A stretch of DNA of 64,000 nt from Demequina zhanjiangensis. GTDB lineage: Bacteria > Actinomycetota > Actinomycetes > Actinomycetales > Demequinaceae. Under the pieces are notes generated by a model that worked only from the letters and a program-made list of their open reading frames with translations, searched no databases and was not told where the DNA came from. Made by a program: the position numbers and the translations under genes. The stretch is from positions 1-64,000 of the forward strand of contig NZ_JAUHPV010000001.1 of assembly GCF_030418315.1 (NCBI RefSeq), given 5' to 3'. Position 1 is the stretch's first letter, and each line of letters begins with the position of its first letter. This document shows positions 1-64,000 of the stretch, one piece after another.

Positions 1-96
1 CCCACCCCGACCCGGCGGCTGTCGCGGCCACTACCCCCGTTGACCGCGGCAGCCGCCACCTCGTTCTCCCCAGCCCCCCGACATCTCTGGAGCATC

Positions 97-759
97 ATGC
101 GCACGTCACTTGTCGCCACAGCTCTCGCGACGATCGTCGTGCTCGCTGGCTGTTCGGCGGGCGATGCCTCCGAACCGGAGCTGGACGTCTCGACTCTCCC
201 GGTCGCAGCTGCGGAGGAGCCGACCGTTCCCGAGATCACCGCCCCCGTGATCACGGGCCCGATCGCCGTCTCCGGCTCCTCGCCCGAGGAGGCGATGCCC
301 GAGCCCGAGGTCGCCCCGACAGGCCTCAGCGTCCCTGGACTCGGCCTTGGCATGCGCATCGTGCCCGTGGGGGTCGATTCGGACGGCGAGATGGAGGTGC
401 CCGAGTCAGCCGACATCGCGGGCTGGTACAGGTTCGGGCCCGGCGCGACCGCTGGGGAGGGTCACGTGGTGCTCGCCGCCCACGTGGACGACCCCTCCGG
501 GCTGGGCCCCTTCGCGAGGCTTCGAGACATCGACGAGGGCGAGCGGATCGTCATCGCGGCCGACGGGGTCCGACGCGAGTATCGAGTGTCCCGCATCGAG
601 CAGACTGACAAGCAGGACGTGGACCTCGACGCCGTGTTCTCCCGTGCCGGCGAGGAGCGGCTGGTGCTCGTCACCTGCGGAGGCTCGTTCGACTGGGATG
701 CTCGCAGCTACTCGGACAATGTCATAGTGTGGGCAGAGCCGATGGAGGACGCCTCATGA
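97..759 (+). CDS. Class F sortase, lipoprotein-anchored
   Basis: Predicted transpeptidase acting outside the membrane on surface proteins. The start at 97 is chosen because a purine-rich stretch (tggagc) lies just upstream and the protein then begins with a lipoprotein signal ending LAGC (lipid-modified Cys19); a TTG at 40 would add 19 unlikely residues. After a Pro/Glu-rich linker (about 20-80) the sortase domain carries the catalytic triad: His129 (LAAHVD), Cys194 (LVTCGG) and Arg203 (ARSYSDN). The length of 220 residues fits class F sortases. Its stop overlaps the start of the sigma factor gene (ATGA), so the two are probably co-translated. The substrate is not visible in the window. Confidence 0.85.
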   Translation: MRTSLVATALATIVVLAGCSAGDASEPELDVSTLPVAAAEEPTVPEITAPVITGPIAVSGSSPEEAMPEPEVAPTGLSVPGLGLGMRIVPVGVDSDGEMEVPESADIAGWYRFGPGATAGEGHVVLAAHVDDPSGLGPFARLRDIDEGERIVIAADGVRREYRVSRIEQTDKQDVDLDAVFSRAGEERLVLVTCGGSFDWDARSYSDNVIVWAEPMEDAS

Positions 760-1361
760 GCCTCGCGGTCCGACTCGACACCGACGGGGGTGAGCCGATG
801 GTCGCCGACCTTGCCGTCGACCCTGCTCCCGATCCCCGCGAACTCGCGCGCCGCTTCTCTGCCGGAGACGACACTGCGCTCGAGGAGCTCTACCGCGACG
901 TGTCGGCCCTGATCCATACCCTTGCACTCCGGGCGCTGCGGAACGCCGCGGACGCGGAGGACGTGACGCAGGCGACGTTCGTCTCGGCCTGGAGAGGCCG
1001 AGACGGCTTCGACCCTGATCGCGGGGACCTCCGAGGCTGGATCGTCGGGATCGCGAAGCGGCGCATCGCCGACGCGCTCGATGCGCGGAGTCGCGAGTCG
1101 CGTCGCCTCGCGGCGGTGAAGGACGTCGCGGAGCCGGCGGTGTCCGACAGGGAGGCCGACGCCGTCGAGATCGCCTACGACATCGAGGCGCTTGGCGATC
1201 CACGACGCACCATCGTGTCGCTCGCGTTCTACGAAGGCGCCACGCATCAGCAGATCTCCGAACGGCTCGACATGCCGCTCGGAACCGTGAAGAGTCATCT
1301 GCGCAGGAGTCTCATGACCCTGCGGGAACGATGGGAGGTGAACGATGCCCAGGCATCCTGA
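756..1361 (+). CDS. ECF RNA polymerase sigma factor (SigK-like)
   Basis: Extracytoplasmic-function sigma factor of 201 residues. Region 2 (about residues 20-95, with LYRDVSALIHTLALRAL and AEDVTQATFVSAW) binds the -10 element and core polymerase. Region 4 (about 135-195) has the helix-turn-helix THQQISERLDMPLGTVKSHL. ATG at 756 is preceded by gatggaggac as ribosome binding site and overlaps the sortase stop. The 3' end overlaps the RskA-like gene by 17 bp, the usual sigma/anti-sigma arrangement, so its activity is probably held by that membrane protein. Confidence 0.9.
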   Translation: MSLAVRLDTDGGEPMVADLAVDPAPDPRELARRFSAGDDTALEELYRDVSALIHTLALRALRNAADAEDVTQATFVSAWRGRDGFDPDRGDLRGWIVGIAKRRIADALDARSRESRRLAAVKDVAEPAVSDREADAVEIAYDIEALGDPRRTIVSLAFYEGATHQQISERLDMPLGTVKSHLRRSLMTLRERWEVNDAQAS

Positions 1362-2136
1362 GGAGGAGGCGCTCGCCGCGCTCGCGCTGGGCGACGGCAC
1401 CCCCGACGACGCCGTCCACGTCGACGGCTGCTCGACCTGCCGAGCCGAGGTCGACGCCTACGTGGACGCGATGGCCCGCGCCGTGGGCGCAGGTCCCGTG
1501 ACCCTCGTCGCGCCGCCCGCGCGCGTGTGGGAGGCGATCCAGGACGAGCTCTCGGAGGATCAGGGGTCGCCCGGCGCATCGCCGCAGACCGTCTCTGCGA
1601 CCGTCGGCGCTGCGCCGACCCTTGAAGGCTCGGGCTCGGGCTCGGGCTCGGGTGCAGGAGCGGCAGACGAGCTCGCCGCCCGCCGCGCGCGCCGTATGCC
1701 CCGCTGGGCCTTCGCAGCGACCGCGGCTGCGGCCGGCGTCGTGGTCGGCGCATTCGGCGTCTCGCTGCTCGGCGGCGCGGAGCCCGGCCTGCAGGGCACC
1801 GTGGTGGCCACGGCTCCGCTCGCGGCGCTCGCGGACGACGCGCCCGCCGGGACAGCGGAGGTCGTGCAGCGCGAGGACGGTACCGAGGTGCTCGTGATCG
1901 ACACCGACACGGCGTCCGTCACCGACGCCTATCTCGAGGTGTGGCTGATCGACACGTCTGTCGAGGGGATGATCAGCCTGGGCCCGCTCACGGGCGGCCA
2001 CGCGGAGCTGGAGATCCCCGCAGGCTTCGACGTCGCATCGTTCCCGATCGTGGACATCTCCGTGGAGCCGCTCGACGGCGTGCCGACCCATTCGGGCGAC
2101 TCTGTCACGAGGGGGGTGCTCGGCGCGCAGGCCTGA
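1345..2136 (+). CDS. RskA-family anti-sigma factor
   Basis: Membrane-bound anti-sigma factor of 263 residues for the sigma gene it overlaps. The cytoplasmic N-terminus has a zinc-type motif His25-x3-Cys29-x2-Cys32 (HVDGCSTC). A Ser-Gly repeat linker (about 95-103) precedes one transmembrane helix (about 121-143). The C-terminal extracytoplasmic domain (about 145-263) resembles the RskA C-terminal fold with VYLEVWLID-like strands and an EPLDGVPTHSGDSV end. Regulated release of the sigma factor by intramembrane proteolysis is known for the family and inferred here. Confidence 0.88.
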   Translation: MPRHPEEEALAALALGDGTPDDAVHVDGCSTCRAEVDAYVDAMARAVGAGPVTLVAPPARVWEAIQDELSEDQGSPGASPQTVSATVGAAPTLEGSGSGSGSGAGAADELAARRARRMPRWAFAATAAAAGVVVGAFGVSLLGGAEPGLQGTVVATAPLAALADDAPAGTAEVVQREDGTEVLVIDTDTASVTDAYLEVWLIDTSVEGMISLGPLTGGHAELEIPAGFDVASFPIVDISVEPLDGVPTHSGDSVTRGVLGAQA

Positions 2137-2180
2137 GCCGAGCGGCCCGTGTGCCGAGCGCTGAACCTTTCGCCGAGCGG

Positions 2181-2804
2181 TCAGCCTGCGCTGAGCGGGC
2201 CGGTCGAGAGCGAGTCCGTGGTGCGGTCGATCAGTGTCCGCAGCGCCAGGTAGGAGGTCACGATGGCGACCGCCGAGAACGTGAGCCCCATCGTCGCGAG
2301 AGCCGTGCTCGCGAAGAGCGACGCCTGGAACCACATGACGTTGGAGAGCACGAAGCCCGCCCACCAGCGCGCGCGCACCTGACGGAGCTCTTCCACGTGC
2401 GACGTGAGAGCGCGCATCGCGAGGAAGGGCCCGAACCATGCGTAGATCGGGATCAGCCACGGCACCCAGATCTTCCACGTCTCAGGCACCGCCGCACCCC
2501 GCGCCGCGAGGACGTCGCGCACCGCGATCATCCACGCGCACAAGAGGATCCACCCGCCGACCGCGGTCACGAGCGTCAGCGCGTCCAGCACGATCGCCTC
2601 CGCGCCGAGCGACACCAGGCCTGACGTCGACGCGATCAGCGCGAGCGCACTCAGCACGATCGCGCCGGTGTGCGCGCCCGTCCAGGCCTTCGCGAGACCT
2701 GCGGCGCGGAGCACCGTGGCGGCGAGTTCGGGGTGAGGCTGCGCGGGGACGGCGCCGTCGTGGCCCTGAGCGGGGTCGGAGGAGGTGTTCTCTGAAGAGT
2801 TCAT
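2181..2804 (-). CDS. DUF4328-like multi-spanning membrane protein
   Basis: Unknown function, 207 residues. A polar N-terminus (about 40 residues) is followed by about five hydrophobic segments. The central WKIWVPWLIPIYAWFGPFLAMRAL resembles the tryptophan/proline-rich core of actinobacterial DUF4328 proteins. ATG at 2804 has AGGGA five bases upstream; a TACTGT hexamer at 2852-2857 on this strand could be its -10 element. It is divergent from the phosphoribosyltransferase gene. A related protein lies at 4622-5173. The family assignment is tentative. Confidence 0.7.
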   Translation of the reverse strand: MNSSENTSSDPAQGHDGAVPAQPHPELAATVLRAAGLAKAWTGAHTGAIVLSALALIASTSGLVSLGAEAIVLDALTLVTAVGGWILLCAWMIAVRDVLAARGAAVPETWKIWVPWLIPIYAWFGPFLAMRALTSHVEELRQVRARWWAGFVLSNVMWFQASLFASTALATMGLTFSAVAIVTSYLALRTLIDRTTDSLSTGPLSAG

Positions 2805-2882
2805 GTGCGTCCCTGGTGCGGCGCGACGTCGTTGCCACGCGGTGTCAACCGACAGTAGCGCACGATTTCGGGGAGGCCTGCC

Positions 2883-2888
2883 TACCCT
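2883..2888 (+). promoter_or_regulatory. -10 element, leaderless promoter
   Basis: TACCCT exactly six bases before the ATG at 2895. With the usual 6-7 nt from -10 to +1, transcription would begin at the start codon. No -35 hexamer is evident. Confidence 0.55.
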
Positions 2889-2894
2889 GGGGAT

Positions 2895-3530
2895 ATGGAG
2901 ATCCTGCGAGATCGAGCCGACGCGGGACGGGCGGTCGCGCGGCTCCTGGAGCCGCTGCTCGCGGGCGACGACGCGCTCGTGCTCGGCATCCCGCGCGGCG
3001 GAGCGGTGGTGGCCCGGTCGGTGGCCGATGCGCTCGATCTCGAGCTCGACGTGCTGGTGGTGCGCAAGCTCGGCGTCCCGGGTCATGAGGAGTTCGGCTT
3101 CGGTGCGATCGGAGAGGACGACGCGCAGGTGCTCGATCAGGCGACGCTTGCGATGCTCGGCATGGGTGAGACCGTGATCGAGACGGTGATCGCGCGCGAA
3201 CGTGCCGAGCTGGAGCGCCGCGTCGCGACCTACCGCGGGGGCCGTCCCGCGCCGCGGGTGCGCGGTCGCACGGTCGTCCTCGTCGACGACGGGATCGCGA
3301 CCGGCGGCACCGTGCGCGCCGCGATCGCCGTCTGCCGCGAGAGGGGCGCCGCCCGGGTGATCGTCGCGGCAGGGGTCGCACCGCCTGAGGTCATCGAGTC
3401 GCTCTCGCATGAGGCCGACGCGGCGATCGCCGTGCTCGTGCCGCGCAGGTTCGAGGCCGTGGGGCAGTGGTTCGAGGACTTCAGGCAGACCACCGACGAC
3501 GAGGTGGTCGAGGCGCTCCTGCGCGTGTGA
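2895..3530 (+). CDS. Phosphoribosyltransferase-family protein
   Basis: A 211-residue type I phosphoribosyltransferase fold. The PRPP-binding loop VVLVDDGIATGGT is at about 127-139, preceded by a conserved IPRGGAVVA loop (31-40) and VVRKLGVPGHEEFGFGAI (55-72). These match a widespread bacterial family of unassigned substrate, often found beside stress and dienelactone-hydrolase genes; there is no such neighbour here. The start is ATG with a leaderless -10 element. It is convergent with the DUF4349 gene, 13 bp away. The substrate is unknown. Confidence 0.85.
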   Translation: MEILRDRADAGRAVARLLEPLLAGDDALVLGIPRGGAVVARSVADALDLELDVLVVRKLGVPGHEEFGFGAIGEDDAQVLDQATLAMLGMGETVIETVIARERAELERRVATYRGGRPAPRVRGRTVVLVDDGIATGGTVRAAIAVCRERGAARVIVAAGVAPPEVIESLSHEADAAIAVLVPRRFEAVGQWFEDFRQTTDDEVVEALLRV

Positions 3531-3543
3531 CGGCTGAACCAGC

Positions 3544-4557
3544 TCAGGACGACGGCGGGGTGGGGGCGCTCGGGGCGTCGGCCTGTGAAGGCGCTGTGGC
3601 CTCTGAGTCGGGTGCACTCGCCGTCGCGGGAACCGGGGCCGGCTGTGCAGGCGCGGGAGGCGCCGAGGGGCGGCGCGACCTGCGCGAGCGGACGATGCCG
3701 ACGACGATCAGCACGATGATGGTGCCGACCGCGACCCAGGGGAGCAGGACGCCGACGACCACCAGCCCGACCGAGACGGCACCGACCAGTGCCTCCCAGC
3801 CGTCGACCAGGCCCTCCCAGAAGTTCGACGGGGTGTCGTCGTCCACGACGACGACCACGGGCTCGGTGGTGAGCGAGAGGTAGATCGTGGACAGCGACAC
3901 CTGGTCGTTCAGGCCGCGCTGCTGCGCCTCGAGGCTCTGGAGCTGCGCCTGACGGCTCGACAGCTCGTCCTCGAGGTCGATGATGTCGCTGATGTCCTCC
4001 GCCTCGGCAAGGAGGCCCTCGATGCGCTCGGTCGACGCGCGCAGCGTGGAGATCCTCGCGTCGAGGTCGGTCACCTCGGTGCTCACGTCCACGCTGTCGG
4101 TGCTGAGCTCGTCGATGGTGCCGAGCGTGCGGAACCTCTCGATGATCGCGTCCAGCTGGTCGGCAGGGATCCGGAGCGTGAGGGTGGCCTGGCCGCCGAA
4201 GTCCTCGTCCGGGGCCACCTCGCTGCGTCCGTCGACGCGTCCGCCGGAGGACTCGACGATCATCACGACCTGGTCGGCCGCGGCGACCGGCTCGTCGACC
4301 GTCATGTAGATCGAGCCCGTGACGATGACGGACCTGTCGGCGCTCGGCGCCTCGGCCGCGTCGTCGGCCATCGCCTCCTCGCCGGCGTAGTCCTCGGCCA
4401 CGGCCGCGGCGTCCACAGAGTCGGCACCGCCGTCGTACCCCATCGACTCATCCGCGGAGGACGAGCAGCCGGCCAACACCGTCGCGGCCGCGATCAGCAC
4501 TGCGATGACGCCGGCGCCACGCGCCCTGCGTCGCATTCCCCCCGGAAGTGCGCTCAT
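3544..4557 (-). CDS. DUF4349 domain lipoprotein with C-terminal membrane helix
   Basis: A 337-residue envelope protein. The N-terminal signal ends VLAGC (Cys31). An acidic linker is followed by the DUF4349 region: beta-rich DRSVIVTGSIYMTVDEP (about 75) and then an amphipathic coiled coil around 130-215 (STLRASTERIEGLLAEAEDISD). A transmembrane helix (about 270-295) ends in RSRRSRRP and a Pro/Ala-rich cytoplasmic tail. Start choice: ATG at 4557 has TAGCAT seven bases upstream (leaderless) and also an internal gaggac; ATG at 4566 is the alternative. The biochemical role is unknown. Confidence 0.8.
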   Translation of the reverse strand: MSALPGGMRRRARGAGVIAVLIAAATVLAGCSSSADESMGYDGGADSVDAAAVAEDYAGEEAMADDAAEAPSADRSVIVTGSIYMTVDEPVAAADQVVMIVESSGGRVDGRSEVAPDEDFGGQATLTLRIPADQLDAIIERFRTLGTIDELSTDSVDVSTEVTDLDARISTLRASTERIEGLLAEAEDISDIIDLEDELSSRQAQLQSLEAQQRGLNDQVSLSTIYLSLTTEPVVVVVDDDTPSNFWEGLVDGWEALVGAVSVGLVVVGVLLPWVAVGTIIVLIVVGIVRSRRSRRPSAPPAPAQPAPVPATASAPDSEATAPSQADAPSAPTPPSS

Positions 4558-4564
4558 AGTCCTC

Positions 4565-4570
4565 ATGCTA
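4565..4570 (-). promoter_or_regulatory. -10 element, leaderless promoter for the DUF4349 gene
   Basis: On the minus strand TAGCAT lies seven bases before the ATG at 4557, placing +1 at the start codon. Confidence 0.45.
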
Positions 4571-4621
4571 GGGAGACGCTCAGCCCGGCAGAAGCGTTGG
4601 GCGGTCACGATACGGGCGCGT

Positions 4622-5173
4622 TTAGATCACGGAATCATCGCTGATACGGCGGATGATCGCCTGCAGCGCGAGCCACGAGACGACGATCGCGATGGTCTCG
4701 ACGACGAGGGTGGAGGCGTCGTGCTCCGCATGGCCGCGAAACGAGAGCTGATTCGCCACCAGCCAGGGAAGCCACCACGCGAGCAGCAGCCCGATACGCA
4801 CCGGGCGCAGGAGCTCCAGCTTCGAGATCGTCTTCGCGGGGGAGAAGAGGGAGACGACAGGGATGAGCCAGGCGAACCAGATCCACGCGTTGCTCGGCAG
4901 CCTGGTGCCTCTCTCGCGCCGTGCCTCAGCGACCCTGCATGTCCACTCCGACAGGGCGATCCATGAGACGACGCCGGCGACCATCGAGAGGAGGTACGGG
5001 TTGTCCGAAGGCCTCTGTCCGGCGATCAGGTAGTAGCCGTTCGTGCCGGCCCAGAGGAACGCGTAGGCGGCCGTGGCCCAGATCGCGAGGGTGCCCTTCT
5101 CCGCCCTCTGCCGCACAGGTGCGGCGACAGGCGTACCGGGCTGCTTTCGCGCAGCGTCGTCCCCCATGGTCAT
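4622..5173 (-). CDS. DUF4328-like membrane protein
   Basis: Unknown function, 183 residues with about five hydrophobic segments and a tryptophan-rich core (NAWIWFAWLIPVVSLFSPAK) like the protein at 2181-2804. ATG at 5173 has a good ribosome binding site (agggggaa); a second ATG lies six bases inside. Its promoter is probably the TAGAGT at 5206-5211, giving a leader of about 26 nt. It lies downstream of trkA on the same strand but has this separate promoter. Confidence 0.7.
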   Translation of the reverse strand: MTMGDDAARKQPGTPVAAPVRQRAEKGTLAIWATAAYAFLWAGTNGYYLIAGQRPSDNPYLLSMVAGVVSWIALSEWTCRVAEARRERGTRLPSNAWIWFAWLIPVVSLFSPAKTISKLELLRPVRIGLLLAWWLPWLVANQLSFRGHAEHDASTLVVETIAIVVSWLALQAIIRRISDDSVI

Positions 5174-5205
5174 GCGTTCCCCCTGGTGATGCCGTCCCCA
5201 GGGCC

Positions 5206-5211
5206 ACTCTA
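5206..5211 (-). promoter_or_regulatory. -10 element for the DUF4328-like gene
   Basis: TAGAGT on the minus strand, in the 47-bp gap between trkA and the membrane protein gene. A start about 7 nt downstream leaves a short leader that includes the ribosome binding site. Confidence 0.4.
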
Positions 5212-5220
5212 CGCGTGCCG

Positions 5221-5886
5221 CTAGGGCCGCTGCGAGAACCTCTCGAGCACGTCCGAGTCGCCACCGACCACCAGGATGCAGTCGGGCGTGATGAGGGTGT
5301 CGCGGCCGCCGTACTCGAAGTCCTCGCCGGGCACCTTCACGCCGATGACCTGCAGGTCCCACTTGCTGCGAAGGTCCAGCTCCTCGAGCCGGAAGTTGTG
5401 GGTCTCTCGCGGGGGTCTCATCTTCACGATCGCGAAGCCGTCCTCGACCTCGATGTAATCGAGCATCTTGCCGCCCACGGAGTGCGCGACGCGGGTGCCC
5501 GACTCGGATTCGGGGAGGACGACGCGGTGGGCGCCGATGCGCAGGAGGATGCGCTTGTGCTCGTTCGAGATGGCCTTGGCCCAGATCTCGGGGATGCCGA
5601 CGTCGACGAGGTTTCCGGTGATGAGCACGGAGGCCTCGAGCGACGTGCCGACGCCCACGACGGCGGCCCCGAAGTCCGAGGCGCCGATCTGCTCCATCGT
5701 GCGCGGATCCGTCGCGTCGGCCTCCACCACGGGGAGGCGCTTGGACCAGCGTTCGACGAGGTCGGCGTCGCGCTCGACCGCGAGGACCTCGACGTCCATG
5801 TTGTCCAGCTCGTCGGCGAGCGCGGATCCGAAACGTCCCAGGCCGAAGACGAGGACGCCCGACGAGGTGGTGTCGTTGCTAGCCAA
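5221..5886 (-). CDS. trkA: TrkA/KtrA-type potassium channel regulatory subunit
   Basis: Cytoplasmic RCK protein of 221 residues that gates the TrkH pore. The nucleotide-binding Rossmann motif GLGRFG is at 15-20, with an acidic residue (E38 in LAVERD) at the end of the second strand favouring NAD(H)/ATP. The C-terminal RCK_C domain runs from about 140 to 221. The start is TTG at 5886: no ATG or GTG lies upstream of the Rossmann motif in this frame, and agaaagg precedes it. The gene overlaps the end of trkH by 8 bp, so translation is coupled. Confidence 0.9.
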   Translation of the reverse strand: MASNDTTSSGVLVFGLGRFGSALADELDNMDVEVLAVERDADLVERWSKRLPVVEADATDPRTMEQIGASDFGAAVVGVGTSLEASVLITGNLVDVGIPEIWAKAISNEHKRILLRIGAHRVVLPESESGTRVAHSVGGKMLDYIEVEDGFAIVKMRPPRETHNFRLEELDLRSKWDLQVIGVKVPGEDFEYGGRDTLITPDCILVVGGDSDVLERFSQRP

Positions 5887-7270
5887 TGAGGGGCCTTTCT
5901 GACGGGTAGCGGATCACTCTGCGCTGCTTGTTCAGCGCGAGCGCCGCCGCGATCGTGACGGAGCCGAGACGCCCCGCGAACATGAGCACGGATGTGAGGT
6001 GCTTGACCGCGTCGGGCATCTCGGCGATCTCGTCGCCCGAGAGCACGGAGAGTCCGCACGTCGCATATGCCGAGACTACTTGGAACAGGACCTTGTCGAG
6101 CGTCCAGCCCAGGTGAGCGGTCCATGCGAGCATCAGGCCGGCGCCGATCAGCACGAACGTGAGGCCCACGAGCGTGACCGCGACGGCGAGGCGCAGGGTC
6201 TCGGTACCGATGCGCTTGCCGAAGGCCTCGATGTCGCGGCGTCCGCGCGCCTCCGCGGCGACCGCCAGCACGAGCACGGCGAGCGTGGTGACGCGGATGC
6301 CTCCTGCGGTGCCGCCGGAGCCGCCGCCGATGAACATCAGCACCTCCTCCAGCAGCCACGTGTGCTCATACATGCCTTCATGGCTGATGGCCGCGAACCC
6401 GCCGGAGCGCTGGTTGATGCTGCCGAAGAAGACGGTGATGAGCTTGGTGCCGAGGTTCTCCGGGCCGAGCGAGTTCGGGTTGTTCCACTCGAACAACGCC
6501 AGCAGGCCCGCGGACACGAAGCTGAGGATGACCACCATGACGAGCGTCAGCTTGGTGTGGAGGCTCCACATGCGCGGCGTCTTCCACGCCCTGATCAGGT
6601 TCAGGTAGACGGGGAAGCCGAGCGCGCCGATGAAGACGCCGATCGCGATCGGCCCGCTCACCCACGGGTCGCCCGCGTACTCGACGATCCCCGTGGGGTT
6701 GGGCACGAAGCCCGCGTTGTTGAACGCGGACACCGCGTAGAAGACCGCGTGCCACGCAGACGTGAGGATCGGCAGCCCGTCGATCACGAAGCGCGGGAAG
6801 AGGATCAGCGCGATGATCACCTCGACTCCCGTCGAGACGATGATGATCGTGCGCAGCAGCTGCTTCACGTCGCCCAGACCGCCCGCGCGTGCCTCGTCGG
6901 CGGCGAGCATGCGCTGCGTGAGGCCCAGGCGACGCGACACCGCGAGGCCGAGGATCGACGCGAGCGTCATGATGCCGAGGCCACCCACCTTGATGCCCAG
7001 CAGGATGACGACCCTGCCGAAGTCCGACCAGTAGACGCCCGTGTCCACCGTGGTGAGTCCCGTCACGCAGACGGCGGACGTCGCCGTGAAGAGCGCGTCG
7101 GCGAAGTCCGCCCGTTCTCCCGAGGCGGTGGCCCAGGGCAGGGACAGCAGACCGGTGAAGATCAGGATGACGGTGGCGAACACGCTCATCGCGAGCCGGG
7201 CAGGCGACCGCAGGGCGACATCGTCGATCCAGTCGCCGAGGGCCTCGCGAAAATCGCCCAGCCTGCTCAT
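5879..7270 (-). CDS. trkH: TrkH/KtrB potassium uptake pore
   Basis: Integral membrane K+ transporter, 463 residues. The four pore-loop signatures of the superfamily are visible: SAVCVTGLT (about 66), AFNNAGF (about 182), GGGSGGTAGGIRV (about 316) and YATCGLS (about 402). Each carries the selectivity glycine. ATG at 7270 follows ggacgtgg. The leader contains a long hairpin (7303-7334). It is first gene of the trkH-trkA operon and divergent from bldC. Confidence 0.93.
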   Translation of the reverse strand: MSRLGDFREALGDWIDDVALRSPARLAMSVFATVILIFTGLLSLPWATASGERADFADALFTATSAVCVTGLTTVDTGVYWSDFGRVVILLGIKVGGLGIMTLASILGLAVSRRLGLTQRMLAADEARAGGLGDVKQLLRTIIIVSTGVEVIIALILFPRFVIDGLPILTSAWHAVFYAVSAFNNAGFVPNPTGIVEYAGDPWVSGPIAIGVFIGALGFPVYLNLIRAWKTPRMWSLHTKLTLVMVVILSFVSAGLLALFEWNNPNSLGPENLGTKLITVFFGSINQRSGGFAAISHEGMYEHTWLLEEVLMFIGGGSGGTAGGIRVTTLAVLVLAVAAEARGRRDIEAFGKRIGTETLRLAVAVTLVGLTFVLIGAGLMLAWTAHLGWTLDKVLFQVVSAYATCGLSVLSGDEIAEMPDAVKHLTSVLMFAGRLGSVTIAAALALNKQRRVIRYPSERPLIG

Positions 7271-7302
7271 CCACGTCCCCTCGCGCGCTCGCGGGCGCGC
7301 AT

Positions 7303-7334
7303 GCTCTGCGGTGCGGGCCCCGCAGACGCAGAGC
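7303..7334 (-). repeat. Nested inverted repeat in the trkH leader
   Basis: An outer 8-bp inverted repeat (7303-7310 with 7327-7334, GCTCTGCG/CGCAGAGC) encloses a second one (7312-7317 with 7319-7324, TGCGGG/CCCGCA). In the trkH transcript it would form one long stem ending about 33 nt before the start codon. It does not match a riboswitch consensus that I recognise. Confidence 0.5.
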
Positions 7335-7387
7335 CGTGGGCCATCGTAGCGACGGTCCTCACCCCACTATCGGCACTTTCGTTCGCC

Positions 7388-7416
7388 TTCACAACTGTCA
7401 CATCAGCCCCTACAGT
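7388..7416 (+). promoter_or_regulatory. Housekeeping-type promoter of bldC
   Basis: TTCACA at 7388-7393, a 17-bp spacer, then TACAGT at 7411-7416. This is a close match to the vegetative sigma consensus and would start a leader of about 50 nt for bldC. Confidence 0.6.
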
Positions 7417-7471
7417 GGAGGGAGCATTCAGCCGATATCTGCGCTGGATGAGCTGAAGGAGACACCTGGAC

Positions 7472-7711
7472 ATGGCCGACGAGAACGCGCCGCGCACCAC
7501 CTTCCTGACCGTCGCCGAGGTTGCGGACATGCTTCGCGTCTCGCGGATGACGGTCTACCGGTGGGTCCACGCGGGAGACATGCCCGCAGTGCGCTTCGGC
7601 CGATCCTTCCGAGTGCCCCAGGCGGCGGTCGACGAGTTCATGCAGCAGGCCCAGCTCACGGGCGGCATCCAGACCGAAGATGACGACAGGTCCGCAGGCG
7701 CGGTAGGCTAG
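7472..7711 (+). CDS. bldC: BldC-family MerR-like DNA-binding regulator
   Basis: Small regulator of 79 residues with an excisionase/MerR-type winged helix: TVAEVADMLRVSRMTVYRWVHAGDMPAV (about 13-40) followed by the wing RFGRSFRVPQAAVDEF. Length and sequence match the BldC family, which controls development in Streptomyces and is conserved in non-sporulating actinobacteria. ATG at 7472 is preceded by aaggaga. A perfect 20-bp palindrome follows the gene. The regulon in this organism is unknown. Confidence 0.85.
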   Translation: MADENAPRTTFLTVAEVADMLRVSRMTVYRWVHAGDMPAVRFGRSFRVPQAAVDEFMQQAQLTGGIQTEDDDRSAGAVG

Positions 7712-7724
7712 TCCACTGTCTGTC

Positions 7725-7744
7725 GCGTCCTGCGCGCAGGACGC
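7725..7744 (+). terminator. Perfect 20-bp palindrome after bldC
   Basis: GCGTCCTG, loop cgcg, CAGGACGC, beginning 13 bp after the bldC stop and 32 bp before the bS22 start. There is no U-tract, as is common for actinobacterial terminators. It could instead be a leader hairpin of bS22. Confidence 0.5.
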
Positions 7745-7776
7745 CCGTCAGTTAGCCGATCTCGAGGGAGGGACCC

Positions 7777-7875
7777 ATGGGTTCCGTCATCAAGAAGCGC
7801 CGCAAGCGCATGTCGAAGAAGAAGCACCGCAAGCTCCTTCGCAAGACGCGCCACCAGCGCCGCAACAAGAAGTAG
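7777..7875 (+). CDS. Ribosomal protein bS22 (AURKAIP1/COX24 domain)
   Basis: A 32-residue, extremely basic protein ([19 protein letters not shown]...) identical in type to the small-subunit protein bS22 of actinobacteria, which binds near the decoding centre. It is too short for most gene callers. ATG at 7777 has a strong ribosome binding site (gagggaggg) and TAG ends at 7875. It sits directly after bldC, a conserved actinobacterial neighbourhood. Confidence 0.92.
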
Positions 7876-7920
7876 TCGCAGCAGAGCGTCGCGCCCACGC
7901 GCGTCGCGCCTGACGACCGG

Positions 7921-7952
7921 AAGCCCGCATCGCCTCACGGCGGTGCGGGCTT
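7921..7952. terminator. Bidirectional hairpin between bS22 and the HAD gene
   Basis: AAGCCCGCATCGCC, loop TCAC, GGCGGTGCGGGCTT: a 14-bp stem with one mismatch between two convergent genes, with TT at the 3' end on the plus strand and AA at its start, so it can serve both directions. Confidence 0.75.
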
Positions 7953-8049
7953 CGTGCTTCTCGCCGCGTGGAGCTTCTCGGGGCTGCGCGCAGGGCAGGG
8001 TGGCCGTGGCGCGGCGCGACGAGCGCCGCCGGGAGCTGGCGCGAGGAGG

Positions 8050-8889
8050 CTACGACTCGTCGGCCTGCTGGCCGCGCCCACGCGTGAACGGCGCGCATGC
8101 GGCGCGCTTGATCCCGCGCAGCACCGCCATGAGCGCCCATACGGATCCGGTGAGCGAGGCGCGCACGATGCCGCGTCGGCCCTCCTTGTTGCGTCCGCGG
8201 AAGTCCTTGACGGGCCACTTGCTGCGCTTGGCGTGGACACGCAGCCGCCGGTCGGGGTTGATGGCGCACGGGTGGCCGACGACCTCGAGCATGTGGGAGT
8301 CGTTCATGGAGTCGCCGTACGCGAAGCAGCGGTCGAGCGCGAGCCCGCGCTCGTCGGCGAGGCCCTTGACCGCGTCGGCCTTGTGGTTGCCGTGCAGCAT
8401 CGACCCGACGAGCACTCCCGTGTAGTAGCCGCCCTTGTGCTCCGCGATGGTGCCGAGCGCGCCCGTCGCGCCGAGTCGTCGTGCGATCAGGCGGCCGATC
8501 TCGACGGGGGAGGCCGTGACGAGCCACACCTCGTGCCCTTGGGCACGGTGCTCGTCGATGATCGCCTTGGTACCGGGGAAGATCCGCAGGGCGAGGACCT
8601 CGTCGTAGACCTCCTCGCCGATCGCGTTCATCTCCGCGACCGACCATCCCTTGACGATCGACAGCGCCTCCTGGCGGACGGACGCCATCTGCTCCTTGGA
8701 CTCGCCGAAGATGTTGTACTTGAACTGCTCCCAGGCGAAATGGATCAGATCCCGGTTGCCGAAGTAGCCGCGCTGCTTCAGCCCCCGCGCGATGTGGAAG
8801 GCACTGGCACCGCGGATGATCGTGTTGTCGACGTCGAAGAACGCCGCGATCCGCGTGCCAGGCTCGGGGGCGGGCTGACGGGCAGTCAC
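8050..8889 (-). CDS. HAD-IB family phosphatase (SerB-like)
   Basis: A 279-residue cytoplasmic haloacid-dehalogenase phosphatase. Motif I is FFDVDNTIIRG (catalytic Asp19, Asp21), motif II VTASP (125-128), the conserved Lys is near 170 in GNHKADAVKG, and motif III is GDSMND (192-197). GTG at 8889 is chosen because TAGAGT lies seven bases upstream (leaderless) and the domain begins soon after; a longer frame to 8982 would add arginine-rich residues. The HAD-IB subfamily includes phosphoserine-type and lipid phosphatases; the substrate is not predictable here. Confidence 0.85.
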   Translation of the reverse strand: MTARQPAPEPGTRIAAFFDVDNTIIRGASAFHIARGLKQRGYFGNRDLIHFAWEQFKYNIFGESKEQMASVRQEALSIVKGWSVAEMNAIGEEVYDEVLALRIFPGTKAIIDEHRAQGHEVWLVTASPVEIGRLIARRLGATGALGTIAEHKGGYYTGVLVGSMLHGNHKADAVKGLADERGLALDRCFAYGDSMNDSHMLEVVGHPCAINPDRRLRVHAKRSKWPVKDFRGRNKEGRRGIVRASLTGSVWALMAVLRGIKRAACAPFTRGRGQQADES

Positions 8890-8896
8890 CCGACCC

Positions 8897-8902
8897 ACTC
8901 TA
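8897..8902 (-). promoter_or_regulatory. -10 element, leaderless promoter of the HAD gene
   Basis: TAGAGT on the minus strand, seven bases before the GTG at 8889; it supports that start. Confidence 0.5.
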
Positions 8903-8998
8903 GCGAGACGCGGGCACCCCTCAAGGACCCGTGTGCGAAGCAGCACTCCCTCTTGCGCACGAGGACCTCGGGGCCAGGACATCCTCGCGAGGGGAACC

Positions 8999-9004
8999 TA
9001 TCCT
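8999..9004 (+). promoter_or_regulatory. -10 element, leaderless promoter of the glutaredoxin gene
   Basis: TATCCT followed by six bases and the ATG at 9011. Confidence 0.55.
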
Positions 9005-9010
9005 GGGCGC

Positions 9011-9262
9011 ATGAGCGAGCGAGTCGTCCTCTACAGCCGTCAGGGCTGCCACCTCTGCGATGAGGGCAGGGGGGTGGTGCAGGCCGTCTGCGCCGAGCTC
9101 GACGTGCTCTGGACGGAGGTCGACATCGACGCCGATCCGGAGCTCAAGGAGCGCTACGGAGACGAGGTTCCCGTGGTCGCGGTCGACGGCGAGACGGTGG
9201 CCTTCTGGCGCATCGAGCCGACGCTGCTCGCCTCCGCGCTGGCCAAGCACGACGCCGACTGA
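9011..9262 (+). CDS. Glutaredoxin-family thiol protein
   Basis: An 83-residue glutaredoxin/DUF836-like thioredoxin fold with redox motif Cys13-His-Leu-Cys16 near the end of the first strand and the cis-proline loop EVPVV at about 57. ATG at 9011 is set by a TATCCT -10 element six bases upstream. In actinobacteria this type often lies beside HAD phosphatase genes, as here. The electron donor is unknown. Confidence 0.85.
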   Translation: MSERVVLYSRQGCHLCDEGRGVVQAVCAELDVLWTEVDIDADPELKERYGDEVPVVAVDGETVAFWRIEPTLLASALAKHDAD

Positions 9263-9331
9263 CCCTCGCTCGGCGGCCCGCACACCCCGGCGGGTACCGA
9301 AGAGCCTCGCGCGCGGGTGACAATGGGCACC

Positions 9332-9952
9332 ATGCCCGTCGTCCATCTGCTGCGCCACGGCCACGTCCACAACCCCGAGAAGGTGCTCTACGGGCGCCTG
9401 CCCGGATTCAGGCTCTCGGACACGGGCCAGGCGATGGCCCGTGCCGTCGCCGACGATCTGAGGGCTCGCGGCGTCGACATCCGGCGTGTGGTCGCCTCCC
9501 CGCTGCAGCGCGCGCAGGAGACGGCGCGTCCGATCGCCGAGGCGTATGGCCTCGAGATCGACACTGAGCCGCGGATCATCGAGGCGGGCAACATCTGGGA
9601 GGGCTCGCCCCTGCCGTCGGGCCCCAAGGACCTCCTCAGCCTCAAGTCCCTGTGGCGCCTGCGCAACCCGTTCCGGCCGTCGTGGGGCGAGCCGTACAAG
9701 GAGCAGACGGCACGCATGTGGGCCGCGCTGCGCGACGCGGCCGCCACGACCCCGGACGGCGAGACGATCATGGTGAGCCACCAGCTGCCGATCTGGGTGG
9801 CGCGCTCCACGTTCGAGCACCGCTCGCTGGTGCACGACCCGCGCTCGCGTGAGTGCGGGCTGGCGTCACTCACCTCGTTCACCTTCGCCGACGGCGAGGC
9901 GGTCTCCATGGAGTACCGCGAGCCTGCCGCCCACATCGAGGTGCCTCGATGA
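9332..9952 (+). CDS. Histidine phosphatase family protein
   Basis: A 206-residue phosphoglycerate-mutase-like phosphatase. The phosphohistidine motif LLRHGHV puts the nucleophile at His9; the second catalytic histidine is in MVSHQLP (His150). ATG at 9332 has GACAAT seven bases before it; ATG at 9323 is possible. The stop overlaps the resA start (ATGA), so it heads the cytochrome c maturation operon. A histidine phosphatase just before resA is common in actinobacteria, but its role there is unknown. Confidence 0.85.
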   Translation: MPVVHLLRHGHVHNPEKVLYGRLPGFRLSDTGQAMARAVADDLRARGVDIRRVVASPLQRAQETARPIAEAYGLEIDTEPRIIEAGNIWEGSPLPSGPKDLLSLKSLWRLRNPFRPSWGEPYKEQTARMWAALRDAAATTPDGETIMVSHQLPIWVARSTFEHRSLVHDPRSRECGLASLTSFTFADGEAVSMEYREPAAHIEVPR

Positions 9953-10572
9953 AGCGAGGGTCCCGCCTGATCATCCTCGCCGCGATCGTCCTCGCGATCG
10001 TGCTCGCGCTCACCGCCTGCGCGCCCGAGGATGCGCCGCAGTCGCCCGGCTACGTGAGCGGCGACGGCACCGTCACGATCTTCTCGGACGACGACCGCGC
10101 CGACCTGCCGTTGACGGGCACCGCCTTCGATGGCACGGAGATCGACGTCGCCGACTGGCGTGGCGAGGTGGTGGTCATCAACACCTGGTACGCGGCCTGC
10201 CCGCCGTGCCGTGCCGAGGCGCCCGATCTCGCCGCTCTGGATGCCGAGGACGGCGTGCAGCTCGTCGGGGTGAACTCGCGTGACGGCGCCGAGACGGCCG
10301 ACGCCTTCGACCGCACCTTCGGGATCGAGTACCCGAGCATCGACGACAACGATGGCGGCGCGACCGCGCAGCTCCAGGGCGTCATCGCGATCAACGCCGT
10401 GCCGACCACGCTCGTCCTCGACCCTGAGGGCCGCCTCTACGCCCGCGCCGTCGGACGCATCGAGCCCTCGACGCTGCGCTCGCTCGTCGAGGAGGCCGCG
10501 GCGGCCACCGGGCTCGAGCTGTCGCTGACCGACGTCCCGAGCGCCTCGCCCGCGGCCCAGGAGACCGCGTGA
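9949..10572 (+). CDS. resA: ResA/TlpA-like thiol-disulfide reductase lipoprotein
   Basis: Extracytoplasmic thioredoxin of 207 residues that keeps the haem-binding cysteines of apocytochrome c reduced. The lipobox LTAC (Cys24) anchors it. The active site is Cys84-Pro-Pro-Cys87 (TWYAACPPCRAEAP), with the cis-proline loop NAVPTTLVLD near 148. ATG at 9949 overlaps the phosphatase stop, and the 3' end overlaps ccdA (GTGA). Electrons probably come from CcdA. Confidence 0.92.
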   Translation: MKRGSRLIILAAIVLAIVLALTACAPEDAPQSPGYVSGDGTVTIFSDDDRADLPLTGTAFDGTEIDVADWRGEVVVINTWYAACPPCRAEAPDLAALDAEDGVQLVGVNSRDGAETADAFDRTFGIEYPSIDDNDGGATAQLQGVIAINAVPTTLVLDPEGRLYARAVGRIEPSTLRSLVEEAAAATGLELSLTDVPSASPAAQETA

Positions 10573-11351
10573 GCGTCGCCGCCTCGCTCGGCGGGGACCT
10601 CGCGCAGCAGATCCTCACCGGATCGCTGCTCGTCGGCATCCCCATCGCGATGCTCGCCGGCCTGGTCAGCTTCGCCTCGCCCTGCGTCGTCCCGCTCGTG
10701 CCCGGGTACCTGGGCTACGTGTCCGGCATGGCCGGCGCCGGCGTCGGCGCGAACGGCGGCCGGACCGCGGCCTCGCGCCCGCGACTGATCCTGGGCGCCC
10801 TGCTCTTCGTGCTCGGCTTCTCCGTCGTCTTCGTCGGCCTCGGCTTCCTCGCCTCGTCGGCGGGCGCGCAGCTTCAAGCCCAGATGGACGTGCTCACCAG
10901 GGTGCTGGGCGTGGTGATCATCGTCATGGGCTTCGCCTTCATGGGCGCCATGCCGTTCCTCCAGGCGGAGCGGCGCATCCATGTGAGCCCGCGCGCGGGA
11001 CTCGCCGGCGCCCCGCTGCTCGGTGCCGCGTTCGGGCTCGGCTGGACCCCGTGCATCGGTCCGACGCTGTCCGCGGTGCTCACGCTCGGCCTCAACGAGG
11101 CGTCGCAGACGCAAGGCGCGATCCTCGCGTTCGCCTACTGCCTGGGACTGGGCCTGCCCTTCGTGATCCTCGCCGTCTGGTTCGAGCGCTCGGGCAAGGT
11201 GCTGGGCTGGCTGCGGCGCCACAGGCTCGCCCTGATGCGCGTGGGCGGCGCCCTGCTGATCGTGCTCGGCGTCGCGCTCGTCACCGGGCTGTGGGATCGC
11301 TTCACCGGGCTCCTGCAGGGCTGGATCGACGGCTTCTGGGTGGCGATCTGA
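10569..11351 (+). CDS. ccdA: CcdA cytochrome c biogenesis membrane protein
   Basis: Six-helix membrane protein of 260 residues that carries reducing equivalents from cytoplasmic thioredoxin to ResA. The two redox cysteines are in SFASPCVVPLVPGYLGYVSG (Cys39) and LGWTPCIGPTLS (near 160). GTG start overlaps the resA stop, and its TGA overlaps the ATG of resB by one base. Confidence 0.93.
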   Translation: MSVAASLGGDLAQQILTGSLLVGIPIAMLAGLVSFASPCVVPLVPGYLGYVSGMAGAGVGANGGRTAASRPRLILGALLFVLGFSVVFVGLGFLASSAGAQLQAQMDVLTRVLGVVIIVMGFAFMGAMPFLQAERRIHVSPRAGLAGAPLLGAAFGLGWTPCIGPTLSAVLTLGLNEASQTQGAILAFAYCLGLGLPFVILAVWFERSGKVLGWLRRHRLALMRVGGALLIVLGVALVTGLWDRFTGLLQGWIDGFWVAI

Positions 11352-12967
11352 TGGCCCGGATGAAGATCGACAACTATGCGATCGCCGACGCGCCCCGGCT
11401 GGGAGTCAAGGGCTGGGGGCGGTGGATGTGGCGGCAGGTCACGTCCATGCGTGTCGCACTGATCCTCCTGCTGCTGCTCGCGCTCGCGTCGATCCCCGGG
11501 TCGGTGCTGCCGCAGTGGCCGCAGAACGCCGCGAACACGCGTGCCTTCATCGAGCAGAACGGGTGGTGGGGGCGCTTCCTCGACGCCACCGGCTTCCTGG
11601 ACGTCTTCGGCTCGGCCTGGTTCACGGCGATCTACGTGCTGCTGTTCGCGTCGCTGATCGGCTGCATCCTGCCGCGCGTGCGCGTCTACTGGCGCAACCT
11701 GCGCTCGCCGGTGCCGCCCGTGCCCGCGCGGCTCGACCGCTACGAGAACCGCGACGAGGCCGAGACCGCGGACGTCGCCGCCGCCTTCGAGTCCGCCAGG
11801 TCCCACCTCATCCGTCGGCCTGCGAGCTCGCTGCTCGGCTGGCGGGTGCGCGTGGACGAGCGGCCATCGCGGCAGGAGGGTGTCGAGACGGAGCTCGCCC
11901 TGTCGGCCAACGGCGAGGGCCTGCGCGAGCTCGGCAACCTGATCTTCCACCTGTCGCTCGTGGGCATCCTCGCGGCCGTCGCCGTCGGATCGCTCCTCAC
12001 CTACCGTGGCCAGGCGATCATCGTCGAAGGCGACTCGTTCACGAACTCCGTGGTCGACTACGACTCGTTCAGCTCCGGCAACCTCTTCCGCGAGTCCAGC
12101 CTCGAGCCGTTCCGCCTGACGCTCGACGAGCTGGACGCCGCCTTCAACGTCCAAGGCCTCGCCGAGGACTTCACCGCGCACGTCACCCTGCAGGAGCCCG
12201 AGACGGATCCGGTCTCCACGCAGATCCAGGTCAACCGGCCGCTGCAGGTCGACGGCGGGAAGATCTACCTCCAGGGCAACGGCTACGCCCCTGAGATCAC
12301 CGTGGTGGACTCCGACGGCAACGTCGCCTTCTCCGACGCCGTGCCCTACCTGCCTCAGGACGGGGTCTACACGTCGACCGGCGTCGTCAAGGTGCCCGAC
12401 GTCACCTCCGGAGAGCAGCTCGGCTTCCTCGCCACGCTGCTGCCGACCGCCGCGGACAACGGCGAGACGCTCGTGTCCGCCCACCCCGACCTCGCGAACC
12501 CGATGATGCTGCTGCGCGGCTACTCCGGCGACCTGGGCCTCGACACAGGCATCCCGCAGAACGTGTACGTCCTCGACGAGTCGCAGCTCAGCCCGATGCG
12601 TGACGAGGCGGGGAACGTGTGGTCCGTCGCGCTCGTCCCCGGGCAGACGGTCGAGCTGCCCGACGGCCTCGGAACGTTCACCTGGAACGACACCCCCCGC
12701 TATGGCGCCTTCGACCTTCGCGCCGACCCGTCCCTGCCGTGGCTCCTCGCCGCGTCCATCGGGGCGCTCGTGGGGCTCGCCCTCAGCCTGTTCGCTCCCC
12801 GGCGCAGGCTGTGGCTGGTCGCCCCTCTCACGCCCGCTGCGGGCGGGGAGACTACAGTGGTGCGCGCGGCCATCATGGCGCCCGCCCACGACGCCGGGGC
12901 CGTAGACGAGATGCGTCGGGTCCTCGACGCGGCCACCGGCCGCGTCCGGCGCGTCGAGGAGGAATGA
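11351..12967 (+). CDS. resB: ResB cytochrome c biogenesis protein
   Basis: A 538-residue partner of CcsB in System II haem ligation. Three transmembrane helices lie in the N-terminal part (around 35-55, 90-110, 200-225) and one near 460-480. A large extracytoplasmic domain sits between them (about 230-455). The motif LPQWPQN after helix 1 is typical of the family. ATG at 11351 shares a base with the ccdA stop; the stop overlaps the ccsB ATG. Confidence 0.92.
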   Translation: MARMKIDNYAIADAPRLGVKGWGRWMWRQVTSMRVALILLLLLALASIPGSVLPQWPQNAANTRAFIEQNGWWGRFLDATGFLDVFGSAWFTAIYVLLFASLIGCILPRVRVYWRNLRSPVPPVPARLDRYENRDEAETADVAAAFESARSHLIRRPASSLLGWRVRVDERPSRQEGVETELALSANGEGLRELGNLIFHLSLVGILAAVAVGSLLTYRGQAIIVEGDSFTNSVVDYDSFSSGNLFRESSLEPFRLTLDELDAAFNVQGLAEDFTAHVTLQEPETDPVSTQIQVNRPLQVDGGKIYLQGNGYAPEITVVDSDGNVAFSDAVPYLPQDGVYTSTGVVKVPDVTSGEQLGFLATLLPTAADNGETLVSAHPDLANPMMLLRGYSGDLGLDTGIPQNVYVLDESQLSPMRDEAGNVWSVALVPGQTVELPDGLGTFTWNDTPRYGAFDLRADPSLPWLLAASIGALVGLALSLFAPRRRLWLVAPLTPAAGGETTVVRAAIMAPAHDAGAVDEMRRVLDAATGRVRRVEEE

Positions 12968-14061
12968 TGTCCCCCCAGCTCCTGTCCCTCGTGACGCTCT
13001 GGGCCGCGGCGGCGCTCTACGCCATCGCGATGGTCGCCTGGTCGATCCGCCTGTCCCGCGTCGCCGACGAGCGCATCCAGGCGCGTCAGGGCGCCGGCGC
13101 CGCGTCGTCGACCACCGCTGAGGCCGCCGCTCCCGCGAAGGAGCGTGTCGCCGTCGGTGGAGGAGACGACGCCGCAGTGGCCGCCATGGCCTCCGGCGCC
13201 ACCTCATTCGTCGTGGACGACGGCGACGAGACGGATCTTCCGCGTCGCTCGGGGGCCGACCGCGCCCTCGGTGCCGCACGCGCCGCCATGTACTCCGGCC
13301 TCCTCCTGCACCTCGTCGGGCTGATCGCGCGGGGTCTCGACTCCGGGCACGTGCCGTGGTCGAACATGTACGAGTACACGATCACGGGCTCGTTCGTCGC
13401 CGTCGCCGTGTTCGGCATCGTGCAGGCGCGCCGCGACTGGACGTTCCTGGGCGCCGGCGTGACGGGCTTCGCCACGATCGCGCTCGGCATCGGCCTCACG
13501 GTCCTGTACGCCGAGTCGACAGGTCTGAGGCCTGCGCTGCAGAGCTTCTGGCTCGTCATCCACGTCGCGATCGCGATCATCTCCACCGGAGTGTTCATCG
13601 TCGCTGCCGTCGCGACCACGCTGCAGCTCCTGCAGTACGAGCGCACCGACGGCGAGCGCGAGCTGACCGGGGGAGCGATCCGCCGGCTCGGGATCCGCGT
13701 CCGCAACGGCCTCGCCCGCTGGACCCAGCGCGCCACCTGGTTCGAGGCGATCCCCTCCGCGCAGAAGCTCGAGGCGGTCGCGTTCCGCCTCAACGCGGTC
13801 GGCTTCGTGCTGTGGACCTTCACCGTCATGGCAGGTGCCGTGTGGGCCGAGCACGCGTGGGGCCGCTACTGGGGCTGGGACCCCAAGGAGGTCTGGTCGT
13901 TCGTGATCTGGGTGCTGTACGCGGCCTACCTGCACGCGCGCACCACCCAGGGCTGGCTGGGCCGACGCTCGGCCTGGCTGTCGATCGCCGCGTTCGTCGC
14001 GCTCATCATGAACTTCACGGTGGTCAACCTGTTCTTCCAGGGCCTGCACACCTACGCGTGA
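12964..14061 (+). CDS. ccsB: CcsB/CcsA haem lyase subunit
   Basis: A 365-residue polytopic protein that presents haem to apocytochrome c outside the membrane. The tryptophan-rich haem-handling motif WGRYWGWDPKEVWSF is at about 300-314, with a conserved histidine in WAEHAWG just before and another at HAR after it. An Ala-rich insert (about 35-70) after the first helix is specific to this lineage. ATGATG at 12964 gives two possible starts. Last gene of the res operon. Confidence 0.92.
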   Translation: MMSPQLLSLVTLWAAAALYAIAMVAWSIRLSRVADERIQARQGAGAASSTTAEAAAPAKERVAVGGGDDAAVAAMASGATSFVVDDGDETDLPRRSGADRALGAARAAMYSGLLLHLVGLIARGLDSGHVPWSNMYEYTITGSFVAVAVFGIVQARRDWTFLGAGVTGFATIALGIGLTVLYAESTGLRPALQSFWLVIHVAIAIISTGVFIVAAVATTLQLLQYERTDGERELTGGAIRRLGIRVRNGLARWTQRATWFEAIPSAQKLEAVAFRLNAVGFVLWTFTVMAGAVWAEHAWGRYWGWDPKEVWSFVIWVLYAAYLHARTTQGWLGRRSAWLSIAAFVALIMNFTVVNLFFQGLHTYA

Positions 14062-14098
14062 CCGCGGCGGGCCTGAGACCGGGCCCCGACGCTCCCGT

Positions 14099-14104
14099 TA
14101 GGCT
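14099..14104 (+). promoter_or_regulatory. -10 element, leaderless promoter of the GT4 gene
   Basis: TAGGCT with six bases to the GTG at 14111. Confidence 0.55.
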
Positions 14105-14110
14105 CGACGC

Positions 14111-15232
14111 GTGAAGATCGCGTTCGTGCTCGACGACAGCATCGCCAGGCCCGACGGGGTTCAGCAGTACGTCACCGCCCTCGGCGCAGCCCTGCAGGGA
14201 GCCGGCCATGACGTCGTGTACGCGTGCTCGGGCGACGTGCGCGACGACCTTCCCGCCGTCTCCCTCACCGCCAACATCGGTGTCACGTTCAACGGCAACG
14301 GCCTGCGCACTCCGAGGCCCGCGTCACGTCGCCTGCTGCGCGAGTGGCTCGAGCAGGAGCGGCCCGACGTGATCCACGTCCAGATGCCGCACTCACCCGT
14401 CTTCGCAGGACGGGTCGTGCAGGAGGCTCGACGCGTGCTCGGCGACAACGTCCGGATCGTCGGCACGTTCCACATCCTCCCCGACGGCAAGGTGAGCGAG
14501 CTCGGCACGGCCCTCCTGGGCAGGATCCTCCGGCGCAACCTCCAGCTGTTCGACGCCTTCTCCGCCGTCTCCGAGCCCGCGGTCGGGTTCGCCAAGCAGG
14601 CGTTCGGCATCGACTGCACGCTCGTGAGCTGCCTGGTGGACGTGGACGCGTTCCGTGCCGAGGCAGCCCGCCCGCGGCCCGTCGACGATGGCTCGCGGCC
14701 TCTCACGGTGTCGTTCCTGGGCCGCTTCGTGGAGCGCAAGGGGGTCCGGGAGCTGATCGAGGCGGTGTCCGCGCTTCCGCCCGAGTCCCGTGATCGGATC
14801 CACGTGCGCATGGGCGGACGCGGGCCGCTGCTCGGCTCCGTCGAGGCGCTCGTCGCGGAGGAGGGCCTCGAGAGGGAGATCTCTCTCGAGGGCTTCGTCG
14901 CGGAGGAGGACAAGGCACAGTTCTACGCCGACGCGGACATCGCCGTCTTCCCGGCGACAGGCGGCGAGAGCTTCGGGATCGTCCTCATCGAGGCGATGGC
15001 AGCGGGCGCGGGGGTCGTCGTCGGCGGCGACAATCCGGGCTACAGGTTCGTGCTTCAGGACGACGGGGTGCTCGTCGACGCGCGCGACACCCGCGCGTTC
15101 TCGCTCCTCCTGGAGCTGCTGATCTCCGATCCCGAGCGCCGCGCGGCGATCCACGCGTCGCAGCAGCGCCGTGTCCGCGACTTCGACGTGCCTGTCACCC
15201 TCGCCGCAGCGCTCGAGCTGTACGGCGCCTGA
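14111..15232 (+). CDS. Family 4 glycosyltransferase (GT-B fold)
   Basis: A 373-residue retaining glycosyltransferase. The N-terminal domain begins with the glycine-poor acceptor loop DDSIARPDGVQQYV. The donor domain starts near 195 (PLTVSFLGRFVERKGVRELIEA). The E-x7-E nucleotide-sugar signature is GGESFGIVLIEAMAAG (about 284-299). The sequence is of the PimA/PimB-like mannosyltransferase type, but donor and acceptor cannot be read from it. GTG start is set by a leaderless -10 element. It is separate from the res operon. Confidence 0.85.
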   Translation: MKIAFVLDDSIARPDGVQQYVTALGAALQGAGHDVVYACSGDVRDDLPAVSLTANIGVTFNGNGLRTPRPASRRLLREWLEQERPDVIHVQMPHSPVFAGRVVQEARRVLGDNVRIVGTFHILPDGKVSELGTALLGRILRRNLQLFDAFSAVSEPAVGFAKQAFGIDCTLVSCLVDVDAFRAEAARPRPVDDGSRPLTVSFLGRFVERKGVRELIEAVSALPPESRDRIHVRMGGRGPLLGSVEALVAEEGLEREISLEGFVAEEDKAQFYADADIAVFPATGGESFGIVLIEAMAAGAGVVVGGDNPGYRFVLQDDGVLVDARDTRAFSLLLELLISDPERRAAIHASQQRRVRDFDVPVTLAAALELYGA

Positions 15233-15235
15233 GAG

Positions 15236-15268
15236 GCCGTACGCCGCCCCTCACCTGAGGCGTTCGGC
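15236..15268. terminator. Hairpin between convergent genes
   Basis: GCCGTACGCC...CTCA, loop CC, TGAG..GGCGTTCGGC: an imperfect stem with a bulge immediately after the GT4 stop and before the end of the convergent PLDc_N gene. Confidence 0.35.
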
Positions 15269-15295
15269 GACGGCGCGCGACGTCCACGCGCGGCC

Positions 15296-15592
15296 TCAGC
15301 CCTTGTCGCCCTCCTCGAGGCGGCGACGGCGCTCCTGCTCGCGCAGCCAGATCAGGTACTCGGGATCGTCGTCGGGCGCGACCGCCCTCGGCGCGGGCCT
15401 GCGTGCCGAGGAGCCGCCGTTCACGAACTTGAGGAACAGCCACGTGCCCGCACCGATGTACGGGAACAGCAGGATGATCACGATCCAGGCCCATCGCGGA
15501 AGGCGGTACGGCTCAGAGTCGGGGTGCTGGATGGCGTCGGCAAGGCAGTACACGACCAGCGCGATGTACGCCAGGAACAGGATGACCCGCAT
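15296..15592 (-). CDS. PLDc_N domain small membrane protein
   Basis: A 98-residue protein with two transmembrane helices (about 3-22 and 37-58) and the signature LPRWAWIVIILLFPYIGAGTWL of the phospholipase D N-terminal-like family, without any catalytic HKD domain. A charged C-terminal tail ends in EQERRRRLEEGDKG. TAGAGT lies eight bases before the ATG. It is a paralogue of the next gene. Function unknown. Confidence 0.8.
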   Translation of the reverse strand: MRVILFLAYIALVVYCLADAIQHPDSEPYRLPRWAWIVIILLFPYIGAGTWLFLKFVNGGSSARRPAPRAVAPDDDPEYLIWLREQERRRRLEEGDKG

Positions 15593-15652
15593 GGAGCGTC
15601 ACTCTAGACCCCGGCAGCCACCCGCGCGCGGGAACGAAGGGCCTGGTGTGGA

Positions 15653-15958
15653 CTACTTCGGCGCGCCGCCCTTGCCGTCGCCCTTGCGACGCTTGGTGCG
15701 CTCCTCGAGCCACTTGAGGTAGGCGGTGTCGTCGTCGGGAGCGCGAGGGCCAGGCTCCGGCTCCACGGGGTCCTCGCCGAACGGGTCCACGAACCTCATG
15801 AACAGCCAGGCGGCAGGACCAAGGAAGGGCAGGAGCACCACGATGAGGATCCACGCCCACTTGGGGAGCCGGTGAGGGCGCGAGTCGGAATGCTGGACGA
15901 TCTCGACGATGCAGTAGACCGCCAGAGCCACCGCTGCGAGGTAGGGGAGCGCACGCAT
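15653..15958 (-). CDS. PLDc_N domain small membrane protein, paralogue
   Basis: A 101-residue two-helix protein with LPKWAWILIVVLLPFLGPAAWL and a basic C-terminal tail (KRRKGDGKGG). It shares both helices, the DDDP/DDDT...YL.WLEE tail motif and the gene layout of its neighbour at 15296-15592, so the pair is a tandem duplication. TAGAGT lies nine bases before the ATG. Function unknown. Confidence 0.8.
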   Translation of the reverse strand: MRALPYLAAVALAVYCIVEIVQHSDSRPHRLPKWAWILIVVLLPFLGPAAWLFMRFVDPFGEDPVEPEPGPRAPDDDTAYLKWLEERTKRRKGDGKGGAPK

Positions 15959-15982
15959 GATCTGGACACTCTAACCCGCGGG

Positions 15983-15988
15983 TATCGT
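15983..15988 (+). promoter_or_regulatory. -10 element of the DUF4229 gene
   Basis: TATCGT eight bases before the ATG at 15997, giving an almost leaderless transcript. Confidence 0.4.
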
Positions 15989-15996
15989 GTGGCCGC

Positions 15997-16248
15997 ATGA
16001 GAGTCCTCGCCTACTGGGCTGCACGGACCGGCATCTTCCTCGCGGTCGCCGGCGTCCTGTGGCTTCTGAACGTCCTCGACGTGGTCACGCTCCTCATGGC
16101 GATGCTCATCGCCTGGGCGATCGGCTACGTCGCGCTGCCCGGCATGCGCGTGCGCGCGCAGGCGCAGATGGAGGGCTGGGTCAACCGTTCCGAGAGGGGC
16201 CTGCGCGAGCTCGACGCGGAGGAGGACGACGAGGCCGAGGGGCGGTAG
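15997..16248 (+). CDS. DUF4229 small membrane protein
   Basis: An 83-residue protein with two helices (about 5-27 and 30-48), a conserved MRVRAQAQMEGWVNRSE segment and an acidic end. This matches DUF4229, which in actinobacteria is usually encoded beside menA, as it is here. A role in the menaquinone pathway is suggested only by this position. Confidence 0.8.
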   Translation: MRVLAYWAARTGIFLAVAGVLWLLNVLDVVTLLMAMLIAWAIGYVALPGMRVRAQAQMEGWVNRSERGLRELDAEEDDEAEGR

Positions 16249-16306
16249 CCGCCGGCTTCATCGAATCTTCACAGGAACCCTCTGAAGGCTCCACCTGCGC
16301 CTGATG

Positions 16307-16323
16307 TCCTGAGGATGTCAGGA
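16307..16323 (+). repeat. Inverted repeat next to the DUF2202 ribosome binding site
   Basis: TCCTGA, five bases, TCAGGA. The right arm runs directly into the ribosome binding site (ggaaaggag) of the gene at 16336, so a hairpin or an operator here could affect its expression. Confidence 0.4.
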
Positions 16324-16335
16324 AAGGAGCTCATC

Positions 16336-17157
16336 ATGAGGAACAGGACGATCGGGGCGGTGCTTGGAGGCATCGGCCTGGTGCTGGTCCCTGCCGCGGC
16401 CTTCGGGATCGACGCGATGTCCGCGTCGGAGGCCGGCCAGGGTGACACGGATCGGTTGACCCTCGCAGACCAGACACGGGACCGAGACCAGGACTGCGAC
16501 GGCACATGCGACGGCGATGGCGACGGCGACGGCTACCGCGGTCGGGGCGGGATGATGTCCCGACCCGGCGACGGCACGGCGGCGCTCGACCTGGTCGACG
16601 GGGACCTGAGCGACGAGGATGCCGAGGCGCTCGCGTTCATGGTCGAGGAGGAGAAGCTCGCGCACGACCTGTATGTCGCGTTCGGCGACGAGTGGGATCT
16701 GCGGGTGTTCGACATGATCGCCTCCGCGGAGGCCCATCACCAGGAGGCGGTCGCGTCGCTGCTCGACGCCTACGGGCTCGACGACCCGACCGAGGGCAAC
16801 GACGTCGGTGAGTTCGACGACGACGGACTGCAGGACCTGTACGACACGCTGCTCGCCCAGGGCCTCGGCTCGGAGGTGGAGGCGCTCACCGTGGGCGCGC
16901 TTGTCGAGGAGACCGACATCGCGGATCTGCGGGAGAGGGCGACCGACGAGGAGTCGATCGATCTGCTGTTCTCCCGGCTGGAGACGGCGAGCGCGAACCA
17001 CCTCGACGCCTTCGTGGTGAACCTGGATCGCCTGGACGTCGCCTACGAGCCGGAGGTGCTGACCGACGACGACCTCGCCGATCTGGCCGACGGGACGCGT
17101 GGCGGCGGCCGTATGGGCGGACACCACCGCGCGGGCGACTGCCTGCAGGACTCCTAG
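16336..17157 (+). CDS. DUF2202 ferritin-like secreted protein
   Basis: A 273-residue exported protein. A signal peptide (about 1-30) is followed by an acidic Asp-Gly run (DGTCDGDGDGDGYRG, about 55-70) that could bind calcium. The four-helix DUF2202 domain (about 90-235) has the ferritin-like pattern EEEKLAHDLYVAF, AEAHHQEAVASLL and ASANHLDAFVVNL with several metal-type Glu and His residues. ATG at 16336 has ggaaaggag upstream; an ATG at 16315 includes that site and is rejected. The metal and role are unknown. Its stop codon lies within the same CTAG as the menA stop. Confidence 0.8.
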   Translation: MRNRTIGAVLGGIGLVLVPAAAFGIDAMSASEAGQGDTDRLTLADQTRDRDQDCDGTCDGDGDGDGYRGRGGMMSRPGDGTAALDLVDGDLSDEDAEALAFMVEEEKLAHDLYVAFGDEWDLRVFDMIASAEAHHQEAVASLLDAYGLDDPTEGNDVGEFDDDGLQDLYDTLLAQGLGSEVEALTVGALVEETDIADLRERATDEESIDLLFSRLETASANHLDAFVVNLDRLDVAYEPEVLTDDDLADLADGTRGGGRMGGHHRAGDCLQDS

Positions 17158-18023
17158 ATCGCGAGTCCGATCGCGAGCAGGACGCCGTAGCCCATGCCGA
17201 CGGCGCTGGTCGCGGCGAAGATCGGTGCGAGGGCTCTTCCTTCGAAGGGTCCTCGCACCGCGAGTCCCACCAGGAGTGAGGGCAGGGCGGTGATGGTCGC
17301 GAGCAGCGCCCACGGGTGCGCGAACGAGACGATCACGGCGCACAGCACCGGCGCCATCATCACGCCCAGGAACGCATGACGTGCCCGCTGGGGTCCGAGC
17401 CTCACGGCGAGCGTCCGCTTGCCGGTGAGCGAGTCCGTCTCGATGTCCCTGATGTTGTTCACCATGAGCATCGCGACGGAGGTGAAGCCCACTCCTGCAG
17501 CCGCGACGACGGCCCACCACGTGATCTGCCCGGCCTGCGCGACCATCGTTCCGAGCACGGCCACGAGCCCGAAGAACACGAACACGGAGACCTCGCCCCA
17601 GCCGTCGTACCCGTAGGGGCGTGACGAGCCTGTGTAGGTCCATGCGGCGATGATCGCGAGCGCGCCGACGATCAGCCACCACCACTGCCCGGCGACGGCC
17701 ACGAGCCAGAGGCCGAGCAGGGCGCCGACGGCGAACATCAGGAAGGCCGCGCGCTTGACCGCAGACGGGGTGGCGCGGCCGGTCGCGACGAGCCGGTCGG
17801 GTCCCACGCGGTCCATGTCGGTGCCGCGCACTCCGTCGGAGTAGTCGTTGGCGTAGTTGGACGCGATCTGCAGTGACAGCGCGACGCCGAGCGCGAGCAG
17901 CGCGATGAGCAGACGGAAACCGTCCACGGCGATCGCGGCGGCGCTGCCGACCGCCACGGGTGTCACGGCGGTCCACAGGGTGCGCGGTCGCGCACCGGCG
18001 ACCCAGTCGGACATGGTGGTCAT
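17154..18023 (-). CDS. menA: 1,4-dihydroxy-2-naphthoate polyprenyltransferase
   Basis: Membrane prenyltransferase of 289 residues that joins the polyprenyl tail to dihydroxynaphthoate. Both aspartate-rich motifs of the UbiA family are present: NYANDYSDGVRGTD (about 50-63) and NNIRDIETDSLTGKRTLAVRLG (about 180-200). Eight to nine hydrophobic segments. ATG at 18023 overlaps the menE stop (ATGA), so menE and menA form an operon. It is convergent with the DUF2202 gene. Confidence 0.93.
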   Translation of the reverse strand: MTTMSDWVAGARPRTLWTAVTPVAVGSAAAIAVDGFRLLIALLALGVALSLQIASNYANDYSDGVRGTDMDRVGPDRLVATGRATPSAVKRAAFLMFAVGALLGLWLVAVAGQWWWLIVGALAIIAAWTYTGSSRPYGYDGWGEVSVFVFFGLVAVLGTMVAQAGQITWWAVVAAAGVGFTSVAMLMVNNIRDIETDSLTGKRTLAVRLGPQRARHAFLGVMMAPVLCAVIVSFAHPWALLATITALPSLLVGLAVRGPFEGRALAPIFAATSAVGMGYGVLLAIGLAI

Positions 18024-19111
18024 GCGTCTCCGTTCGGGGCTTGGAGCAGTCGTCGTGCCTGCTGCCTGTCGATCTTCCCACTGTCCAGGCGTGGCAGGTG
18101 AGCGACGGTGAGGATTCGCCGAGGCAGCTCGGCCCTGCTGAGGCCTCCGGAACCCTGGGCGGCGCTGTGGGCGAGTGCCTCCTGCAGCTCGGCGAGCGCG
18201 GGTGCGCTCGCGCCGTCGGCGAGCGTCACGAGCGCGGCGATCCTCTCGCCCCACTCGACGTCCGGAAGGCCGACCACGACGGCGTCGTCGATCTGGGGGA
18301 GGGCCACGAGCGCACGCTCGACCCGCAGCGGGTGCACGTTGACGCCTCCGCTGATCAGCACGTCGTCCGCGCGCCCGAGCACGCGGAGCCGGCCGTCGGT
18401 GAGCTCGCCCAGATCCCGGGTGCGCAGCCAGGTCTCGCCGTCCCGCGTCGGCCACTCCTCGGGGTTCCGCGCCGGTCGCCCCTCGCCGTCGGCATAGCCG
18501 TCCGCGAGCATCGGTCCGGTGAGCAGCACCCGGCCTTCCTCGTCGAGCGCCACTCGTGCGATGTCCAGCGGCACCCCGTCGTAGACGCACCCGCCGGCCG
18601 TCTCCGTCATCCCGTAGGTCGTGACCACGGAGGGCGGCACGTCGTCCCGCTGGAGCGCGGCGCCGCCGACCAGGACGGCGTCGAACGCCGCGAGCGCGTC
18701 GCGTCCGACAGGGGAGTCGAGCAGCCTTCCCACCTGGGTCGGGACCAGCGAGACGTAGCGACGCGGCGCTCCACCGTCGGAGGCGACGAGGTCATCGACC
18801 CCGCGGGCGAAGAGCTCGGGTGTGAAGGAGCCCGGGGCCAACGGCTGCACGTGCCCACCCGCGAGCGTGGCCCGTGCGAGCACCATCGCTCCTGCGATCC
18901 GATCGGTCGGCATCGCGAGCAGCCACGAGCCGGGCCCTCCGAGGCGACGATCCGTGGCCTCCGCGCCCGCGCGCATCGCGTCGCCGGAGACGAGGACCTG
19001 TCGCGGTGCCCCCGTCGATCCCGACGTGGGTGCGCTGATCCCCGCGGCGGAGCCGTCGAGGGCTGCCGCGACGGCCCGGGCCGGACCTGCGGCGAGCGGC
19101 GCGTAGTTCAT
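18020..19111 (-). CDS. menE: o-Succinylbenzoate-CoA ligase
   Basis: Acyl-CoA synthetase of 363 residues that activates o-succinylbenzoate. The ATP-binding loop PTSGSTGAPR is at 28-37, TTYGMTETAGG near 190, and the hinge/C-terminal domain LGRADDVLISGGVNVHP near 265, with the catalytic lysine in LDSGKIDRQQAR near the end. It lacks part of the usual N-terminal domain, which is normal for short actinobacterial MenE. ATG at 19111 is set by TAGGCT seven bases upstream. Confidence 0.9.
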   Translation of the reverse strand: MNYAPLAAGPARAVAAALDGSAAGISAPTSGSTGAPRQVLVSGDAMRAGAEATDRRLGGPGSWLLAMPTDRIAGAMVLARATLAGGHVQPLAPGSFTPELFARGVDDLVASDGGAPRRYVSLVPTQVGRLLDSPVGRDALAAFDAVLVGGAALQRDDVPPSVVTTYGMTETAGGCVYDGVPLDIARVALDEEGRVLLTGPMLADGYADGEGRPARNPEEWPTRDGETWLRTRDLGELTDGRLRVLGRADDVLISGGVNVHPLRVERALVALPQIDDAVVVGLPDVEWGERIAALVTLADGASAPALAELQEALAHSAAQGSGGLSRAELPRRILTVAHLPRLDSGKIDRQQARRLLQAPNGDA

Positions 19112-19118
19112 CGGCTCA

Positions 19119-19124
19119 AGCCTA
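19119..19124 (-). promoter_or_regulatory. -10 element, leaderless promoter of menE-menA
   Basis: TAGGCT on the minus strand, seven bases before the menE ATG. It lies only 9 bp from the -10 element of the divergent gene. Confidence 0.55.
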
Positions 19125-19133
19125 GGGCGCGCC

Positions 19134-19139
19134 TATGCT
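19134..19139 (+). promoter_or_regulatory. -10 element, leaderless promoter of the DUF3048 gene
   Basis: TATGCT with six bases to the GTG at 19146. Confidence 0.55.
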
Positions 19140-19145
19140 GGCGGC

Positions 19146-20213
19146 GTGACAAGCATGCGCGTGCGAGGAGGAGCCGCCGTCGCGGCGGCGATGGCGATCC
19201 TGCTGGCGGCCTGCGCGCCGGCGGTCGAGACCTCGCCTGCGGTCGACCTGACGTATGGGGCGCAGGAGGTGAGGGGCGTCGCGCCTTCGCCTCCCGAGGA
19301 CCCGCGGCCGGCCGTCGCCTGGCCGCTCACCGGTACCGACGCCGCAGGCGTCTCCGAGGCCGACCTGAACAACCCCGCGATCTCCGTGAAGATCGAGAAC
19401 TCGGCTGAGGCACGGCCTCAGGAGAACCTCCAGTTCGCCGACGTCGTCTACGAGGAGTACGTCGAGGCGGGCATCTCCCGCCTCGTGGCCGTGTACCACT
19501 CGCAGATGCCCGACACCGTGGGGCCGATCCGCTCGATGCGGCCGATGGACAAGAACATCATGGGCTCCTATCAGGGCCCGCTCGTGTTCTCCGGCGCGCA
19601 GGGCGGCTTCATCCAGCAGAACGCGAACGCGGGGCTGGTGCAGATCACCCAGGACCGTGGCGACTACGGCTTCTACCGCACCTCGGACAAGCGCGCCCCG
19701 CACAACCTGCATGGGCGTATGGCCGACTTCCTCGAGCAGGCGGGCGACTCCCCGGCGCCTCCCGCGCAGTGGGACTTCGCCTATCCGGACGAGTACGCGA
19801 CCGCTCAGGTGGGCGGCGAGACGGTCAGCAGCATCAGGATCATCATGTCCGGCTGGGCGCACCCGAGCTGGGACTGGGATGCCGAGTCGGGTACGTGGCT
19901 GCGCTCCGAGTGGGACAGCCCGCACGTCACGACGGACGGCACCAGGCTCTCGGCGACGAACGTCGTGATCCTGCGCGTGAGGATCGTGACGAACGGCACC
20001 GGCGGCGGGTCGGGCGTCCCTGAGACCCTCCTCGCGGGCGAGTCCGGTGAGGGGCAGCTCATCTCAGGGGACAAGGCGATCGACATCACCTGGGCCAAGG
20101 GCGGCATGCGCGACCCGATCGTCATGAAGGCCGACGGCCAGGAGGTCTCCCTCATGCCGGGTCAGACGTGGGTCGAGCTGATCCCGATCGCGAGCTCGGT
20201 CACCGTCTCCTGA
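19146..20213 (+). CDS. DUF3048 domain lipoprotein (YerB-like)
   Basis: A 355-residue exported lipoprotein with lipobox LAAC (Cys22 from the GTG start). The N-terminal DUF3048 domain shows VKIENSAEARPQ..., ADVVYEEYVEAGISRLVAVYHS and GPIRSMRPMD; the C-terminal half (about 200-355) has VTNGTG-like strands and ends in WVELIP. The family is widespread in Gram-positive bacteria and of unknown function. GTG at 19146 is set by the -10 element; ATG at 19155 is possible. Confidence 0.85.
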   Translation: MTSMRVRGGAAVAAAMAILLAACAPAVETSPAVDLTYGAQEVRGVAPSPPEDPRPAVAWPLTGTDAAGVSEADLNNPAISVKIENSAEARPQENLQFADVVYEEYVEAGISRLVAVYHSQMPDTVGPIRSMRPMDKNIMGSYQGPLVFSGAQGGFIQQNANAGLVQITQDRGDYGFYRTSDKRAPHNLHGRMADFLEQAGDSPAPPAQWDFAYPDEYATAQVGGETVSSIRIIMSGWAHPSWDWDAESGTWLRSEWDSPHVTTDGTRLSATNVVILRVRIVTNGTGGGSGVPETLLAGESGEGQLISGDKAIDITWAKGGMRDPIVMKADGQEVSLMPGQTWVELIPIASSVTVS

Positions 20214-20222
20214 CACACCCTC

Positions 20223-20345
20223 GAGCGGGTCACTCACCGCCGCTTTCAGCGCCGTTTCGTGACGACCGGGTCATCCACCGTCGCCGGCAACGCCGGGACG
20301 TGGCCACCGGGTCACTCGCCGTCGGCCCGCCGGCGCGCACCCCTG
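20223..20345. repeat. Three degenerate 41-bp tandem units between convergent genes
   Basis: Units start at 20223, 20264 and 20305, exactly 41 bp apart. Each opens with a variant of GACCGGGTCACTCACCGTCG. Units 1 and 2 agree at about 28 of 41 positions; unit 3 keeps mainly the first 20. It fills the gap between the DUF3048 and menB stop codons. No function recognised. Confidence 0.55.
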
Positions 20346-20354
20346 CTCGGAGCG

Positions 20355-21284
20355 TCAGTAGGCGTACGGGAACCTCGTCCAGTCGGGTGCTCGATGCTCG
20401 AGGAACGCGTCGCGTCCCTCCTGGGCCTCGTCCGTCATGTACGCCATGCGGGTCGCCTCGCCCGCGAAGACCTGCTGTCCCGCGAGGCCGTCGTCCGCGA
20501 GGTTGAACGCGAACTTCAGCATGCGGATCGCCTGGGGTGACTTGGTGGCGATCAGCTTCGCGTACTCGAGCGCCGTCGCCTCGAGCTGCTCGTGCGGCAC
20601 CGCCTCGTTGACGGCGCCCCAGCGCTCGGCGTCCTCAGCCGAGTACTCGCGTGCCAGGAAGAAGATCTCCCGCGCGCGCTTGTCGCCCACCTGCCGTGCC
20701 AGCAGCGCGGAGCCGTAGCCCGCGTCGAACGAGCCGACGTTCGCGTCCGTCTGCTTGAAGCGTGCGTGCTCGCGGCTCGCGATGGACAGGTCCGAGACGA
20801 CGTGCAGCGAATGCCCGCCGCCCGCGGCCCAGCCGTTGACCGCCGCGATCGTCACCTTGGGCGAGGTGCGCATGAGGCGCTGCACCTCGAGGATGTGGAG
20901 CCGCCCGCCGTACGCGGGGGCGTCGGCCGCTGAGCCCTCGTACAGGTAGCCGTCGCGACCGCGGATCCGCTGGTCGCCGCCCGAGCAGAACGCGTGCACG
21001 CCGTCGGCGGCAGGGCCGTTGCCAGTGAGGATGATCGCGGCCACGTCGATGGTCTGACGGGCGTGGTCGACGGCCCGGTACAGCTCGTCCACCGTCTGCG
21101 GGCGGAATGCGTTGCGCACCTCGGGGCGGTTGAAGCCGATGCGCACCGCCGGCAGATCCTTCTCGCCGTCGGGCCCGCGCGACACCCACCGGTGATAGGT
21201 GATGTCCGAGTCGGGGAAGCCGTCGATCGCGCGCCACTGCGCGGGGTCCATCAGGTCCGACACCTGGCTGGGGATCTCGCTCAT
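20355..21284 (-). CDS. menB: 1,4-dihydroxy-2-naphthoyl-CoA synthase
   Basis: Crotonase-fold ring-closing enzyme, 309 residues. The oxyanion-hole segments are visible: HAFCSGGDQRIRGRDGYL (about 95-112) and VNGWAAGGGHSLHVVSDLSIA (about 145-165). QTDANVGSFDAGYGSALLARQVG is characteristic of MenB, as is the C-terminal RAPDWTRFPYAY. ATG at 21284 has TACCCT six bases upstream (leaderless). Confidence 0.95.
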   Translation of the reverse strand: MSEIPSQVSDLMDPAQWRAIDGFPDSDITYHRWVSRGPDGEKDLPAVRIGFNRPEVRNAFRPQTVDELYRAVDHARQTIDVAAIILTGNGPAADGVHAFCSGGDQRIRGRDGYLYEGSAADAPAYGGRLHILEVQRLMRTSPKVTIAAVNGWAAGGGHSLHVVSDLSIASREHARFKQTDANVGSFDAGYGSALLARQVGDKRAREIFFLAREYSAEDAERWGAVNEAVPHEQLEATALEYAKLIATKSPQAIRMLKFAFNLADDGLAGQQVFAGEATRMAYMTDEAQEGRDAFLEHRAPDWTRFPYAY

Positions 21285-21290
21285 GCCGCC

Positions 21291-21296
21291 AGGGTA
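21291..21296 (-). promoter_or_regulatory. -10 element, leaderless promoter of menB
   Basis: TACCCT on the minus strand, six bases before the menB ATG. Confidence 0.55.
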
Positions 21297-21343
21297 GCCG
21301 GGGCCGCGATCGGGGGAGGTGCGGCGGCGAGAGGCGCCGCCCC

Positions 21344-21367
21344 AACCGTTCCCGTGCGTCGTGACGT
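21344..21367 (+). promoter_or_regulatory. Possible ECF-type promoter of the sigma pair
   Basis: AAC at 21344-21346 within CCCAACCGTTCC, then 18 bp, then CGT at 21365 (CGTGGA). This is the AAC/CGT layout of ECF promoters. A similar arrangement lies before the paralogous sigma gene at 46812. Weak by itself. Confidence 0.3.
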
Positions 21368-21400
21368 GGATGGGGTAGACATGGCATCCGAGGGGGACCG

Positions 21401-21952
21401 ATGAAGGACGACCCAGTGCTCGAGGACCTGCTCGAGCATCGTTACGCGTCGCTGGTGGGGTACGCGACGCTCGTGTCCGGCGCGCGCCAGGACGCGGAGG
21501 ACCTGGTGCACGACGCGATCGTCACCGTGTTCTCCAAGCGTCGTCGGTTCACGTCGCTCGAGCATGCGCACGCCTACGTGCTGCGCGCCATCGCCTCCCG
21601 CCACGTCGATGCGCGTCGCAGCTGGGCGCGGCGGGCGAGCCGTGAGGAGCGGGCGACGTCGCTCGCCCCGCGGTTCACTCCTGGACCTGAGGACTCCGTC
21701 GGCATGGACGACGCTGTGGTCACGGCGCTCGCGGCCCTCAGCCCGCGCGAGAGGGCGTGCGTCGTGATGCGCCACCTGGCCGATCAGTCCGTGGCGGACA
21801 CCGCGCACGCGCTCGGCATCAGCGAGGGCGCGGTCAAGAGGTACACGTCCGACGGGCTGGCCGCCCTGGTCGCGTCGGGCCTCCTCACGGAGGCGGCGGC
21901 GCAGGAGGCGGGAACCGAGCAGGTGGACGTCAGGATCGGGGGAGCACGATGA
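21401..21952 (+). CDS. ECF sigma factor
   Basis: A 183-residue sigma-70 family factor. Region 2 is about 10-75 (RYASLVGYATLVSGARQDAEDLVHDAIVTVFSK) and region 4 about 108-160, ending in the helix-turn-helix SVADTAHALGISEGAVKRY. It is clearly paralogous to the factor at 46812 (shared AEDL-HDAIV, SPRE-ACxVMR, GxVKRY). cgagggggaccg serves as ribosome binding site. Its stop overlaps the ATG of a membrane protein gene, its likely partner. It interrupts the menaquinone genes between menB and menC. Confidence 0.88.
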   Translation: MKDDPVLEDLLEHRYASLVGYATLVSGARQDAEDLVHDAIVTVFSKRRRFTSLEHAHAYVLRAIASRHVDARRSWARRASREERATSLAPRFTPGPEDSVGMDDAVVTALAALSPRERACVVMRHLADQSVADTAHALGISEGAVKRYTSDGLAALVASGLLTEAAAQEAGTEQVDVRIGGAR

Positions 21953-23370
21953 GCGAGCTGAACGACATGCTCCACGCGGCGCGCGACGCCGCTGGACGAG
22001 GGGTGTCGGTGGACACAGGCGACCGCGCCGACCTCATGCGCCGCGTGGGCAAGGGTCGGCGTCGCCGCACGATGGGCTCCGTGGCGGCCGGCCTGGCGGG
22101 TCTCCTCGTGGTCGGGGCGGCGACTGTCGGCCTCGCCTACAGCTCCCCGGACGGATCGGAGTCGGGTCCGGCCGCACCGTCGACCGACGTGTCGCCCTCG
22201 TCCCCTGCGCCTTCGGGGCCGGTGAGCGTCGCTGCCTCGGCTCCTGAGGGTCCGGCGTACGAGATGGACGTGGCCGGTGGCGGCACGGTGCAGTTCGCCA
22301 CGTGGAGCGACGACCAGCTCGCGCCCTACCTCGGTGAGGGCCCGCGTCTCGGGCCGTTGATCGAGCCGGTTCCTGCACGCGAGCTCGAAGGCTACGGGGC
22401 AGGCTGGGCCTTCCTCACCGATGCGGACGTCGGTTACTCGGGCGTGCCGCAGGAGTCCCTGCTGCTGCTCGCACGCCCGGACGGCACCGCTGTCGAGGTC
22501 GCCGACCTCACTGCACTCGCCGAGCCGCTGTCCCTCGGGCGCAGCGTCGCGGTGGCGGACGTGAGGGGCTCGGTCGATGCGCCTCGCGTGATGGTCGCCT
22601 TGGCGGGAAGCAACGGCGCCGCGGTGGTCTGGCTCGATCTCGAGTCCGGCGTGACGTGGGTGATGCTGGAGGCCGGAGGCCTGGGCCACATGTCGTTGTC
22701 GTGGCGCGGTGGTGACACGTGGCTGGCTTGGAGCATGGTGGACGCGGTTCCGCTTGGCGTGTCCATGACGGCCGACGAGGGTGGAGCGTCGGCTGGCGGC
22801 GGCGCCTGGGTGCCGTGGTCGTCCGATCCGTCGAGCATCGCCGGTGTCTACGCCGCTGGGGGCGTGGCAGTCGCCTTCGGAGAGCACCCGGGAGGTGTGC
22901 TCCTGGTCGACCGCGCGGACGTGGTCGTCCCGCTCGAGCGGGAAGGGGACGCGATCCTTGGTCGGAGAGGCGACTGCTACCTGCTTGACGACGGGGAAGG
23001 TGGGATCCGTTGCCTGTCGGCGACGACCGGCGAGGCCTCCCGAGTGGAGGGTCTGTCGGAACCGCAACGGTCGGCCGCCTCGCGCGCGGTGCTCGGCGAC
23101 GGCTACCTCGAAGGGCCCTCGTACGAGACCGAGCAGAGTACAGCGATCTGGCATCGTCCCGGCGGTGACCTTGAGATCGAGGTTCCGGTCGGCAGCGAAC
23201 TCGGCGCCTTGGGCGACGGCGATGGCGTGTGGCTCATCACTGCGGCCGGAGCGATCGCCACGGAGGCGCACGCAGGCGTCATCGGGACGGACGGCGCCTT
23301 CCACGAGGTCGATCTGCCCCTCAGCGAGGCGGGCGCCGCGGAGCAGGTGTACGTCTTCCCGGTCGGCTGA
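21949..23370 (+). CDS. Single-pass membrane protein coupled to an ECF sigma factor
   Basis: A 473-residue protein with no recognised domain. A short cytoplasmic N-terminus (about 1-45, no HxxxCxxC zinc motif) ending in KGRRRR precedes one transmembrane helix (about 43-65). A Pro/Ser linker and a large extracytoplasmic domain follow (about 95-473), rich in short beta strands of Trp/Gly/Asp repeats as in propeller proteins. Translational coupling to the sigma gene (ATGA) suggests an anti-sigma or sensor role. Same architecture as the protein at 47342, with little shared sequence. Confidence 0.8.
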   Translation: MSELNDMLHAARDAAGRGVSVDTGDRADLMRRVGKGRRRRTMGSVAAGLAGLLVVGAATVGLAYSSPDGSESGPAAPSTDVSPSSPAPSGPVSVAASAPEGPAYEMDVAGGGTVQFATWSDDQLAPYLGEGPRLGPLIEPVPARELEGYGAGWAFLTDADVGYSGVPQESLLLLARPDGTAVEVADLTALAEPLSLGRSVAVADVRGSVDAPRVMVALAGSNGAAVVWLDLESGVTWVMLEAGGLGHMSLSWRGGDTWLAWSMVDAVPLGVSMTADEGGASAGGGAWVPWSSDPSSIAGVYAAGGVAVAFGEHPGGVLLVDRADVVVPLEREGDAILGRRGDCYLLDDGEGGIRCLSATTGEASRVEGLSEPQRSAASRAVLGDGYLEGPSYETEQSTAIWHRPGGDLEIEVPVGSELGALGDGDGVWLITAAGAIATEAHAGVIGTDGAFHEVDLPLSEAGAAEQVYVFPVG

Positions 23371-23389
23371 ACGGTCGGCAGCGGACCGT
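23371..23389 (+). terminator. Hairpin directly after the sigma pair
   Basis: ACGGTC, seven bases, GACCGT, beginning immediately after the stop codon at 23370. Short stem without U-tract. Confidence 0.35.
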
Positions 23390-23442
23390 CGCCCGCGGGT
23401 GGAGCGGTGAATGCGCCGTCCGCAAGCGGCGTGGCTCCCGCC

Positions 23443-23448
23443 TAGGCT
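23443..23448 (+). promoter_or_regulatory. -10 element, leaderless promoter of menC
   Basis: TAGGCT with six bases to the ATG at 23455. Confidence 0.55.
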
Positions 23449-23454
23449 GGGGCC

Positions 23455-24342
23455 ATGGAGTTCCGCGCGTTCCGTGTGCCGCTCGCGACGCGTTTTCGTG
23501 GGGTGACGGAGCGTTCCGGCGTCCTGATCCGGGGCACCGCGCCCGACGGGTCGGACGCGTGGGGCGAGTACTCGCCGTTCCCCGACTACACGCCTGAGCG
23601 TGCGTCCCGGTGGTGGGAGGCGGCGATGGAGGCGGCCCACGGCCTGTGGCCGGAACCGGTGAGGGACGTCGTGCCGGTCAACAGCATCGTCCCGGAGCTG
23701 CCGTCCGGCCGCGCCGCGCAACTGGCCGTGGAGAACGGCTGCACCACCGCGAAGGTGAAGGTCGCAGGCACTGTCTCGCTCAAGGACGACGTGCGCCGCG
23801 TGGAGGCCGTCGCCCGGGCGCTGGGGCCGACGGGCAAGGTGCGCGTGGACGCGAACGGCGCGTGGGACGTCGAGACGGCGGTGCGATCCCTCAGAGAGCT
23901 CGACGCGGCCGCGAAGGCGGGCGGAGCGGAGGGCCTCGAGTACGTCGAGCAGCCGTGCCGCACGGCCGGCGAGCTCGCCGAGGTGAGGCGCCAGACGTCC
24001 GTGCTCGTCGCCGCCGACGAGTCGGTCCGCATCCCCGGCGACGCCGACGAGGTGATGCGCCTCGGCGCCGCCGACATCCTGGTCCTCAAGGCGGCCCCCA
24101 TGGGCGGCGTGCGGAACTGCCTCGACGTCGTGGACCGCTGGGACGTGCCGATCGTCGTCTCGAGCGCGATGGAGTCCTCGGTGGGGCTCGCAGCGGGCCT
24201 CGCCCTCGCGCTCGCGGTCCCCGAGCTGCCGTACGCCTGCGGGCTCGGCACGAGCGCCCTGCTCGCAGCAGACACCGTCGCCGCACCGTTGATCCCTGTG
24301 GAGGGGACGATGCGGCTGACGCCGATGGAGGTGATCGTGTGA
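23455..24342 (+). CDS. menC: o-Succinylbenzoate synthase
   Basis: Enolase-superfamily dehydratase of 295 residues. The catalytic pair of lysines is in TTAKVKVAG (Lys100, Lys102); metal ligands are in RVDANGAW (Asp132), EYVEQP and VAADES; the second base is in ILVLKAAPMGG. Short length is normal for actinobacterial MenC. ATG is set by the -10 element. The stop overlaps the menD GTG (GTGA). Confidence 0.92.
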   Translation: MEFRAFRVPLATRFRGVTERSGVLIRGTAPDGSDAWGEYSPFPDYTPERASRWWEAAMEAAHGLWPEPVRDVVPVNSIVPELPSGRAAQLAVENGCTTAKVKVAGTVSLKDDVRRVEAVARALGPTGKVRVDANGAWDVETAVRSLRELDAAAKAGGAEGLEYVEQPCRTAGELAEVRRQTSVLVAADESVRIPGDADEVMRLGAADILVLKAAPMGGVRNCLDVVDRWDVPIVVSSAMESSVGLAAGLALALAVPELPYACGLGTSALLAADTVAAPLIPVEGTMRLTPMEVIV

Positions 24343-26024
24343 CCGGCACCCATCCGTCGGCCGCATTCTCGCGGGAGCTCATCGCGGGGCTCGCGCTGTA
24401 CGGCGTGAAGGACTTCGTGCTGTGCCCTGGCTCCCGTTCGGGTCCGCTCGCGCACGCGCTCGCGGCCGCCGCGAGCCCTGGCCGTCCCGCGAATGCGCCT
24501 GAGATCGAGCTGCACGTCCGGATCGACGAGCGGTCTGCCGCTTTCCTCGCGCTCGGCATCGCTCGCGCGCGTGCGGCGGCGGGGGAGCCCGCGCCCGTGG
24601 CCATCGTCACGACCTCAGGCACCGCGGTCGGCAACCTGCTCCCCGCAGTGATGGAGGCCCACCACGAGGGTGTGCCGCTGCTGCTCCTCACTGCTGACCG
24701 CCCCGGAGAGCTCAAGGGCGTCGGCGCGAACCAGACCACCGATCAGGTGGGCATCTTCGACGAGTTCGTGCGCTGGTCGACGGAGTCGGCCGCGCCGACC
24801 GAGCGTGAGGGCAACGGTCGGGCCGCCCGCCTCGCCGCCCGGGCCGTCGACGCGGCGCTGGGCCGGTGCGACGAGCACGACAGCCTTCCCTGCGTGGGCC
24901 CGGTGCACCTGAACCTCGACTTCCGGGCGCCGCTCCAGGACGACGGCGGGGAGTGGCCGATCGTCACCAAGGAGCCGCCTGCACGCGCCAAGCGCCGCTC
25001 GGGCGGGCTGATGGAGGCCATCAAGGGCGGCCCCGCCACCCTGCCGGACCGCAAGCGCGGGATCGTGATCGCGGGCGACGGTGCGGGGGACGACGCGCGT
25101 CGCCTCGCCGAGGTGCACCGCTGGCCGCTGCTCGCGGAGCCGACGTCGGGAGCCCGCACGGGCGACTGCTGCATCCCCGGGTACGTGGACTTCCTGCGCA
25201 CCGAGCGGGGCAGGACCGTCGCAGGCGAGACATCGATCGTCGTCGTCGTCGGCCGCCCGACCCTGACCCGTGAGGTGCAGGAGCTCATCGGCAAGGCGAA
25301 GGACCTTCGGGTCGCGGGCCACGGCGCGCGCTGGAAGGAGGCGCCGCGTCACGCGCAGAAGGTGATGGCGCGGGTTCCCGAGGAGTGGTTCTCGCGTGAG
25401 CCCGGCACCGCGCAGCACGACGACGAATGGCTCGGCTACTGGCGTGAGGCGTCGGCCCCGCAGGTGGAGCAGTGGGGTGCCGATGCCGTGGCCGCCGAGG
25501 TGGCCGCCTCCCTGGGCGAGGGCGACGTCTGCGTCGTCGGCTCGTCGGGGCCCATCCGCGCGCTCGACCGCGTCGCTCCCGCATGGGAGCCCGGCAAGGC
25601 CCCCACCGTGATCGCGAACCGTGGTCTCGCGGGCATCGACGGCACGATCTCCACCGCCATGGGCGCCGCGCTCGCCTCGGACCGCCCGGCGACCGCCTTC
25701 ATGGGCGACGTGACCTTCCTCCACGACGTCGGCGGGCTGCTCGTCGGCCCGCGCGAGAGGCGTCCCGACCTGCGCATCGTCGTCGTCAACGACGGGGGCG
25801 GCACGATCTTCGGCAGGCTCGAGCACGCGGGTGCCGACCCGTCGGTCGTGGAGCGCGTCTTCACGACCCCGCATGGCGTCCAGCTCGGCCCGATCGCCGC
25901 GGCCTATGGCGCCGCGCACACCGTCGTGACCGACGCTGCGGCCCTGCGGCAGGCGCTGGTGTCGCCGCCGTCGGGCGTCGAGATCGTCGAGGTCCCGCTC
26001 GGGGCGACCGCGGAAGGCGCGTAG
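24339..26024 (+). CDS. menD: SEPHCHC synthase (menaquinone biosynthesis)
   Basis: Thiamine-diphosphate enzyme of 561 residues that condenses isochorismate with 2-oxoglutarate. N-terminal domain: VKDFVLCPGSRSGPLAHAL with the isochorismate-binding region, and a conserved glutamate in the LHVRIDERSAAFLALG segment. The cofactor-binding motif runs from MGDVTFLHDVGGLL to VVNDGGGTIF (about 450-490). GTG at 24339 overlaps the menC stop. Its TAG overlaps the next GTG by one base. Confidence 0.94.
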   Translation: MTGTHPSAAFSRELIAGLALYGVKDFVLCPGSRSGPLAHALAAAASPGRPANAPEIELHVRIDERSAAFLALGIARARAAAGEPAPVAIVTTSGTAVGNLLPAVMEAHHEGVPLLLLTADRPGELKGVGANQTTDQVGIFDEFVRWSTESAAPTEREGNGRAARLAARAVDAALGRCDEHDSLPCVGPVHLNLDFRAPLQDDGGEWPIVTKEPPARAKRRSGGLMEAIKGGPATLPDRKRGIVIAGDGAGDDARRLAEVHRWPLLAEPTSGARTGDCCIPGYVDFLRTERGRTVAGETSIVVVVGRPTLTREVQELIGKAKDLRVAGHGARWKEAPRHAQKVMARVPEEWFSREPGTAQHDDEWLGYWREASAPQVEQWGADAVAAEVAASLGEGDVCVVGSSGPIRALDRVAPAWEPGKAPTVIANRGLAGIDGTISTAMGAALASDRPATAFMGDVTFLHDVGGLLVGPRERRPDLRIVVVNDGGGTIFGRLEHAGADPSVVERVFTTPHGVQLGPIAAAYGAAHTVVTDAAALRQALVSPPSGVEIVEVPLGATAEGA

Positions 26025-27355
26025 TGCGGCCGATCCGCGGGCCGCGGTTCTGGATCGGCCTCACCGTCGTCCTGTCCGTCGGCGTGATTGCGGGCCTGTG
26101 GGCGCTCACGGTGCCCTTCGCCGGGTCCGGCGGCGGGTCCACGACGGCGACGGACAGCGCGGAGCCGACGAGCTCCGAGAGCCCGAGCGGATCCTCCACT
26201 CCCACCGGGCCGACAGCGCCTGTGCTCGATTCCGGTGTGCTCGGTGCCATAGGCGAGGGATGGACGCTGACCTCAGCCGTCGACTCCTCGGGCGCCGTCA
26301 CCGTGATCGCGATCGACCCGAGCGGCGGCGTCTACCCGGGAGCCTCGCTGTCTGCCGGCGCCGAGCTTCTCGCGTGGCTCGCGGACGGCCGTGCGATCGT
26401 GCACGACCCGGTGAGCGGCGAGCTGCGCGCGGAGGTCGTCTCCGTCGACGGCGGCGCGCCCCTCTCGCTCGGCTCCGGGTGGGTCGACCCCGAGGTCGCG
26501 ATTCCGGCCGACGGTGCCGTCGAGTCGATCATGGTCGCCTCCGGTCCCGTCACAGCCCGGACGATCGACGCCGTGAGCACCGCGACCGGTGCCGCCACAC
26601 GGCTCGCGGACACGGAGGCCCGCACCGGCCTCGTGGCGAGCGCGGACGGCTCCCAGGCGCTGACCGCCGTCGGGGGCACGCCTACGGACATCGTGCTGTC
26701 GACCTCCTCCGGCGACTCGTCCGCGGGAACGCCATTCGGCGCCTCGGCGTGCGAGCCCGCGGCGTGGGATGCCGGGCGGCAGGCGATCATCGTGTGCGCC
26801 GACGACCAGACGACGGTGTGGGCGCTCGAGCCGAGCACCGCGACGTACGCGTCGGCCGCGACACTCCCGGCAGCGGGGGAGCGGGCGTTCGCCGCGTCAG
26901 GCTCCCGGCTCCTGGTCGAGGGAGGCGTCTACGGGGTGGACGGCACGCTTCGCTGGGAGCTCCCGGAGGAGACTGCCGACGCGACGCAGGCCGCATTCTC
27001 CGGTGCCTCGCTGGCGCTGTGGTCTCCGAGCAGCGACGGCCTTGCGAGCCAGGTCGCGCTCGTGCGAGCCGACGGGCGCCTGGCCGCTCTCGTCGACGCG
27101 CCTGACGGCTACGACGGCTTCGCGCAGGTGGTGGGCTTCGGCCCCGTTCAGCTGAGGCCGAGCGCGTGGCGCATCGGCTCGAGCTTCGCCTCCGACTCGG
27201 CCCACTCGGAATCGGGCTCGGAGGCGGCGACGATCCCGCAGCCCGCGAAGACCCTGACCTTGCGCGGGTCGTCCGCGTCGATCTCTGCTGAGCGCAGACC
27301 GATGCACCACTCGCCGTCGCCCGCCGAGTCGATCCAGCCGACGGGTCCCGCATAG
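26024..27355 (+). CDS. Unknown membrane-anchored protein after menD
   Basis: Unrecognised, 443 residues from GTG at 26024, which overlaps the menD stop by one base. One N-terminal transmembrane helix (about 9-30), a Ser/Thr/Pro linker (35-65), then a beta-rich extracytoplasmic domain with PQQ/WD-like strand repeats (AELLAWLADGRAIVHD, DQTTVWALEPSTATY, GVYGVDGTLRWELPEE). The last ~68 residues (after GFGPVQ) are read through the antisense of the menF 3' end. They have low-complexity shadow-like composition, so the natural end may be near 27150. Probably co-transcribed with menC-menD. Confidence 0.7.
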   Translation: MRPIRGPRFWIGLTVVLSVGVIAGLWALTVPFAGSGGGSTTATDSAEPTSSESPSGSSTPTGPTAPVLDSGVLGAIGEGWTLTSAVDSSGAVTVIAIDPSGGVYPGASLSAGAELLAWLADGRAIVHDPVSGELRAEVVSVDGGAPLSLGSGWVDPEVAIPADGAVESIMVASGPVTARTIDAVSTATGAATRLADTEARTGLVASADGSQALTAVGGTPTDIVLSTSSGDSSAGTPFGASACEPAAWDAGRQAIIVCADDQTTVWALEPSTATYASAATLPAAGERAFAASGSRLLVEGGVYGVDGTLRWELPEETADATQAAFSGASLALWSPSSDGLASQVALVRADGRLAALVDAPDGYDGFAQVVGFGPVQLRPSAWRIGSSFASDSAHSESGSEAATIPQPAKTLTLRGSSASISAERRPMHHSPSPAESIQPTGPA

Positions 27356-28413
27356 CGGGCGCGGTCCATTCCCTCGAGCGCGTCGATCATCCGCGCGGCG
27401 GCGAGCGTGGGGGTGCCGCACACCGCGGCGCTCGGGTGCAGCTCGCGCACCAGCTCGAGCACGGATGCGGCGTGGTCCAGCGAGCCGGTGATGTCGGTCG
27501 CGAGGTGCATGACGTTCGGAAGGTGCAGCACGAAGGGCTCGTCGGGCACGTTCACCGAGGCGCAGTGCGAGGCGAGCACCTGCGTCACCGAGCGGACAGC
27601 GAAGCCGTGCTCCTCCCTGTCCTTCGACGAGTGGGCGAGCGAGGCCGCATGCGCGAGGTCGGCCGTCTCGTCGCCCGTGCGGCGGATCGTTCCGGCCAGC
27701 ACGCGTGAGGTGACGAGACCGTGATCGACGCGGGCGAGCAGCTCGGGCGTCGCGCCCACCAGGCCGTCCACGTGGAACGTCCAGCAGCCGTCGTACTCCT
27801 GCGCGAGGCCCGGCATCAGCGAGCGAGGGTCGACGGGGGACTCGGCCAGGGCGCGCACCGCGCGGGCGAGCACCACCTTGTCCACCTCGCCTGCCTTGAT
27901 GCGCGCGACCGCCGACTCGACGGCCGCGTTCCAGGCCAGGCGGTCGCCCTCCTCCTGGGTGAGGGCAGGCAGGGGAGCAGCCGGCGCCACGGGCCCCAGC
28001 GCCGACGCGAGGTCGGGGGCGTGCCCATGCGTGCCGTCGGTCGTGATCTCCGTGAGGAAGCCGCGCCCCTCCCGTACCCCGAGCACGTAGCGAGGCACGA
28101 TCAGGGTGCCGCCGCTCGCCGACGCGTCCGCGAAGGAGAATGATCCGAAGGCGACGAGGCCCGAGCCGCGCACCTGCACGTCGTCCCGCACCACCGCATG
28201 GCGGGTGACCCGACGCCACCATGTCGCTGCATCGTCGATCCGCGACGAACCGCGCGAGTCGAAGCGGGCCACCTCGCCCCAGCCGATCATCCCGTCGCCT
28301 CGACGCACCCATGCCATCCCGCCCGGCGGGGCCAGGGCGAGCAGATCGTCAGGGGCGTCGACCGCGACGGTGCGGGCGGCGAGCGTCGGCATCGAAGGAA
28401 GCTGCAGGGTCAC
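27148..28413 (-). CDS. menF: Isochorismate synthase
   Basis: Chorismate-utilising enzyme of 421 residues making isochorismate for MenD. The family core is visible: VDKVVLARAVRA (about 180), RVLAGTIRRTGDE (about 240), SSKDREEHGFAV (about 265), LHPSAAVCGTPTLAA (about 330), RYAGPVGWIDSAGDGEWCIGLRSAEI (about 355) and VRVFAGCGIVAASEPDSEWAE (about 385). The start is GTG at 28413 with TAGGCT six bases upstream. The 3' end overlaps the convergent unknown gene by 208 bp. Confidence 0.93.
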   Translation of the reverse strand: MTLQLPSMPTLAARTVAVDAPDDLLALAPPGGMAWVRRGDGMIGWGEVARFDSRGSSRIDDAATWWRRVTRHAVVRDDVQVRGSGLVAFGSFSFADASASGGTLIVPRYVLGVREGRGFLTEITTDGTHGHAPDLASALGPVAPAAPLPALTQEEGDRLAWNAAVESAVARIKAGEVDKVVLARAVRALAESPVDPRSLMPGLAQEYDGCWTFHVDGLVGATPELLARVDHGLVTSRVLAGTIRRTGDETADLAHAASLAHSSKDREEHGFAVRSVTQVLASHCASVNVPDEPFVLHLPNVMHLATDITGSLDHAASVLELVRELHPSAAVCGTPTLAAARMIDALEGMDRARYAGPVGWIDSAGDGEWCIGLRSAEIDADDPRKVRVFAGCGIVAASEPDSEWAESEAKLEPMRHALGLS

Positions 28414-28419
28414 GCCCTC

Positions 28420-28425
28420 AGCCTA
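28420..28425 (-). promoter_or_regulatory. -10 element, leaderless promoter of menF
   Basis: TAGGCT on the minus strand, six bases before the GTG at 28413. Confidence 0.55.
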
Positions 28426-28518
28426 GGACCGGCGACAGAAGCCCCGCGCGCGCCGGACCCGCACCCCTCACGTGCCCCTGCGCAGGCTTCGTGTGCCTGA
28501 GCACCCTTCCGGGACGTT

Positions 28519-28524
28519 TAACCT
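28519..28524 (+). promoter_or_regulatory. -10 element, leaderless promoter of the reductase gene
   Basis: TAACCT with six bases to the GTG at 28531. Confidence 0.55.
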
Positions 28525-28530
28525 AGGACG

Positions 28531-29874
28531 GTGAAGACTGAGGCGGAGGTCATCGTCGTCGGCGCCGGACCGGGAGGCGCGGCGGCTGCCCGCTACCTGG
28601 CGGTCGAAGGCTTCGACGTGATCGCGCTCGAGAAGTCGCACTACCCGCGCGAGAAGGTCTGCGGAGACGGCCTCACGCCCCGCGCCGTCAAGGAGCTCCA
28701 GCTGATCGGGCTCGAGACGCCTCGCGACGAGGGCTGGATCCCCAACCACGGACTGCGCATGGTCGGCGGAGGACACCGTCTCGAGTTCCCGTGGCACGAC
28801 CTTGAGTCCTTCCCGAACTTCGGGCTGAGCCTCCCGCGCGCCCAGTTCGACCACCGCCTCGCCCAGCACGCTCGCGCCGCCGGCGCCGACGTCCGCGAGG
28901 GCTGGCACGTCGACGCCCTGATCATCCGTGACGCCGACGGCGAGTTCGTCGTCGACAAGGACAAGGCCGAGCGCGCCGCTGCCGTCCGTCCCGGGGGAGA
29001 GGCCCGCGTCGTCGGCGTCGTCGCCCGTGAGACCGACGAGAAGGGCCGCAAGGTCGGCGACCCCGTCGAGTATCGCGCGCCCCTCATCATCTCCGCCGAC
29101 GGTGTGAGCGGACGGCTCGCGCTCGGGCTCGGCATCGAGCGCAAGGTCAACCGCCCCATGGGCGTCGCGGTCCGCACCTACATCGAGACCCCCCGCCACG
29201 CGGAGGAGTGGATGGAGGGCCACCTCGAGATCTGGGACGGCGAGCGCGGCAACTCGAAGCTGCTGCCCGGCTACGGCTGGATCTTCCCGCTCGGCGACGG
29301 CACCGCCAACGTCGGCCTCGGCACCCTGTCCGCCAAGGGCACCCCCTCCGGGCTCGACCACCGTGGCCTCATGCGCGACTGGCTGGACCACTCCGCGCAG
29401 GACTGGGAGTTCGGCGAGCAGGTCGGGCCCATCAAGGGCGCCGCGATCCCCATGGCGTTCAACCGTCAGCCGCACTACGTGCCCGGCATGATGCTCGTCG
29501 GCGACTCCGGCGGCATGGTCAACCCCTTCAACGGCGAGGGCATCGCCTACGCGATGCAGGCCGCACGCCGCGCCACCGAGGCCGCCGTGGGCGCCCGTGA
29601 GGCCGGGGACGACGCCGTCGCAGCTGAGAAGGCGCTCGCGGCATATGCCCGAATGATGAAGGACGACCTCGGCGGGTACTACTCGCTCGGACGGGTCTTC
29701 GCGACCCTGATCGAGCATCCGACGGTCATGAGCATCTGTACAAAGTATGGGTTGCCGCGTCCACTAGTGATGGATTTTGTCTCTAGACTGCTGGCAGACG
29801 TCTACGAGCCCCGGGGCGGAGCATGGTCCGACAAGCTTCTGTCGGCCCTGATCCGAGTCTCACCGGCGGCCTGA
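28531..29874 (+). CDS. Geranylgeranyl reductase family protein (MenJ-like menaquinone reductase)
   Basis: FAD-dependent reductase of 447 residues that saturates isoprene units; the mycobacterial relative MenJ acts on menaquinone. The dinucleotide fold VIVVGAGPGGAAAARYLA is at 6-23, followed by the family motif YPREKVCGDGLTPRAV (about 37-52) and the second FAD motif MMLVGDSGGMVNPFNGEGIAYAM (about 322-344). GTG start with leaderless -10. The last 50 codons contain an unusual cluster of AT-rich codons (29737-29787). It precedes the complex I operon by 39 bp. Confidence 0.88.
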   Translation: MKTEAEVIVVGAGPGGAAAARYLAVEGFDVIALEKSHYPREKVCGDGLTPRAVKELQLIGLETPRDEGWIPNHGLRMVGGGHRLEFPWHDLESFPNFGLSLPRAQFDHRLAQHARAAGADVREGWHVDALIIRDADGEFVVDKDKAERAAAVRPGGEARVVGVVARETDEKGRKVGDPVEYRAPLIISADGVSGRLALGLGIERKVNRPMGVAVRTYIETPRHAEEWMEGHLEIWDGERGNSKLLPGYGWIFPLGDGTANVGLGTLSAKGTPSGLDHRGLMRDWLDHSAQDWEFGEQVGPIKGAAIPMAFNRQPHYVPGMMLVGDSGGMVNPFNGEGIAYAMQAARRATEAAVGAREAGDDAVAAEKALAAYARMMKDDLGGYYSLGRVFATLIEHPTVMSICTKYGLPRPLVMDFVSRLLADVYEPRGGAWSDKLLSALIRVSPAA

Positions 29875-29913
29875 CTCGACAATGACAGTCGCAACCAGGG
29901 AGGGAGAGCGCGC

Positions 29914-30273
29914 GTGAACCCCTACGTGCCGATCCTGGTGATGGTCGCGATCGCCGCATTGATGGCGATCGGTGGCCTCGCCGCCAGCCGTGTCCTCGGA
30001 CCCCACCGCGACAACGCGGCGAAGCTCGACAGATACGAGTCGGGCCTCGAGCCCACCCCGCTCGCCAAGGGCGGCGGACGCATCCCGGTGAAGTACTACC
30101 TCACCGCCATGACGTTCATCATCTTCGACATCGAGGTCGTGTTCCTCTACCCGTGGGCCGTGGCGCACGACGCGCTCGGCTGGTTCGGGCTCATCGCGAT
30201 CATGACCTTCCTCGCCCTCATCACGATCCCCTTCGTGTACGAGTGGCGCCGCGGCGGATTCGACTGGGAGTGA
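29914..30273 (+). CDS. nuoA: NADH-quinone oxidoreductase subunit A
   Basis: Membrane subunit of 119 residues with three helices and the conserved loop KLDRYESGLEPT...RIPVKYYLTAMTFIIFDIEVVFLYPWAV. GTG start after cagggagggag. First gene of the nuoA-N operon, which has no internal gap longer than 4 bp. Confidence 0.95.
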   Translation: MNPYVPILVMVAIAALMAIGGLAASRVLGPHRDNAAKLDRYESGLEPTPLAKGGGRIPVKYYLTAMTFIIFDIEVVFLYPWAVAHDALGWFGLIAIMTFLALITIPFVYEWRRGGFDWE

Positions 30274-30276
30274 CCT

Positions 30277-30828
30277 ATGGGTATTGAAGAGAGCGCACCT
30301 CCGTTCATGCTCGGCACGGTCGAGTCCTTCGTGGGCTGGGCGCGTGCCGGCTCCATGTGGCCCGCGACGTTCGGCCTCGCGTGCTGCGCGATCGAGATGA
30401 TGGGCACCGGCACCTCGCGGTTCGACATCTCCCGCATCGGTTCCGAGGTCTTCCGTGGATCCCCGCGCCAGGCCGACGTGATGATCGTCGCCGGCCGCGT
30501 CTCCAACAAGATGGCCCCGATCGTCCGCCAGGTCTACGACCAGATGGCCGACCCCAAGTGGGTGCTGTCCATGGGCGTCTGCGCCTCCTCGGGCGGCATG
30601 TTCAACAACTACGCGATCGTCCAGGGCGTGGACCACATCGTCCCCGTGGACATCTACCTCCCGGGCTGCCCGCCCCGCCCCGAGATGCTCATCAACGCGC
30701 TGCTCGAGCTGCAGGAGCAGGTCAAGAGCACCCCGATGGGTCGCAACCGCCGCGAGATCGCCGCCGCCGCCGAGGCCGCCGCGCTCGAGGCCACGCCCAC
30801 CTCCGACATGAAGGGACTGCTCCGTTGA
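30277..30828 (+). CDS. nuoB: NADH-quinone oxidoreductase subunit B
   Basis: Peripheral-arm subunit of 183 residues carrying the last iron-sulfur cluster (N2) before quinone. Cysteine ligands are in [10 protein letters not shown] (about 36-45), MGVCASSGG and LPGCPPRPE. Starts 3 bp after nuoA; its stop overlaps the TTG start of nuoC. Confidence 0.96.
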
Positions 30829-31541
30829 GCGAGACCCAGGACCTGTCCGGCGCCGGCGACGCCCAGGGCGGCGCGCACGTGCGCCCCGAGGGCCGCACCC
30901 TCATCAACGTCCGCCAGGGACAGTTCGGCGGACCCGGAGGCGACACCTCGGGCTACGGCGGCCTGCGCCGGGTCGTCGAGATGCCCGGCGCGACCGAGCG
31001 CCCCTTCGGCGAGTGGTTCGACGGCGTCGTCGACGTCCTCGAGGAGCTGCTCGGAGACAAGGCCGACGAGGCCATCCAGTACGTGGTCGTCGACCGCGGC
31101 GAGCTCACGCTCCACATCGCGCGCGAGCACCTGCTCGAGGTCGCCCAGCACCTGCGCGACGACCAGGACCTCCGCTTCGAGATGTGCCTGGGCGTCAACG
31201 GTGTGCACTACCCGGCCGACGAGGGGCGCGAGCTCCACGCCTGCTACCCGATGCAGTCGATCACCCACAGCCGCCGCCTGCGCGTCGAGGTGTCGGTGTC
31301 CGAGGACGACCCGCACATTCCGTCGATCACCGGGATCTACCCGATGAACAACTGGCACGAGCGCGAGACGTACGACTTCTTCGGCATCATCTTCGACGGC
31401 CACCCCTCGCTCGCGCGCATCGAGATGCCCGACGACTGGGTAGGCCACCCGCAGCTCAAGGACTACCCGCTCGGCGGCATCCCCGTCGAGTACAAGGGCG
31501 CCGAGGTCCCGTCCCCCGACCAGCGGAGGCAGTACCGATGA
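30825..31541 (+). CDS. nuoC: NADH-quinone oxidoreductase subunit C
   Basis: A 238-residue subunit of the hydrogenase-like module. The signature [45 protein letters not shown] region is at about 175-220. The start is TTG at 30825, within the nuoB stop (TTGA) and preceded by aaggga; no better start lies in frame between the frame opening and the first conserved residues. A 55-residue N-terminal extension precedes the conserved domain. Confidence 0.93.
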
Positions 31542-32887
31542 CCACGGACCAGACCACCCCGCAGGCCACCGGCCCCATCTTCGAGGACCCGGACGCCCCC
31601 GAGTTCACCGCCTACGGCGGCGACTGGAGCGAGATCGCCGACGAGGCCACGCGCCTCGGCCAGCAGCGCGTCGTCATCAACATGGGCCCCCAGCACCCGT
31701 CCACCCACGGCGTGCTGCGCGTCATGCTCGAGATCGAGGGCGAGACCGTCACCGAGTCCCGTGCCGGCATCGGCTACCTCCACACGGGCATCGAGAAGAA
31801 CATGGAGTTCCGGACGTGGACGCAGGGCGTCACGTTCGCGACCCGCATGGACTACGTCGCCTCCATGTTCAACGAGGCCGTCTACTGCCTCGGCGTGGAG
31901 AAGCTGCTCGGCATCACTGACGACATCCCCGAGCGCGCGAACGTGCTCCGCGTGCTCATGATGGAGCTCACCCGCATCGGCTCCCACCTGGTCGCGATCG
32001 GCACCGGTGGAAACGAGATGGGCGCCACCACGGTCATGACGACCGCGTTCGTCGGCCGTGAGGACACGTTCCGCGTCATCGAGATGCTCTCCGGACTGCG
32101 CACCAACAACGCGTACATCCGTCCCGGCGGCGTCGCACAGGACACCCCCGAGGGCTTCGTCGACTACGTGCGCGAGATGATCCCCAAGGTGAAGCAGCGC
32201 CTCGACGAGCTCGCCGACATCCAGCTGAAGAACCCCATCTTCATCGGCCGCCTCAAGGACGTCGCCGTGCTGGACCTCGCGCCCGCGATGTCGCTCGGCA
32301 TCACCGGCCCCATGCTCCGCTCCGCAGGCATCCCCTACGACGTGCGCAAGGCCGACCCGTACTGCGGGTACGATACCTACGACTTCCAGGTGCCCACCTC
32401 GAACGACCGCGACGCCTACTCGCGCGTGATCCTGCGCCTTGAGGAGTGCTACGAGTCGCTCAAGATCATCGCGCAGTGCGCCGACCGCCTCGAGGCGACC
32501 GAGGGCCAGCCCGTCATGGTCGCCGACAAGAAGATCGCGTGGCCCGCCCAGCTCTCGCTCGGCACCGACGGCCAGGGCAACTCGCCCGAGCACATCAAGC
32601 ACATCATGGGCGAGTCCATGGAGGCGCTGATCCACCACTTCAAGCTGGTGACCGAGGGCTTCAAGGTGCCGGCCGGCCAGGCCTACGCGCTCGTGGAGAA
32701 CCCCAAGGGTGCGCTCGGCTGCCACGTCGTCTCCGACGGCGGCACCAAGCCGTGGCGCGCGCACTTCCGCGACCCCGGCTTCAACAACCTGCAGGCGCTG
32801 TCGATCCTCACCGAAGGCGGCCAGGTCGCCGACGTGGTGGTCGCCATCGCGACGATCGACATGGTCCTGGGAGGCGTCGACCGATGA
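31538..32887 (+). CDS. nuoD: NADH-quinone oxidoreductase subunit D
   Basis: Quinone-site subunit of 449 residues. [15 protein letters not shown] (about 46-60) holds the conserved histidine of the quinone pocket, and [12 protein letters not shown] and YVEAL-type helices follow. ATG overlaps the nuoC stop. Full length for the family. Confidence 0.96.
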
Positions 32888-33549
32888 CCTACGACGAGTC
32901 CACCCTGAAGCAGCTGCTCGCCGACGCGGAGGAGATCCGCGGCCGGTACCCGGTGGAGCGTTCCGCGCTGCTGCCGATGCTGCACCTGGTCCAGTCGGTC
33001 GACGGCTACGTGTCCCCGGACGGCATCCAGTTCTGCGCCGAGCAGCTGGGCCTCACCGCGGCCGAGGTCAGCGCCGTCGCGACGTTCTACACGCAGTACA
33101 AGCGCCGTCCCAACGGTGAGTTCCAGGTGGGCGTCTGCACCAACACGCTCTGCGCGGTCATGGGCGGCGACGAGATCTGGAAGCGCGTCTCCGAGCGCTG
33201 CGGCGTCGGTCACGACGAGACCACCGCCGACGGCAAGATCTCGCTCGAGCGCCTCGAGTGCAACGCGGCCTGCGACTTCGCGCCCGTGATGATGGTCAAC
33301 TGGGAGTTCTTCGACAACATGACGCCTGAGACGGCGCTCCAGCTTGTCGACGACATCCTCGACGGCAAGCCCGTCAAGCCCAGCCGCGGCCCCGACGCGG
33401 TGCCCACGTTCAAGGAGGTGTCGCGCGTGCTCGCGGGCTTCGAGGACGGGCGCGCCGACCAGGGCCCCGCTGCGGGAGAGCCGACGCTCGCCGGCCTCCA
33501 GTCCGCCAAGGATCAGGGCTGGAAGCCCGCCAAGGGAGGCGCGAAGTGA
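32884..33549 (+). CDS. nuoE: NADH-quinone oxidoreductase subunit E
   Basis: A 221-residue 2Fe-2S subunit of the NADH module. Ligands are in [14 protein letters not shown] (about 80-93) and [13 protein letters not shown] (about 120-132). A C-terminal tail of about 50 residues rich in Gly/Pro/Lys goes beyond the core domain. ATG overlaps the nuoD stop, and its stop overlaps the nuoF GTG. Confidence 0.95.
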
Positions 33550-34871
33550 CCGAGCTCGCACCAGTCCTCAGCGCGATCTGGGACCAGGACAAGTCCTGGA
33601 AGCGCGACACGTACGTCAAGAGCGGCGGCTACTCGGCGCTCAAGAAGGCGCTCGGCATGGAGCCGAACGACCTGGTCCAGATGGTCAAGGACTCCGGGCT
33701 CCGCGGCCGCGGAGGCGCAGGCTTCCCCACGGGCATGAAGTGGGGCTTCCTGCCCCCGGACGACGGCGGACCCCGCTACCTGGTGGTCAACGCCGACGAG
33801 TCCGAGCCGGGCACCTGCAAGGACATCCCGCTCATGATGGCCAACCCCAACGTCCTCATCGAGGGCGTCGCCATCACGTCCTACGCGATCGGCTGCAACC
33901 ACGCCTTCATCTACCTGCGCGGCGAGGTGGTCCACGTGTACCGCCGCCTGCTGCAGGCCGTGCGCGAGGCCTACGAGGCCGGAGACCTGGGCAAGAACAT
34001 CCACGGCTCCGGCTTCGACCTCGACGTGACCGTCCACGCCGGCGCGGGCGCCTACATCTGCGGTGAGGAGACCGCGCTCCTCGACTCGCTCGAGGGCCGC
34101 CGCGGCCAGCCGCGCCTCAAGCCTCCGTTCCCCGCCGTGGCCGGTCTCTACGCCCGACCCACTGTGGTGAACAACGTCGAATCCGTGGCCTCCGTTCCCG
34201 CGATCGTGAACAACGGCGTCGACTGGTTCACCGACATGGGCACCGAGCGCTCGAAGGGACACGGACTGTTCTCGCTGTCCGGCCACGTGGAGCGCCCCGG
34301 CCAGTACGAGGCGCCGCTCGGCATCACGCTGCGCGAGCTCCTGGAGATGGCCGGCGGCATGCGCGGAGGCAAGAAGCTGAAGTTCTGGACGCCCGGCGGG
34401 TCGTCCACCCCGATCTTCACCGACGAGCACCTCGACACCCCGCTCGACTACGAGTCCGTGGGCGCCGCAGGCTCCATGCTCGGCACCCGTGCCCTGCAGA
34501 TCTTCGACGAGACCACGTGCGTGGTCCGCGCCGTCACCCGCTGGACCGAGTTCTACAAGCACGAGTCCTGCGGCAAGTGCACCCCCTGCCGCGAGGGCAC
34601 CTTCTGGCTCACCCAGATCCTCAAGCGCCTCGAGGCGGGCAAGGGCACCGACGCCGACATCCAGCAGCTGCTCGACACCTGCGACTCCATCGCCGGCCGC
34701 TCCTTCTGCGCGCTCGGCGATGGCGCCACGTCGTCGATCGTCAGCTCCGTCAAGCTGTTCCGCGAGGAGTACGAGCGCCACGTGACAGAAGGGGCCTGTC
34801 CCTTCGACCACGCCGCCTCGGCGCTGTTCGACTACTCCTCCGAGCCGACCACCGAGGAGGCGCACGCATGA
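33546..34871 (+). CDS. nuoF: NADH-quinone oxidoreductase subunit F
   Basis: NADH-binding, FMN-containing subunit of 441 residues. The FMN/NADH loop [18 protein letters not shown] is at about 51-68, then [16 protein letters not shown]. The 4Fe-4S ligands are in [12 protein letters not shown] (about 340-351). GTG start overlaps nuoE. Confidence 0.96.
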
Positions 34872-37324
34872 CCGCGACCGCGGACAAGGCCGCCGTCGAG
34901 ACCGTCACGCTCACCATCGACGGCCAGGAGGTGACGGTCCCCAAGGGCACCCTCATCATCCGCGCCGCGGAGCAGATCGGTGTCGAGATCCCCCGCTTCT
35001 GCGACCACCCCGCGCTCAAGCCTGCCGGCGCCTGCCGTCAGTGCCTGGTCGATGTGGCGAGCCCCGGCCCCGACGGGAACCTGCGTGCGTTCCCCAAGCC
35101 GCAGGCGTCGTGCACCATGGCCGTCACCGAGGGCATGGTCGTGAACACGCAGCACACCTCCGAGGAGGCCGACCGCGCTCAGAAGGGCGTGATGGAGCTG
35201 CTGCTCATCAACCACCCGCTCGACTGCCCGGTGTGCGACAAGGGCGGCGAGTGCCCCCTGCAGAACCAGGCGATGAGCCACGGCCACTCCGAGACCCGCT
35301 TCGTCGACGTGAAGCGCATCTTCGAGAAGCCGCTGCCGCTCAGCTCCGAGATCCTGCTGGACCGTGAGCGCTGCGTCCTCTGCCAGCGCTGCACCCGCTT
35401 CTCCAAGGAGATCGCGGGCGATGCGTTCATCGACCTGCAGAACCGCGGGGCGATGCAGCAGATCGGCACGTTCAACGAGAACGTCCTGGACTTCGACGGC
35501 TACACTCCGGCAGCCCCCGCGGCTGAGGACGAGTCCGGCCGCGCGTTCAGCTCGTACTACTCGGGCAACACCGTCCAGATCTGCCCCGTCGGCGCCCTGA
35601 CCTCAGCCGCGTACCGCTTCCGGTCGCGCCCCTTCGACCTGGTCAGCTCGCCCGGCATCTCGGAGCACGACAGCTCGGGCTCCGCGATCCGCACCGACCA
35701 CCGCCGCGGCAAGATCCTCCGCCGCCTGGCCGACAACGACCCGGTCGTCAACGAGGACTGGATCACCGACAAGGACCGCTTCGCGTTCTCGTGGCAGAAC
35801 CTGTCCGACCGCCTCGAGCGCCCGCTCGTGCGCAAGGACGGCGAGCTGGTCGAGGCCTCGTGGCCCGAGGCGATCGCCGCAGCCGCCGCAGGCCTCAAGG
35901 CCGCGCGCGATGGCAAGGGCGTCGGCGTGCTCCCCGGCGGTCGGGTGACTCTCGAGGACGCCTACGCGTACGGCAAGTTCGCCCGCGTCGCGCTCGGCAC
36001 GAACGACATCGACCACCGCACGCGCCTCGCCTCCGCCGAGGAGCAGGCGTTCCTCGGCTCGACCGTCGCCGCGTCGGGCCTCGGCGTCACCTTCGCCGAC
36101 CTGGAGAAGGCCCCGTCGGTCCTCATGGTCGGCTTCGAGCCCGAGGACGAGGGCGGCGTCGTGTTCCTGCGCCTGCGCAAGTCGCTCGGCAAGCAGAAGG
36201 TGTTCACCGCCGCGCCGTTCCTCTCGCGCGGTGCCGAGAAGCTCGCCGCGAGCCTGCTGCCCGTCGCCCCCGGCGGCGAGGCGGCGCTGCTCGACGGCCT
36301 CGACGGAGACGCCGTCGAGGCGCTGTCCGCTGAGGGCGCAGTCATCATCGTCGGAGAGCGCCTGGCCGCCACGCCCGGCGCGCTCACCGCCGCCGCGTCG
36401 CTCGCGACCCGGACCGGCGCACGCCTCGCCTGGATCCCGCGCCGCGCGGGTGAGCGCGGCGCCGTCGAGGCAGGCACGCTCCCCGGCCTCCTGCCGGGCG
36501 GACGCGCCGCCACCGACGCCACCGCCCGCGCCGGCGTCGCCGAGGCCTGGGGCGTCGACTCGCTGCCCTCGACCGAGGGACGCGACGCCGCCGCGATCAT
36601 CGCCGCAGCCTCCGCAGGCGACCTCGACGCGCTCGTCGTCGGCGGAGTCACCGCCTCCGACGTGACCGGCCTGGCCGACGCTGTCGCCAACGCGGGCTTC
36701 GTCGTCAGCCTCGAGGTGCGTCGCTCCGACGTCGCCGAGCAGGCCGACGTGGTCCTGCCCGTCGCCCCGCCGTCGGAGAAGGCCGGCACGTTCGTGAACT
36801 GGGAGGGGCGCCTGCGCTCCTTCGCGACCGCGATCGCGACCGACGCCCTGTCCGACTACCGCGTGCTCGACATCCTGGCCCGCGAGCTCGGCGCCGACCT
36901 CCACGCAGGGACCATCGCCGAGATCAACGGCGAGCTCGCCGCTCTCGGCGCAGCCCCCGCACCGCAGCGTCCCGCCGTCCCCGCCGCCAAGGCGCCCAAG
37001 GCACCCAAGAAGGGCGACGTCGTCCTCGCCAGCTGGCACCAGCTGATCGACGAAGGCGCGCTCCAGGACGGCGAGCCGTACCTCGCGGGCACCGGCCGCG
37101 CCACCGTCGCGCGCGTCTCCAAGGCCACCGCGAAGGCGGCAGGCTTCTCCGAGGGCGCGATCACCGTCACCGGCGCCACGGGCGAGAGCATCAGCGTGCC
37201 CGCCGTCATCACCGACATGGTCGACGGCGTCGTATGGCTCCCCACCAAGTCTCCCGGCAGCTGGGTGGCGCAGGAGCTCGGCGTCGCGCCGGGCACCGTC
37301 GTGACCGTGAAGGGCGGTGCGTGA
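34868..37324 (+). CDS. nuoG: NADH-quinone oxidoreductase subunit G
   Basis: Iron-sulfur subunit of 818 residues. The N-terminal 2Fe-2S ferredoxin domain has [22 protein letters not shown]. Ligands for further clusters are [35 protein letters not shown] and [14 protein letters not shown] molybdopterin-oxidoreductase-like domain without cofactor follows (about 260-818), Ala-rich in its second half. ATG overlaps nuoF; its TGA shares a base with nuoH. Confidence 0.95.
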
Positions 37325-38751
37325 TGTCCCTCCTGACCGGCCTGGTGCCGTTCGCGACCGACGACATGGCGAACTCCCACTGCGGGGTCACCGATGCGTC
37401 GGCCCTCACCGAGGCGCAGCAGACATGCCTCCAGGACTGGGGCACGCTCGCAGGCGACCCCGTGTGGCTCGTCATCGTCAAGGCCGTGCTGATCGTGGTC
37501 TTCCTGCTGCTGTCCGTGCTGTTCGCCGTCTGGTTCGAGCGCCGCGTCATCGGCCGCCTCCAGTCGCGCCCCGGACCGAACATGCACGGCCCGTTCGGAC
37601 TGCTTCAGTCCGTGATGGACGCGATGAAGCTCCTGTTCAAGGAGGACATCACCGTCCGCGCGTCGGAGAAGATCCTCTACATCCTCGCGCCGATGATCTC
37701 CGTGTTCTCGGCGCTGCTGATCTTCGCGGTCATCCCGTTCGGTCCCGCCACGCACATCCCCGGCACCGACATCGTGACGCCCCTGCAGCTGACCGACTTC
37801 CCGGTCGCCGTGCTCTACATCCTCGCCTGCGCGGCGCTCGGCGTGTACGGCATCGTGCTCGGTGGTTGGGCCTCCGGCTCGATCTACCCGCTGATGGGCG
37901 CCGTGCGCTCCACGGCGCAGATCATCTCGTACGAGCTCGCGATGGGCCTGTCGCTCGTGACGGTATTCATGCTGTCGGGCTCCATGAGCACCTCGCAGAT
38001 CGTCGAGGCGCAGGCAGACCGCTGGTGGGTCTGGCCGCTGCTGCCCGCCTTCGTGCTCTACGTGATCTCCATGGTCGGCGAGACCAACCGCCTGCCCTTC
38101 GACCTCCCCGAGGCAGAGGGCGAGCTGGTCGCGGGCTTCATGACCGAGTACTCGTCCATGAAGTTCGCCTGGTACTTCCTCGCCGAGTACATGAACATGA
38201 TCAACGTCTCGGCCGTCGCCGCGACGCTGTTCCTCGGCGGATGGCACGCCCCATGGCCCGCCTCGTGGCCCGGCGCCGACTTCCTGAACTCCGGTGTCTT
38301 CCCGCCGATCTGGCTCATCATCAAGATCTGGCTCCTCATGTTCGTGTTCGTGTGGATCCGCGGCACGCTGCTGCGCTTCCGCTACGACCAGTTCATGAAG
38401 CTCGGCTGGAAGGTCCTGATCCCCGTCGGCCTCGGCTGGCTCGTGTTCTTCGCCGTCGGCCGCCAGTTCATGGACTTCTACGAGCGCGACCTTAACCTGT
38501 ACGACGCGGTCGCCTGGCTCGTCGCCATCCTGCTGGTCTACGCGGTGTGGGGCTTCGTCAAGGACTCCCGCAACGAGAAGAAGGCCAAGGACCTCGAGTC
38601 CGAGAAGACCGATGAGGACGAGGAGTTCGACGCCTTCGCCGGCGGCTACCCCGTCCCGCCCATGCCCCACCAGACCCTGCCCCCGTCGCCCCGCTCGGGA
38701 CGCACGGTCGAGGCCACGCTGAAGACCGAGGAGGGAGGCGCCGATGAGTGA
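37324..38751 (+). CDS. nuoH: NADH-quinone oxidoreductase subunit H
   Basis: Membrane subunit of 475 residues at the junction of the two arms, with eight or more helices. Conserved loops: [25 protein letters not shown] (about 62-86), which lines the quinone channel, and [27 protein letters not shown] (about 256-282). The C-terminal about 75 residues are a charged, Pro-rich cytoplasmic extension common in actinobacteria. Confidence 0.95.
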
Positions 38752-39433
38752 CGCCGACGAGACCTGGGAGGTCAACCGCGCCCGCGACGGCAAGGACGAG
38801 ACCTTCGAGTCCAACCTGCCGAAGAAGGGCCCGCTGGGCCAGGCGTTCGCACCCGTCGCCGGATTCGGCATCACGCTGCGCAACTTCTTCAAGCCCACCG
38901 TGACCGAGCAGTACCCGCGGGTCAAGACCCCGCCGATGCCGCGCTACCACGGTCGCCACCAGCTCAACCGCTACGCGGACGGGCTCGAGAAGTGCATCGG
39001 CTGCGAGCTGTGCGCCTGGGCCTGCCCCGCCGACGCGATCTACGTCGAGGCCGACTCGAACACCCCTGACAACCAGGTCAGCCCCGGTGAGCGCTACGGC
39101 CGCGTCTACCAGATCAACTATCTGCGCTGCATCTTCTGCGGGCTGTGCATCGAGGCGTGCCCCACCCGCGCGCTCACGATGACGAACGAGTACGAGCTCG
39201 CCGGACCCACCCGCGAGGGCCTCATCTACGAGAAGCAGGACCTGCTCGCCCCCCTCGAGGAGGGCATGCTCCAGGCCCCGCACCCCATGGTTCCCGGGAC
39301 CACCGACGGCGACTACTACCGCGGCGACGTCACCGAGGTCGTCAAGGAGCAGCTCGAGTGGGTTCGCACGAACCGTCCCGACGAGCCGACGCTCCCTGAG
39401 AACGCGGCCCTCGCAGCCGAGGAGGCACGATGA
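38744..39433 (+). CDS. nuoI: NADH-quinone oxidoreductase subunit I
   Basis: A 229-residue subunit with two 4Fe-4S clusters: [19 protein letters not shown] (about 86) and [19 protein letters not shown] (about 127). ATG at 38744 overlaps nuoH by 8 bp. N-terminal extension of about 35 acidic and basic residues. Confidence 0.96.
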
Positions 39434-40242
39434 TCAGCCCCGTGCTGTTCTGGTCGGTCGCGATCCTCACCGTGATCCCGGCGCTGTCGCTGCTGTTCGC
39501 CAAGAAGGCCGTCCACGTCGCGATGAGCATCGTCGCAGTCATGGTCGGACTCGCGGTCGCCTACGTCGGGCTCGGAGCGCCGTTCCTCGGCGCCGTGCAG
39601 ATCGTCGTCTACACCGGCGCTGTCATGATGCTGTTCCTCTTCGTGCTCATGCTCGTCGGAGTCGACCAGCGCGAGTCGATGAAGGAGACCCTCGTCGGTC
39701 AGCGCTGGATCGCGCTGTTCGGCGCCGGCGGCGTCGCCGTCCTCCTGATCTCCGCCGTCGGCCAGCTCGCCTACGAGCCCGCGGAGGAGATGACCGAGGG
39801 CGACCCAGAGGCCATCGCCCAGCTCCTCTTCACCGACTACGTGGTCGTCATGGAGATCCTCGGAGCGCTGCTGATCACCGCCGCCGTCGGAGCGCTCGTC
39901 CTCACGCACACGCCGCGCCTCACGCCGCGCCGCGGCCAGGCCGAGCGCCAGCGCGCACGCGTCCTCGCCGGAGCCAACCCGGTCAACAGGCCCATGCCCG
40001 GCGTCTACGCGCGCCACAACGCGCTCGACGTGCCCGCGCTCGACCCCGAGGGCAAGCCGATCGAGGAGTCCGTGTCCCGCGTGCTCGAGATCCGCCACCA
40101 GATGGACACGTCCACGCAGTACGAGGCGCACCTCAGCGATCCCTCCAAGCGCGGCACCGACAAGCCCGACCACGAGTCGCTCGCGAAGTCGGACGACGCC
40201 GAGACCGGCGAGGCCGAGAACGGCAAGGAGGACGAGAAGTGA
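39430..40242 (+). CDS. nuoJ: NADH-quinone oxidoreductase subunit J
   Basis: Membrane subunit of 270 residues with five helices in the first 160 residues, including the conserved [28 protein letters not shown] (helix 3). The last 100 residues are a hydrophilic tail (ending [11 protein letters not shown]) much longer than in E. coli. ATG overlaps nuoI and the stop overlaps nuoK. Confidence 0.94.
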
Positions 40243-40538
40243 ACCCGATCGCCTTCGTCTACCTCGCGACGGTGCTGTTCGGCATCGGCGCCGCGGCGGT
40301 GCTGCTGCGACGCAACGCGATCATCGCCTTCATGGGCGTCGAGCTCATGCTCAACGCCGCGAACCTCGCCCTCGTCGCCTTCTCCCGCATCCACGGTGAG
40401 ATCGACGGACAGGTGATGGCCTTCTTCGTGATGGTCGTCGCCGCTGCCGAGGTCGTGGTCGGACTCGCGATCATCATCGCGCTGTTCCGCGCCCGCCAGA
40501 CCATCTCGCTCGACGAGCCTGCAGAACTGAAGGGTTGA
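40239..40538 (+). CDS. nuoK: NADH-quinone oxidoreductase subunit K
   Basis: A 99-residue three-helix subunit with the conserved glutamates of the proton path in [16 protein letters not shown] (about 33) and [17 protein letters not shown] (about 68). GTG start overlaps nuoJ. Confidence 0.95.
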
Positions 40539-40541
40539 TCG

Positions 40542-42422
40542 ATGCTTGACCTGACCTGGCTCCTCATCGCCGTGCCCCTGGCGAGCAGCCTCGTGCTGAT
40601 CCTCCTGGGCAAGCGCGCGGACGCATGGGGACACTGGATGGGGCTCGCCGCCTCCACGGCGGCCTTCGTCGTCGGCGCCGGCGCCTTCCTCCAGATGCTC
40701 GGCCTCGACGCCGAGTCCCGCGAGCACGCGGTGCACCTGTTCACGTGGATCTCCGGCGGCGAGCTGACCGTCGACGCGGGGCTGCTCGTCGACCCGCTGT
40801 CGATCACGTTCGTCCTGCTGGTCACGTTCGTGGGCACGCTCATCCACCTGTACTCGGTGGGCTACATGGAGCACGACCCGCGCCGCCGCATCTTCTTCGC
40901 GTACCTCAACCTGTTCGTCGCCGCGATGCTCCTGCTGGTGCTCGCCGACTCGTACCTCCTGCTGTTCGTCGGCTGGGAGGGCGTGGGTCTCGCGTCGTAC
41001 CTGCTGATCGGCTTCTGGAACCACAAGCCCGAGTACGCCACCGCCGCGAACAAGGCGTTCGTCGTCAACCGCGTCGGCGACGTCGGCCTCATCGTCGCGA
41101 TGGGCCTCATGTTCGCCGCCTTCGGCTCGCTCAGCTTCGAGACCGTGTTCGCGCACGTCGGCGACGTCTCCACGGGCCAGCTCACCGCGATCGGGCTCGC
41201 GCTGCTCGTGGCCGCCACCGGAAAGTCCGCACAGTTCCCGCTGCAGTCCTGGCTCGGCGACGCGATGGCCGGCCCCACGCCGGTGTCGGCCCTCATCCAC
41301 GCCGCGACGATGGTGACCGCGGGCGTCTACCTCATCGTCCGTTCCGCCGCGATCTTCGACCTGACCGAGACCGCACGCCTCGTCGTCGCAGCCGTCGGTG
41401 CGATCACACTCCTCATGGGAGCGATCATCGGTATGGCGAAGGACGACATCAAGAAGGCGCTCGCCGCGTCGACCATGTCGCAGATCGGCTACATGATGCT
41501 CGCCGCGGGGCTCGGCCCCATCGGCTATGCGTTCGCGATCTTCCACCTGCTCACGCACGGCTTCTTCAAGGCGGGTATGTTCCTGGGCGCCGGCTCGGTC
41601 ATGCACGGCATGAACGACCAGGTGGACATGCGACGCTTCGGTGCGCTGCGCACCGCGATGGTCGTCACCTGGGTCACGTTCGGACTCGGCTGGCTCGCGA
41701 TCCTCGGCGTCCCGCCGTTCTCCGGCTTCTGGTCGAAGGACAAGATCATCGAGTCCGCGTTCGTCGGCGAAGGCTGGCAGCCGTGGGTCTTCGGACTCGC
41801 CGCCCTCATCGGTGCAGGCCTCACCGCGTACTACATGTCGCGACTGTTCTTCATGACGTTCCACGGCAAGGCCCGCTGGACCGACGACGCGCACCCGCAC
41901 GAGTCGCCCTGGACGATGACCGTCCCGATGATCGTCCTGTCCGTCGGCTCCGGCCTGCTCGGCTGGTTCCTCGCGACCGGAGACAGGTTCACCACCTGGC
42001 TCGAGCCCGTCACCGGCCACGCGGAGCACCACGAGCCGGTGCTCGCCGTGCCCGTCATCATGGCGCTCACCCTCGTGCTCGTCGCCATCGGCGCTGGCCT
42101 CGCCTGGTTCCAGTACGGACGCGCCGAGGTTCCGACCACGGCCCCCGCGCCGTCGCTCGGCACCATGGTCGCGCGCAACGACTTCTACCAGGACTCGGTC
42201 AACCGGGCGGTCTTCCAGCGCCCCGGCACCCACGCCACGCGCACCCTGGTCTACGCCGACGCCGCGCTCGTCGACGGCGCAGTGAACGGCACCGGGTCCG
42301 GCCTGCTGAAGCTCGGTGAGTTCCTACGTCGATTCCAGTCCGGACAGGTGCGCAGCTACGCCGCACTGATCCTGATCGCTGTCGCCGGCCTCATCGCCGC
42401 CGTCGTCCTGGGGGTGCTGTAG
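40542..42422 (+). CDS. nuoL: NADH-quinone oxidoreductase subunit L
   Basis: Antiporter-like proton-pumping subunit, 626 residues with about 15 helices and the long lateral helix near the C-terminus. Key residues: Glu and Lys in [20 protein letters not shown] (about 140) and [34 protein letters not shown] (about 225-260). Starts 3 bp after nuoK and is immediately followed by nuoM. Confidence 0.96.
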
Positions 42423-43916
42423 ATGTTCCCGTTCCTGACCATCCTCGTGCTGCTGCCGCTGGCAGGAGCCGCACTCGTGCGCGCCCTGCCCGACGGGGCA
42501 CGCGGCCGGGTTCGAGAGGTCGCCCTCGGCGTCACCCTGCTCGAGGCCCTGATCGGACTGGTGATGCTCACCCAGTTCGACCTCGGCGACGCAGGCACCC
42601 AGCAGTTCACCGAGACCTACGAGTGGATCCCGCAGATCGGCACCAGCTGGGCGCTCGGCGTCAACGGCTTCGGGCTGTCGATGATCGTGCTCGCGCTGAT
42701 CCTCACCCCGCTCGTGATCCTCGCCGAATGGCGCAAGGACAAGAAGGACCCGGCTCGCACCGCCCGCTACCTCGCGCTGATCCTCGTGCTGCAGGCGTTC
42801 ATGGTCGCGATCTTCGCGGCCCGCGACGTCTTCCTGTTCTACGTGATCTTCGAGGCGATGCTCATCCCGCTGTACTTCCTCATCGGAGGCTTCGGGGGAG
42901 AGCAGCGCCGCTACGCCGCCGTGAAGTTCCTGCTGTACTCGCTCGCAGGTGGACTGATCATGCTGGTCGCCGTCGTCGCGCTCTACTTCGTGGGACCCGG
43001 CGGTGAGCAGGCCTACCTGATCGACAACCTCGCGGGCTACGACTTCGGCACCACGCCCGAGCGCCTCATGTTCCTCGCGTTCTTCCTCGCCTTCGCGATC
43101 AAGGCGCCCATGGTGCCCGTGCACACGTGGCTGCCGACCGTCGCCGAGACCGCGCGACCCGGCACCACCGCGCTGCTCGTCGCCGTGCTCGACAAGATCG
43201 GCACGTTCGGCATGATCACGCTCGGCCTGGTGATCTTCCCCGAGGCCTCGCAGTGGGCGGCCCCCGTCATCATCGTCTTCGCAGTGATCTCCGTGATCTA
43301 CGGCGCCATCGCCGCGATCGGGCAGACCGACATGCTGCGCCTGGTGTCGTTCACCTCGGTGAGCCACTTCGGAATCATGGTGCTCGGCATCTACGCCTTC
43401 CAGCAGACCTCCGTCGAGGGCGCCGCGCTGTACATGTTCAACCACGGACTCTCCACCGGTGCGCTGTTCCTAGTGGTCGCCTTCCTCATCGACCGCAAGG
43501 GCTCGCCCTACGTCGGCGACTACGGAGGCCTCCAGAAGGTCGTGCCGGTCTTCGCCGGCACCTTCCTCATCGTGGGCCTCAGCGCGCTGGCGCTGCCCGG
43601 ACTGTCGCCCTTCGTCTCCGAGATCATGGTGCTCGTCGGTGCGTTCGAGGTCGCGAAGATCGCCGTCATCGTGTCCGCGACCGGCGTCATCCTCGCCGCG
43701 CTCTACGTGCTCCTGACCTACCAGAAGGTCTTCACCGGACCCACGAAGAAGGGGCTGGAGAAGACGCGCGAGCTCACGCTCCGCGAGCGGCTCGTCCTGT
43801 GGCCGCTGATCGGGCTGATGCTGGTGCTCGGGTTCTTCCCGAGCCTCGCGATCGACTACCTGCGTGAGCCCGCCGCCGCGGTCCTCACGACCATCAACGC
43901 GGAGGTTTCCGAGTGA
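42423..43916 (+). CDS. nuoM: NADH-quinone oxidoreductase subunit M
   Basis: Antiporter-like subunit of 497 residues with about 14 helices. Conserved FYVIFEAMLIPLYFLIGGFGG (about 140) and AFAIKAPMVPVHTWLPTVAETARPGTTALLVAVLDKIGTFG (about 222-262). ATG follows the nuoL stop directly. Confidence 0.96.
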   Translation: MFPFLTILVLLPLAGAALVRALPDGARGRVREVALGVTLLEALIGLVMLTQFDLGDAGTQQFTETYEWIPQIGTSWALGVNGFGLSMIVLALILTPLVILAEWRKDKKDPARTARYLALILVLQAFMVAIFAARDVFLFYVIFEAMLIPLYFLIGGFGGEQRRYAAVKFLLYSLAGGLIMLVAVVALYFVGPGGEQAYLIDNLAGYDFGTTPERLMFLAFFLAFAIKAPMVPVHTWLPTVAETARPGTTALLVAVLDKIGTFGMITLGLVIFPEASQWAAPVIIVFAVISVIYGAIAAIGQTDMLRLVSFTSVSHFGIMVLGIYAFQQTSVEGAALYMFNHGLSTGALFLVVAFLIDRKGSPYVGDYGGLQKVVPVFAGTFLIVGLSALALPGLSPFVSEIMVLVGAFEVAKIAVIVSATGVILAALYVLLTYQKVFTGPTKKGLEKTRELTLRERLVLWPLIGLMLVLGFFPSLAIDYLREPAAAVLTTINAEVSE

Positions 43917-45487
43917 TGTTCACCGCGCCCGACCTCTCGTACATGGCGTTCGCGCCGATCATCATCGTCCTCCTGGCCGGTGCGATCGGTGTGCTCGTCG
44001 AGGCGATCGTCCGCGATGCCGCCACCCGGCGTGCCGCCCAGCTCACCCTCACGCTCGTCGCCACCCTCGGCGCGCTGATCGTCGCCGCAGTGCAGTGGGC
44101 GACCACCACTGAGGCAGGCGTCGTCGCTCAGGCCGGCTTCTTCGTGATGGACAAGCAGGCGCTCGCCTGGCAGTGCATGCTGCTCGTCTTCGCCGCGCTC
44201 GGCGCGCTTCTGTTCGCCGCCCGCACCCGTGCCGGCGAGGAGGCTTTCACGCCGCTCGGCTCGGCCGCTCCCGGCTCCCCCGAGGAGGCTGAGGCGCTGC
44301 GCCGCAAGCTCGAGGTGACCGAGGTCTTCCCGCTGCTGCTCTTCGCGGTCGGCGGCATGATGACCTTCGCGTCCACCACTGACTACCTGGCGCTCTTCGT
44401 CGCGCTCGAGGTCTTCTCGCTGCCGCTGTACATCATGGTGGCGTTGGCCCGCCGCAAGCGCCTGCTCTCCGAGGAGGGCGCGCTGAAGTACTTCCTGCTC
44501 GGCGCCTTCTCCTCCGCCATCTACCTGTTCGGTGTCGCGCTGCTGTACGGCGCTGCGGCCACCACCTCCTACGCGGGCGTGCTCGGCGCGATCCTCGCCT
44601 CTCCTGGCGATCTCGCGCTGTTCGTGCCCGGCGCGATCCTCGTGCTCGTGGGCATCCTGTTCAAGCTGGGCGCCGTCCCGTTCCACACGTGGTCGCCCGA
44701 CGCCTACCAGGCCGCCCCCACGCCGGTCACCGCGTTCATGGCTGCAGCCACCAAGGCCGCGGCGGCCGCGGCGCTCGTCCGCATCGTGTTCAGCTCGCTC
44801 TACCCGCTCGAGTGGGAGCTCAGCTGGATGATCTGGACCGTCGCGATCGTCACGATGGTCGTCGGTACCGTGGTCGCACTCGTGCAGACCGACATCAAGC
44901 GCATGCTCGCCTACTCGTCGGTCGCGCACGCGGGCTTCATCCTCGTCGCCTTCGCGGGCTTCTCGCCTGAGGCGCTCTCGGCGGTGCCCTTCTACCTGCT
45001 CACGTACGGTCTCGCGACGATCGGCGCCTTCGCCGTCATCACGCAGGTGCGCGAGAAGGCGGACGACGGCACGGTCGGGGGAGAGGCCACCCGCCTCGGT
45101 CAGTGGGCAGGGCTCGGACGACGCGACCCGCTGCTCGCCGGCGCGATGGCACTCTTCCTCCTGTCCTTCGCAGGCATCCCGCTCACCGCGGGCTTCATCG
45201 GCAAGTTCCAGGTGTTCGCCGCCGCGATCGACGGTGGCGGCTGGCCGCTCGTGCTCGTTGCAGTCCTCGCGTCTGCCGCGGCCGCGTTCTTCTACGTGCG
45301 CCTGATCGTGCTGATGTTCCTCACGGATGTGCCGGAGGACCAGCAGGAGGCTGTCGAGGTCGACTACCACCCGTACACCCGCGTGGTGGTGTGGATCACG
45401 GTGATCGCCACGGTGTTCCTGGGCGTCATGCCCGTGTGGGCGCTCCAGGCGGCCTCCGACGCAGGCGTGCTGCTCACCGGACTGTAG
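43913..45487 (+). CDS. nuoN: NADH-quinone oxidoreductase subunit N
   Basis: Antiporter-like subunit of 524 residues, about 14 helices. Conserved FKLGAVPFHTWSPDAYQAAPTPVTAFMAAATKAAA (about 245-280) with the central lysines. GTG at 43913 overlaps the nuoM stop; the next codon is ATG (43916), an equally possible start behind ggagg. Last nuo subunit of the operon. Confidence 0.95.
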   Translation: MMFTAPDLSYMAFAPIIIVLLAGAIGVLVEAIVRDAATRRAAQLTLTLVATLGALIVAAVQWATTTEAGVVAQAGFFVMDKQALAWQCMLLVFAALGALLFAARTRAGEEAFTPLGSAAPGSPEEAEALRRKLEVTEVFPLLLFAVGGMMTFASTTDYLALFVALEVFSLPLYIMVALARRKRLLSEEGALKYFLLGAFSSAIYLFGVALLYGAAATTSYAGVLGAILASPGDLALFVPGAILVLVGILFKLGAVPFHTWSPDAYQAAPTPVTAFMAAATKAAAAAALVRIVFSSLYPLEWELSWMIWTVAIVTMVVGTVVALVQTDIKRMLAYSSVAHAGFILVAFAGFSPEALSAVPFYLLTYGLATIGAFAVITQVREKADDGTVGGEATRLGQWAGLGRRDPLLAGAMALFLLSFAGIPLTAGFIGKFQVFAAAIDGGGWPLVLVAVLASAAAAFFYVRLIVLMFLTDVPEDQQEAVEVDYHPYTRVVVWITVIATVFLGVMPVWALQAASDAGVLLTGL

Positions 45488-45490
45488 GCT
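45485..45490 (+). promoter_or_regulatory. -10 element, leaderless promoter of the polyprenyl synthase
   Basis: TAGGCT overlaps the nuoN stop codon and lies seven bases before the ATG at 45498. It would let the tail-synthesis gene be expressed apart from the long nuo transcript. Confidence 0.5.
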
Positions 45491-45497
45491 CGACGGC

Positions 45498-46514
45498 ATG
45501 TCAGTCCCCGTCGGCAACGACCGGCTTCAGGAGTCTCTGGCCCCACGCATGGAGCTGGTCGAGGAGCGGCTTCGCGACGCCGTCGCGCAGTCGGACCGCC
45601 TCGCGCACACGACCTCGAGGCACCTTGTCGATGCGGGAGGCAAGCGCCTCCGGCCCTTGCTGACACTGCTCACCGCGCAGCTCGGCGACGGCACGCGCCC
45701 CGAGGTGATCGACGCGGGCGTCGTGGTCGAGCTCACGCACCTCGCGACGCTGTACCACGACGACGTCATGGACTCGGCGCCCACGCGTCGCGGCGCCCCG
45801 TCGGCGCACGAGGTGTGGGGCAACTCGGTCGCCATCCTCACGGGTGACCTGCTGTTCGCGCGCGCGTCCGTCGTCGTCGCAGGGCTCGGTCCTGAGGCGG
45901 TGCGTCTCCAGGCGACCACCTTCGAGCGGCTGTGCCTCGGCCAGCTGCACGAGACCGTCGGCCCCGCGGAGGACGACGACCCGATCGACCACTACATCCA
46001 GGTGCTCGCGGACAAGACCGGCTCGCTCGTCGCGATGTCGGCACGCTTCGGCGCGATGCTCGCGGGCTGCAAGCCGTCGGTCGTCAAGCAGGTCACCGAG
46101 TACGGAGAGCTCGCAGGCGTCGCCTTCCAACTGGCGGACGACGTGCTGGACATCCGCTCCGACACCGAGGTGTCAGGCAAGACCCCCGGCACGGACCTGC
46201 GCGAAGGTGTCGCCACGATGCCCGTGCTGCTCCTGCGCCGCCGCGTCGCCGCAGGCCCGGTGGACGGCGTCACTCCGGAGCAGCACGCCGAGGATCTGGC
46301 CCTGCTTGCCGACATCGACGGCGACCTTGCCTCCGATGAGGCTCTCGCGTCCGTCGTTGCTCGGCTTCGTATGCACCCCGTGGTCGACGAGACTGCGGCG
46401 CTTGCGCACGAGTGGGTCGCCCGCGCCCGCGACGCGATCTCCGCTCTCCCCGAGGGTGAGGTGAAGGAGGCGCTGCACTCCTTCGCGGACGCCCTGGTGG
46501 CGCGCGCGGCCTGA
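45498..46514 (+). CDS. Trans-polyprenyl diphosphate synthase (menaquinone tail)
   Basis: Long-chain isoprenyl diphosphate synthase of 338 residues. The first aspartate-rich motif is LYHDDVMD (about 88-95), the second QLADDVLD (about 214-221), with GGKRLRPLL near 47. It probably makes the octa- to decaprenyl tail used by MenA. It lies 10 bp after nuoN and ends the respiratory block. Chain length cannot be read reliably. Confidence 0.9.
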   Translation: MSVPVGNDRLQESLAPRMELVEERLRDAVAQSDRLAHTTSRHLVDAGGKRLRPLLTLLTAQLGDGTRPEVIDAGVVVELTHLATLYHDDVMDSAPTRRGAPSAHEVWGNSVAILTGDLLFARASVVVAGLGPEAVRLQATTFERLCLGQLHETVGPAEDDDPIDHYIQVLADKTGSLVAMSARFGAMLAGCKPSVVKQVTEYGELAGVAFQLADDVLDIRSDTEVSGKTPGTDLREGVATMPVLLLRRRVAAGPVDGVTPEQHAEDLALLADIDGDLASDEALASVVARLRMHPVVDETAALAHEWVARARDAISALPEGEVKEALHSFADALVARAA

Positions 46515-46811
46515 AGCGCCGCCTCGCGCAGACTCGTCACGCGCTCAGTTGTGCGTGCCCTCGGCGCAGCGCTCCGGATGACGGGCTCGCAGAGCCCGCC
46601 CGCCCGGACACTGCGAACCAATCCGACACGCGACGCCCCGCCGACACGCCGTCACGGCAACCGACTCGCCTGCGTGTCGGCGCCGACTCTGGTTCGTACT
46701 GTCTGGCGCACGGGTTCCAGAGCACCCGCGTGCCCAGGTCATCGGCACGCGGCCCCCAACGTTTCCGGACCCTGCTGCGTGTGACAGGGTGAGGACCGAG
46801 AAGGGGAGAGC
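46515..46811 (+). other. Intergenic region between the polyprenyl synthase and sigma gene
   Basis: About 300 bp without a supportable gene. It holds a CGGGCTC-gca-GAGCCCG hairpin at 46582-46598, a possible terminator for the upstream operon, and a possible ECF promoter near its end. Nothing else recognised. Confidence 0.5.
46758..46780 (+). promoter_or_regulatory. Possible ECF-type promoter of the sigma pair
   Basis: AAC at 46758-46760 within CCCAACGTTTCC, a 17-bp spacer, then CGT at 46778. It matches the AAC/CGT layout and resembles the site before the paralogous sigma gene at 21401. Confidence 0.35.
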
Positions 46812-47345
46812 ATGGGGGACTGGCAGGCGCTCGTCGAGCGGCTGATGAGAGAGCGCGGCTCACGTTTGACGGCGTACGCCGCGATGCTCGTGGGCCGCGA
46901 CGGCGACGCGGAGGATCTGCTTCACGACGCGATCGTCAAGGTGTTCTCGCGAGGCCGCACCCTCTCCGATCTGGATCACGCCGAGGCGTACGTCCGGCGC
47001 ACGATGCCGACGCTCGCGATCGACCGGGCACGCCGTCGCGGCGCGAAGGACCGGGCGATCGTGCGCAGCTTCGAGCGCGACGCCGCCTCACCCGACCTTG
47101 AAGCCGGTCTGGACGTGCGTCGCGCACTCCGCACGCTCTCGCCCCGAGAGCAGGCGTGCCTCGTGATGCGCTACTACGACGATCTCACCGTCCCGCAGAT
47201 CGCTGACGCCCTTCACCTGGCTCAGGGCTCCGTGAAGAGGTACCTGCATGACGGCACAGCACGTCTCGCCCCGCTGCTGGGAGTGGAGGATCCGGGCCCC
47301 GAGCCCGAGGTGGTGGAGCTGACGACCCCGAGGAGGCGGCGATGA
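46812..47345 (+). CDS. ECF sigma factor
   Basis: A 177-residue factor paralogous to the one at 21401. Region 2: RLTAYAAMLVGRDGDAEDLLHDAIVKVFSRG (about 18-48); region 4: TLSPREQACLVMRYYDDLTVPQIADALHLAQGSVKRYLHDG (about 108-150). aaggggagag is the ribosome binding site. Its stop overlaps the start of a large membrane protein. Confidence 0.88.
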   Translation: MGDWQALVERLMRERGSRLTAYAAMLVGRDGDAEDLLHDAIVKVFSRGRTLSDLDHAEAYVRRTMPTLAIDRARRRGAKDRAIVRSFERDAASPDLEAGLDVRRALRTLSPREQACLVMRYYDDLTVPQIADALHLAQGSVKRYLHDGTARLAPLLGVEDPGPEPEVVELTTPRRRR

Positions 47346-48850
47346 GCGATCTCGGAGACCTGATCAAGGGCGCAGGCGACGCGCACGCGGCCGCGCTCGA
47401 CGCACGGCGCGATGATCGCGGGAACCGTGACGACGTGGCCACCAGCGTGGTTGTCAGCATCCGGAGGAGGCGCGCGTTCCGCGCGGGTGCGACAGGCCTC
47501 GTCGCGGCGGTCGGCGTGGGAGCCCTGGCGGTGACTGCGGTGGCAGCGCTCGGCCCTGACGAGCAGATCCCCGCCGTCCCGGCGATCACTGGCGCGGGCG
47601 ACCGCTGCGACCTGGACACCTACCCGATCCCCAACCTCGCCGCCATCCCCGAGTCGGGGTTCAAGGGGCGTCTCTACGCGGACTTCGACACCGATACCTA
47701 CATGTACCGCACGGCCGAAGGCTCGTTGCGGCAGTTGGAGGAGGACGAGGACGGACGTTGGCGCGATCCCGAGACTGGCATCCCGTTCGACGATCTCGAG
47801 GAGTACGGCCCGGAGGGATTCTTCGAGATCGGCATCGACCGGCTGGTCTTCGACGTGCGCTCCGGGGGCATGAACCTTCAGGCCGACCCGACGGAACAGT
47901 ACTTTGAATGGACCACGGTCGTGCCGCCAGAGGCGCCCGAGGGTGTCTCGATGTACCAGCTCGTTCAGGCTCACGAAGCTCCCCTCCTTCACGGAGGCAT
48001 GGGCATCTCCCCGACTCTTGCGGGAGACGACGCCGTGGTCGAGCAGATCGTGACCAGAACAGATGGATCGCAGGAGACTGAGCGCGTGCTGTTCGGCCAC
48101 GTTCCCCGGGGCTTCGCGGATCCGGAGTCGGTGGCGAGCTTCGCGACCCGGGTCACCCTCCCGTCGGGCGAGTCGGTGGCGGTGACCACGACGCGTGATC
48201 CAGCTCAGGTCTTCGACGCATTCTGCGGCGAGAACACCTCGCGGTGGCAGAACGAGCTCGAGGAGCAGCAGGCTGCGGCGCGGGCCTCGTTCGAGGCTCA
48301 GCCTGAGCGTGGGTTCCTCGACGGACTGGAGTCCGATGTCTTCGCGTGCGGAGCACCGCTCGACCCCGCTCTCGAGGGAGAGGTCGTCTCGCGCGAGCGT
48401 CGCGTGGGCATCGTGTGGAACGAGGAGGATCAGTACCAGACCGACTACGGCCAGGGCGCGACGGTGCTCGGCATCGCGGGACTCGCACAACGGTGGAACG
48501 AGTTCGAGGCCTATGACGGCTACCTCAGCGCGGGCTGGGGCGGGAGCTGGTCGGAGGACGACGACGGCACCGTCACGAACGGTTCGCACGACTTCCTGCT
48601 GCCGGCGTTCATCGATGACGACGGGGTGATCGTCGGCTATGCGGATCCGCGGTCGGAGCAGGGCACGTTCTACGTGCACGGCGCCTGGGGCAGCGTGCCG
48701 ACCAGGGTGTTCGTGTACGACGAGGCGGAGCGGTTCGCGTGCGCGGACGTGCCGGTTCGCGATCTGGAGGAGGCGATGCCCGTGGTGCTCACGGGGATCG
48801 GTCCGACGGTCGACGACATGGACTGGGCGTGGTTCCGGGTCGAGGGCTAG
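47342..48850 (+). CDS. Single-pass membrane protein coupled to an ECF sigma factor
   Basis: Unrecognised 502-residue protein. Cytoplasmic N-terminus (about 1-45, ending in SIRRRRAFR, no zinc motif), one transmembrane helix (about 47-70), then an acidic extracytoplasmic domain with four or more cysteines (GDRCDLDTY, AFCGENTS, VFACGAPL, RFACADVP) that could form disulfides, and Trp/Tyr/Gly-rich strands. The start lies in the sigma stop (ATGA). A sensory or anti-sigma role is inferred from the coupling only. Confidence 0.8.
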   Translation: MSDLGDLIKGAGDAHAAALDARRDDRGNRDDVATSVVVSIRRRRAFRAGATGLVAAVGVGALAVTAVAALGPDEQIPAVPAITGAGDRCDLDTYPIPNLAAIPESGFKGRLYADFDTDTYMYRTAEGSLRQLEEDEDGRWRDPETGIPFDDLEEYGPEGFFEIGIDRLVFDVRSGGMNLQADPTEQYFEWTTVVPPEAPEGVSMYQLVQAHEAPLLHGGMGISPTLAGDDAVVEQIVTRTDGSQETERVLFGHVPRGFADPESVASFATRVTLPSGESVAVTTTRDPAQVFDAFCGENTSRWQNELEEQQAAARASFEAQPERGFLDGLESDVFACGAPLDPALEGEVVSRERRVGIVWNEEDQYQTDYGQGATVLGIAGLAQRWNEFEAYDGYLSAGWGGSWSEDDDGTVTNGSHDFLLPAFIDDDGVIVGYADPRSEQGTFYVHGAWGSVPTRVFVYDEAERFACADVPVRDLEEAMPVVLTGIGPTVDDMDWAWFRVEG

Positions 48851-48938
48851 CGAGGCTGGCTTCCGCGCGGAGAGCGGGCGTGGCGAGGCGCACGGATCGG
48901 CGAGTGATCGTGGCTCGCGTCCGTGGTGACGCCTCCGG

Positions 48939-49883
48939 TCAGACCGGCTCCGCCGGCTCCACCTCGGCCTCGCGGGGGTCGCGGCCGCGTTGCCGTGAGG
49001 CGCGGAAGCTGTCGACCGTGAGGACGATGAGCGCGACCCACACGAGCAGGAACCCGATCCAGCGGCCCGGCGACATGGGCTCGCCGAAGTGCCAGACGGC
49101 GAGCATGAACATGATCGTGGGGGCGAGGTACTGAAGCAGGCCGACGACGTTGAGCGGAAGACGCTGGGCGCCGGCGGTGAACAGCAGGAGCGCACCGACG
49201 GTGGCGACGCCGGTGGAGGCGAGCAGCAGGTCGTGGCTCAGCCCGAGCCCCTCGGCGCCCCGCGTACCGAACGTCGCCTCGCCGGTGCGCGAGAGCCACC
49301 AGACGCCGACGGCTGCGAACGGCGCGAGCACCAGCGTCTCGACCGTCAGGCTCGTCACCGGGTCCACGTTGACGCGCTTCTTGATGAGGCCGTAGAGCCC
49401 GAAGGAGAAGGCGAGCGCGAGCGAGATCCAGGGCAGCCCGCCCATCTCGACGCCGATGACGCCGACGGCGATCGCGGCGATCGCGACCGCGACGATCTGC
49501 ATGCGACGCAGCCGCTCGCCGAGCACGAGCACGCCGAGCCCCACGAGCACGAGCGGATTGATGTAGTACCCGAGCGAGGCGTGGTTGACGCGGTCGGTGA
49601 CCACAGAGAACACGTAGATCAGCCAGTTCGTCACGATCAGCGCGGCGGCGAGCGCGAGGATGCCGACGGTGCGCAGGTCGCTCAGCGCAGCCTTGAGCCG
49701 CGACCAGCCGCGCACGACCGCGACGATGATCGCGCAGACCAGCAGGGACCAGAGGGCGCGCTGAGCGGTGATCTCGAGGGCCGACGCCGGCTCGAGCGCG
49801 TGCATGAGCAGGGGGAACATGCCCCAGATCAGGTACGCGCCGATGCCGAGGCCGAGCCCCCTACGGTCGAGGGAGTCGGTCAC
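48939..49883 (-). CDS. rarD: RarD/EamA-type transporter
   Basis: Polytopic protein of 314 residues with ten predicted helices in two EamA halves. IGAYLIWGMFPLLMHALEPASALEITAQRALWSL at the N-terminus is typical of RarD. GTG at 49883 has CACACT six bases upstream (weak leaderless -10). Substrate unknown; the family includes putative permeases for small metabolites. Confidence 0.87.
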   Translation of the reverse strand: MTDSLDRRGLGLGIGAYLIWGMFPLLMHALEPASALEITAQRALWSLLVCAIIVAVVRGWSRLKAALSDLRTVGILALAAALIVTNWLIYVFSVVTDRVNHASLGYYINPLVLVGLGVLVLGERLRRMQIVAVAIAAIAVGVIGVEMGGLPWISLALAFSFGLYGLIKKRVNVDPVTSLTVETLVLAPFAAVGVWWLSRTGEATFGTRGAEGLGLSHDLLLASTGVATVGALLLFTAGAQRLPLNVVGLLQYLAPTIMFMLAVWHFGEPMSPGRWIGFLLVWVALIVLTVDSFRASRQRGRDPREAEVEPAEPV

Positions 49884-50047
49884 CGGTCCAGTGTGTCGCC
49901 GTGCGGGGGTGCCACGCCAGCGCCGGGTGGCGTCAAGCGGTGACGAGCAAACGCGGCGTCACGCGTCCAGGGGCAGGCGGGCATCGCCCGAGACTGGCTG
50001 CGAGGGCTGCTCCCCGCGTCGCGCGATGCCCGGCGCCCAGGCCGTCG

Positions 50048-50533
50048 TCACCTCGGCGGCAGGAGCGCCCGGAAGTAGGCGGCCCTGTAGCGGTCCTCCT
50101 CGGAGACGCCGAAGGACTCGGTGACGATCTCCAGCAACGCGTCGAACGCCTCGTCGGTCCTGCCTTGCATGTGGAGCTCGACGGCATCGAAGACTGCGCG
50201 CGCGGGAGGCCCTGCGAAGCGGCTGCGGGCCTCCTCGAGCAGGCTCTGCGCGGCTTCCGACTCGCCTAGCTCGTGGAGCACGGCGCCGTAGCGGAGCAGG
50301 CAGCGGCGCAGCGCCTCGCCGTGGAGGCCTGCCGAGAGCGCCTCGTCGTAGAAGTGCCGGGCGCGTTCTCCGTCGCGGAGCATCCCGTGGGTGTTGCCGA
50401 GCTCGTACAGGCTGCGGGCGTGGCGGGGATGCTCCTCGAGGAGGGTCTCGAGCGCTGAGATCGTGGCCTGGACCGCGTAAGGGTCACGGGTGGCGACGAT
50501 CGCGTCGAGCCTGTCGTCCACTGACTGATGCAC
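50048..50533 (-). CDS. Tetratricopeptide repeat protein
   Basis: A 161-residue helical protein of the TPR_5 type: HPRHARSLYELGNTHGMLRDGERARHFYDEALSAGL followed by a second repeat (LLRYGAVLHELGESEAAQSLLEEA) and a third (DAVELHMQGRTDEAFDALLEIV). GTG at 50533 is chosen because TACTGT lies seven bases upstream; a longer frame would start at 50647. Binding partner unknown. Confidence 0.8.
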   Translation of the reverse strand: MHQSVDDRLDAIVATRDPYAVQATISALETLLEEHPRHARSLYELGNTHGMLRDGERARHFYDEALSAGLHGEALRRCLLRYGAVLHELGESEAAQSLLEEARSRFAGPPARAVFDAVELHMQGRTDEAFDALLEIVTESFGVSEEDRYRAAYFRALLPPR

Positions 50534-50540
50534 AGGGGTG

Positions 50541-50546
50541 ACAGTA
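50541..50546 (-). promoter_or_regulatory. -10 element, leaderless promoter of the TPR gene
   Basis: TACTGT on the minus strand, seven bases before the GTG at 50533. Confidence 0.45.
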
Positions 50547-50643
50547 CCGAGCGTGGACGCGCCCGCGCGAACTCGCCCCTCGTCGTGCCGCCGTGGCTGA
50601 CCAGGGAAGGCGTGGTGCCGTCCTGGGTCGACGGGGTCGGCGC

Positions 50644-51369
50644 TCACAGGCCGATCCGATGCACGAAGCTGCTCAGCATGTCACCGACGCCGGCCATGAT
50701 CCCGGAGTCCGCCAGATTGAGCGTCGACAGGACGGGCGTGCCTGGGGCGACGAGTCCGTGGACCGTGCCCCAGTCGAGCTCGGTCGACGAGATGGTGGCG
50801 GTCACGAGCGAGTCGGGTCCGGCCTGCTCGACGTCGAACGTCTCGAGCATGCCGGTGACGACGGTCGCGTCAGGGAGGGTGATCTCGACGTACTCGACGT
50901 CGGGGATGCGACCGAAGTCGAGCCGGTTCACCAGGAAGTCGGAGGTGACGAAGAGGGTGTCGGTCTCGGAGATGGTCGCGACGGGCGCGCCCTGCCAGGC
51001 GTAGCTTCCGGATGCGACGCCCACCTCGGTGACGATGCCGTCGACGCTGGCGAGGACGGTGAGCGTTCCCTCCGGGGTGACGTCGCCGTCGGACGCGTCG
51101 ATCAGCCCGTCGGCGATGTCGCGCTCGAGCGAGGTGGAGGAGATGGTCATGAGGGGATCGCCGACCTCGACCTCGTCTCCGAGCGACACGAACACTGCGG
51201 TGACGAGTCCGGCGTAGTCGGTGCCGATCGGGTGCTCGACGGCCTGGATCATGCCGGCGATGCTGTCGATCCTGTGCTCACGTTGGTTGAAGACCACGGT
51301 GGCGGCGGCGCCGATGAGAACCACGGCGAGCAGGCCGAGTCCGAAGCGGAGCTTGTTCATCCACGACAT
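50644..51369 (-). CDS. HlyD-like membrane fusion protein, polysaccharide operon A
   Basis: A 241-residue membrane-anchored protein. One N-terminal helix (about 5-26, ending VVFNQREH), then a lipoyl/barrel-sandwich half (GLVTAVFVSLGDEVEVGDPLMTI), a second lipoyl half (LASVDGIVTEVGVASGSYAWQGAPVATI) and a beta-barrel domain. It lacks a long coiled coil, as in Gram-positive relatives. The end, SFVHRIGL, matches the paralogue at 56987 (EFAHRIGL), also 241 residues. It follows the GT2 synthase gene by 65 bp. A role assisting polymer secretion or synthase assembly is inferred, by analogy with rhizobial BgsB beside the mixed-linkage glucan synthase BgsA. Confidence 0.82.
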   Translation of the reverse strand: MSWMNKLRFGLGLLAVVLIGAAATVVFNQREHRIDSIAGMIQAVEHPIGTDYAGLVTAVFVSLGDEVEVGDPLMTISSTSLERDIADGLIDASDGDVTPEGTLTVLASVDGIVTEVGVASGSYAWQGAPVATISETDTLFVTSDFLVNRLDFGRIPDVEYVEITLPDATVVTGMLETFDVEQAGPDSLVTATISSTELDWGTVHGLVAPGTPVLSTLNLADSGIMAGVGDMLSSFVHRIGL

Positions 51370-51434
51370 CTGGAGAGTTCCTTAGGGGAGGGGACGTGCA
51401 GAGGGCTGGTGGGGGCGGGGCGCCGACGGGAGGG

Positions 51435-54400
51435 TCATCCCTGGCCGGGTGCGGGGGCTGCGCCGCCGGGGTGGGGAGGGTAGCCGCCCGTGTGAGGCGC
51501 TCCGGGTGCCGACGGGTGGGGGACGGCAGGGTTCGGGCCGTAGCCGGGGTAGTTGTGGGTCTCGGGGTAGCCGCTGGGTGCCGGCGGGTAGCCCTGGTTC
51601 GACCCGGGGTAGGCGGGTCCGGCCGGATAGCCCGTGCCGACGGGGTAGCCCGGTCCGCCGGGATCGCCGACGCCTGCGGGGTAGCCAGCTCCCGGCGCGG
51701 AGGGCTGGGAAGGTGCGCCGGACCAGCCGCCGCCGAAGCCGACGGCCTCGGGGTAGGCGTATGCGTCCGTGCTCGGGTAGCCCTGCGACGCGGGGGTCTG
51801 CTGCGGGGGCAGAGGCTGGCCCGTGTACGGGTCGTATCCCTGCGGCATGGGGGGTGAGTAGGGCGCATACCGCGGGTCCTGCGGTGCTCCGTAGTGACCG
51901 GCCTGCGGGTAGGGGTAGGCGCCGGGCTGCGCCGGATAGCCGGGTGCGGGCGCCTGCCCGTACGGCGCGCCTCCGTAGGGCGAAGGCTGGTGGGGCGCCT
52001 GCCCGTACGCGTGCGCGGGTGACTGCTGGTGCGTCGCCTGCCCTTGCCCGGGGGTGCCTCCGGCGGGTTGACCGTAGGGGGTGGCCGCGTGCGGCGCCGA
52101 GCCGTAGTTGCCGCCAGGGCCGTAGTTGCCGGGGTTGCCGGCCATGTCGCCGGGAACGCTGCCGGGCCCGCCCGGGTACGACGCTGCGGGCTGGTACGGC
52201 TGCTGCGCGGGCGGTGTCTGTCCCGGCCACGCGGTGTACGGGGACGCCTGCGAGGGCGCCCCGGGATACGAGCCCACGATGGGCGTGTGGGGTGCAGGCG
52301 CGCGCGAGGGCGTCGCGGCGTGGGGTGCAGGCCCGGCCTCGGCCTGGTGCCACTGCCAGCCGGGGCGATCGGCATCAGTGTTTGTTGCGCCGCCGGTCGC
52401 TGTGTCGTCACCGGCTGTGTCGTCATCGGCCGCGCCATTCTCAGCGCCGGCGGCTTCGGTGGCGGTGGCGGTGGCGTCGCCTGCGTCCTCGCGGGAGGGC
52501 GTCTCGGGATCGACGGCGGTGTCACGCTCGCGCTCTGCCGAGTGGTCGCGCACGGTGCCGGCATCGATTTCGGACCCGGCTCCAACGTCGGACCCGACAC
52601 CGGCGTCGGGCTCAGCACCAGCGTCGGACCCGACACCAGCGCCGGACCCGGCGCCAGTGTCAGGCGCGGGGACCGGCATGAGCGCGGGCCGCTGCCCGGC
52701 GACGACCGAGGCCTCACCCGCGAGCACCGACCGTGCCGTCATCGTCGCGGCGCGCACGGCGGCGGCGCTCGCGGCCTGGCTCGCGGTCACGGGGTCGAGG
52801 GCGGGCTGGACCGGGGGCTGGAAGTACTGGACCTGGCCTGACGCCAAGGCGGTCTCCGGCGCGGGCGTCCGCGCGGCGCGTGCCTTCGCCGCGATGCGCT
52901 CGCGGGCGCCCACGGGCATCGCGCTCGGCGCGATCTCGCCCTCGAGCTCGAGCAGCGCGGCGATCTCGTTGTCCAGGTCGTCGGCCTGCGGGGTGACGGG
53001 AAGCTCGGTGCTCTTGGCGGCCTTCTTGCTGGCGCGCGGCTTGAGGTTCATGCCGGCGGAGACGACGAAGACGCCCAGGATCGCGGTGTTGAGGATGTTC
53101 CACACGGTGGCGAGCGTGAGGAAGCCGTTGCCGAAGTCCCGCCACAGCGCGACGACGGACGCGATCAGCAGGAACGCGAAGAACAGCATCTGCGGGATCA
53201 TGTAGTTGAACGCGGAGCTCTGCTTGAGGGTGCCGGTGGCCTGCCAGCCGACGTCCTTGCCGCGGAGCACGTTGAACAGCGCCTTCGTGTAGACGGGGAA
53301 GGACACCGTGGCGAGCGTCAGGGTCTGCCACTTGTAGGTGCCGAGCGCGAACCAGGCGAGCAGGATCTGCATCACATAGAAGCCGGCGTAGAACAGCGCC
53401 CATTCGCCGACCGTGATCGACAGGGAGACGGGTCGCAGGTCGAAGAAGATCTCGAGCGGCGGCACCAGCAGCAGGGGCAGAGGCGCGATGCCGGTGAGGT
53501 AGAACGACGCGGTCGTCAGGTACTGGATGCGCTGCTCGAGCGAGAGCTTGGAGCGGCGGCTGAACAGCGGGTGGGTGAAGAGGATCTCGAAGCCGCCCGT
53601 CGCCCAGCGGAGCTGCTGCTTGGAGAACGCCTCCACGTTGTCGGGGGCGTCGCCGACGGCGAGGACCTCGGGGATGAAGATCGACTTCCAGCCGCGCTCG
53701 TGCATCATGAGCGAGGTCCACACGTCCTCGGACTTGGAGTCGGTGTAGATCCCGCCCACGTCCAGCACCGCCTCACGGCGGAACATCACGTTGGTGCCCA
53801 CGCAGAACGCGGCGTTGAAGCGGTTCTTGCCGGGCTGCACGAACCGGTAGAAGACGGTCTGCATGTAGGCGGCGCCCTTGGAGATGACGCTCTCGTTCTC
53901 GTTGCCGTAGCTCTGCGGCGTCTGCACGAACGCGACCTTGTGGTCGATGAAGAACGGCAGGGTCTGCTCGATGAACTCGGGCTTGGGCACGAAGTCGGCG
54001 TCGAAGATCGCGAACACCTCGCCCTTGGCGAGCGTGAGCGCGTGGTTCACGTTGCCGGCCTTGGCGCCGTGCGAGGTGAGGCGCCGCACGTATCGCACCC
54101 CGAGCTGGGCCGCGAGCTCCTTGACGTCGTCGGAGCGGCCGTCGTCCAGGATCCACGTGCGGTGCTGGCCCCGCATGTCGCGGGCGGCGACGGCGGTGCG
54201 CTCGATCACGTCGAGCGGCTCTCCGTAGACGGTGATGAGGATGTCTACGGTGATGGGCCGGCCGCCGAGCATGACGGGCCAGTTCCTGGGGTCTCCGTGG
54301 TGGTGGGCGTAGAGCACGCTGCGCGCGTGGTGCACGGCGTACGTGCGGGGGTTCTGGCCGCCCGCGAGGATCGTCCAGCTGGTCATGAGCGCATGCATGA

Positions 54401-54599
54401 CGAGGACGAGCTCGGCGCCGAGCACCATGAGGTAGGGCACCAGGTCGCCGCGGTTCGCGGGGTTCAGCAGGAAGCCGGTGTACGCGAGCACTCCGATGGT
54501 CGCGATCAGCACGAGCGTGATCATCACGGGCGACTGCTCGGAGCCCATGAAGTGGTGCTGGTCGGGACGCGCGGGCGCGTCAGGGGTCGGTCGGCTCAT
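51435..54599 (-). CDS. Processive family 2 glycosyltransferase with long disordered tail, operon A
   Basis: Membrane polysaccharide synthase of 1054 residues, cellulose/curdlan-synthase-like. N-terminal helices (about 26-45 and 53-78), then a cytoplasmic GT-A domain with TWILDDG (Asp152, Asp153), IFDADF (Asp200, Asp202), TDSKSEDVWTS (about 287-296) and the processivity motif QQLRW (328-332). Further helices run from about 360 to 515. No PilZ domain is seen. Residues 520-1054 are a low-complexity tail, first Asp/Ala/Gly-rich, then Pro/Gly/Tyr/Gln-rich. ATG at 54599 has ggag seven bases upstream; the frame open to 54761 has no better start. Product inferred as a beta-glucan. Confidence 0.88.
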   Translation of the reverse strand: MSRPTPDAPARPDQHHFMGSEQSPVMITLVLIATIGVLAYTGFLLNPANRGDLVPYLMVLGAELVLVMHALMTSWTILAGGQNPRTYAVHHARSVLYAHHHGDPRNWPVMLGGRPITVDILITVYGEPLDVIERTAVAARDMRGQHRTWILDDGRSDDVKELAAQLGVRYVRRLTSHGAKAGNVNHALTLAKGEVFAIFDADFVPKPEFIEQTLPFFIDHKVAFVQTPQSYGNENESVISKGAAYMQTVFYRFVQPGKNRFNAAFCVGTNVMFRREAVLDVGGIYTDSKSEDVWTSLMMHERGWKSIFIPEVLAVGDAPDNVEAFSKQQLRWATGGFEILFTHPLFSRRSKLSLEQRIQYLTTASFYLTGIAPLPLLLVPPLEIFFDLRPVSLSITVGEWALFYAGFYVMQILLAWFALGTYKWQTLTLATVSFPVYTKALFNVLRGKDVGWQATGTLKQSSAFNYMIPQMLFFAFLLIASVVALWRDFGNGFLTLATVWNILNTAILGVFVVSAGMNLKPRASKKAAKSTELPVTPQADDLDNEIAALLELEGEIAPSAMPVGARERIAAKARAARTPAPETALASGQVQYFQPPVQPALDPVTASQAASAAAVRAATMTARSVLAGEASVVAGQRPALMPVPAPDTGAGSGAGVGSDAGAEPDAGVGSDVGAGSEIDAGTVRDHSAERERDTAVDPETPSREDAGDATATATEAAGAENGAADDDTAGDDTATGGATNTDADRPGWQWHQAEAGPAPHAATPSRAPAPHTPIVGSYPGAPSQASPYTAWPGQTPPAQQPYQPAASYPGGPGSVPGDMAGNPGNYGPGGNYGSAPHAATPYGQPAGGTPGQGQATHQQSPAHAYGQAPHQPSPYGGAPYGQAPAPGYPAQPGAYPYPQAGHYGAPQDPRYAPYSPPMPQGYDPYTGQPLPPQQTPASQGYPSTDAYAYPEAVGFGGGWSGAPSQPSAPGAGYPAGVGDPGGPGYPVGTGYPAGPAYPGSNQGYPPAPSGYPETHNYPGYGPNPAVPHPSAPGAPHTGGYPPHPGGAAPAPGQG
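52569..52658 (-). repeat. Five 18-bp tandem units coding a Gly/Ala/Asp repeat
   Basis: Five consecutive units near TCGGACCCGACACCAGCG (plus strand) from 52569 in steps of 18, within the synthase A tail. They encode hexapeptide units such as VGSDAG and could expand or contract. Confidence 0.7.
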
Positions 54600-54625
54600 G
54601 TCACACTCCGGGGGGTCGACAGCGT

Positions 54626-54678
54626 GGGGGACTCCGCTCCTTGGGGGAACGGTGGCGCCATTGCCTCGGTGCGAGCAC
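54626..54678 (-). promoter_or_regulatory. Conserved leader island of synthase operon A
   Basis: Contains GGCGCCATTGCCT (54654-54666), then after six bases GAGCA, and GGGGGACT at 54626-54633. The same blocks in the same order lie upstream of the paralogous synthase at 59802-59848, in otherwise unrelated sequence. Read on the coding strand it is TGCTC-N6-AGGCAATGGCGCC, with an ATG at 54661 that opens a 21-codon frame ending in the synthase start codon (ATGA). Confidence 0.5.
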
Positions 54679-54746
54679 CTCCGGGGCGGGCTGTTCATGG
54701 CCGGTTTGCCATCGCGACCGAGAACAGCCAGGTAGATCGCCGGGGG

Positions 54747-54762
54747 TGTGACCTGGGCCACA
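54747..54762. promoter_or_regulatory. CRP/GlxR-like site
   Basis: TGTGACCTGGGCCACA: one mismatch to TGTGA-N6-TCACA, about 150 bp upstream of the synthase A start. The binding protein is inferred. Confidence 0.45.
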
Positions 54763-54785
54763 CCCTTCCGAATAGGTGACGCAGT

Positions 54786-54811
54786 GTCACAAGTTTGTGA
54801 CGAACCTCACA
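54786..54811. promoter_or_regulatory. CRP/GlxR-like site overlapping a second inverted repeat
   Basis: TGTGA-CGAACC-TCACA at 54796-54811 is a perfect match to the CRP-family consensus TGTGA-N6-TCACA. It overlaps a 16-bp inverted repeat, GTCACAA-gt-TTGTGAC, at 54786-54801. Both lie about 190-210 bp upstream of the synthase A start in the gap after the GH81 gene. Confidence 0.55.
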
Positions 54812-54840
54812 TCGGCATTCGCCTTGAAAACCTGAACCCC

Positions 54841-54904
54841 CGACCGATAGGTCGTCTAGGAGGCTCCTGGCCTCGGCCGGGCATCGCCCGTGCTGCGCCG
54901 CAGC
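54841..54904 (-). terminator. Cluster of small hairpins after the GH81 gene
   Basis: GCTGC-gcc-GCAGC (54892-54904), CGGGC-atc-GCCCG (54878-54890), AGGAG-g-CTCCT (54858-54868) and CGACC-gata-GGTCG (54841-54854) follow the GH81 stop in order. Together they may end the operon B transcript before the operon A promoter. Confidence 0.4.
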
Positions 54905-54920
54905 GTCTGCGTGTCCGCCG

Positions 54921-56990
54921 TCAGCCGGCGGCTGCGATGAACGCCAGCATGTAGGCGCGCGTCATCCCGTCGTCGATCGCCGAGTCGGGCAGCGCGAGCG
55001 CGATGGACCAGGCTGCCGACTGCTGCTTGGGGCCTGCGAGCGCGGAGTACATCGTGATCAGGTCGGTGAACTGGTCCGCCGTGCCGGTGGGCATGGCCTC
55101 GGTGATGGAGGAGAGCACGCGGCTCGTCTCGGTCTCATCGGTCGGCGCGAGGATCTCCGCCTGGGTGGGGGCGAGCGGGATCAGCTGGATGCCGAGCATC
55201 GCTGCGGGGTCGGGTGAGAACCAGGTGGCCCAGTCGCGCTTGCCGCCCCATTGGATGCCGACGACCTGGTGCAGGTACTCCGGGGCGAACGACGTGTCGG
55301 GCCGGACGTAGAGCGCGATCGCGGAGTGTGCCTCGGCGGACAGCATCCAGGTGGCGCGCTCGGCCGCTCCTGCGTCGCCGCGCAGCTCGGCCCATGCGGC
55401 GACGGCCGTCCATGCGAGCACCGCCTCGGAGCTCGACTCCTGGTTGTTGCCGTCGGCGAACGGGGAGATCCCGGAGGCCCACGAGTGTCCGGCCCACGGA
55501 TCGAACGGCCGCAGGGCGGGCACCTGGTCGGTGCCGGTGGATGCGATGTCGGCGACGAGCGCGTCCACGACGGGTGCGACGTCGTCCTCCTCGAGCAGCC
55601 CCGTCTCCACGGCGATGGCCGCGGCGTAGATCAGGTAGCCGTAGTGGAAGTGGTGGTCGTTGAACTCCTGCGAGTCGAACGACGGTTCGAGGCCCACGAC
55701 CCCGCCCCAGTTCTCGTCGTAGACGAAGCAACGGCTCGACCGCAGCTCGCAGCCGTCGGCCTGGGTCCATTGGGTGAGCGCGGCGGAGAGCCGCTGGCCG
55801 ATGCGAGCGGCCGAGTCCTCGTCGCCGAGCGCATCGGCGATCGCGTACGCCTGTGCGTCGCGGTAGAGGGCCTTGGAGCCGAAGTAGGTGTCCGACGGGT
55901 AGTCGGCGACGTCGGCGTCGGCGAGCGCTGCGGTGACCGCCTCCTGCTCCTCGGCGGAGAGGTTCGAGACGTCGAGAGTGAGCTCTGGGCGGATGGTGTC
56001 CACGTGCCAGGTGAGGTCGTTGCCGACGCACGCGACGGTCGGGCCGTCGATCGTGGCGAAGGTGCCCGCGTCGCACGTGCCTTCGGTGACGGTCCCGTCG
56101 ACTGCGGCGGAGGGGACGACGACGGTGGGGCCGCCGTCGAGCGTCTCGTATGTGAGCGTCGTGCTGGTGTTGTCCTCGCCGACCGCCCACTGCGGGGTCA
56201 CCGCGACGACCGGGGAGGACATGAGTGCGGCGTACTCGCTCGGGTCGGCGCCGGCCGGCACGGGGAAGGCCTGCAACCAGCCGCCGTCGCGAAGCGTCAC
56301 GTCGGCTCCGTCCACCTCGGCGTCGGCCGTGCTGACCGCGTAGGTGGTGCCGGCGAGGTCCACGATGCCGACGCCGTCCTCGCCCCACGTGGGCGCTGCC
56401 GAGAGCGACAGCGTCACGTCGGCAGTCGCGACGAAGCCGATCGCCGGCCAGCCCTGGGCGACGGTCGCGGTCGCGAGCCTCGCGTCGTCCTCTGCCCCCG
56501 GGTCGGAGAACGCGAGCGTGGTGTAGGCGGGCTCGTTGACGAGGGCCTTCGGGCGTGAGTCGGCGCCTTCCACCGTGACCGTGAGGAAGTCGGCGGTCTG
56601 CGCGGCGATCAGGGCATCCGACGCCGCGATGGTGGGCAGCGCGACCCCGAGCGAACCTGCGTCGACCTGCACGGCGACGGGCGTCGCGAAGGACTTGGCG
56701 GGAAGGTCGGCATAGACGAGGCCTGAGTACCACCGGTTGGTGGGAGCAAGCACGCCGTCGGCGACGCCCTCCATCGACGGGGGCTCAGCGATCGCCTCCA
56801 CGGGCAGGGTCTGGGCCAGGGTCGACGCGGCGGCGTCCACGACGCCCACCTCCCCGTCGGCGGTGGGAGCCATCGTCTCGGCCATGGGGCTCCCGTCTGG
56901 CTCGGCGTCGCCGGTGCACCCGGCGAGCACCACGAGGGCCGAGGCGAGCCCGGCCGCGGTCAGGAGACGAAGGGGCTGCGCACGCGTCAC
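54921..56990 (-). CDS. GH81 endo-beta-1,3-glucanase lipoprotein
   Basis: Predicted to cut beta-1,3-glucan at the cell surface. 689 residues. Lipobox VLAGC (Cys25) after a signal peptide. The N-terminal beta domain starts TNRWYSGLVYADLP (about 84). The (alpha/alpha)6 catalytic domain has YDENWGG (424-430), FNDHHFHYGYL (443-453, catalytic Asp445 region) and DPWAGHSWASG...DGNNQESSSEAVLAW (497-527, with the two catalytic-type glutamates Glu518 and Glu522). GTG at 56990 overlaps the HlyD-like stop (GTGA), so it is co-translated with the polysaccharide machinery. Full family length. Confidence 0.88.
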   Translation of the reverse strand: MTRAQPLRLLTAAGLASALVVLAGCTGDAEPDGSPMAETMAPTADGEVGVVDAAASTLAQTLPVEAIAEPPSMEGVADGVLAPTNRWYSGLVYADLPAKSFATPVAVQVDAGSLGVALPTIAASDALIAAQTADFLTVTVEGADSRPKALVNEPAYTTLAFSDPGAEDDARLATATVAQGWPAIGFVATADVTLSLSAAPTWGEDGVGIVDLAGTTYAVSTADAEVDGADVTLRDGGWLQAFPVPAGADPSEYAALMSSPVVAVTPQWAVGEDNTSTTLTYETLDGGPTVVVPSAAVDGTVTEGTCDAGTFATIDGPTVACVGNDLTWHVDTIRPELTLDVSNLSAEEQEAVTAALADADVADYPSDTYFGSKALYRDAQAYAIADALGDEDSAARIGQRLSAALTQWTQADGCELRSSRCFVYDENWGGVVGLEPSFDSQEFNDHHFHYGYLIYAAAIAVETGLLEEDDVAPVVDALVADIASTGTDQVPALRPFDPWAGHSWASGISPFADGNNQESSSEAVLAWTAVAAWAELRGDAGAAERATWMLSAEAHSAIALYVRPDTSFAPEYLHQVVGIQWGGKRDWATWFSPDPAAMLGIQLIPLAPTQAEILAPTDETETSRVLSSITEAMPTGTADQFTDLITMYSALAGPKQQSAAWSIALALPDSAIDDGMTRAYMLAFIAAAG

Positions 56991-57712
56991 AGACCGATCC
57001 TATGGGCGAACTCGGCGAGCATGTCGGACACCCCGGCGAGCGGCCCGTCGTCCCTCAGGTACAGGGTCGCCTCCACGGGTGTGCCAGGCTCGATGAGCCC
57101 GGAGCCGTCGCCCCAGACGAGGTCGTCGGACTCCACGCGGATCGTGACGAGCGCGTCGCCGTCGACCGTCTCCACATCCAGCCTGTCCACCACGCCGGTG
57201 AGCATGCTGCGGTCCGGCAGCACGAAGTCGACGGTCGCGCCGTCCTCGATGCGCCCGAAGTCGGCGGGGGAGAGTCGGAACTGGGCCTCGACGAACAAGG
57301 TGTCCCTCTCGTCGATCTCGGCGACCACGTCGCCCGCCTGCACGTACGACCCGACCTGCATGCCAAGGTCCGCCACGTTCCCGTCGACGGCGGCGTACAT
57401 CGTGTACCGACCACCGGCACCGACGCCCTGCTCGCCCACGTCGACGAGGCCTTCAGCAACCATGAGCTGGAGCTGCTCGGACTCGAGGGTCGCGAGCGGA
57501 TCGCCTGCGGACACCTCCTCGTCCTCCTCCACATACGAGGTGGTGACGAGGCCGCCGTGCTCGGCTCCGACGGCGATCGTCGCCGACTCGATCGCCGCGG
57601 ACTCGGAGTCGACCCGCAGCTCTCTCTGGTTGAACACGAGCGTGCCGGCGGCCACGATCGCGAGCACGAGGATCAGTCCGAACAGGAACTTCATGCGGCT
57701 TGCCCAGGTCAT
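56987..57712 (-). CDS. HlyD-like membrane fusion protein, polysaccharide operon B
   Basis: A 241-residue paralogue of the protein at 50644. N-terminal helix (about 8-27, VLAIVAAGTLVFNQREL), two lipoyl half-motifs (GLVTTSYVEEDEEVSAGDPLATL and AAVDGNVADLGMQVGSYVQAGDVVAEI), a beta-barrel and the same end, EFAHRIGL. ATG at 57712 overlaps the synthase stop (ATGA) and its own stop overlaps the GH81 start, giving strict 1:1:1 coupling. Confidence 0.83.
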   Translation of the reverse strand: MTWASRMKFLFGLILVLAIVAAGTLVFNQRELRVDSESAAIESATIAVGAEHGGLVTTSYVEEDEEVSAGDPLATLESEQLQLMVAEGLVDVGEQGVGAGGRYTMYAAVDGNVADLGMQVGSYVQAGDVVAEIDERDTLFVEAQFRLSPADFGRIEDGATVDFVLPDRSMLTGVVDRLDVETVDGDALVTIRVESDDLVWGDGSGLIEPGTPVEATLYLRDDGPLAGVSDMLAEFAHRIGL

Positions 57713-59730
57713 CGCGCGACCCCCGTCCTGGTCTCGGTGCTGGTGTCAGTGCGGAACACGTCGGAGCCTCGTCTTCCCTCGCGGGCCGAGCGGGCGGCGA
57801 CGAATGCCGCCGCCGTCGCGTTGGCCGAGGCGCGTGCGGCGAGCGAGGCGTGGTCGACGTCGTCGGCATCCTGGACACCCACTACCGGGTCCTCGTCGAC
57901 GGCGGTGAGGGTCTCGGTCCGGTTCGCCGCCCTCGCCGCGCCCGGGCGGTCCGGCAGGGGGGCGCTCGACTCGCCACGGTCCAGCGCGGTCATCGAGGGC
58001 TCCCACGGGGTCGCGTCGGTCGCGGTGGCGGCGACCTGCACGAGCTCGGGCTCGGGCGAGAGGTCAGGAGCGGTGGCGCGCGCCCGTCGCGTCGGGGCTG
58101 CATGGGCGGGGCCCGTGCTCCTTGCGGCGCGCCGCTCAGCTCGCCGCACCGCACGCAGAGCCTTGTCCTCACGGGCGGCGGCGAGCATGAAGGCGCCGAG
58201 CACGACAGTGTTGATGAGGTTCCAGCCGGTGGCGAGCGAGGGGATGCCGTGGATCCAGTCGCGCCAGATCGCGAGCACCGAGGTGAGACCCAGGAACACG
58301 AAGAACAGCATCTGCGGCACCATGAAGTTGAACGGCGAACGGGTCTGCACCGCGCCGGTGGCGGACCAGCCGACGTCCTTGCCGCGCAGCACGTTGAACA
58401 GGGCTTTCGTGTAGATGGGGAACGACACCGTCGCGAGGGTCAGCGTCTCCCAGCGGAAGGTGCCGAGCGTGAACCACATCAGGATGATCTGCATCACGTA
58501 GAAGCCGCCGTAGAACAGCAGCCACTGGCCCGCGGAGATGTCGAGCGACATGGGTCGCAGATCCAGGTACACCTCGAGGGGCGGCACGAGCAGCAGCAGT
58601 AGCGGGGCGATGCCGGTGAGGTAGAAGGTCGCGGTCACGAAGTACTGGAGCCGCTGGTCGATCGTGAGGCGGCTGCGCCGCGACCACAGCGGATGGGTGA
58701 AGAGGATCTCGAAGCCGCCCGTCGCCCAACGCAGCTGCTGCTTCGAGTACGCCTCGACCGACTCGGGAGCGTCGCCGACGGCGAGCACCTCAGGCAGGAA
58801 GACCGAGCGCCAGCCGTTCTCGTGCATCATCAGCGAGGTCCACACGTCCTCAGACTTCGAGTCGGTGTAGATGCCTCCCACATCGATCACAGCGGCGCGG
58901 CGGAAGACGACGTTGGTGCCCACGCAGAACGCGGCGTTGAAGCGGTTCCTGCCCGGCTGCACGAAGCGGTAGAACATCGTCTGGAGGTAGGTGGCGCCCT
59001 TGGCGATGGTGCTGGTCGTCTCGTTGCCGTAGCTCTGCGGGGTCTGCACGAAGGCGAGCTTGTCGTCCACGAAGAAGGGCAGCGTGCGCTCGAGCATCTC
59101 CTCGTCCGGCGCGAAGTCCGCGTCGAGGACGAGGAAGTACTCGCCCTTGGCGATCGACAGCGCGTGGTTGATGTTGCCTGCTTTGGCGCCGCCCGAGCTG
59201 AGCCGCCTCACGTACCGTGCGCCTCGCGCGGCCACGGCGTCTCGAAGCTCGTCGCTGTCGCCGTCGTCCAGCACCCAGGTGCGATGGCGGCCGCGCATCC
59301 GCAGCGCCGCGTCGAGCGTGCGCGTGATGGTCTCGACGGGCTCGCCGTACGCCGTGATGAACACCTCGACCGTGACGGAGCGACCGTGGAGCATCAGGGG
59401 CCAGTCGGTCGGGTCGTCGCCGGTCGTGTGGGCGTACAGGCGCTCGCGGGCGTGATGGACCGCGAACGTGCGCGGATCCTCCTTGGCCGCGAGGATCGTC
59501 CACATCGACACGATCGCGTGGAAGGCGAGGATCGACTCGGCGGCGATCACGAGCGAGTACGGCAGCAGGTCGCCGCGGTTCGCGGGGTTCAGCAGGAAGA
59601 TGCTGTACGCGAGGATTCCGAGGGTCGCGATCAGCACCAGCAGCGTCATCACGGGTGAGCGCTCGGCGGGCTCGGTGCGGCGAGTCGGGGTGTCCTTCGC
59701 GGTGGCGCTCGGAAGCTGGACGAGAGTCAT
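57709..59730 (-). CDS. Processive family 2 glycosyltransferase, operon B
   Basis: Polysaccharide synthase of 673 residues, closely related to the one at 51435 up to about residue 530. WVLDDG (Asp155, Asp156), VLDADF (Asp203, Asp205), TDSKSEDVWTS and QQLRW (331-335) are present, with the same flanking helices. The tail after about 530 is only 140 residues and not Pro/Gly/Tyr-rich. ATG at 59730 has ggag eight bases upstream. An in-frame ATG at 59832, inside the conserved leader island, would add 34 Arg/Pro-rich residues and cannot be excluded. First gene of a synthase-HlyD-GH81 operon. Confidence 0.88.
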   Translation of the reverse strand: MTLVQLPSATAKDTPTRRTEPAERSPVMTLLVLIATLGILAYSIFLLNPANRGDLLPYSLVIAAESILAFHAIVSMWTILAAKEDPRTFAVHHARERLYAHTTGDDPTDWPLMLHGRSVTVEVFITAYGEPVETITRTLDAALRMRGRHRTWVLDDGDSDELRDAVAARGARYVRRLSSGGAKAGNINHALSIAKGEYFLVLDADFAPDEEMLERTLPFFVDDKLAFVQTPQSYGNETTSTIAKGATYLQTMFYRFVQPGRNRFNAAFCVGTNVVFRRAAVIDVGGIYTDSKSEDVWTSLMMHENGWRSVFLPEVLAVGDAPESVEAYSKQQLRWATGGFEILFTHPLWSRRSRLTIDQRLQYFVTATFYLTGIAPLLLLLVPPLEVYLDLRPMSLDISAGQWLLFYGGFYVMQIILMWFTLGTFRWETLTLATVSFPIYTKALFNVLRGKDVGWSATGAVQTRSPFNFMVPQMLFFVFLGLTSVLAIWRDWIHGIPSLATGWNLINTVVLGAFMLAAAREDKALRAVRRAERRAARSTGPAHAAPTRRARATAPDLSPEPELVQVAATATDATPWEPSMTALDRGESSAPLPDRPGAARAANRTETLTAVDEDPVVGVQDADDVDHASLAARASANATAAAFVAARSAREGRRGSDVFRTDTSTETRTGVAR

Positions 59731-59801
59731 GGCTGGGCTCCGGGTGCGTGGAGGCACGCGCACGCCTCCGGCGTGCACGCGTCGACGGGTGCGGTGGGTG
59801 C

Positions 59802-59848
59802 GGGGGACTGGTCGCGGATGCGACGGCGCCATTGCCTTGAGGGGAGCA
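59802..59848 (-). promoter_or_regulatory. Conserved leader island of synthase operon B
   Basis: GGGGGACT (59802-59809), GGCGCCATTGCCT (59825-59837), six bases, GAGCA (59844-59848): the counterpart of the blocks before synthase A. A GCGAG-tcccc-CTCGC hairpin lies just upstream in the transcript. Confidence 0.5.
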
Positions 59849-59976
59849 TGCGAGGGGGACTCGCTCTCCCGCGGGACTCGGGCCTGTGGGCCCTTCACTC
59901 CACTGTCTGCGGAACCATCCGGCGTGGCCGGGGAGGCCGCGTCGATGTGTCCCAGCATGGCGCGCACGCCGGCCTT

Positions 59977-59992
59977 TGTCTAGTTCGTCACA
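59977..59992. promoter_or_regulatory. Degenerate CRP/GlxR-like site
   Basis: TGTCT-AGTTCG-TCACA: two mismatches to TGTGA-N6-TCACA. Its reverse complement shares the 10-mer TGTGACGAAC with the perfect site upstream of synthase A. About 250 bp before the synthase B start. Confidence 0.35.
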
Positions 59993-60002
59993 CTTTGCGC
60001 AC

Positions 60003-60032
60003 GGCCGCGGCGGCATCCGGTCCGCCGCGGCC
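60003..60032 (-). terminator. Terminator of the sulfite reductase/cysH operon
   Basis: A perfect 11-bp inverted repeat, GGCCGCGGCGG / CCGCCGCGGCC, with an 8-nt loop, starting 10 bp after the cysH stop. GC-rich without U-tract, as usual in this group. Confidence 0.75.
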
Positions 60033-60042
60033 TCGCCTGTTC

Positions 60043-60876
60043 TCAGATGTGGATGCCGCACTCCGTCTTGTCGGTCCCTGCCCAGCGCCCAGAACGAGGG
60101 TCCTCGCCCGGGGCGACCCGCTTGGTGCAGGGGCCGCAACCGATGCTCGGGTAGCCCTGGTCGAGCAGGGGGTTGCGGGGGAGGCGGTGGCCGATCTGAT
60201 AGCCCTCGACGCGCGCGTCGTCCCACAGCGCGATGGGGTTGACCTTCACCAGCCCGTGCTTCTTGTCCCACGACACGACGGGCAGGTCCGCGCGTGCGGC
60301 GCTCTCGGAGCGGCGTGCACCGGTCGCCCAGGCGCGGTAGCCCTTGAGGGTGCGCGTGAGCGGCTCGACCTTGCGCAGTGCGCAGCACAGGTTCGGATCC
60401 CGGTCGTGAAGCTTCGGGCCGTGCTCGGCGTCCTGCTCCTCGACCGTCTGGCGCGGGGTCGCGTTGACAACCGTGATCGGCAGGCGTCGGGCCGCGTCGT
60501 CACGCGTGGCGAGCGTCTCGGGGAAGTGGTAGCCGGTGTCGAGGAACACGACGTCGATCCCTTCGAGCCGCGAGCCGAACAGGTGCGCCACGACGGTGTC
60601 CTGCATGGACGACGCGACGGCCAGGTCCTTGCCGAACGTCGCGACCGCCCAGTCCACGATGTGCTGCGCCGACGCGTGCTCGAGGCGGGCGTTCACCTCG
60701 GCGCACGTCTGCTCGTTCCACTCCGACGGGTTGAGCAGCGTCAGCGCCGTGACGTCGAACAGTCCTGGCACGACGGCCGACTGTGGCGCCTGCCCGGCCG
60801 GCTGAGGTGCCTGCGCGGCCGGCGCGGTGTCCGTGGCAGCGACGCTCGCTGGGCCGCTGTGCGTGCCGCCGCTCAT
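60043..60876 (-). CDS. cysH: Assimilatory adenylyl-sulfate reductase
   Basis: Reduces adenylyl sulfate to sulfite, 277 residues. ATP-pyrophosphatase-like fold with ASSMQDTVVAHLF (about 85) and FLDTGYHFPET (about 107). The paired cysteines LCCALRKVEPL and GCGPCTKRV are the 4Fe-4S ligands that mark the APS-specific type; the catalytic cysteine is in the C-terminal TECGIHI. An Ala/Gln/Pro-rich N-terminus (about 35 residues) precedes the domain. ATG overlaps the sulfite reductase stop (ATGA). Confidence 0.92.
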   Translation of the reverse strand: MSGGTHSGPASVAATDTAPAAQAPQPAGQAPQSAVVPGLFDVTALTLLNPSEWNEQTCAEVNARLEHASAQHIVDWAVATFGKDLAVASSMQDTVVAHLFGSRLEGIDVVFLDTGYHFPETLATRDDAARRLPITVVNATPRQTVEEQDAEHGPKLHDRDPNLCCALRKVEPLTRTLKGYRAWATGARRSESAARADLPVVSWDKKHGLVKVNPIALWDDARVEGYQIGHRLPRNPLLDQGYPSIGCGPCTKRVAPGEDPRSGRWAGTDKTECGIHI

Positions 60877-62753
60877 CGGATCAGCTCCTCGTCGATCCTG
60901 AAGGCCCAGTCCGCGAAGGCTTCGCCCTGCTCGCGGGTCTCCAGGTAGTTGCGGGTGACGCGGTCCACGTAGGCGGGCATGCCGTCGGCCGTGACCTTGT
61001 GGCCGCGGATCTTGCGACCGAAGTCGTTGTCCTCGCCGCGGCCGAGCCTGCCGCCCAGGTGGACCTGGAAGCCGGGCACCTGGCCGCCGGACTCCTCGTC
61101 GTGGACCAGCTGGCCCTTGAAGCCGATGTCGGCGACCTGGATGCGGGCGCACGAGTTGGGGCAGCCGTTCACATGGACGGAGATGGGTGCGTCGAGGTCG
61201 GGGAACTTCTCGTCGAGGACCTTGACCACCTCGCGTGCGGTGGCCTTGGTCTCCACGATGGCGAGCTTGCAGTACTCGATGCCGGTGCAGGCCATGACGT
61301 TGCGGTGGAACTCGCCGGGCTGCGCCTCGAGCTCGAGGGCGCGCAGGCCGTTGACGACGTCGCTCACCTTCTCCTGGGGCACATCCAGGATGAGCAGCTT
61401 CTGGAGCGGGGTGAGGCGGATGCGGTCGGAGCCGGCGGCCTCGGCGATGTCCGCGATCGCCTCGAGCTTGGCGCCGGAGATGCGTCCGGCGACGGGGGCG
61501 GCGCCGATGTACCAGCGGCCGTCCTTCTGCTCGTGGATGCCGACGTGGTCGCCGCGGTCACCGGGGGACGCCTCGACGGGCGCGGGGCCGTCGGGAAGCT
61601 CCCAGCCCAGGTAGTCGTCCTGGAGGACCTGACGGAACTTCTCGGCACCCCAGGCCTTGACGAGGAACTTGAGGCGCGCGCGGGTGCGCAGGCGGCGGTA
61701 GCCGTGGTCGCGGAAGATGCCGATCACGCCGGCCCACACCTCGGCGACCTTGTCGGGCTCGACGAAGGCGCCCAGGCGCTGACCCAGGTGAGGGTTGATC
61801 GACAGGCCGCCGCCCACCCACAGGTCGTAGCCGAGCCCCAGCTCGGGGTGCTCGACTGCGACGAAGGCGATGTCCTGCACCTCGTGCACGATGTCGGGCA
61901 CTCGGGTGCCGGAGATCGCGGACTTGAACTTGCGGGGCAGGTTGGAGAACTCGGGGCTGCCGATGCCGCGCTCGATGATCGCCTGGATCTGCGGCGTAGG
62001 GTCGAGCAGCTCGTCCTTGGCGACGCCCGCGACGGGGGAGCCGAGGATGACACGGGGGCTGTCGCCGCACGCCTCCGTGGTGAACAGGCCGACGGCCTCG
62101 ATGCGGCGGAAGATCTCGGGGACGTCCTCGATGCGGATCCAGTGGAGCTGGATGTTCTGCCGGTCCGAGATGTCGGCGGTGTCGCGGCCGAACTCCTGGG
62201 AGATGCGGGCGATCTCGCGTGCCTGGGCGACCGAGAGCTGGCCGCCGTCGGAGCGGACGCGGAGCATGAAGTACTCGTCGTCGAGCTGATGCGGCTCGAG
62301 CAGGGCGGTGCGGCCGCCGTCGATCCCGGGCTTGCGCTGCGTGTAGAGGCCCCACCAGCGGAACCGGCCGCGCAGGTCGCTGGGCGGGATGGACCAGAAG
62401 CCCCAGCGGGCGTACATCGTCTCGATGCGGTGGCGCACCTCGAGCGGGTCGGAGGCGGCCTTGAACTCCTCGTTGGGATTCAGGGGGGTGCGGTCGCCGG
62501 AGGCCCACTGGCCGTCCTTCGCGGCGGTGCCCCTGCGGGCGGCGGCGTCGCGCGTGCGGATGAGGCGGGCCTCCTCACGCTGGCGCTGGCGCGCGTCGGC
62601 GTCGGTGGCCGAGGCGGCGGGCTTGCCGCTGGTTGACGTGGCGCTCGCGCCGGCGTCGCTCGGGGCGGTGCGCGCGGTGGCGTCAGCCGGGCTGGGCGCG
62701 CTGGCGTCACCCGCAGGGGAGGCGGGGGGAGGGGTGGTGGTGTCCGGGTTCAC
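60873..62753 (-). CDS. sir: Ferredoxin-dependent sulfite reductase
   Basis: Sirohaem and 4Fe-4S enzyme of 626 residues reducing sulfite to sulfide. Two nitrite/sulfite-reductase half-domains; cluster/sirohaem ligands are in MACTGIEYCKLA and NGCPNSCARIQ, C-x5-C and C-x3-C. RWWGLYTQRKPGIDGG and DRQNIQLHWI are typical of the SirA branch; nitrite reduction cannot be excluded but the coupled cysH favours sulfite. About 75 disordered Ala/Thr/Ser residues precede the domain. GTG at 62753 has ccaggag upstream. A cysteine-codon leader peptide lies 108 bp before it. Confidence 0.92.
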   Translation of the reverse strand: MNPDTTTPPPASPAGDASAPSPADATARTAPSDAGASATSTSGKPAASATDADARQRQREEARLIRTRDAAARRGTAAKDGQWASGDRTPLNPNEEFKAASDPLEVRHRIETMYARWGFWSIPPSDLRGRFRWWGLYTQRKPGIDGGRTALLEPHQLDDEYFMLRVRSDGGQLSVAQAREIARISQEFGRDTADISDRQNIQLHWIRIEDVPEIFRRIEAVGLFTTEACGDSPRVILGSPVAGVAKDELLDPTPQIQAIIERGIGSPEFSNLPRKFKSAISGTRVPDIVHEVQDIAFVAVEHPELGLGYDLWVGGGLSINPHLGQRLGAFVEPDKVAEVWAGVIGIFRDHGYRRLRTRARLKFLVKAWGAEKFRQVLQDDYLGWELPDGPAPVEASPGDRGDHVGIHEQKDGRWYIGAAPVAGRISGAKLEAIADIAEAAGSDRIRLTPLQKLLILDVPQEKVSDVVNGLRALELEAQPGEFHRNVMACTGIEYCKLAIVETKATAREVVKVLDEKFPDLDAPISVHVNGCPNSCARIQVADIGFKGQLVHDEESGGQVPGFQVHLGGRLGRGEDNDFGRKIRGHKVTADGMPAYVDRVTRNYLETREQGEAFADWAFRIDEELIR

Positions 62754-62777
62754 CGTGGCTCCTGGGTCTTGGCGGGA

Positions 62778-62828
62778 GCTCGGCTTTCGCGGGCGTACGG
62801 AGAGGTTGCGCCCGGTTCAGCCGAGCGC
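62778..62828 (-). promoter_or_regulatory. Mutually exclusive hairpins in the sulfite reductase leader
   Basis: In the transcript GCGCUCGG (62828-62821) can pair with CCGGGCGC (62815-62808, one G-U) around a 5-nt loop. The overlapping GCUCGGCU (62826-62819) can instead pair perfectly with AGCCGAGC (62785-62778), close to the ribosome binding site. The two cannot form together. Confidence 0.5.
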
Positions 62829-62861
62829 CCTGGGTACGGGTGGGGTGTATCCGAGGGCGAC

Positions 62862-62936
62862 TCAGGCCGAGGGACACATGACGCAGCACATCATCGCGCG
62901 CATGGTGCGCAGCGAGGGGAGTGCCGAGTTCGTCAT
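62862..62936 (-). CDS. Cysteine-codon leader peptide of the sulfite reductase operon
   Basis: A 24-codon frame starting ATG ACG AAC and ending ...MMCCVMCPSA then TGA. Three of its last eight codons are cysteine (TGC TGC ... TGT). CACACT lies six bases before the ATG, so it may be leaderless; no ribosome binding site is visible. Ribosome stalling at the cysteine codons when charged tRNA-Cys is scarce could control the downstream genes, as described for leaderless polycysteine frames in mycobacteria. Shorter starts at its internal ATGs keep the cysteines. Confidence 0.65.
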   Translation of the reverse strand: MTNSALPSLRTMRAMMCCVMCPSA

Positions 62937-62963
62937 GCGGAGAGTGTGACACATCAACTAACG

Positions 62964-63015
62964 CCTGGCTACCCTCGTACCAGGGGTTATCCCTGTGGGG
63001 GTATCGGTACCAGGA
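62964..63015. repeat. Inverted and direct repeats upstream of the leader peptide
   Basis: CCTGG (62964-62968) and CCAGG (62980-62984) form an inverted repeat, and GTACCAGG occurs twice (62978-62985 and 63008-63015), 30 bp apart. Possible operator for a sulfur regulator; the protein is unknown. Confidence 0.35.
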
Positions 63016-63121
63016 GAGTTGCGGCGATGCCGTGAGGTATCCAACGTTCGTGGCACGCCTCTGCGGCTACTCGTGCGCCCTGGTGGCGTGAGCCGTCCTG
63101 ATTGGTCGCGTGCCACTGCGC

Positions 63122-64000
63122 CTACGCGGCGACGTCGATGCGTGTGCGTCCTCCGAGGGTGGGTGTGTGGGTGGGGTCGACGTGTGGGGGTGGGGTGATC
63201 CAGATCTGTGCGTCTTGTGCGTGGATGTTCCAGCCGTGTTGGTGGATGTCGTGGTGGCATCTGACGCAGAGCATGACTCCGTTGGCGAGGTCGGTGCGGC
63301 CTGAGTCTCGTTGCCACCATTGGATGTGGTGGGCGTCGCACCAGTCCGGTGGGGCGTGGCATTTGGCGCAGCCGGCGTCTCTTTCGATGAGGGCGAGTCG
63401 TTGTGCCCGGGTGAAGAGTCTGCGGGTGCGTCCCCAGTCGAGGATCTCGCTGTCTCCTCCCAGGATGGCGGGGATGATCTCGGCGTCGGCGGCGAGCTGT
63501 CGGGCTGCCGAGATGGAGATGGGGGTGTGGGTGCCGTCGATCTCGGCGACGCCGTCGCCGGCTTGCAGGTCTTCGAGTGACAGTCGCACGACGACGGTGG
63601 TCTTGACTCCCGCATGCGAGTCTTCGCAGCCGGTGGCGTGGCGGGCGAGCCATGCCAGTGCGTCGGCGCGCAGCTGCGCGGCGGAAGGCGCGGTGTTCGC
63701 GGGCGTGGATGCGGTGGCTCCTGCGTGCACGGCTGCAGGGTTGGCTGCCTCGCCGGTGGTGCCATTCGTGCCGTCGCCGTCATTGCCGCGGTCGCGATCG
63801 TTGGCGGTCTCCTTGGCTGCGTCGCGGCGTGCTTGGAAGGCTTGGCGGACGTAGCCGTCGATCATGGCGCGCACGGGGGCGGCGGAGACCGGGTCGAGTC
63901 GTGCGGTCAGCAGCATCGATCCGTCGGGCTGGGGGCGCATGGTCGCGAAGCGTTCGTGGAAGGCCCGCTCTTCACGCTCCTTGAGCGCTTGGGGTGTGAT
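63122..64000 (-). CDS. DUF222/HNH endonuclease domain protein (5' end outside the window)
   Basis: Partial: open to the right edge, at least 292 residues visible. The DUF222 part ends around the disordered Asp/Gly/Thr/Ala-rich insert. The C-terminal HNH nuclease is complete: CAKCHAPPDWCDAHHIQWW, then RTDLANGVMLCVRCHHDIHQHGW with two Cys-x2-Cys pairs for structural zinc and the catalytic His-His. This 13E12-type family is abundant in actinobacteria, often in several copies; its biological role is unsettled. Confidence 0.9.
   Translation of the reverse strand: MTPQALKEREERAFHERFATMRPQPDGSMLLTARLDPVSAAPVRAMIDGYVRQAFQARRDAAKETANDRDRGNDGDGTNGTTGEAANPAAVHAGATASTPANTAPSAAQLRADALAWLARHATGCEDSHAGVKTTVVVRLSLEDLQAGDGVAEIDGTHTPISISAARQLAADAEIIPAILGGDSEILDWGRTRRLFTRAQRLALIERDAGCAKCHAPPDWCDAHHIQWWQRDSGRTDLANGVMLCVRCHHDIHQHGWNIHAQDAQIWITPPPHVDPTHTPTLGGRTRIDVAA

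What the first reader, a model, noticed from the sequence alone, without database searches (positions are those of the whole stretch)
50644..59730. Twin polysaccharide operons: two processive GT2 synthases, two matching HlyD-like proteins and a GH81 glucanase
Seen: two synthases (QxxRW, DDG, DAD motifs) over 500 residues alike, each followed by a 241-residue HlyD-like protein ending HRIGL. Operon B is strictly coupled (ATGA, then GTGA) to a GH81 lipoprotein. Known: GH81 cleaves beta-1,3-glucan; rhizobial mixed-linkage glucan synthesis uses a GT2 (BgsA) with a HlyD-type partner (BgsB); some Cellulomonas make curdlan-type glucan. Inference: a Gram-positive, PilZ-free beta-1,3- or mixed-linkage glucan system in which the glucanase trims or releases polymer, with two synthases of different specificity or timing. 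I know of no described actinobacterial system of this make-up.
Basis: partly seen in the sequence, partly recalled or inferred. Interest (0 to 1): 0.85.

Follow-up and report, generated by a model that had tools for sequence, protein, structure and literature searches.

The report
Bacterial beta-1,3-glucan synthase operon with glucanase
A three-gene unit found in many actinobacteria appears to build a sugar polymer across the cell membrane and to carry its own membrane-tethered enzyme that cuts beta-1,3-glucan, which would make it an apparently undescribed cousin of the known bacterial cellulose and curdlan factories.

Summary
Two processive GT2 synthases (63% identical over 560 residues), each followed by a 241-aa HlyD-type protein, and one GH81 lipoprotein lie where stated; operon B is ATGA/GTGA-coupled. 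The genome is Demequina-like. The real unit is the triplet GT2-HlyD-GH81: contiguous in 76 of 79 related loci (two misses are contig ends, one is rearranged), in Demequina, Microbacteriaceae, Cellulomonas, Cellulosimicrobium and others, with unrelated flanks. In 47 family genomes synthase and GH81 occur in the same 27. GH81 keeps its catalytic motifs and looks membrane-tethered. Best explanation: a PilZ-free, monoderm beta-1,3-glucan synthase with a minimal HlyD adaptor and a cognate GH81 that trims or untangles nascent chains. Linkage is inferred, not shown. The tree sets the synthases apart from the BcsA and the CrdS/BgsA clades (family 100/100); a cyanobacterial GT2 is the nearest relative with moderate support (78/89). 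Closest analogue in organisation: cyanobacterial Xcs (GT2-HlyD-endoglucanase). Prior art: two CrdS-like GT2s per Cellulomonas genome were noted in 2013. Against: C. gelida has the triplet but reportedly makes no curdlan, and some channel residues are not CrdS-like. Pair A is a younger duplicate in a few Demequina. New variant of a known kind.

The parts
57709..59730 (-). GT2-B, processive GT2 synthase, 673 aa, first gene of the triplet
   Evidence: Pfam GT2 families; motifs DDG, DAD, SED, QQLRW; AF2 model pLDDT 75.6, no folded C-terminal domain, 548-628 below pLDDT 50; Foldseek best hits bacterial BcsA, then plant CesA and CslF6
56987..57712 (-). HlyD-B, small single-pass adaptor (N-terminal helix 3-30, beta-rich body, C-terminal helix 226-239), 241 aa
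   Evidence: Pfam HlyD_3 1.4e-12; AF2 pLDDT 88.4, helices longer than 8 residues only at the two ends; Foldseek ZneB, MexA, EmrA, BesA, MacA; 4-nt overlap with GT2-B
54921..56990 (-). GH81 endo-beta-1,3-glucanase-like lipoprotein, 689 aa
   Evidence: PF17652 177 bits; PDB GH81 enzymes 5v1w, 5t4a, 6fop, 4k35; motifs NDHHFHYG and NQESSSE; lipobox LAGC; 4-nt overlap with HlyD-B
51435..54596 (-). GT2-A, second synthase, 1053 aa, with 498-aa low-complexity tail (about 51435-52931)
   Evidence: Pfam GT2 families; 63% identical to GT2-B over 560 residues; tail composition and codon-position GC; A-type relatives in G008, G021, G029, G043
50644..51369 (-). HlyD-A, partner of GT2-A, 241 aa, ends HRIGL
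   Evidence: Pfam HlyD_D23 2e-9; 45% identical to HlyD-B; a HlyD-A-type protein follows the A-type GT2 in G008, G021, G029, G043
59825..59837 (-). 13-mer AGGCAATGGCGCC in the leader of GT2-B; possible shared control site, unproven
   Evidence: only two exact copies in the own genome; 0.06 expected in the window with one mismatch allowed
54654..54666 (-). the same 13-mer in the leader of GT2-A

Best explanation
The triplet encodes a beta-glucan synthesis and export machine at the membrane of a single-membrane (monoderm) cell. GT2-B polymerises UDP-glucose at the cytosolic face and threads the chain through its own channel, as cellulose synthase does. HlyD-B, a minimal adaptor with one membrane helix and no hairpin for a TolC partner, sits at the channel exit and stabilises the synthase or guides the chain. 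GH81, tethered to the same outer face, cuts beta-1,3-glucan stretches of the emerging polymer; as a GH81 enzyme can bind intertwined beta-1,3-glucan chains, its likely job is to trim or untangle chains and free stalled synthases, the role I assume for BcsZ (GH8) and CcsZ (GH5) in cellulose systems. The polymer is therefore most likely a beta-1,3-glucan (curdlan type) or has long beta-1,3 runs. Pair A is a younger duplicate with its own HlyD, presumably sharing the single GH81. Shown: genes, motifs, predicted folds, coupling, conservation, co-occurrence. Inferred: sugar donor, linkage, complex formation, role of GH81.
For: Contiguous triplet in 76 of 79 loci. GT2 (E<=1e-60) and GH81 (E<=0.001) present in the same 27 of 47 family genomes (kinship not corrected for). 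In 59 order-level genomes all 8 with the GT2 have a GH81 beside it. Outside Demequina the ORF clusters of the triplet cover 60-61 of 61 loci, the next neighbour cluster 18. GT2-HlyD start/stop overlap in 78 of 82 pairs; HlyD-GH81 overlap in 47 of 76 and within 30 nt in 19 more. Lipobox in 65 of 76 GH81 proteins; six of the other 11 are Cellulomonas with, by my reading, a hydrophobic N-terminal anchor. Catalytic acid motif 76 of 76, base motif 72 of 76, three of the four misses being truncated or broken ORFs. BcsA-equivalent positions 276 and 298 are Q in 83 of 83 rows and 309 is R or K, as in BgsA and CrdS-like proteins, against H, N/G, L/N in BcsA (residues from PMC6821405, sections 8 and 9). 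C. fimi ATCC 484 (contig 4,266,344, its genome length) has a member (P0155); C. flavigena makes curdlan abundantly and C. fimi and others a little, per PMC3544764 (passages). Cognate hydrolase as marker of the polymer: PMC7710045 (passages). GH81 on intertwined glucan: PMC8949617 (passages).
Against: No biochemistry. The tree does not put the family with CrdS, so the product cannot be read from kinship. The residue argument is weak: the Leptolyngbya GT2, annotated as cellulose synthase, also has Q, Q, R; position 302 is Y in 83 of 83 rows, as in BcsA (CrdS-like and BgsA have F); 412, 465 and 480 match neither CrdS nor BcsA. The gating-loop FxVTxK is WxxTG here. C. gelida NBRC 3748 has the full triplet (L131), yet C. 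gelida is reported to make no curdlan EPS (Kenyon 2005 as cited in PMC3035266, passages). The curdlan producer C. flavigena was not named among the 120 best hits of either search (hits are 90% clusters with cut-off names, so it may be hidden). GH81 also occurs away from the synthase: alone in G068, second copies in G028, G034, G072 and G088 and more distant GH81-like ORFs downstream in L144 and L146, so a scavenging role is possible. Pfam recognised the GH81 N-terminal domain in only 10 of 18 members and not in the window protein.
Confidence: 0.6

Rival explanations
1. The polymer is mixed-linkage (1,3;1,4)-beta-glucan, and GH81 cuts only runs of 1,3-linkages.
For: Channel-entrance residues Q, Q, R match S. 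meliloti BgsA; HlyD partner as in BgsB; a Gram-positive mixed-linkage synthase exists in Romboutsia (PMC10374906: abstract, section 11 and passages).
Against: Alternating or short 1,3 runs would be poor GH81 substrates (recalled family knowledge); not in the BgsA clade.
Confidence: 0.18
2. The synthase makes cellulose, as several records annotate it ('cellulose synthase (UDP-forming)'), and GH81 is a passenger or acts on foreign glucan.
For: Annotations; best structural matches are BcsA and CesA; Y302 as in BcsA; nearest outside relative is a cyanobacterial GT2 (78/89), a phylum where GT2-HlyD-endoglucanase (Xcs) is assigned to cellulose.
Against: CelA scores of 212-221 bits against a curated cut-off of 699; QTPQ instead of QTPH in 83 of 83 rows; the GH81 link is too constant for a passenger; no 1,4-glucanase in the conserved unit.
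Confidence: 0.12
3. The GT2-HlyD pair makes a beta-1,3-glucan, but GH81 serves nutrition: it digests stored or environmental glucan. (This differs from the best explanation only in the role of GH81, so its odds overlap with it.)
For: Curdlan is proposed as a storage polymer in C. flavigena; GH81 occurs away from the synthase in G068, G028, G034, G072, G088.
Against: The operon GH81 is translationally coupled to the adaptor and looks membrane-tethered; the synthase was not seen without it in the 47- and 59-genome sets.
Confidence: 0.15

Closest known systems
Cyanobacterial Xcs system (XcsA GT2+PilZ, XcsB HlyD-like, XcsC endoglucanase)
   Same: same three-part logic in one operon in Synechococcus elongatus and Nostoc punctiforme (PMC12430437, passages); the family's nearest outside relative in my tree is a Leptolyngbya GT2, with moderate support 78/89
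   Different: XcsA has PilZ, the cell has an outer membrane and a proposed TolC partner, product assigned as cellulose; the passages do not call the hydrolase GH81. The Leptolyngbya GT2 was not shown to be XcsA and has no HlyD gene annotated beside it
Agrobacterium curdlan system crdASC
   Same: GT2 with a HlyD-family first gene: L164 and L165 have HlyD-GT2-unknown, their GT2s bearing all six named CrdS residues (HlyD of L164 by Pfam); Q, Q, K at the entrance, as in GT2-A
   Different: other clade; third gene unknown, no GH81; HlyD protein of L164 484 aa; diderm. L164/L165 are my assignment by gene order, gene length and residues; the records do not name crd genes
Sinorhizobium BgsBA mixed-linkage glucan system
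   Same: two-gene HlyD+GT2 operon without PilZ (L157, identified by residues published in PMC5567048)
   Different: the BgsA tail binds c-di-GMP; no hydrolase in the operon; other clade; BgsB 410 aa
Clostridial cellulose synthase ccsZABHI
   Same: Gram-positive synthase with a cognate, membrane-anchored glycoside hydrolase (PMC7710045, passages)
   Different: GH5 hydrolase, cellulose, other accessory genes
Cellulomonas curdlan-type glucan and its two CrdS-like GT2 genes
   Same: each of three Cellulomonas genomes has two GT2s 35-39% identical to CrdS, and GH81 (PMC3544764, passages); C. fimi ATCC 484 holds a member of this family
   Different: the passages describe no operon, HlyD or GH81 link; genes not tested; I did not show that the named locus tags are this family

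Membership tests
Processive GT2 polysaccharide synthase (CesA superfamily) | D, D, D, QxxRW motifs | tested here: met
   invariant in the 45-row alignment and at the BcsA-equivalent positions
Processive GT2 polysaccharide synthase (CesA superfamily) | CesA/BcsA fold with membrane helices around the catalytic domain | tested here: met
   AF2 model (pLDDT 75.6) and Foldseek, TM about 0.5-0.6
Bacterial cellulose synthase BcsA | passes the curated CelA model cut-off | tested here: not met
   212 and 221 bits against 699
Bacterial cellulose synthase BcsA | C-terminal PilZ domain | tested here: not met
   no PilZ by Pfam or in the model
Curdlan synthase CrdS | clade membership | tested here: not met
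   CrdS-like proteins group with BgsA, 99.3/100, away from this family; the CrdS references are my own assignment
Curdlan synthase CrdS | sub-family residues (BcsA 276Q, 298Q, 309K, 412H, 465W, 480H) | tested here: not met
   276Q and 298Q in 83 of 83 rows; 309 R in 80 and K in 3; 412, 465, 480 differ
Curdlan synthase CrdS | makes beta-1,3-glucan | not testable with these tools
   needs polymer analysis
BgsA mixed-linkage synthase | clade membership | tested here: not met
BgsA mixed-linkage synthase | c-di-GMP-binding C-terminal tail | not tested
   GT2-B tail is largely disordered in the model; no direct comparison with the BgsA tail was made
GH81 endo-beta-1,3-glucanase | GH81 catalytic domain and catalytic motifs | tested here: met
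   PF17652 in 18 of 18 scanned; acid motif 76 of 76, base motif 72 of 76; which residue is acid or base is recalled
GH81 endo-beta-1,3-glucanase | N-terminal GH81 domain PF03639 | tested here: inconclusive
   10 of 18 members, not the window protein
GH81 endo-beta-1,3-glucanase | hydrolyses beta-1,3-glucan | not testable with these tools
   needs an enzyme assay
HlyD / membrane fusion protein | HlyD/adaptor domain and fold with one membrane helix | tested here: met
HlyD / membrane fusion protein | alpha-helical hairpin typical of TolC-contacting adaptors | tested here: not met
   no helix longer than 8 residues between residues 31 and 225 in the model

The most novel reading that the evidence does not exclude
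A third, independently evolved lineage of bacterial beta-1,3-glucan synthases, apart from CrdS/BgsA and BcsA, spread over Micrococcales and perhaps some Propionibacteriales (three MAG loci), built as an obligate trio in which a membrane-tethered GH81 resolves multi-chain beta-1,3-glucan at the channel exit and a hairpin-less HlyD protein serves as a monoderm exit adaptor; in some Demequina a second synthase with altered channel-entrance residues (K309, T412) and a long disordered tail makes a variant polymer.
Probability: 0.42. Interest if true: 0.75.

Novelty: new variant of a known kind. Interest (0 to 1): 0.6.

Why it matters
If right, it names the genes for a beta-1,3-glucan exopolymer in many actinobacteria, including Cellulomonas, where curdlan-type glucan is long known and where I found no proven synthase. 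It offers a compact three-protein system, with the hydrolase as a built-in marker of product linkage, to learn how GT2 synthases choose 1,3 against 1,4 bonds and how a HlyD adaptor works without an outer membrane. It would also correct the 'cellulose synthase' label that several of these genes carry.

Tried and rejected
Rejected: that L043 (S. meliloti GR4 pRmeGR4c) is BgsA. I first labelled it so; it has QTPH and falls in the BcsA clade. The true BgsA is L157, identified by published residues. Corrected: the support of the tie to Leptolyngbya. My re-rooted print showed 100/100 at that node because support labels shift on re-rooting; recounted as splits it is 78/89, the family alone is 100/100 and A-type plus GT2-B is 99.2/100. 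Rejected: a known riboswitch in the leaders. Rfam gave nothing at gathering level in the window and one weak hit inside the GH81 gene region on the other strand (nhaA-I, 26 bits, gathering 37). Led nowhere: wider similarity of the two synthase leaders (score 42, shuffles up to 52). Led nowhere: a single-protein scan of genome contigs. Not settled: whether C. flavigena carries the triplet. Not run: the empty site in the 20 family genomes without the unit. Literature: the operon was sought (open-access PMC papers only; most subscription papers are not held); no listing that I saw described it, and of the papers cited I saw abstracts, named sections or passages only. PMC12246864 (passages) reports that an EPS-cluster pipeline found no match in Microbacterium oxydans.

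The chance values ignore kinship. The tree used 26 of the 79 loci (29 of 83 family rows) plus the two window proteins and 18 references. In one search only 57 leaders passed my anchor and length filter. The lipobox count was automatic: of 11 misses six are Cellulomonas; the other five had a misplaced start or a cysteine box outside my pattern. Gene labels sulfite/nitrite reductase, CysH and RarD for the flanks are my recall; no family search was made.


Full report
What is there. The stretch 50644-59730 holds, all on the - strand, GT2-B (57709-59730), HlyD-B (56987-57712), GH81 (54921-56990), GT2-A (51435-54596) and HlyD-A (50644-51369). Pfam confirms the GT2, HlyD and GH81 domains and finds no PilZ. 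GT2-B/HlyD-B share ATGA and HlyD-B/GH81 share GTGA. The genome (3.13 Mb, 18 contigs) has one GH81 and, besides A and B, only short or weak matches to GT2-B. The nearest named proteins are from Demequina, so the window is from Demequina or a near relative.

The unit is a triplet. In 47 genomes of the family, 27 have the GT2 (E<=1e-60) and 27 have GH81 (E<=0.001), and they are the same 27; 20 have neither. The order GT2-HlyD-GH81 is contiguous in 24 of the 27; G015 is split over two contig ends, G021 has GH81 before an A pair, and G011 (50% complete) has pieces only. A RarD-like gene was found on the fetched stretch in 25 of 27 and a sulfite/nitrite-reductase-like or CysH-like gene in 17 of 27 (labels recalled), so the place is largely fixed. 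Seven of the 27 have two full-length GT2 ORFs: GT2-HlyD-GT2-HlyD-GH81 in G030 and G032, two full triplets in G016, and triplet plus A pair in G000, G008, G029 and G043. G028 and G034 have a second GH81 elsewhere.

Spread. They include Demequina, Frigoribacterium, Agromyces, Microbacterium, Curtobacterium, Cellulomonas, Cellulosimicrobium, Sanguibacter, Oerskovia, Isoptericola, Cryobacterium and, as MAGs, Propionicimonas and Friedmanniella. GT2, HlyD and GH81 follow each other in 76 of 79; L077 and L118 stop at contig ends and L075 is the rearranged D. salsinemoris locus. Outside Demequina no neighbour cluster covers more than 18 of 61 loci, whereas the clusters of the triplet's ORFs cover 60 or 61. 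In an even draw of 59 genomes of the order (four of them from the family set), 8 have the GT2 and 9 have GH81; all 8 are among the 9, each with a GH81 beside the GT2, while G068 has GH81 without GT2 and G072 and G088 have a second, unlinked GH81. So in these sets the synthase was not seen without GH81, but GH81 does occur without the synthase.

Coupling and tethering. GT2 and HlyD overlap by the start/stop codon in 78 of 82 pairs; HlyD and GH81 overlap in 47 of 76 and lie within 30 nt in 19 more. A lipobox was found in 65 of 76 GH81 proteins; the six Cellulomonas proteins have, by my reading, a hydrophobic N-terminal anchor instead, and five misses are start or pattern problems. The GH81 motif NDH(H/Y)FH is present in 76 of 76 and NQESxSE in 72 of 76; three misses are truncated or broken ORFs and one is a DQESASE variant. 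Pfam recognises the GH81 catalytic domain in 18 of 18 scanned members and the N-terminal domain in 10.

Structure. The HlyD-B model (pLDDT 88.4) has one long N-terminal helix, a beta-rich body, a C-terminal helix and no hairpin; it matches ZneB, MexA, EmrA, MacA and BesA at TM about 0.5-0.6. The GT2-B model (pLDDT 75.6) matches BcsA, plant CesA and barley CslF6 and shows no folded C-terminal domain. Pfam HlyD families are shared with BgsB and the CrdA-like protein, but direct profile similarity is weak to BgsB and absent to the CrdA-like protein.

Product. Phylogeny does not decide it. In a tree of 49 rows and 413 columns the actinobacterial family is one clade (100/100), BcsA proteins another (99.1/100), BgsA plus CrdS-like proteins a third (99.3/100), and the last two are joined (93.7/99); the Leptolyngbya GT2 joins the family with 78/89. 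BgsA was identified by its published residues R599, R605-D608, H615, Y633 and G635 (PMC5567048, passages; checked). The CrdS-like proteins were identified by gene order (HlyD-GT2-unknown), the length of the first gene in L164 (1455 against 1458 bp for crdA) and the six residues named for CrdS in PMC6821405; the first gene of L165 is 1392 bp. At the channel entrance the family has Q, Q and R (K in the A type) at BcsA positions 276, 298 and 309, like BgsA and CrdS and unlike BcsA. But the Leptolyngbya GT2 has the same three, position 302 is Y as in BcsA, and 412, 465 and 480 match neither. So the residues lean away from BcsA without proving a 1,3 product. The main reason to favour beta-1,3-glucan is the constant GH81, by the reasoning used for CcsZ and clostridial cellulose (PMC7710045, passages). 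[quoted passage not shown] Cellulomonas gives independent but incomplete support: C. flavigena makes curdlan, three Cellulomonas genomes have two CrdS-like GT2s and GH81, and C. fimi ATCC 484 has a member of this family. Against it, C. gelida has the triplet but is said to make no curdlan, and C. flavigena itself could not be checked.

The second pair. A-type synthases form one clade (100/100) that joins GT2-B of the same genome (99.2/100), so A arose by duplication within Demequina. All three A-type rows of the 83-row alignment and GT2-A itself have K309 and T412; the other 80 rows have R309 and V or L (75 and 5) at 412. This, the long A/P/G/Q/Y-rich tail and its own HlyD argue for a changed property, of unknown kind. 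The 13-mer AGGCAATGGCGCC occurs twice in the own genome, once before each synthase; exact copies are absent from the other loci fetched apart from those of the own genome.

Verdict. It works like the cyanobacterial Xcs and the Bcs/Ccs systems (synthase, exit partner, cognate hydrolase) but belongs to none of BcsA, CrdS or BgsA by the tests made. I rate it a new variant of a known kind, with beta-1,3-glucan as the most likely product (0.60).

Noticed in passing
window 54654-54666 and 59825-59837 (-): The 13-mer AGGCAATGGCGCC occurs exactly twice in the 3.13-Mb genome, once in the leader of each synthase; near forms (AGGCAACGGCGCC, CGGCAACGGCGCC) lie in the leaders of G029 B and G008 A. Function unknown.
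   Followed up: partly
window 51435-52931 (-): 498-aa A/P/G/Q/Y-rich tail of GT2-A without a Pfam hit; similar long tails in A-type synthases of G008, G021, G029 and G043, the last with 30% undetermined residues.
   Followed up: partly
window 50048-50647 (-): TPR protein overlapping the end of HlyD-A by 4 nt; a similar ORF follows the A pair in G021 and G029.
   Followed up: no
L051 (G011): In this 50%-complete genome the synthase, GH81 and the neighbouring reductase gene all lie in several ORFs, so poor assembly quality is as likely as gene decay.
   Followed up: no
L164 and L165: Agrobacterium/Rhizobium plasmid loci with HlyD-GT2-unknown order that look like crdASC; this would make CrdA a HlyD-family protein, whereas PMC10819609 (passages) says its function is not known.
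   Followed up: partly
L152, L153: Rhizobium rhizoryzae and Caballeronia plasmid GT2s fall in the BcsA clade of the tree.
   Followed up: no
L144 and L146: A second, more distant GH81-like ORF lies just downstream of the triplet in two Cellulomonas genomes (Leaf334, Leaf395).
   Followed up: no
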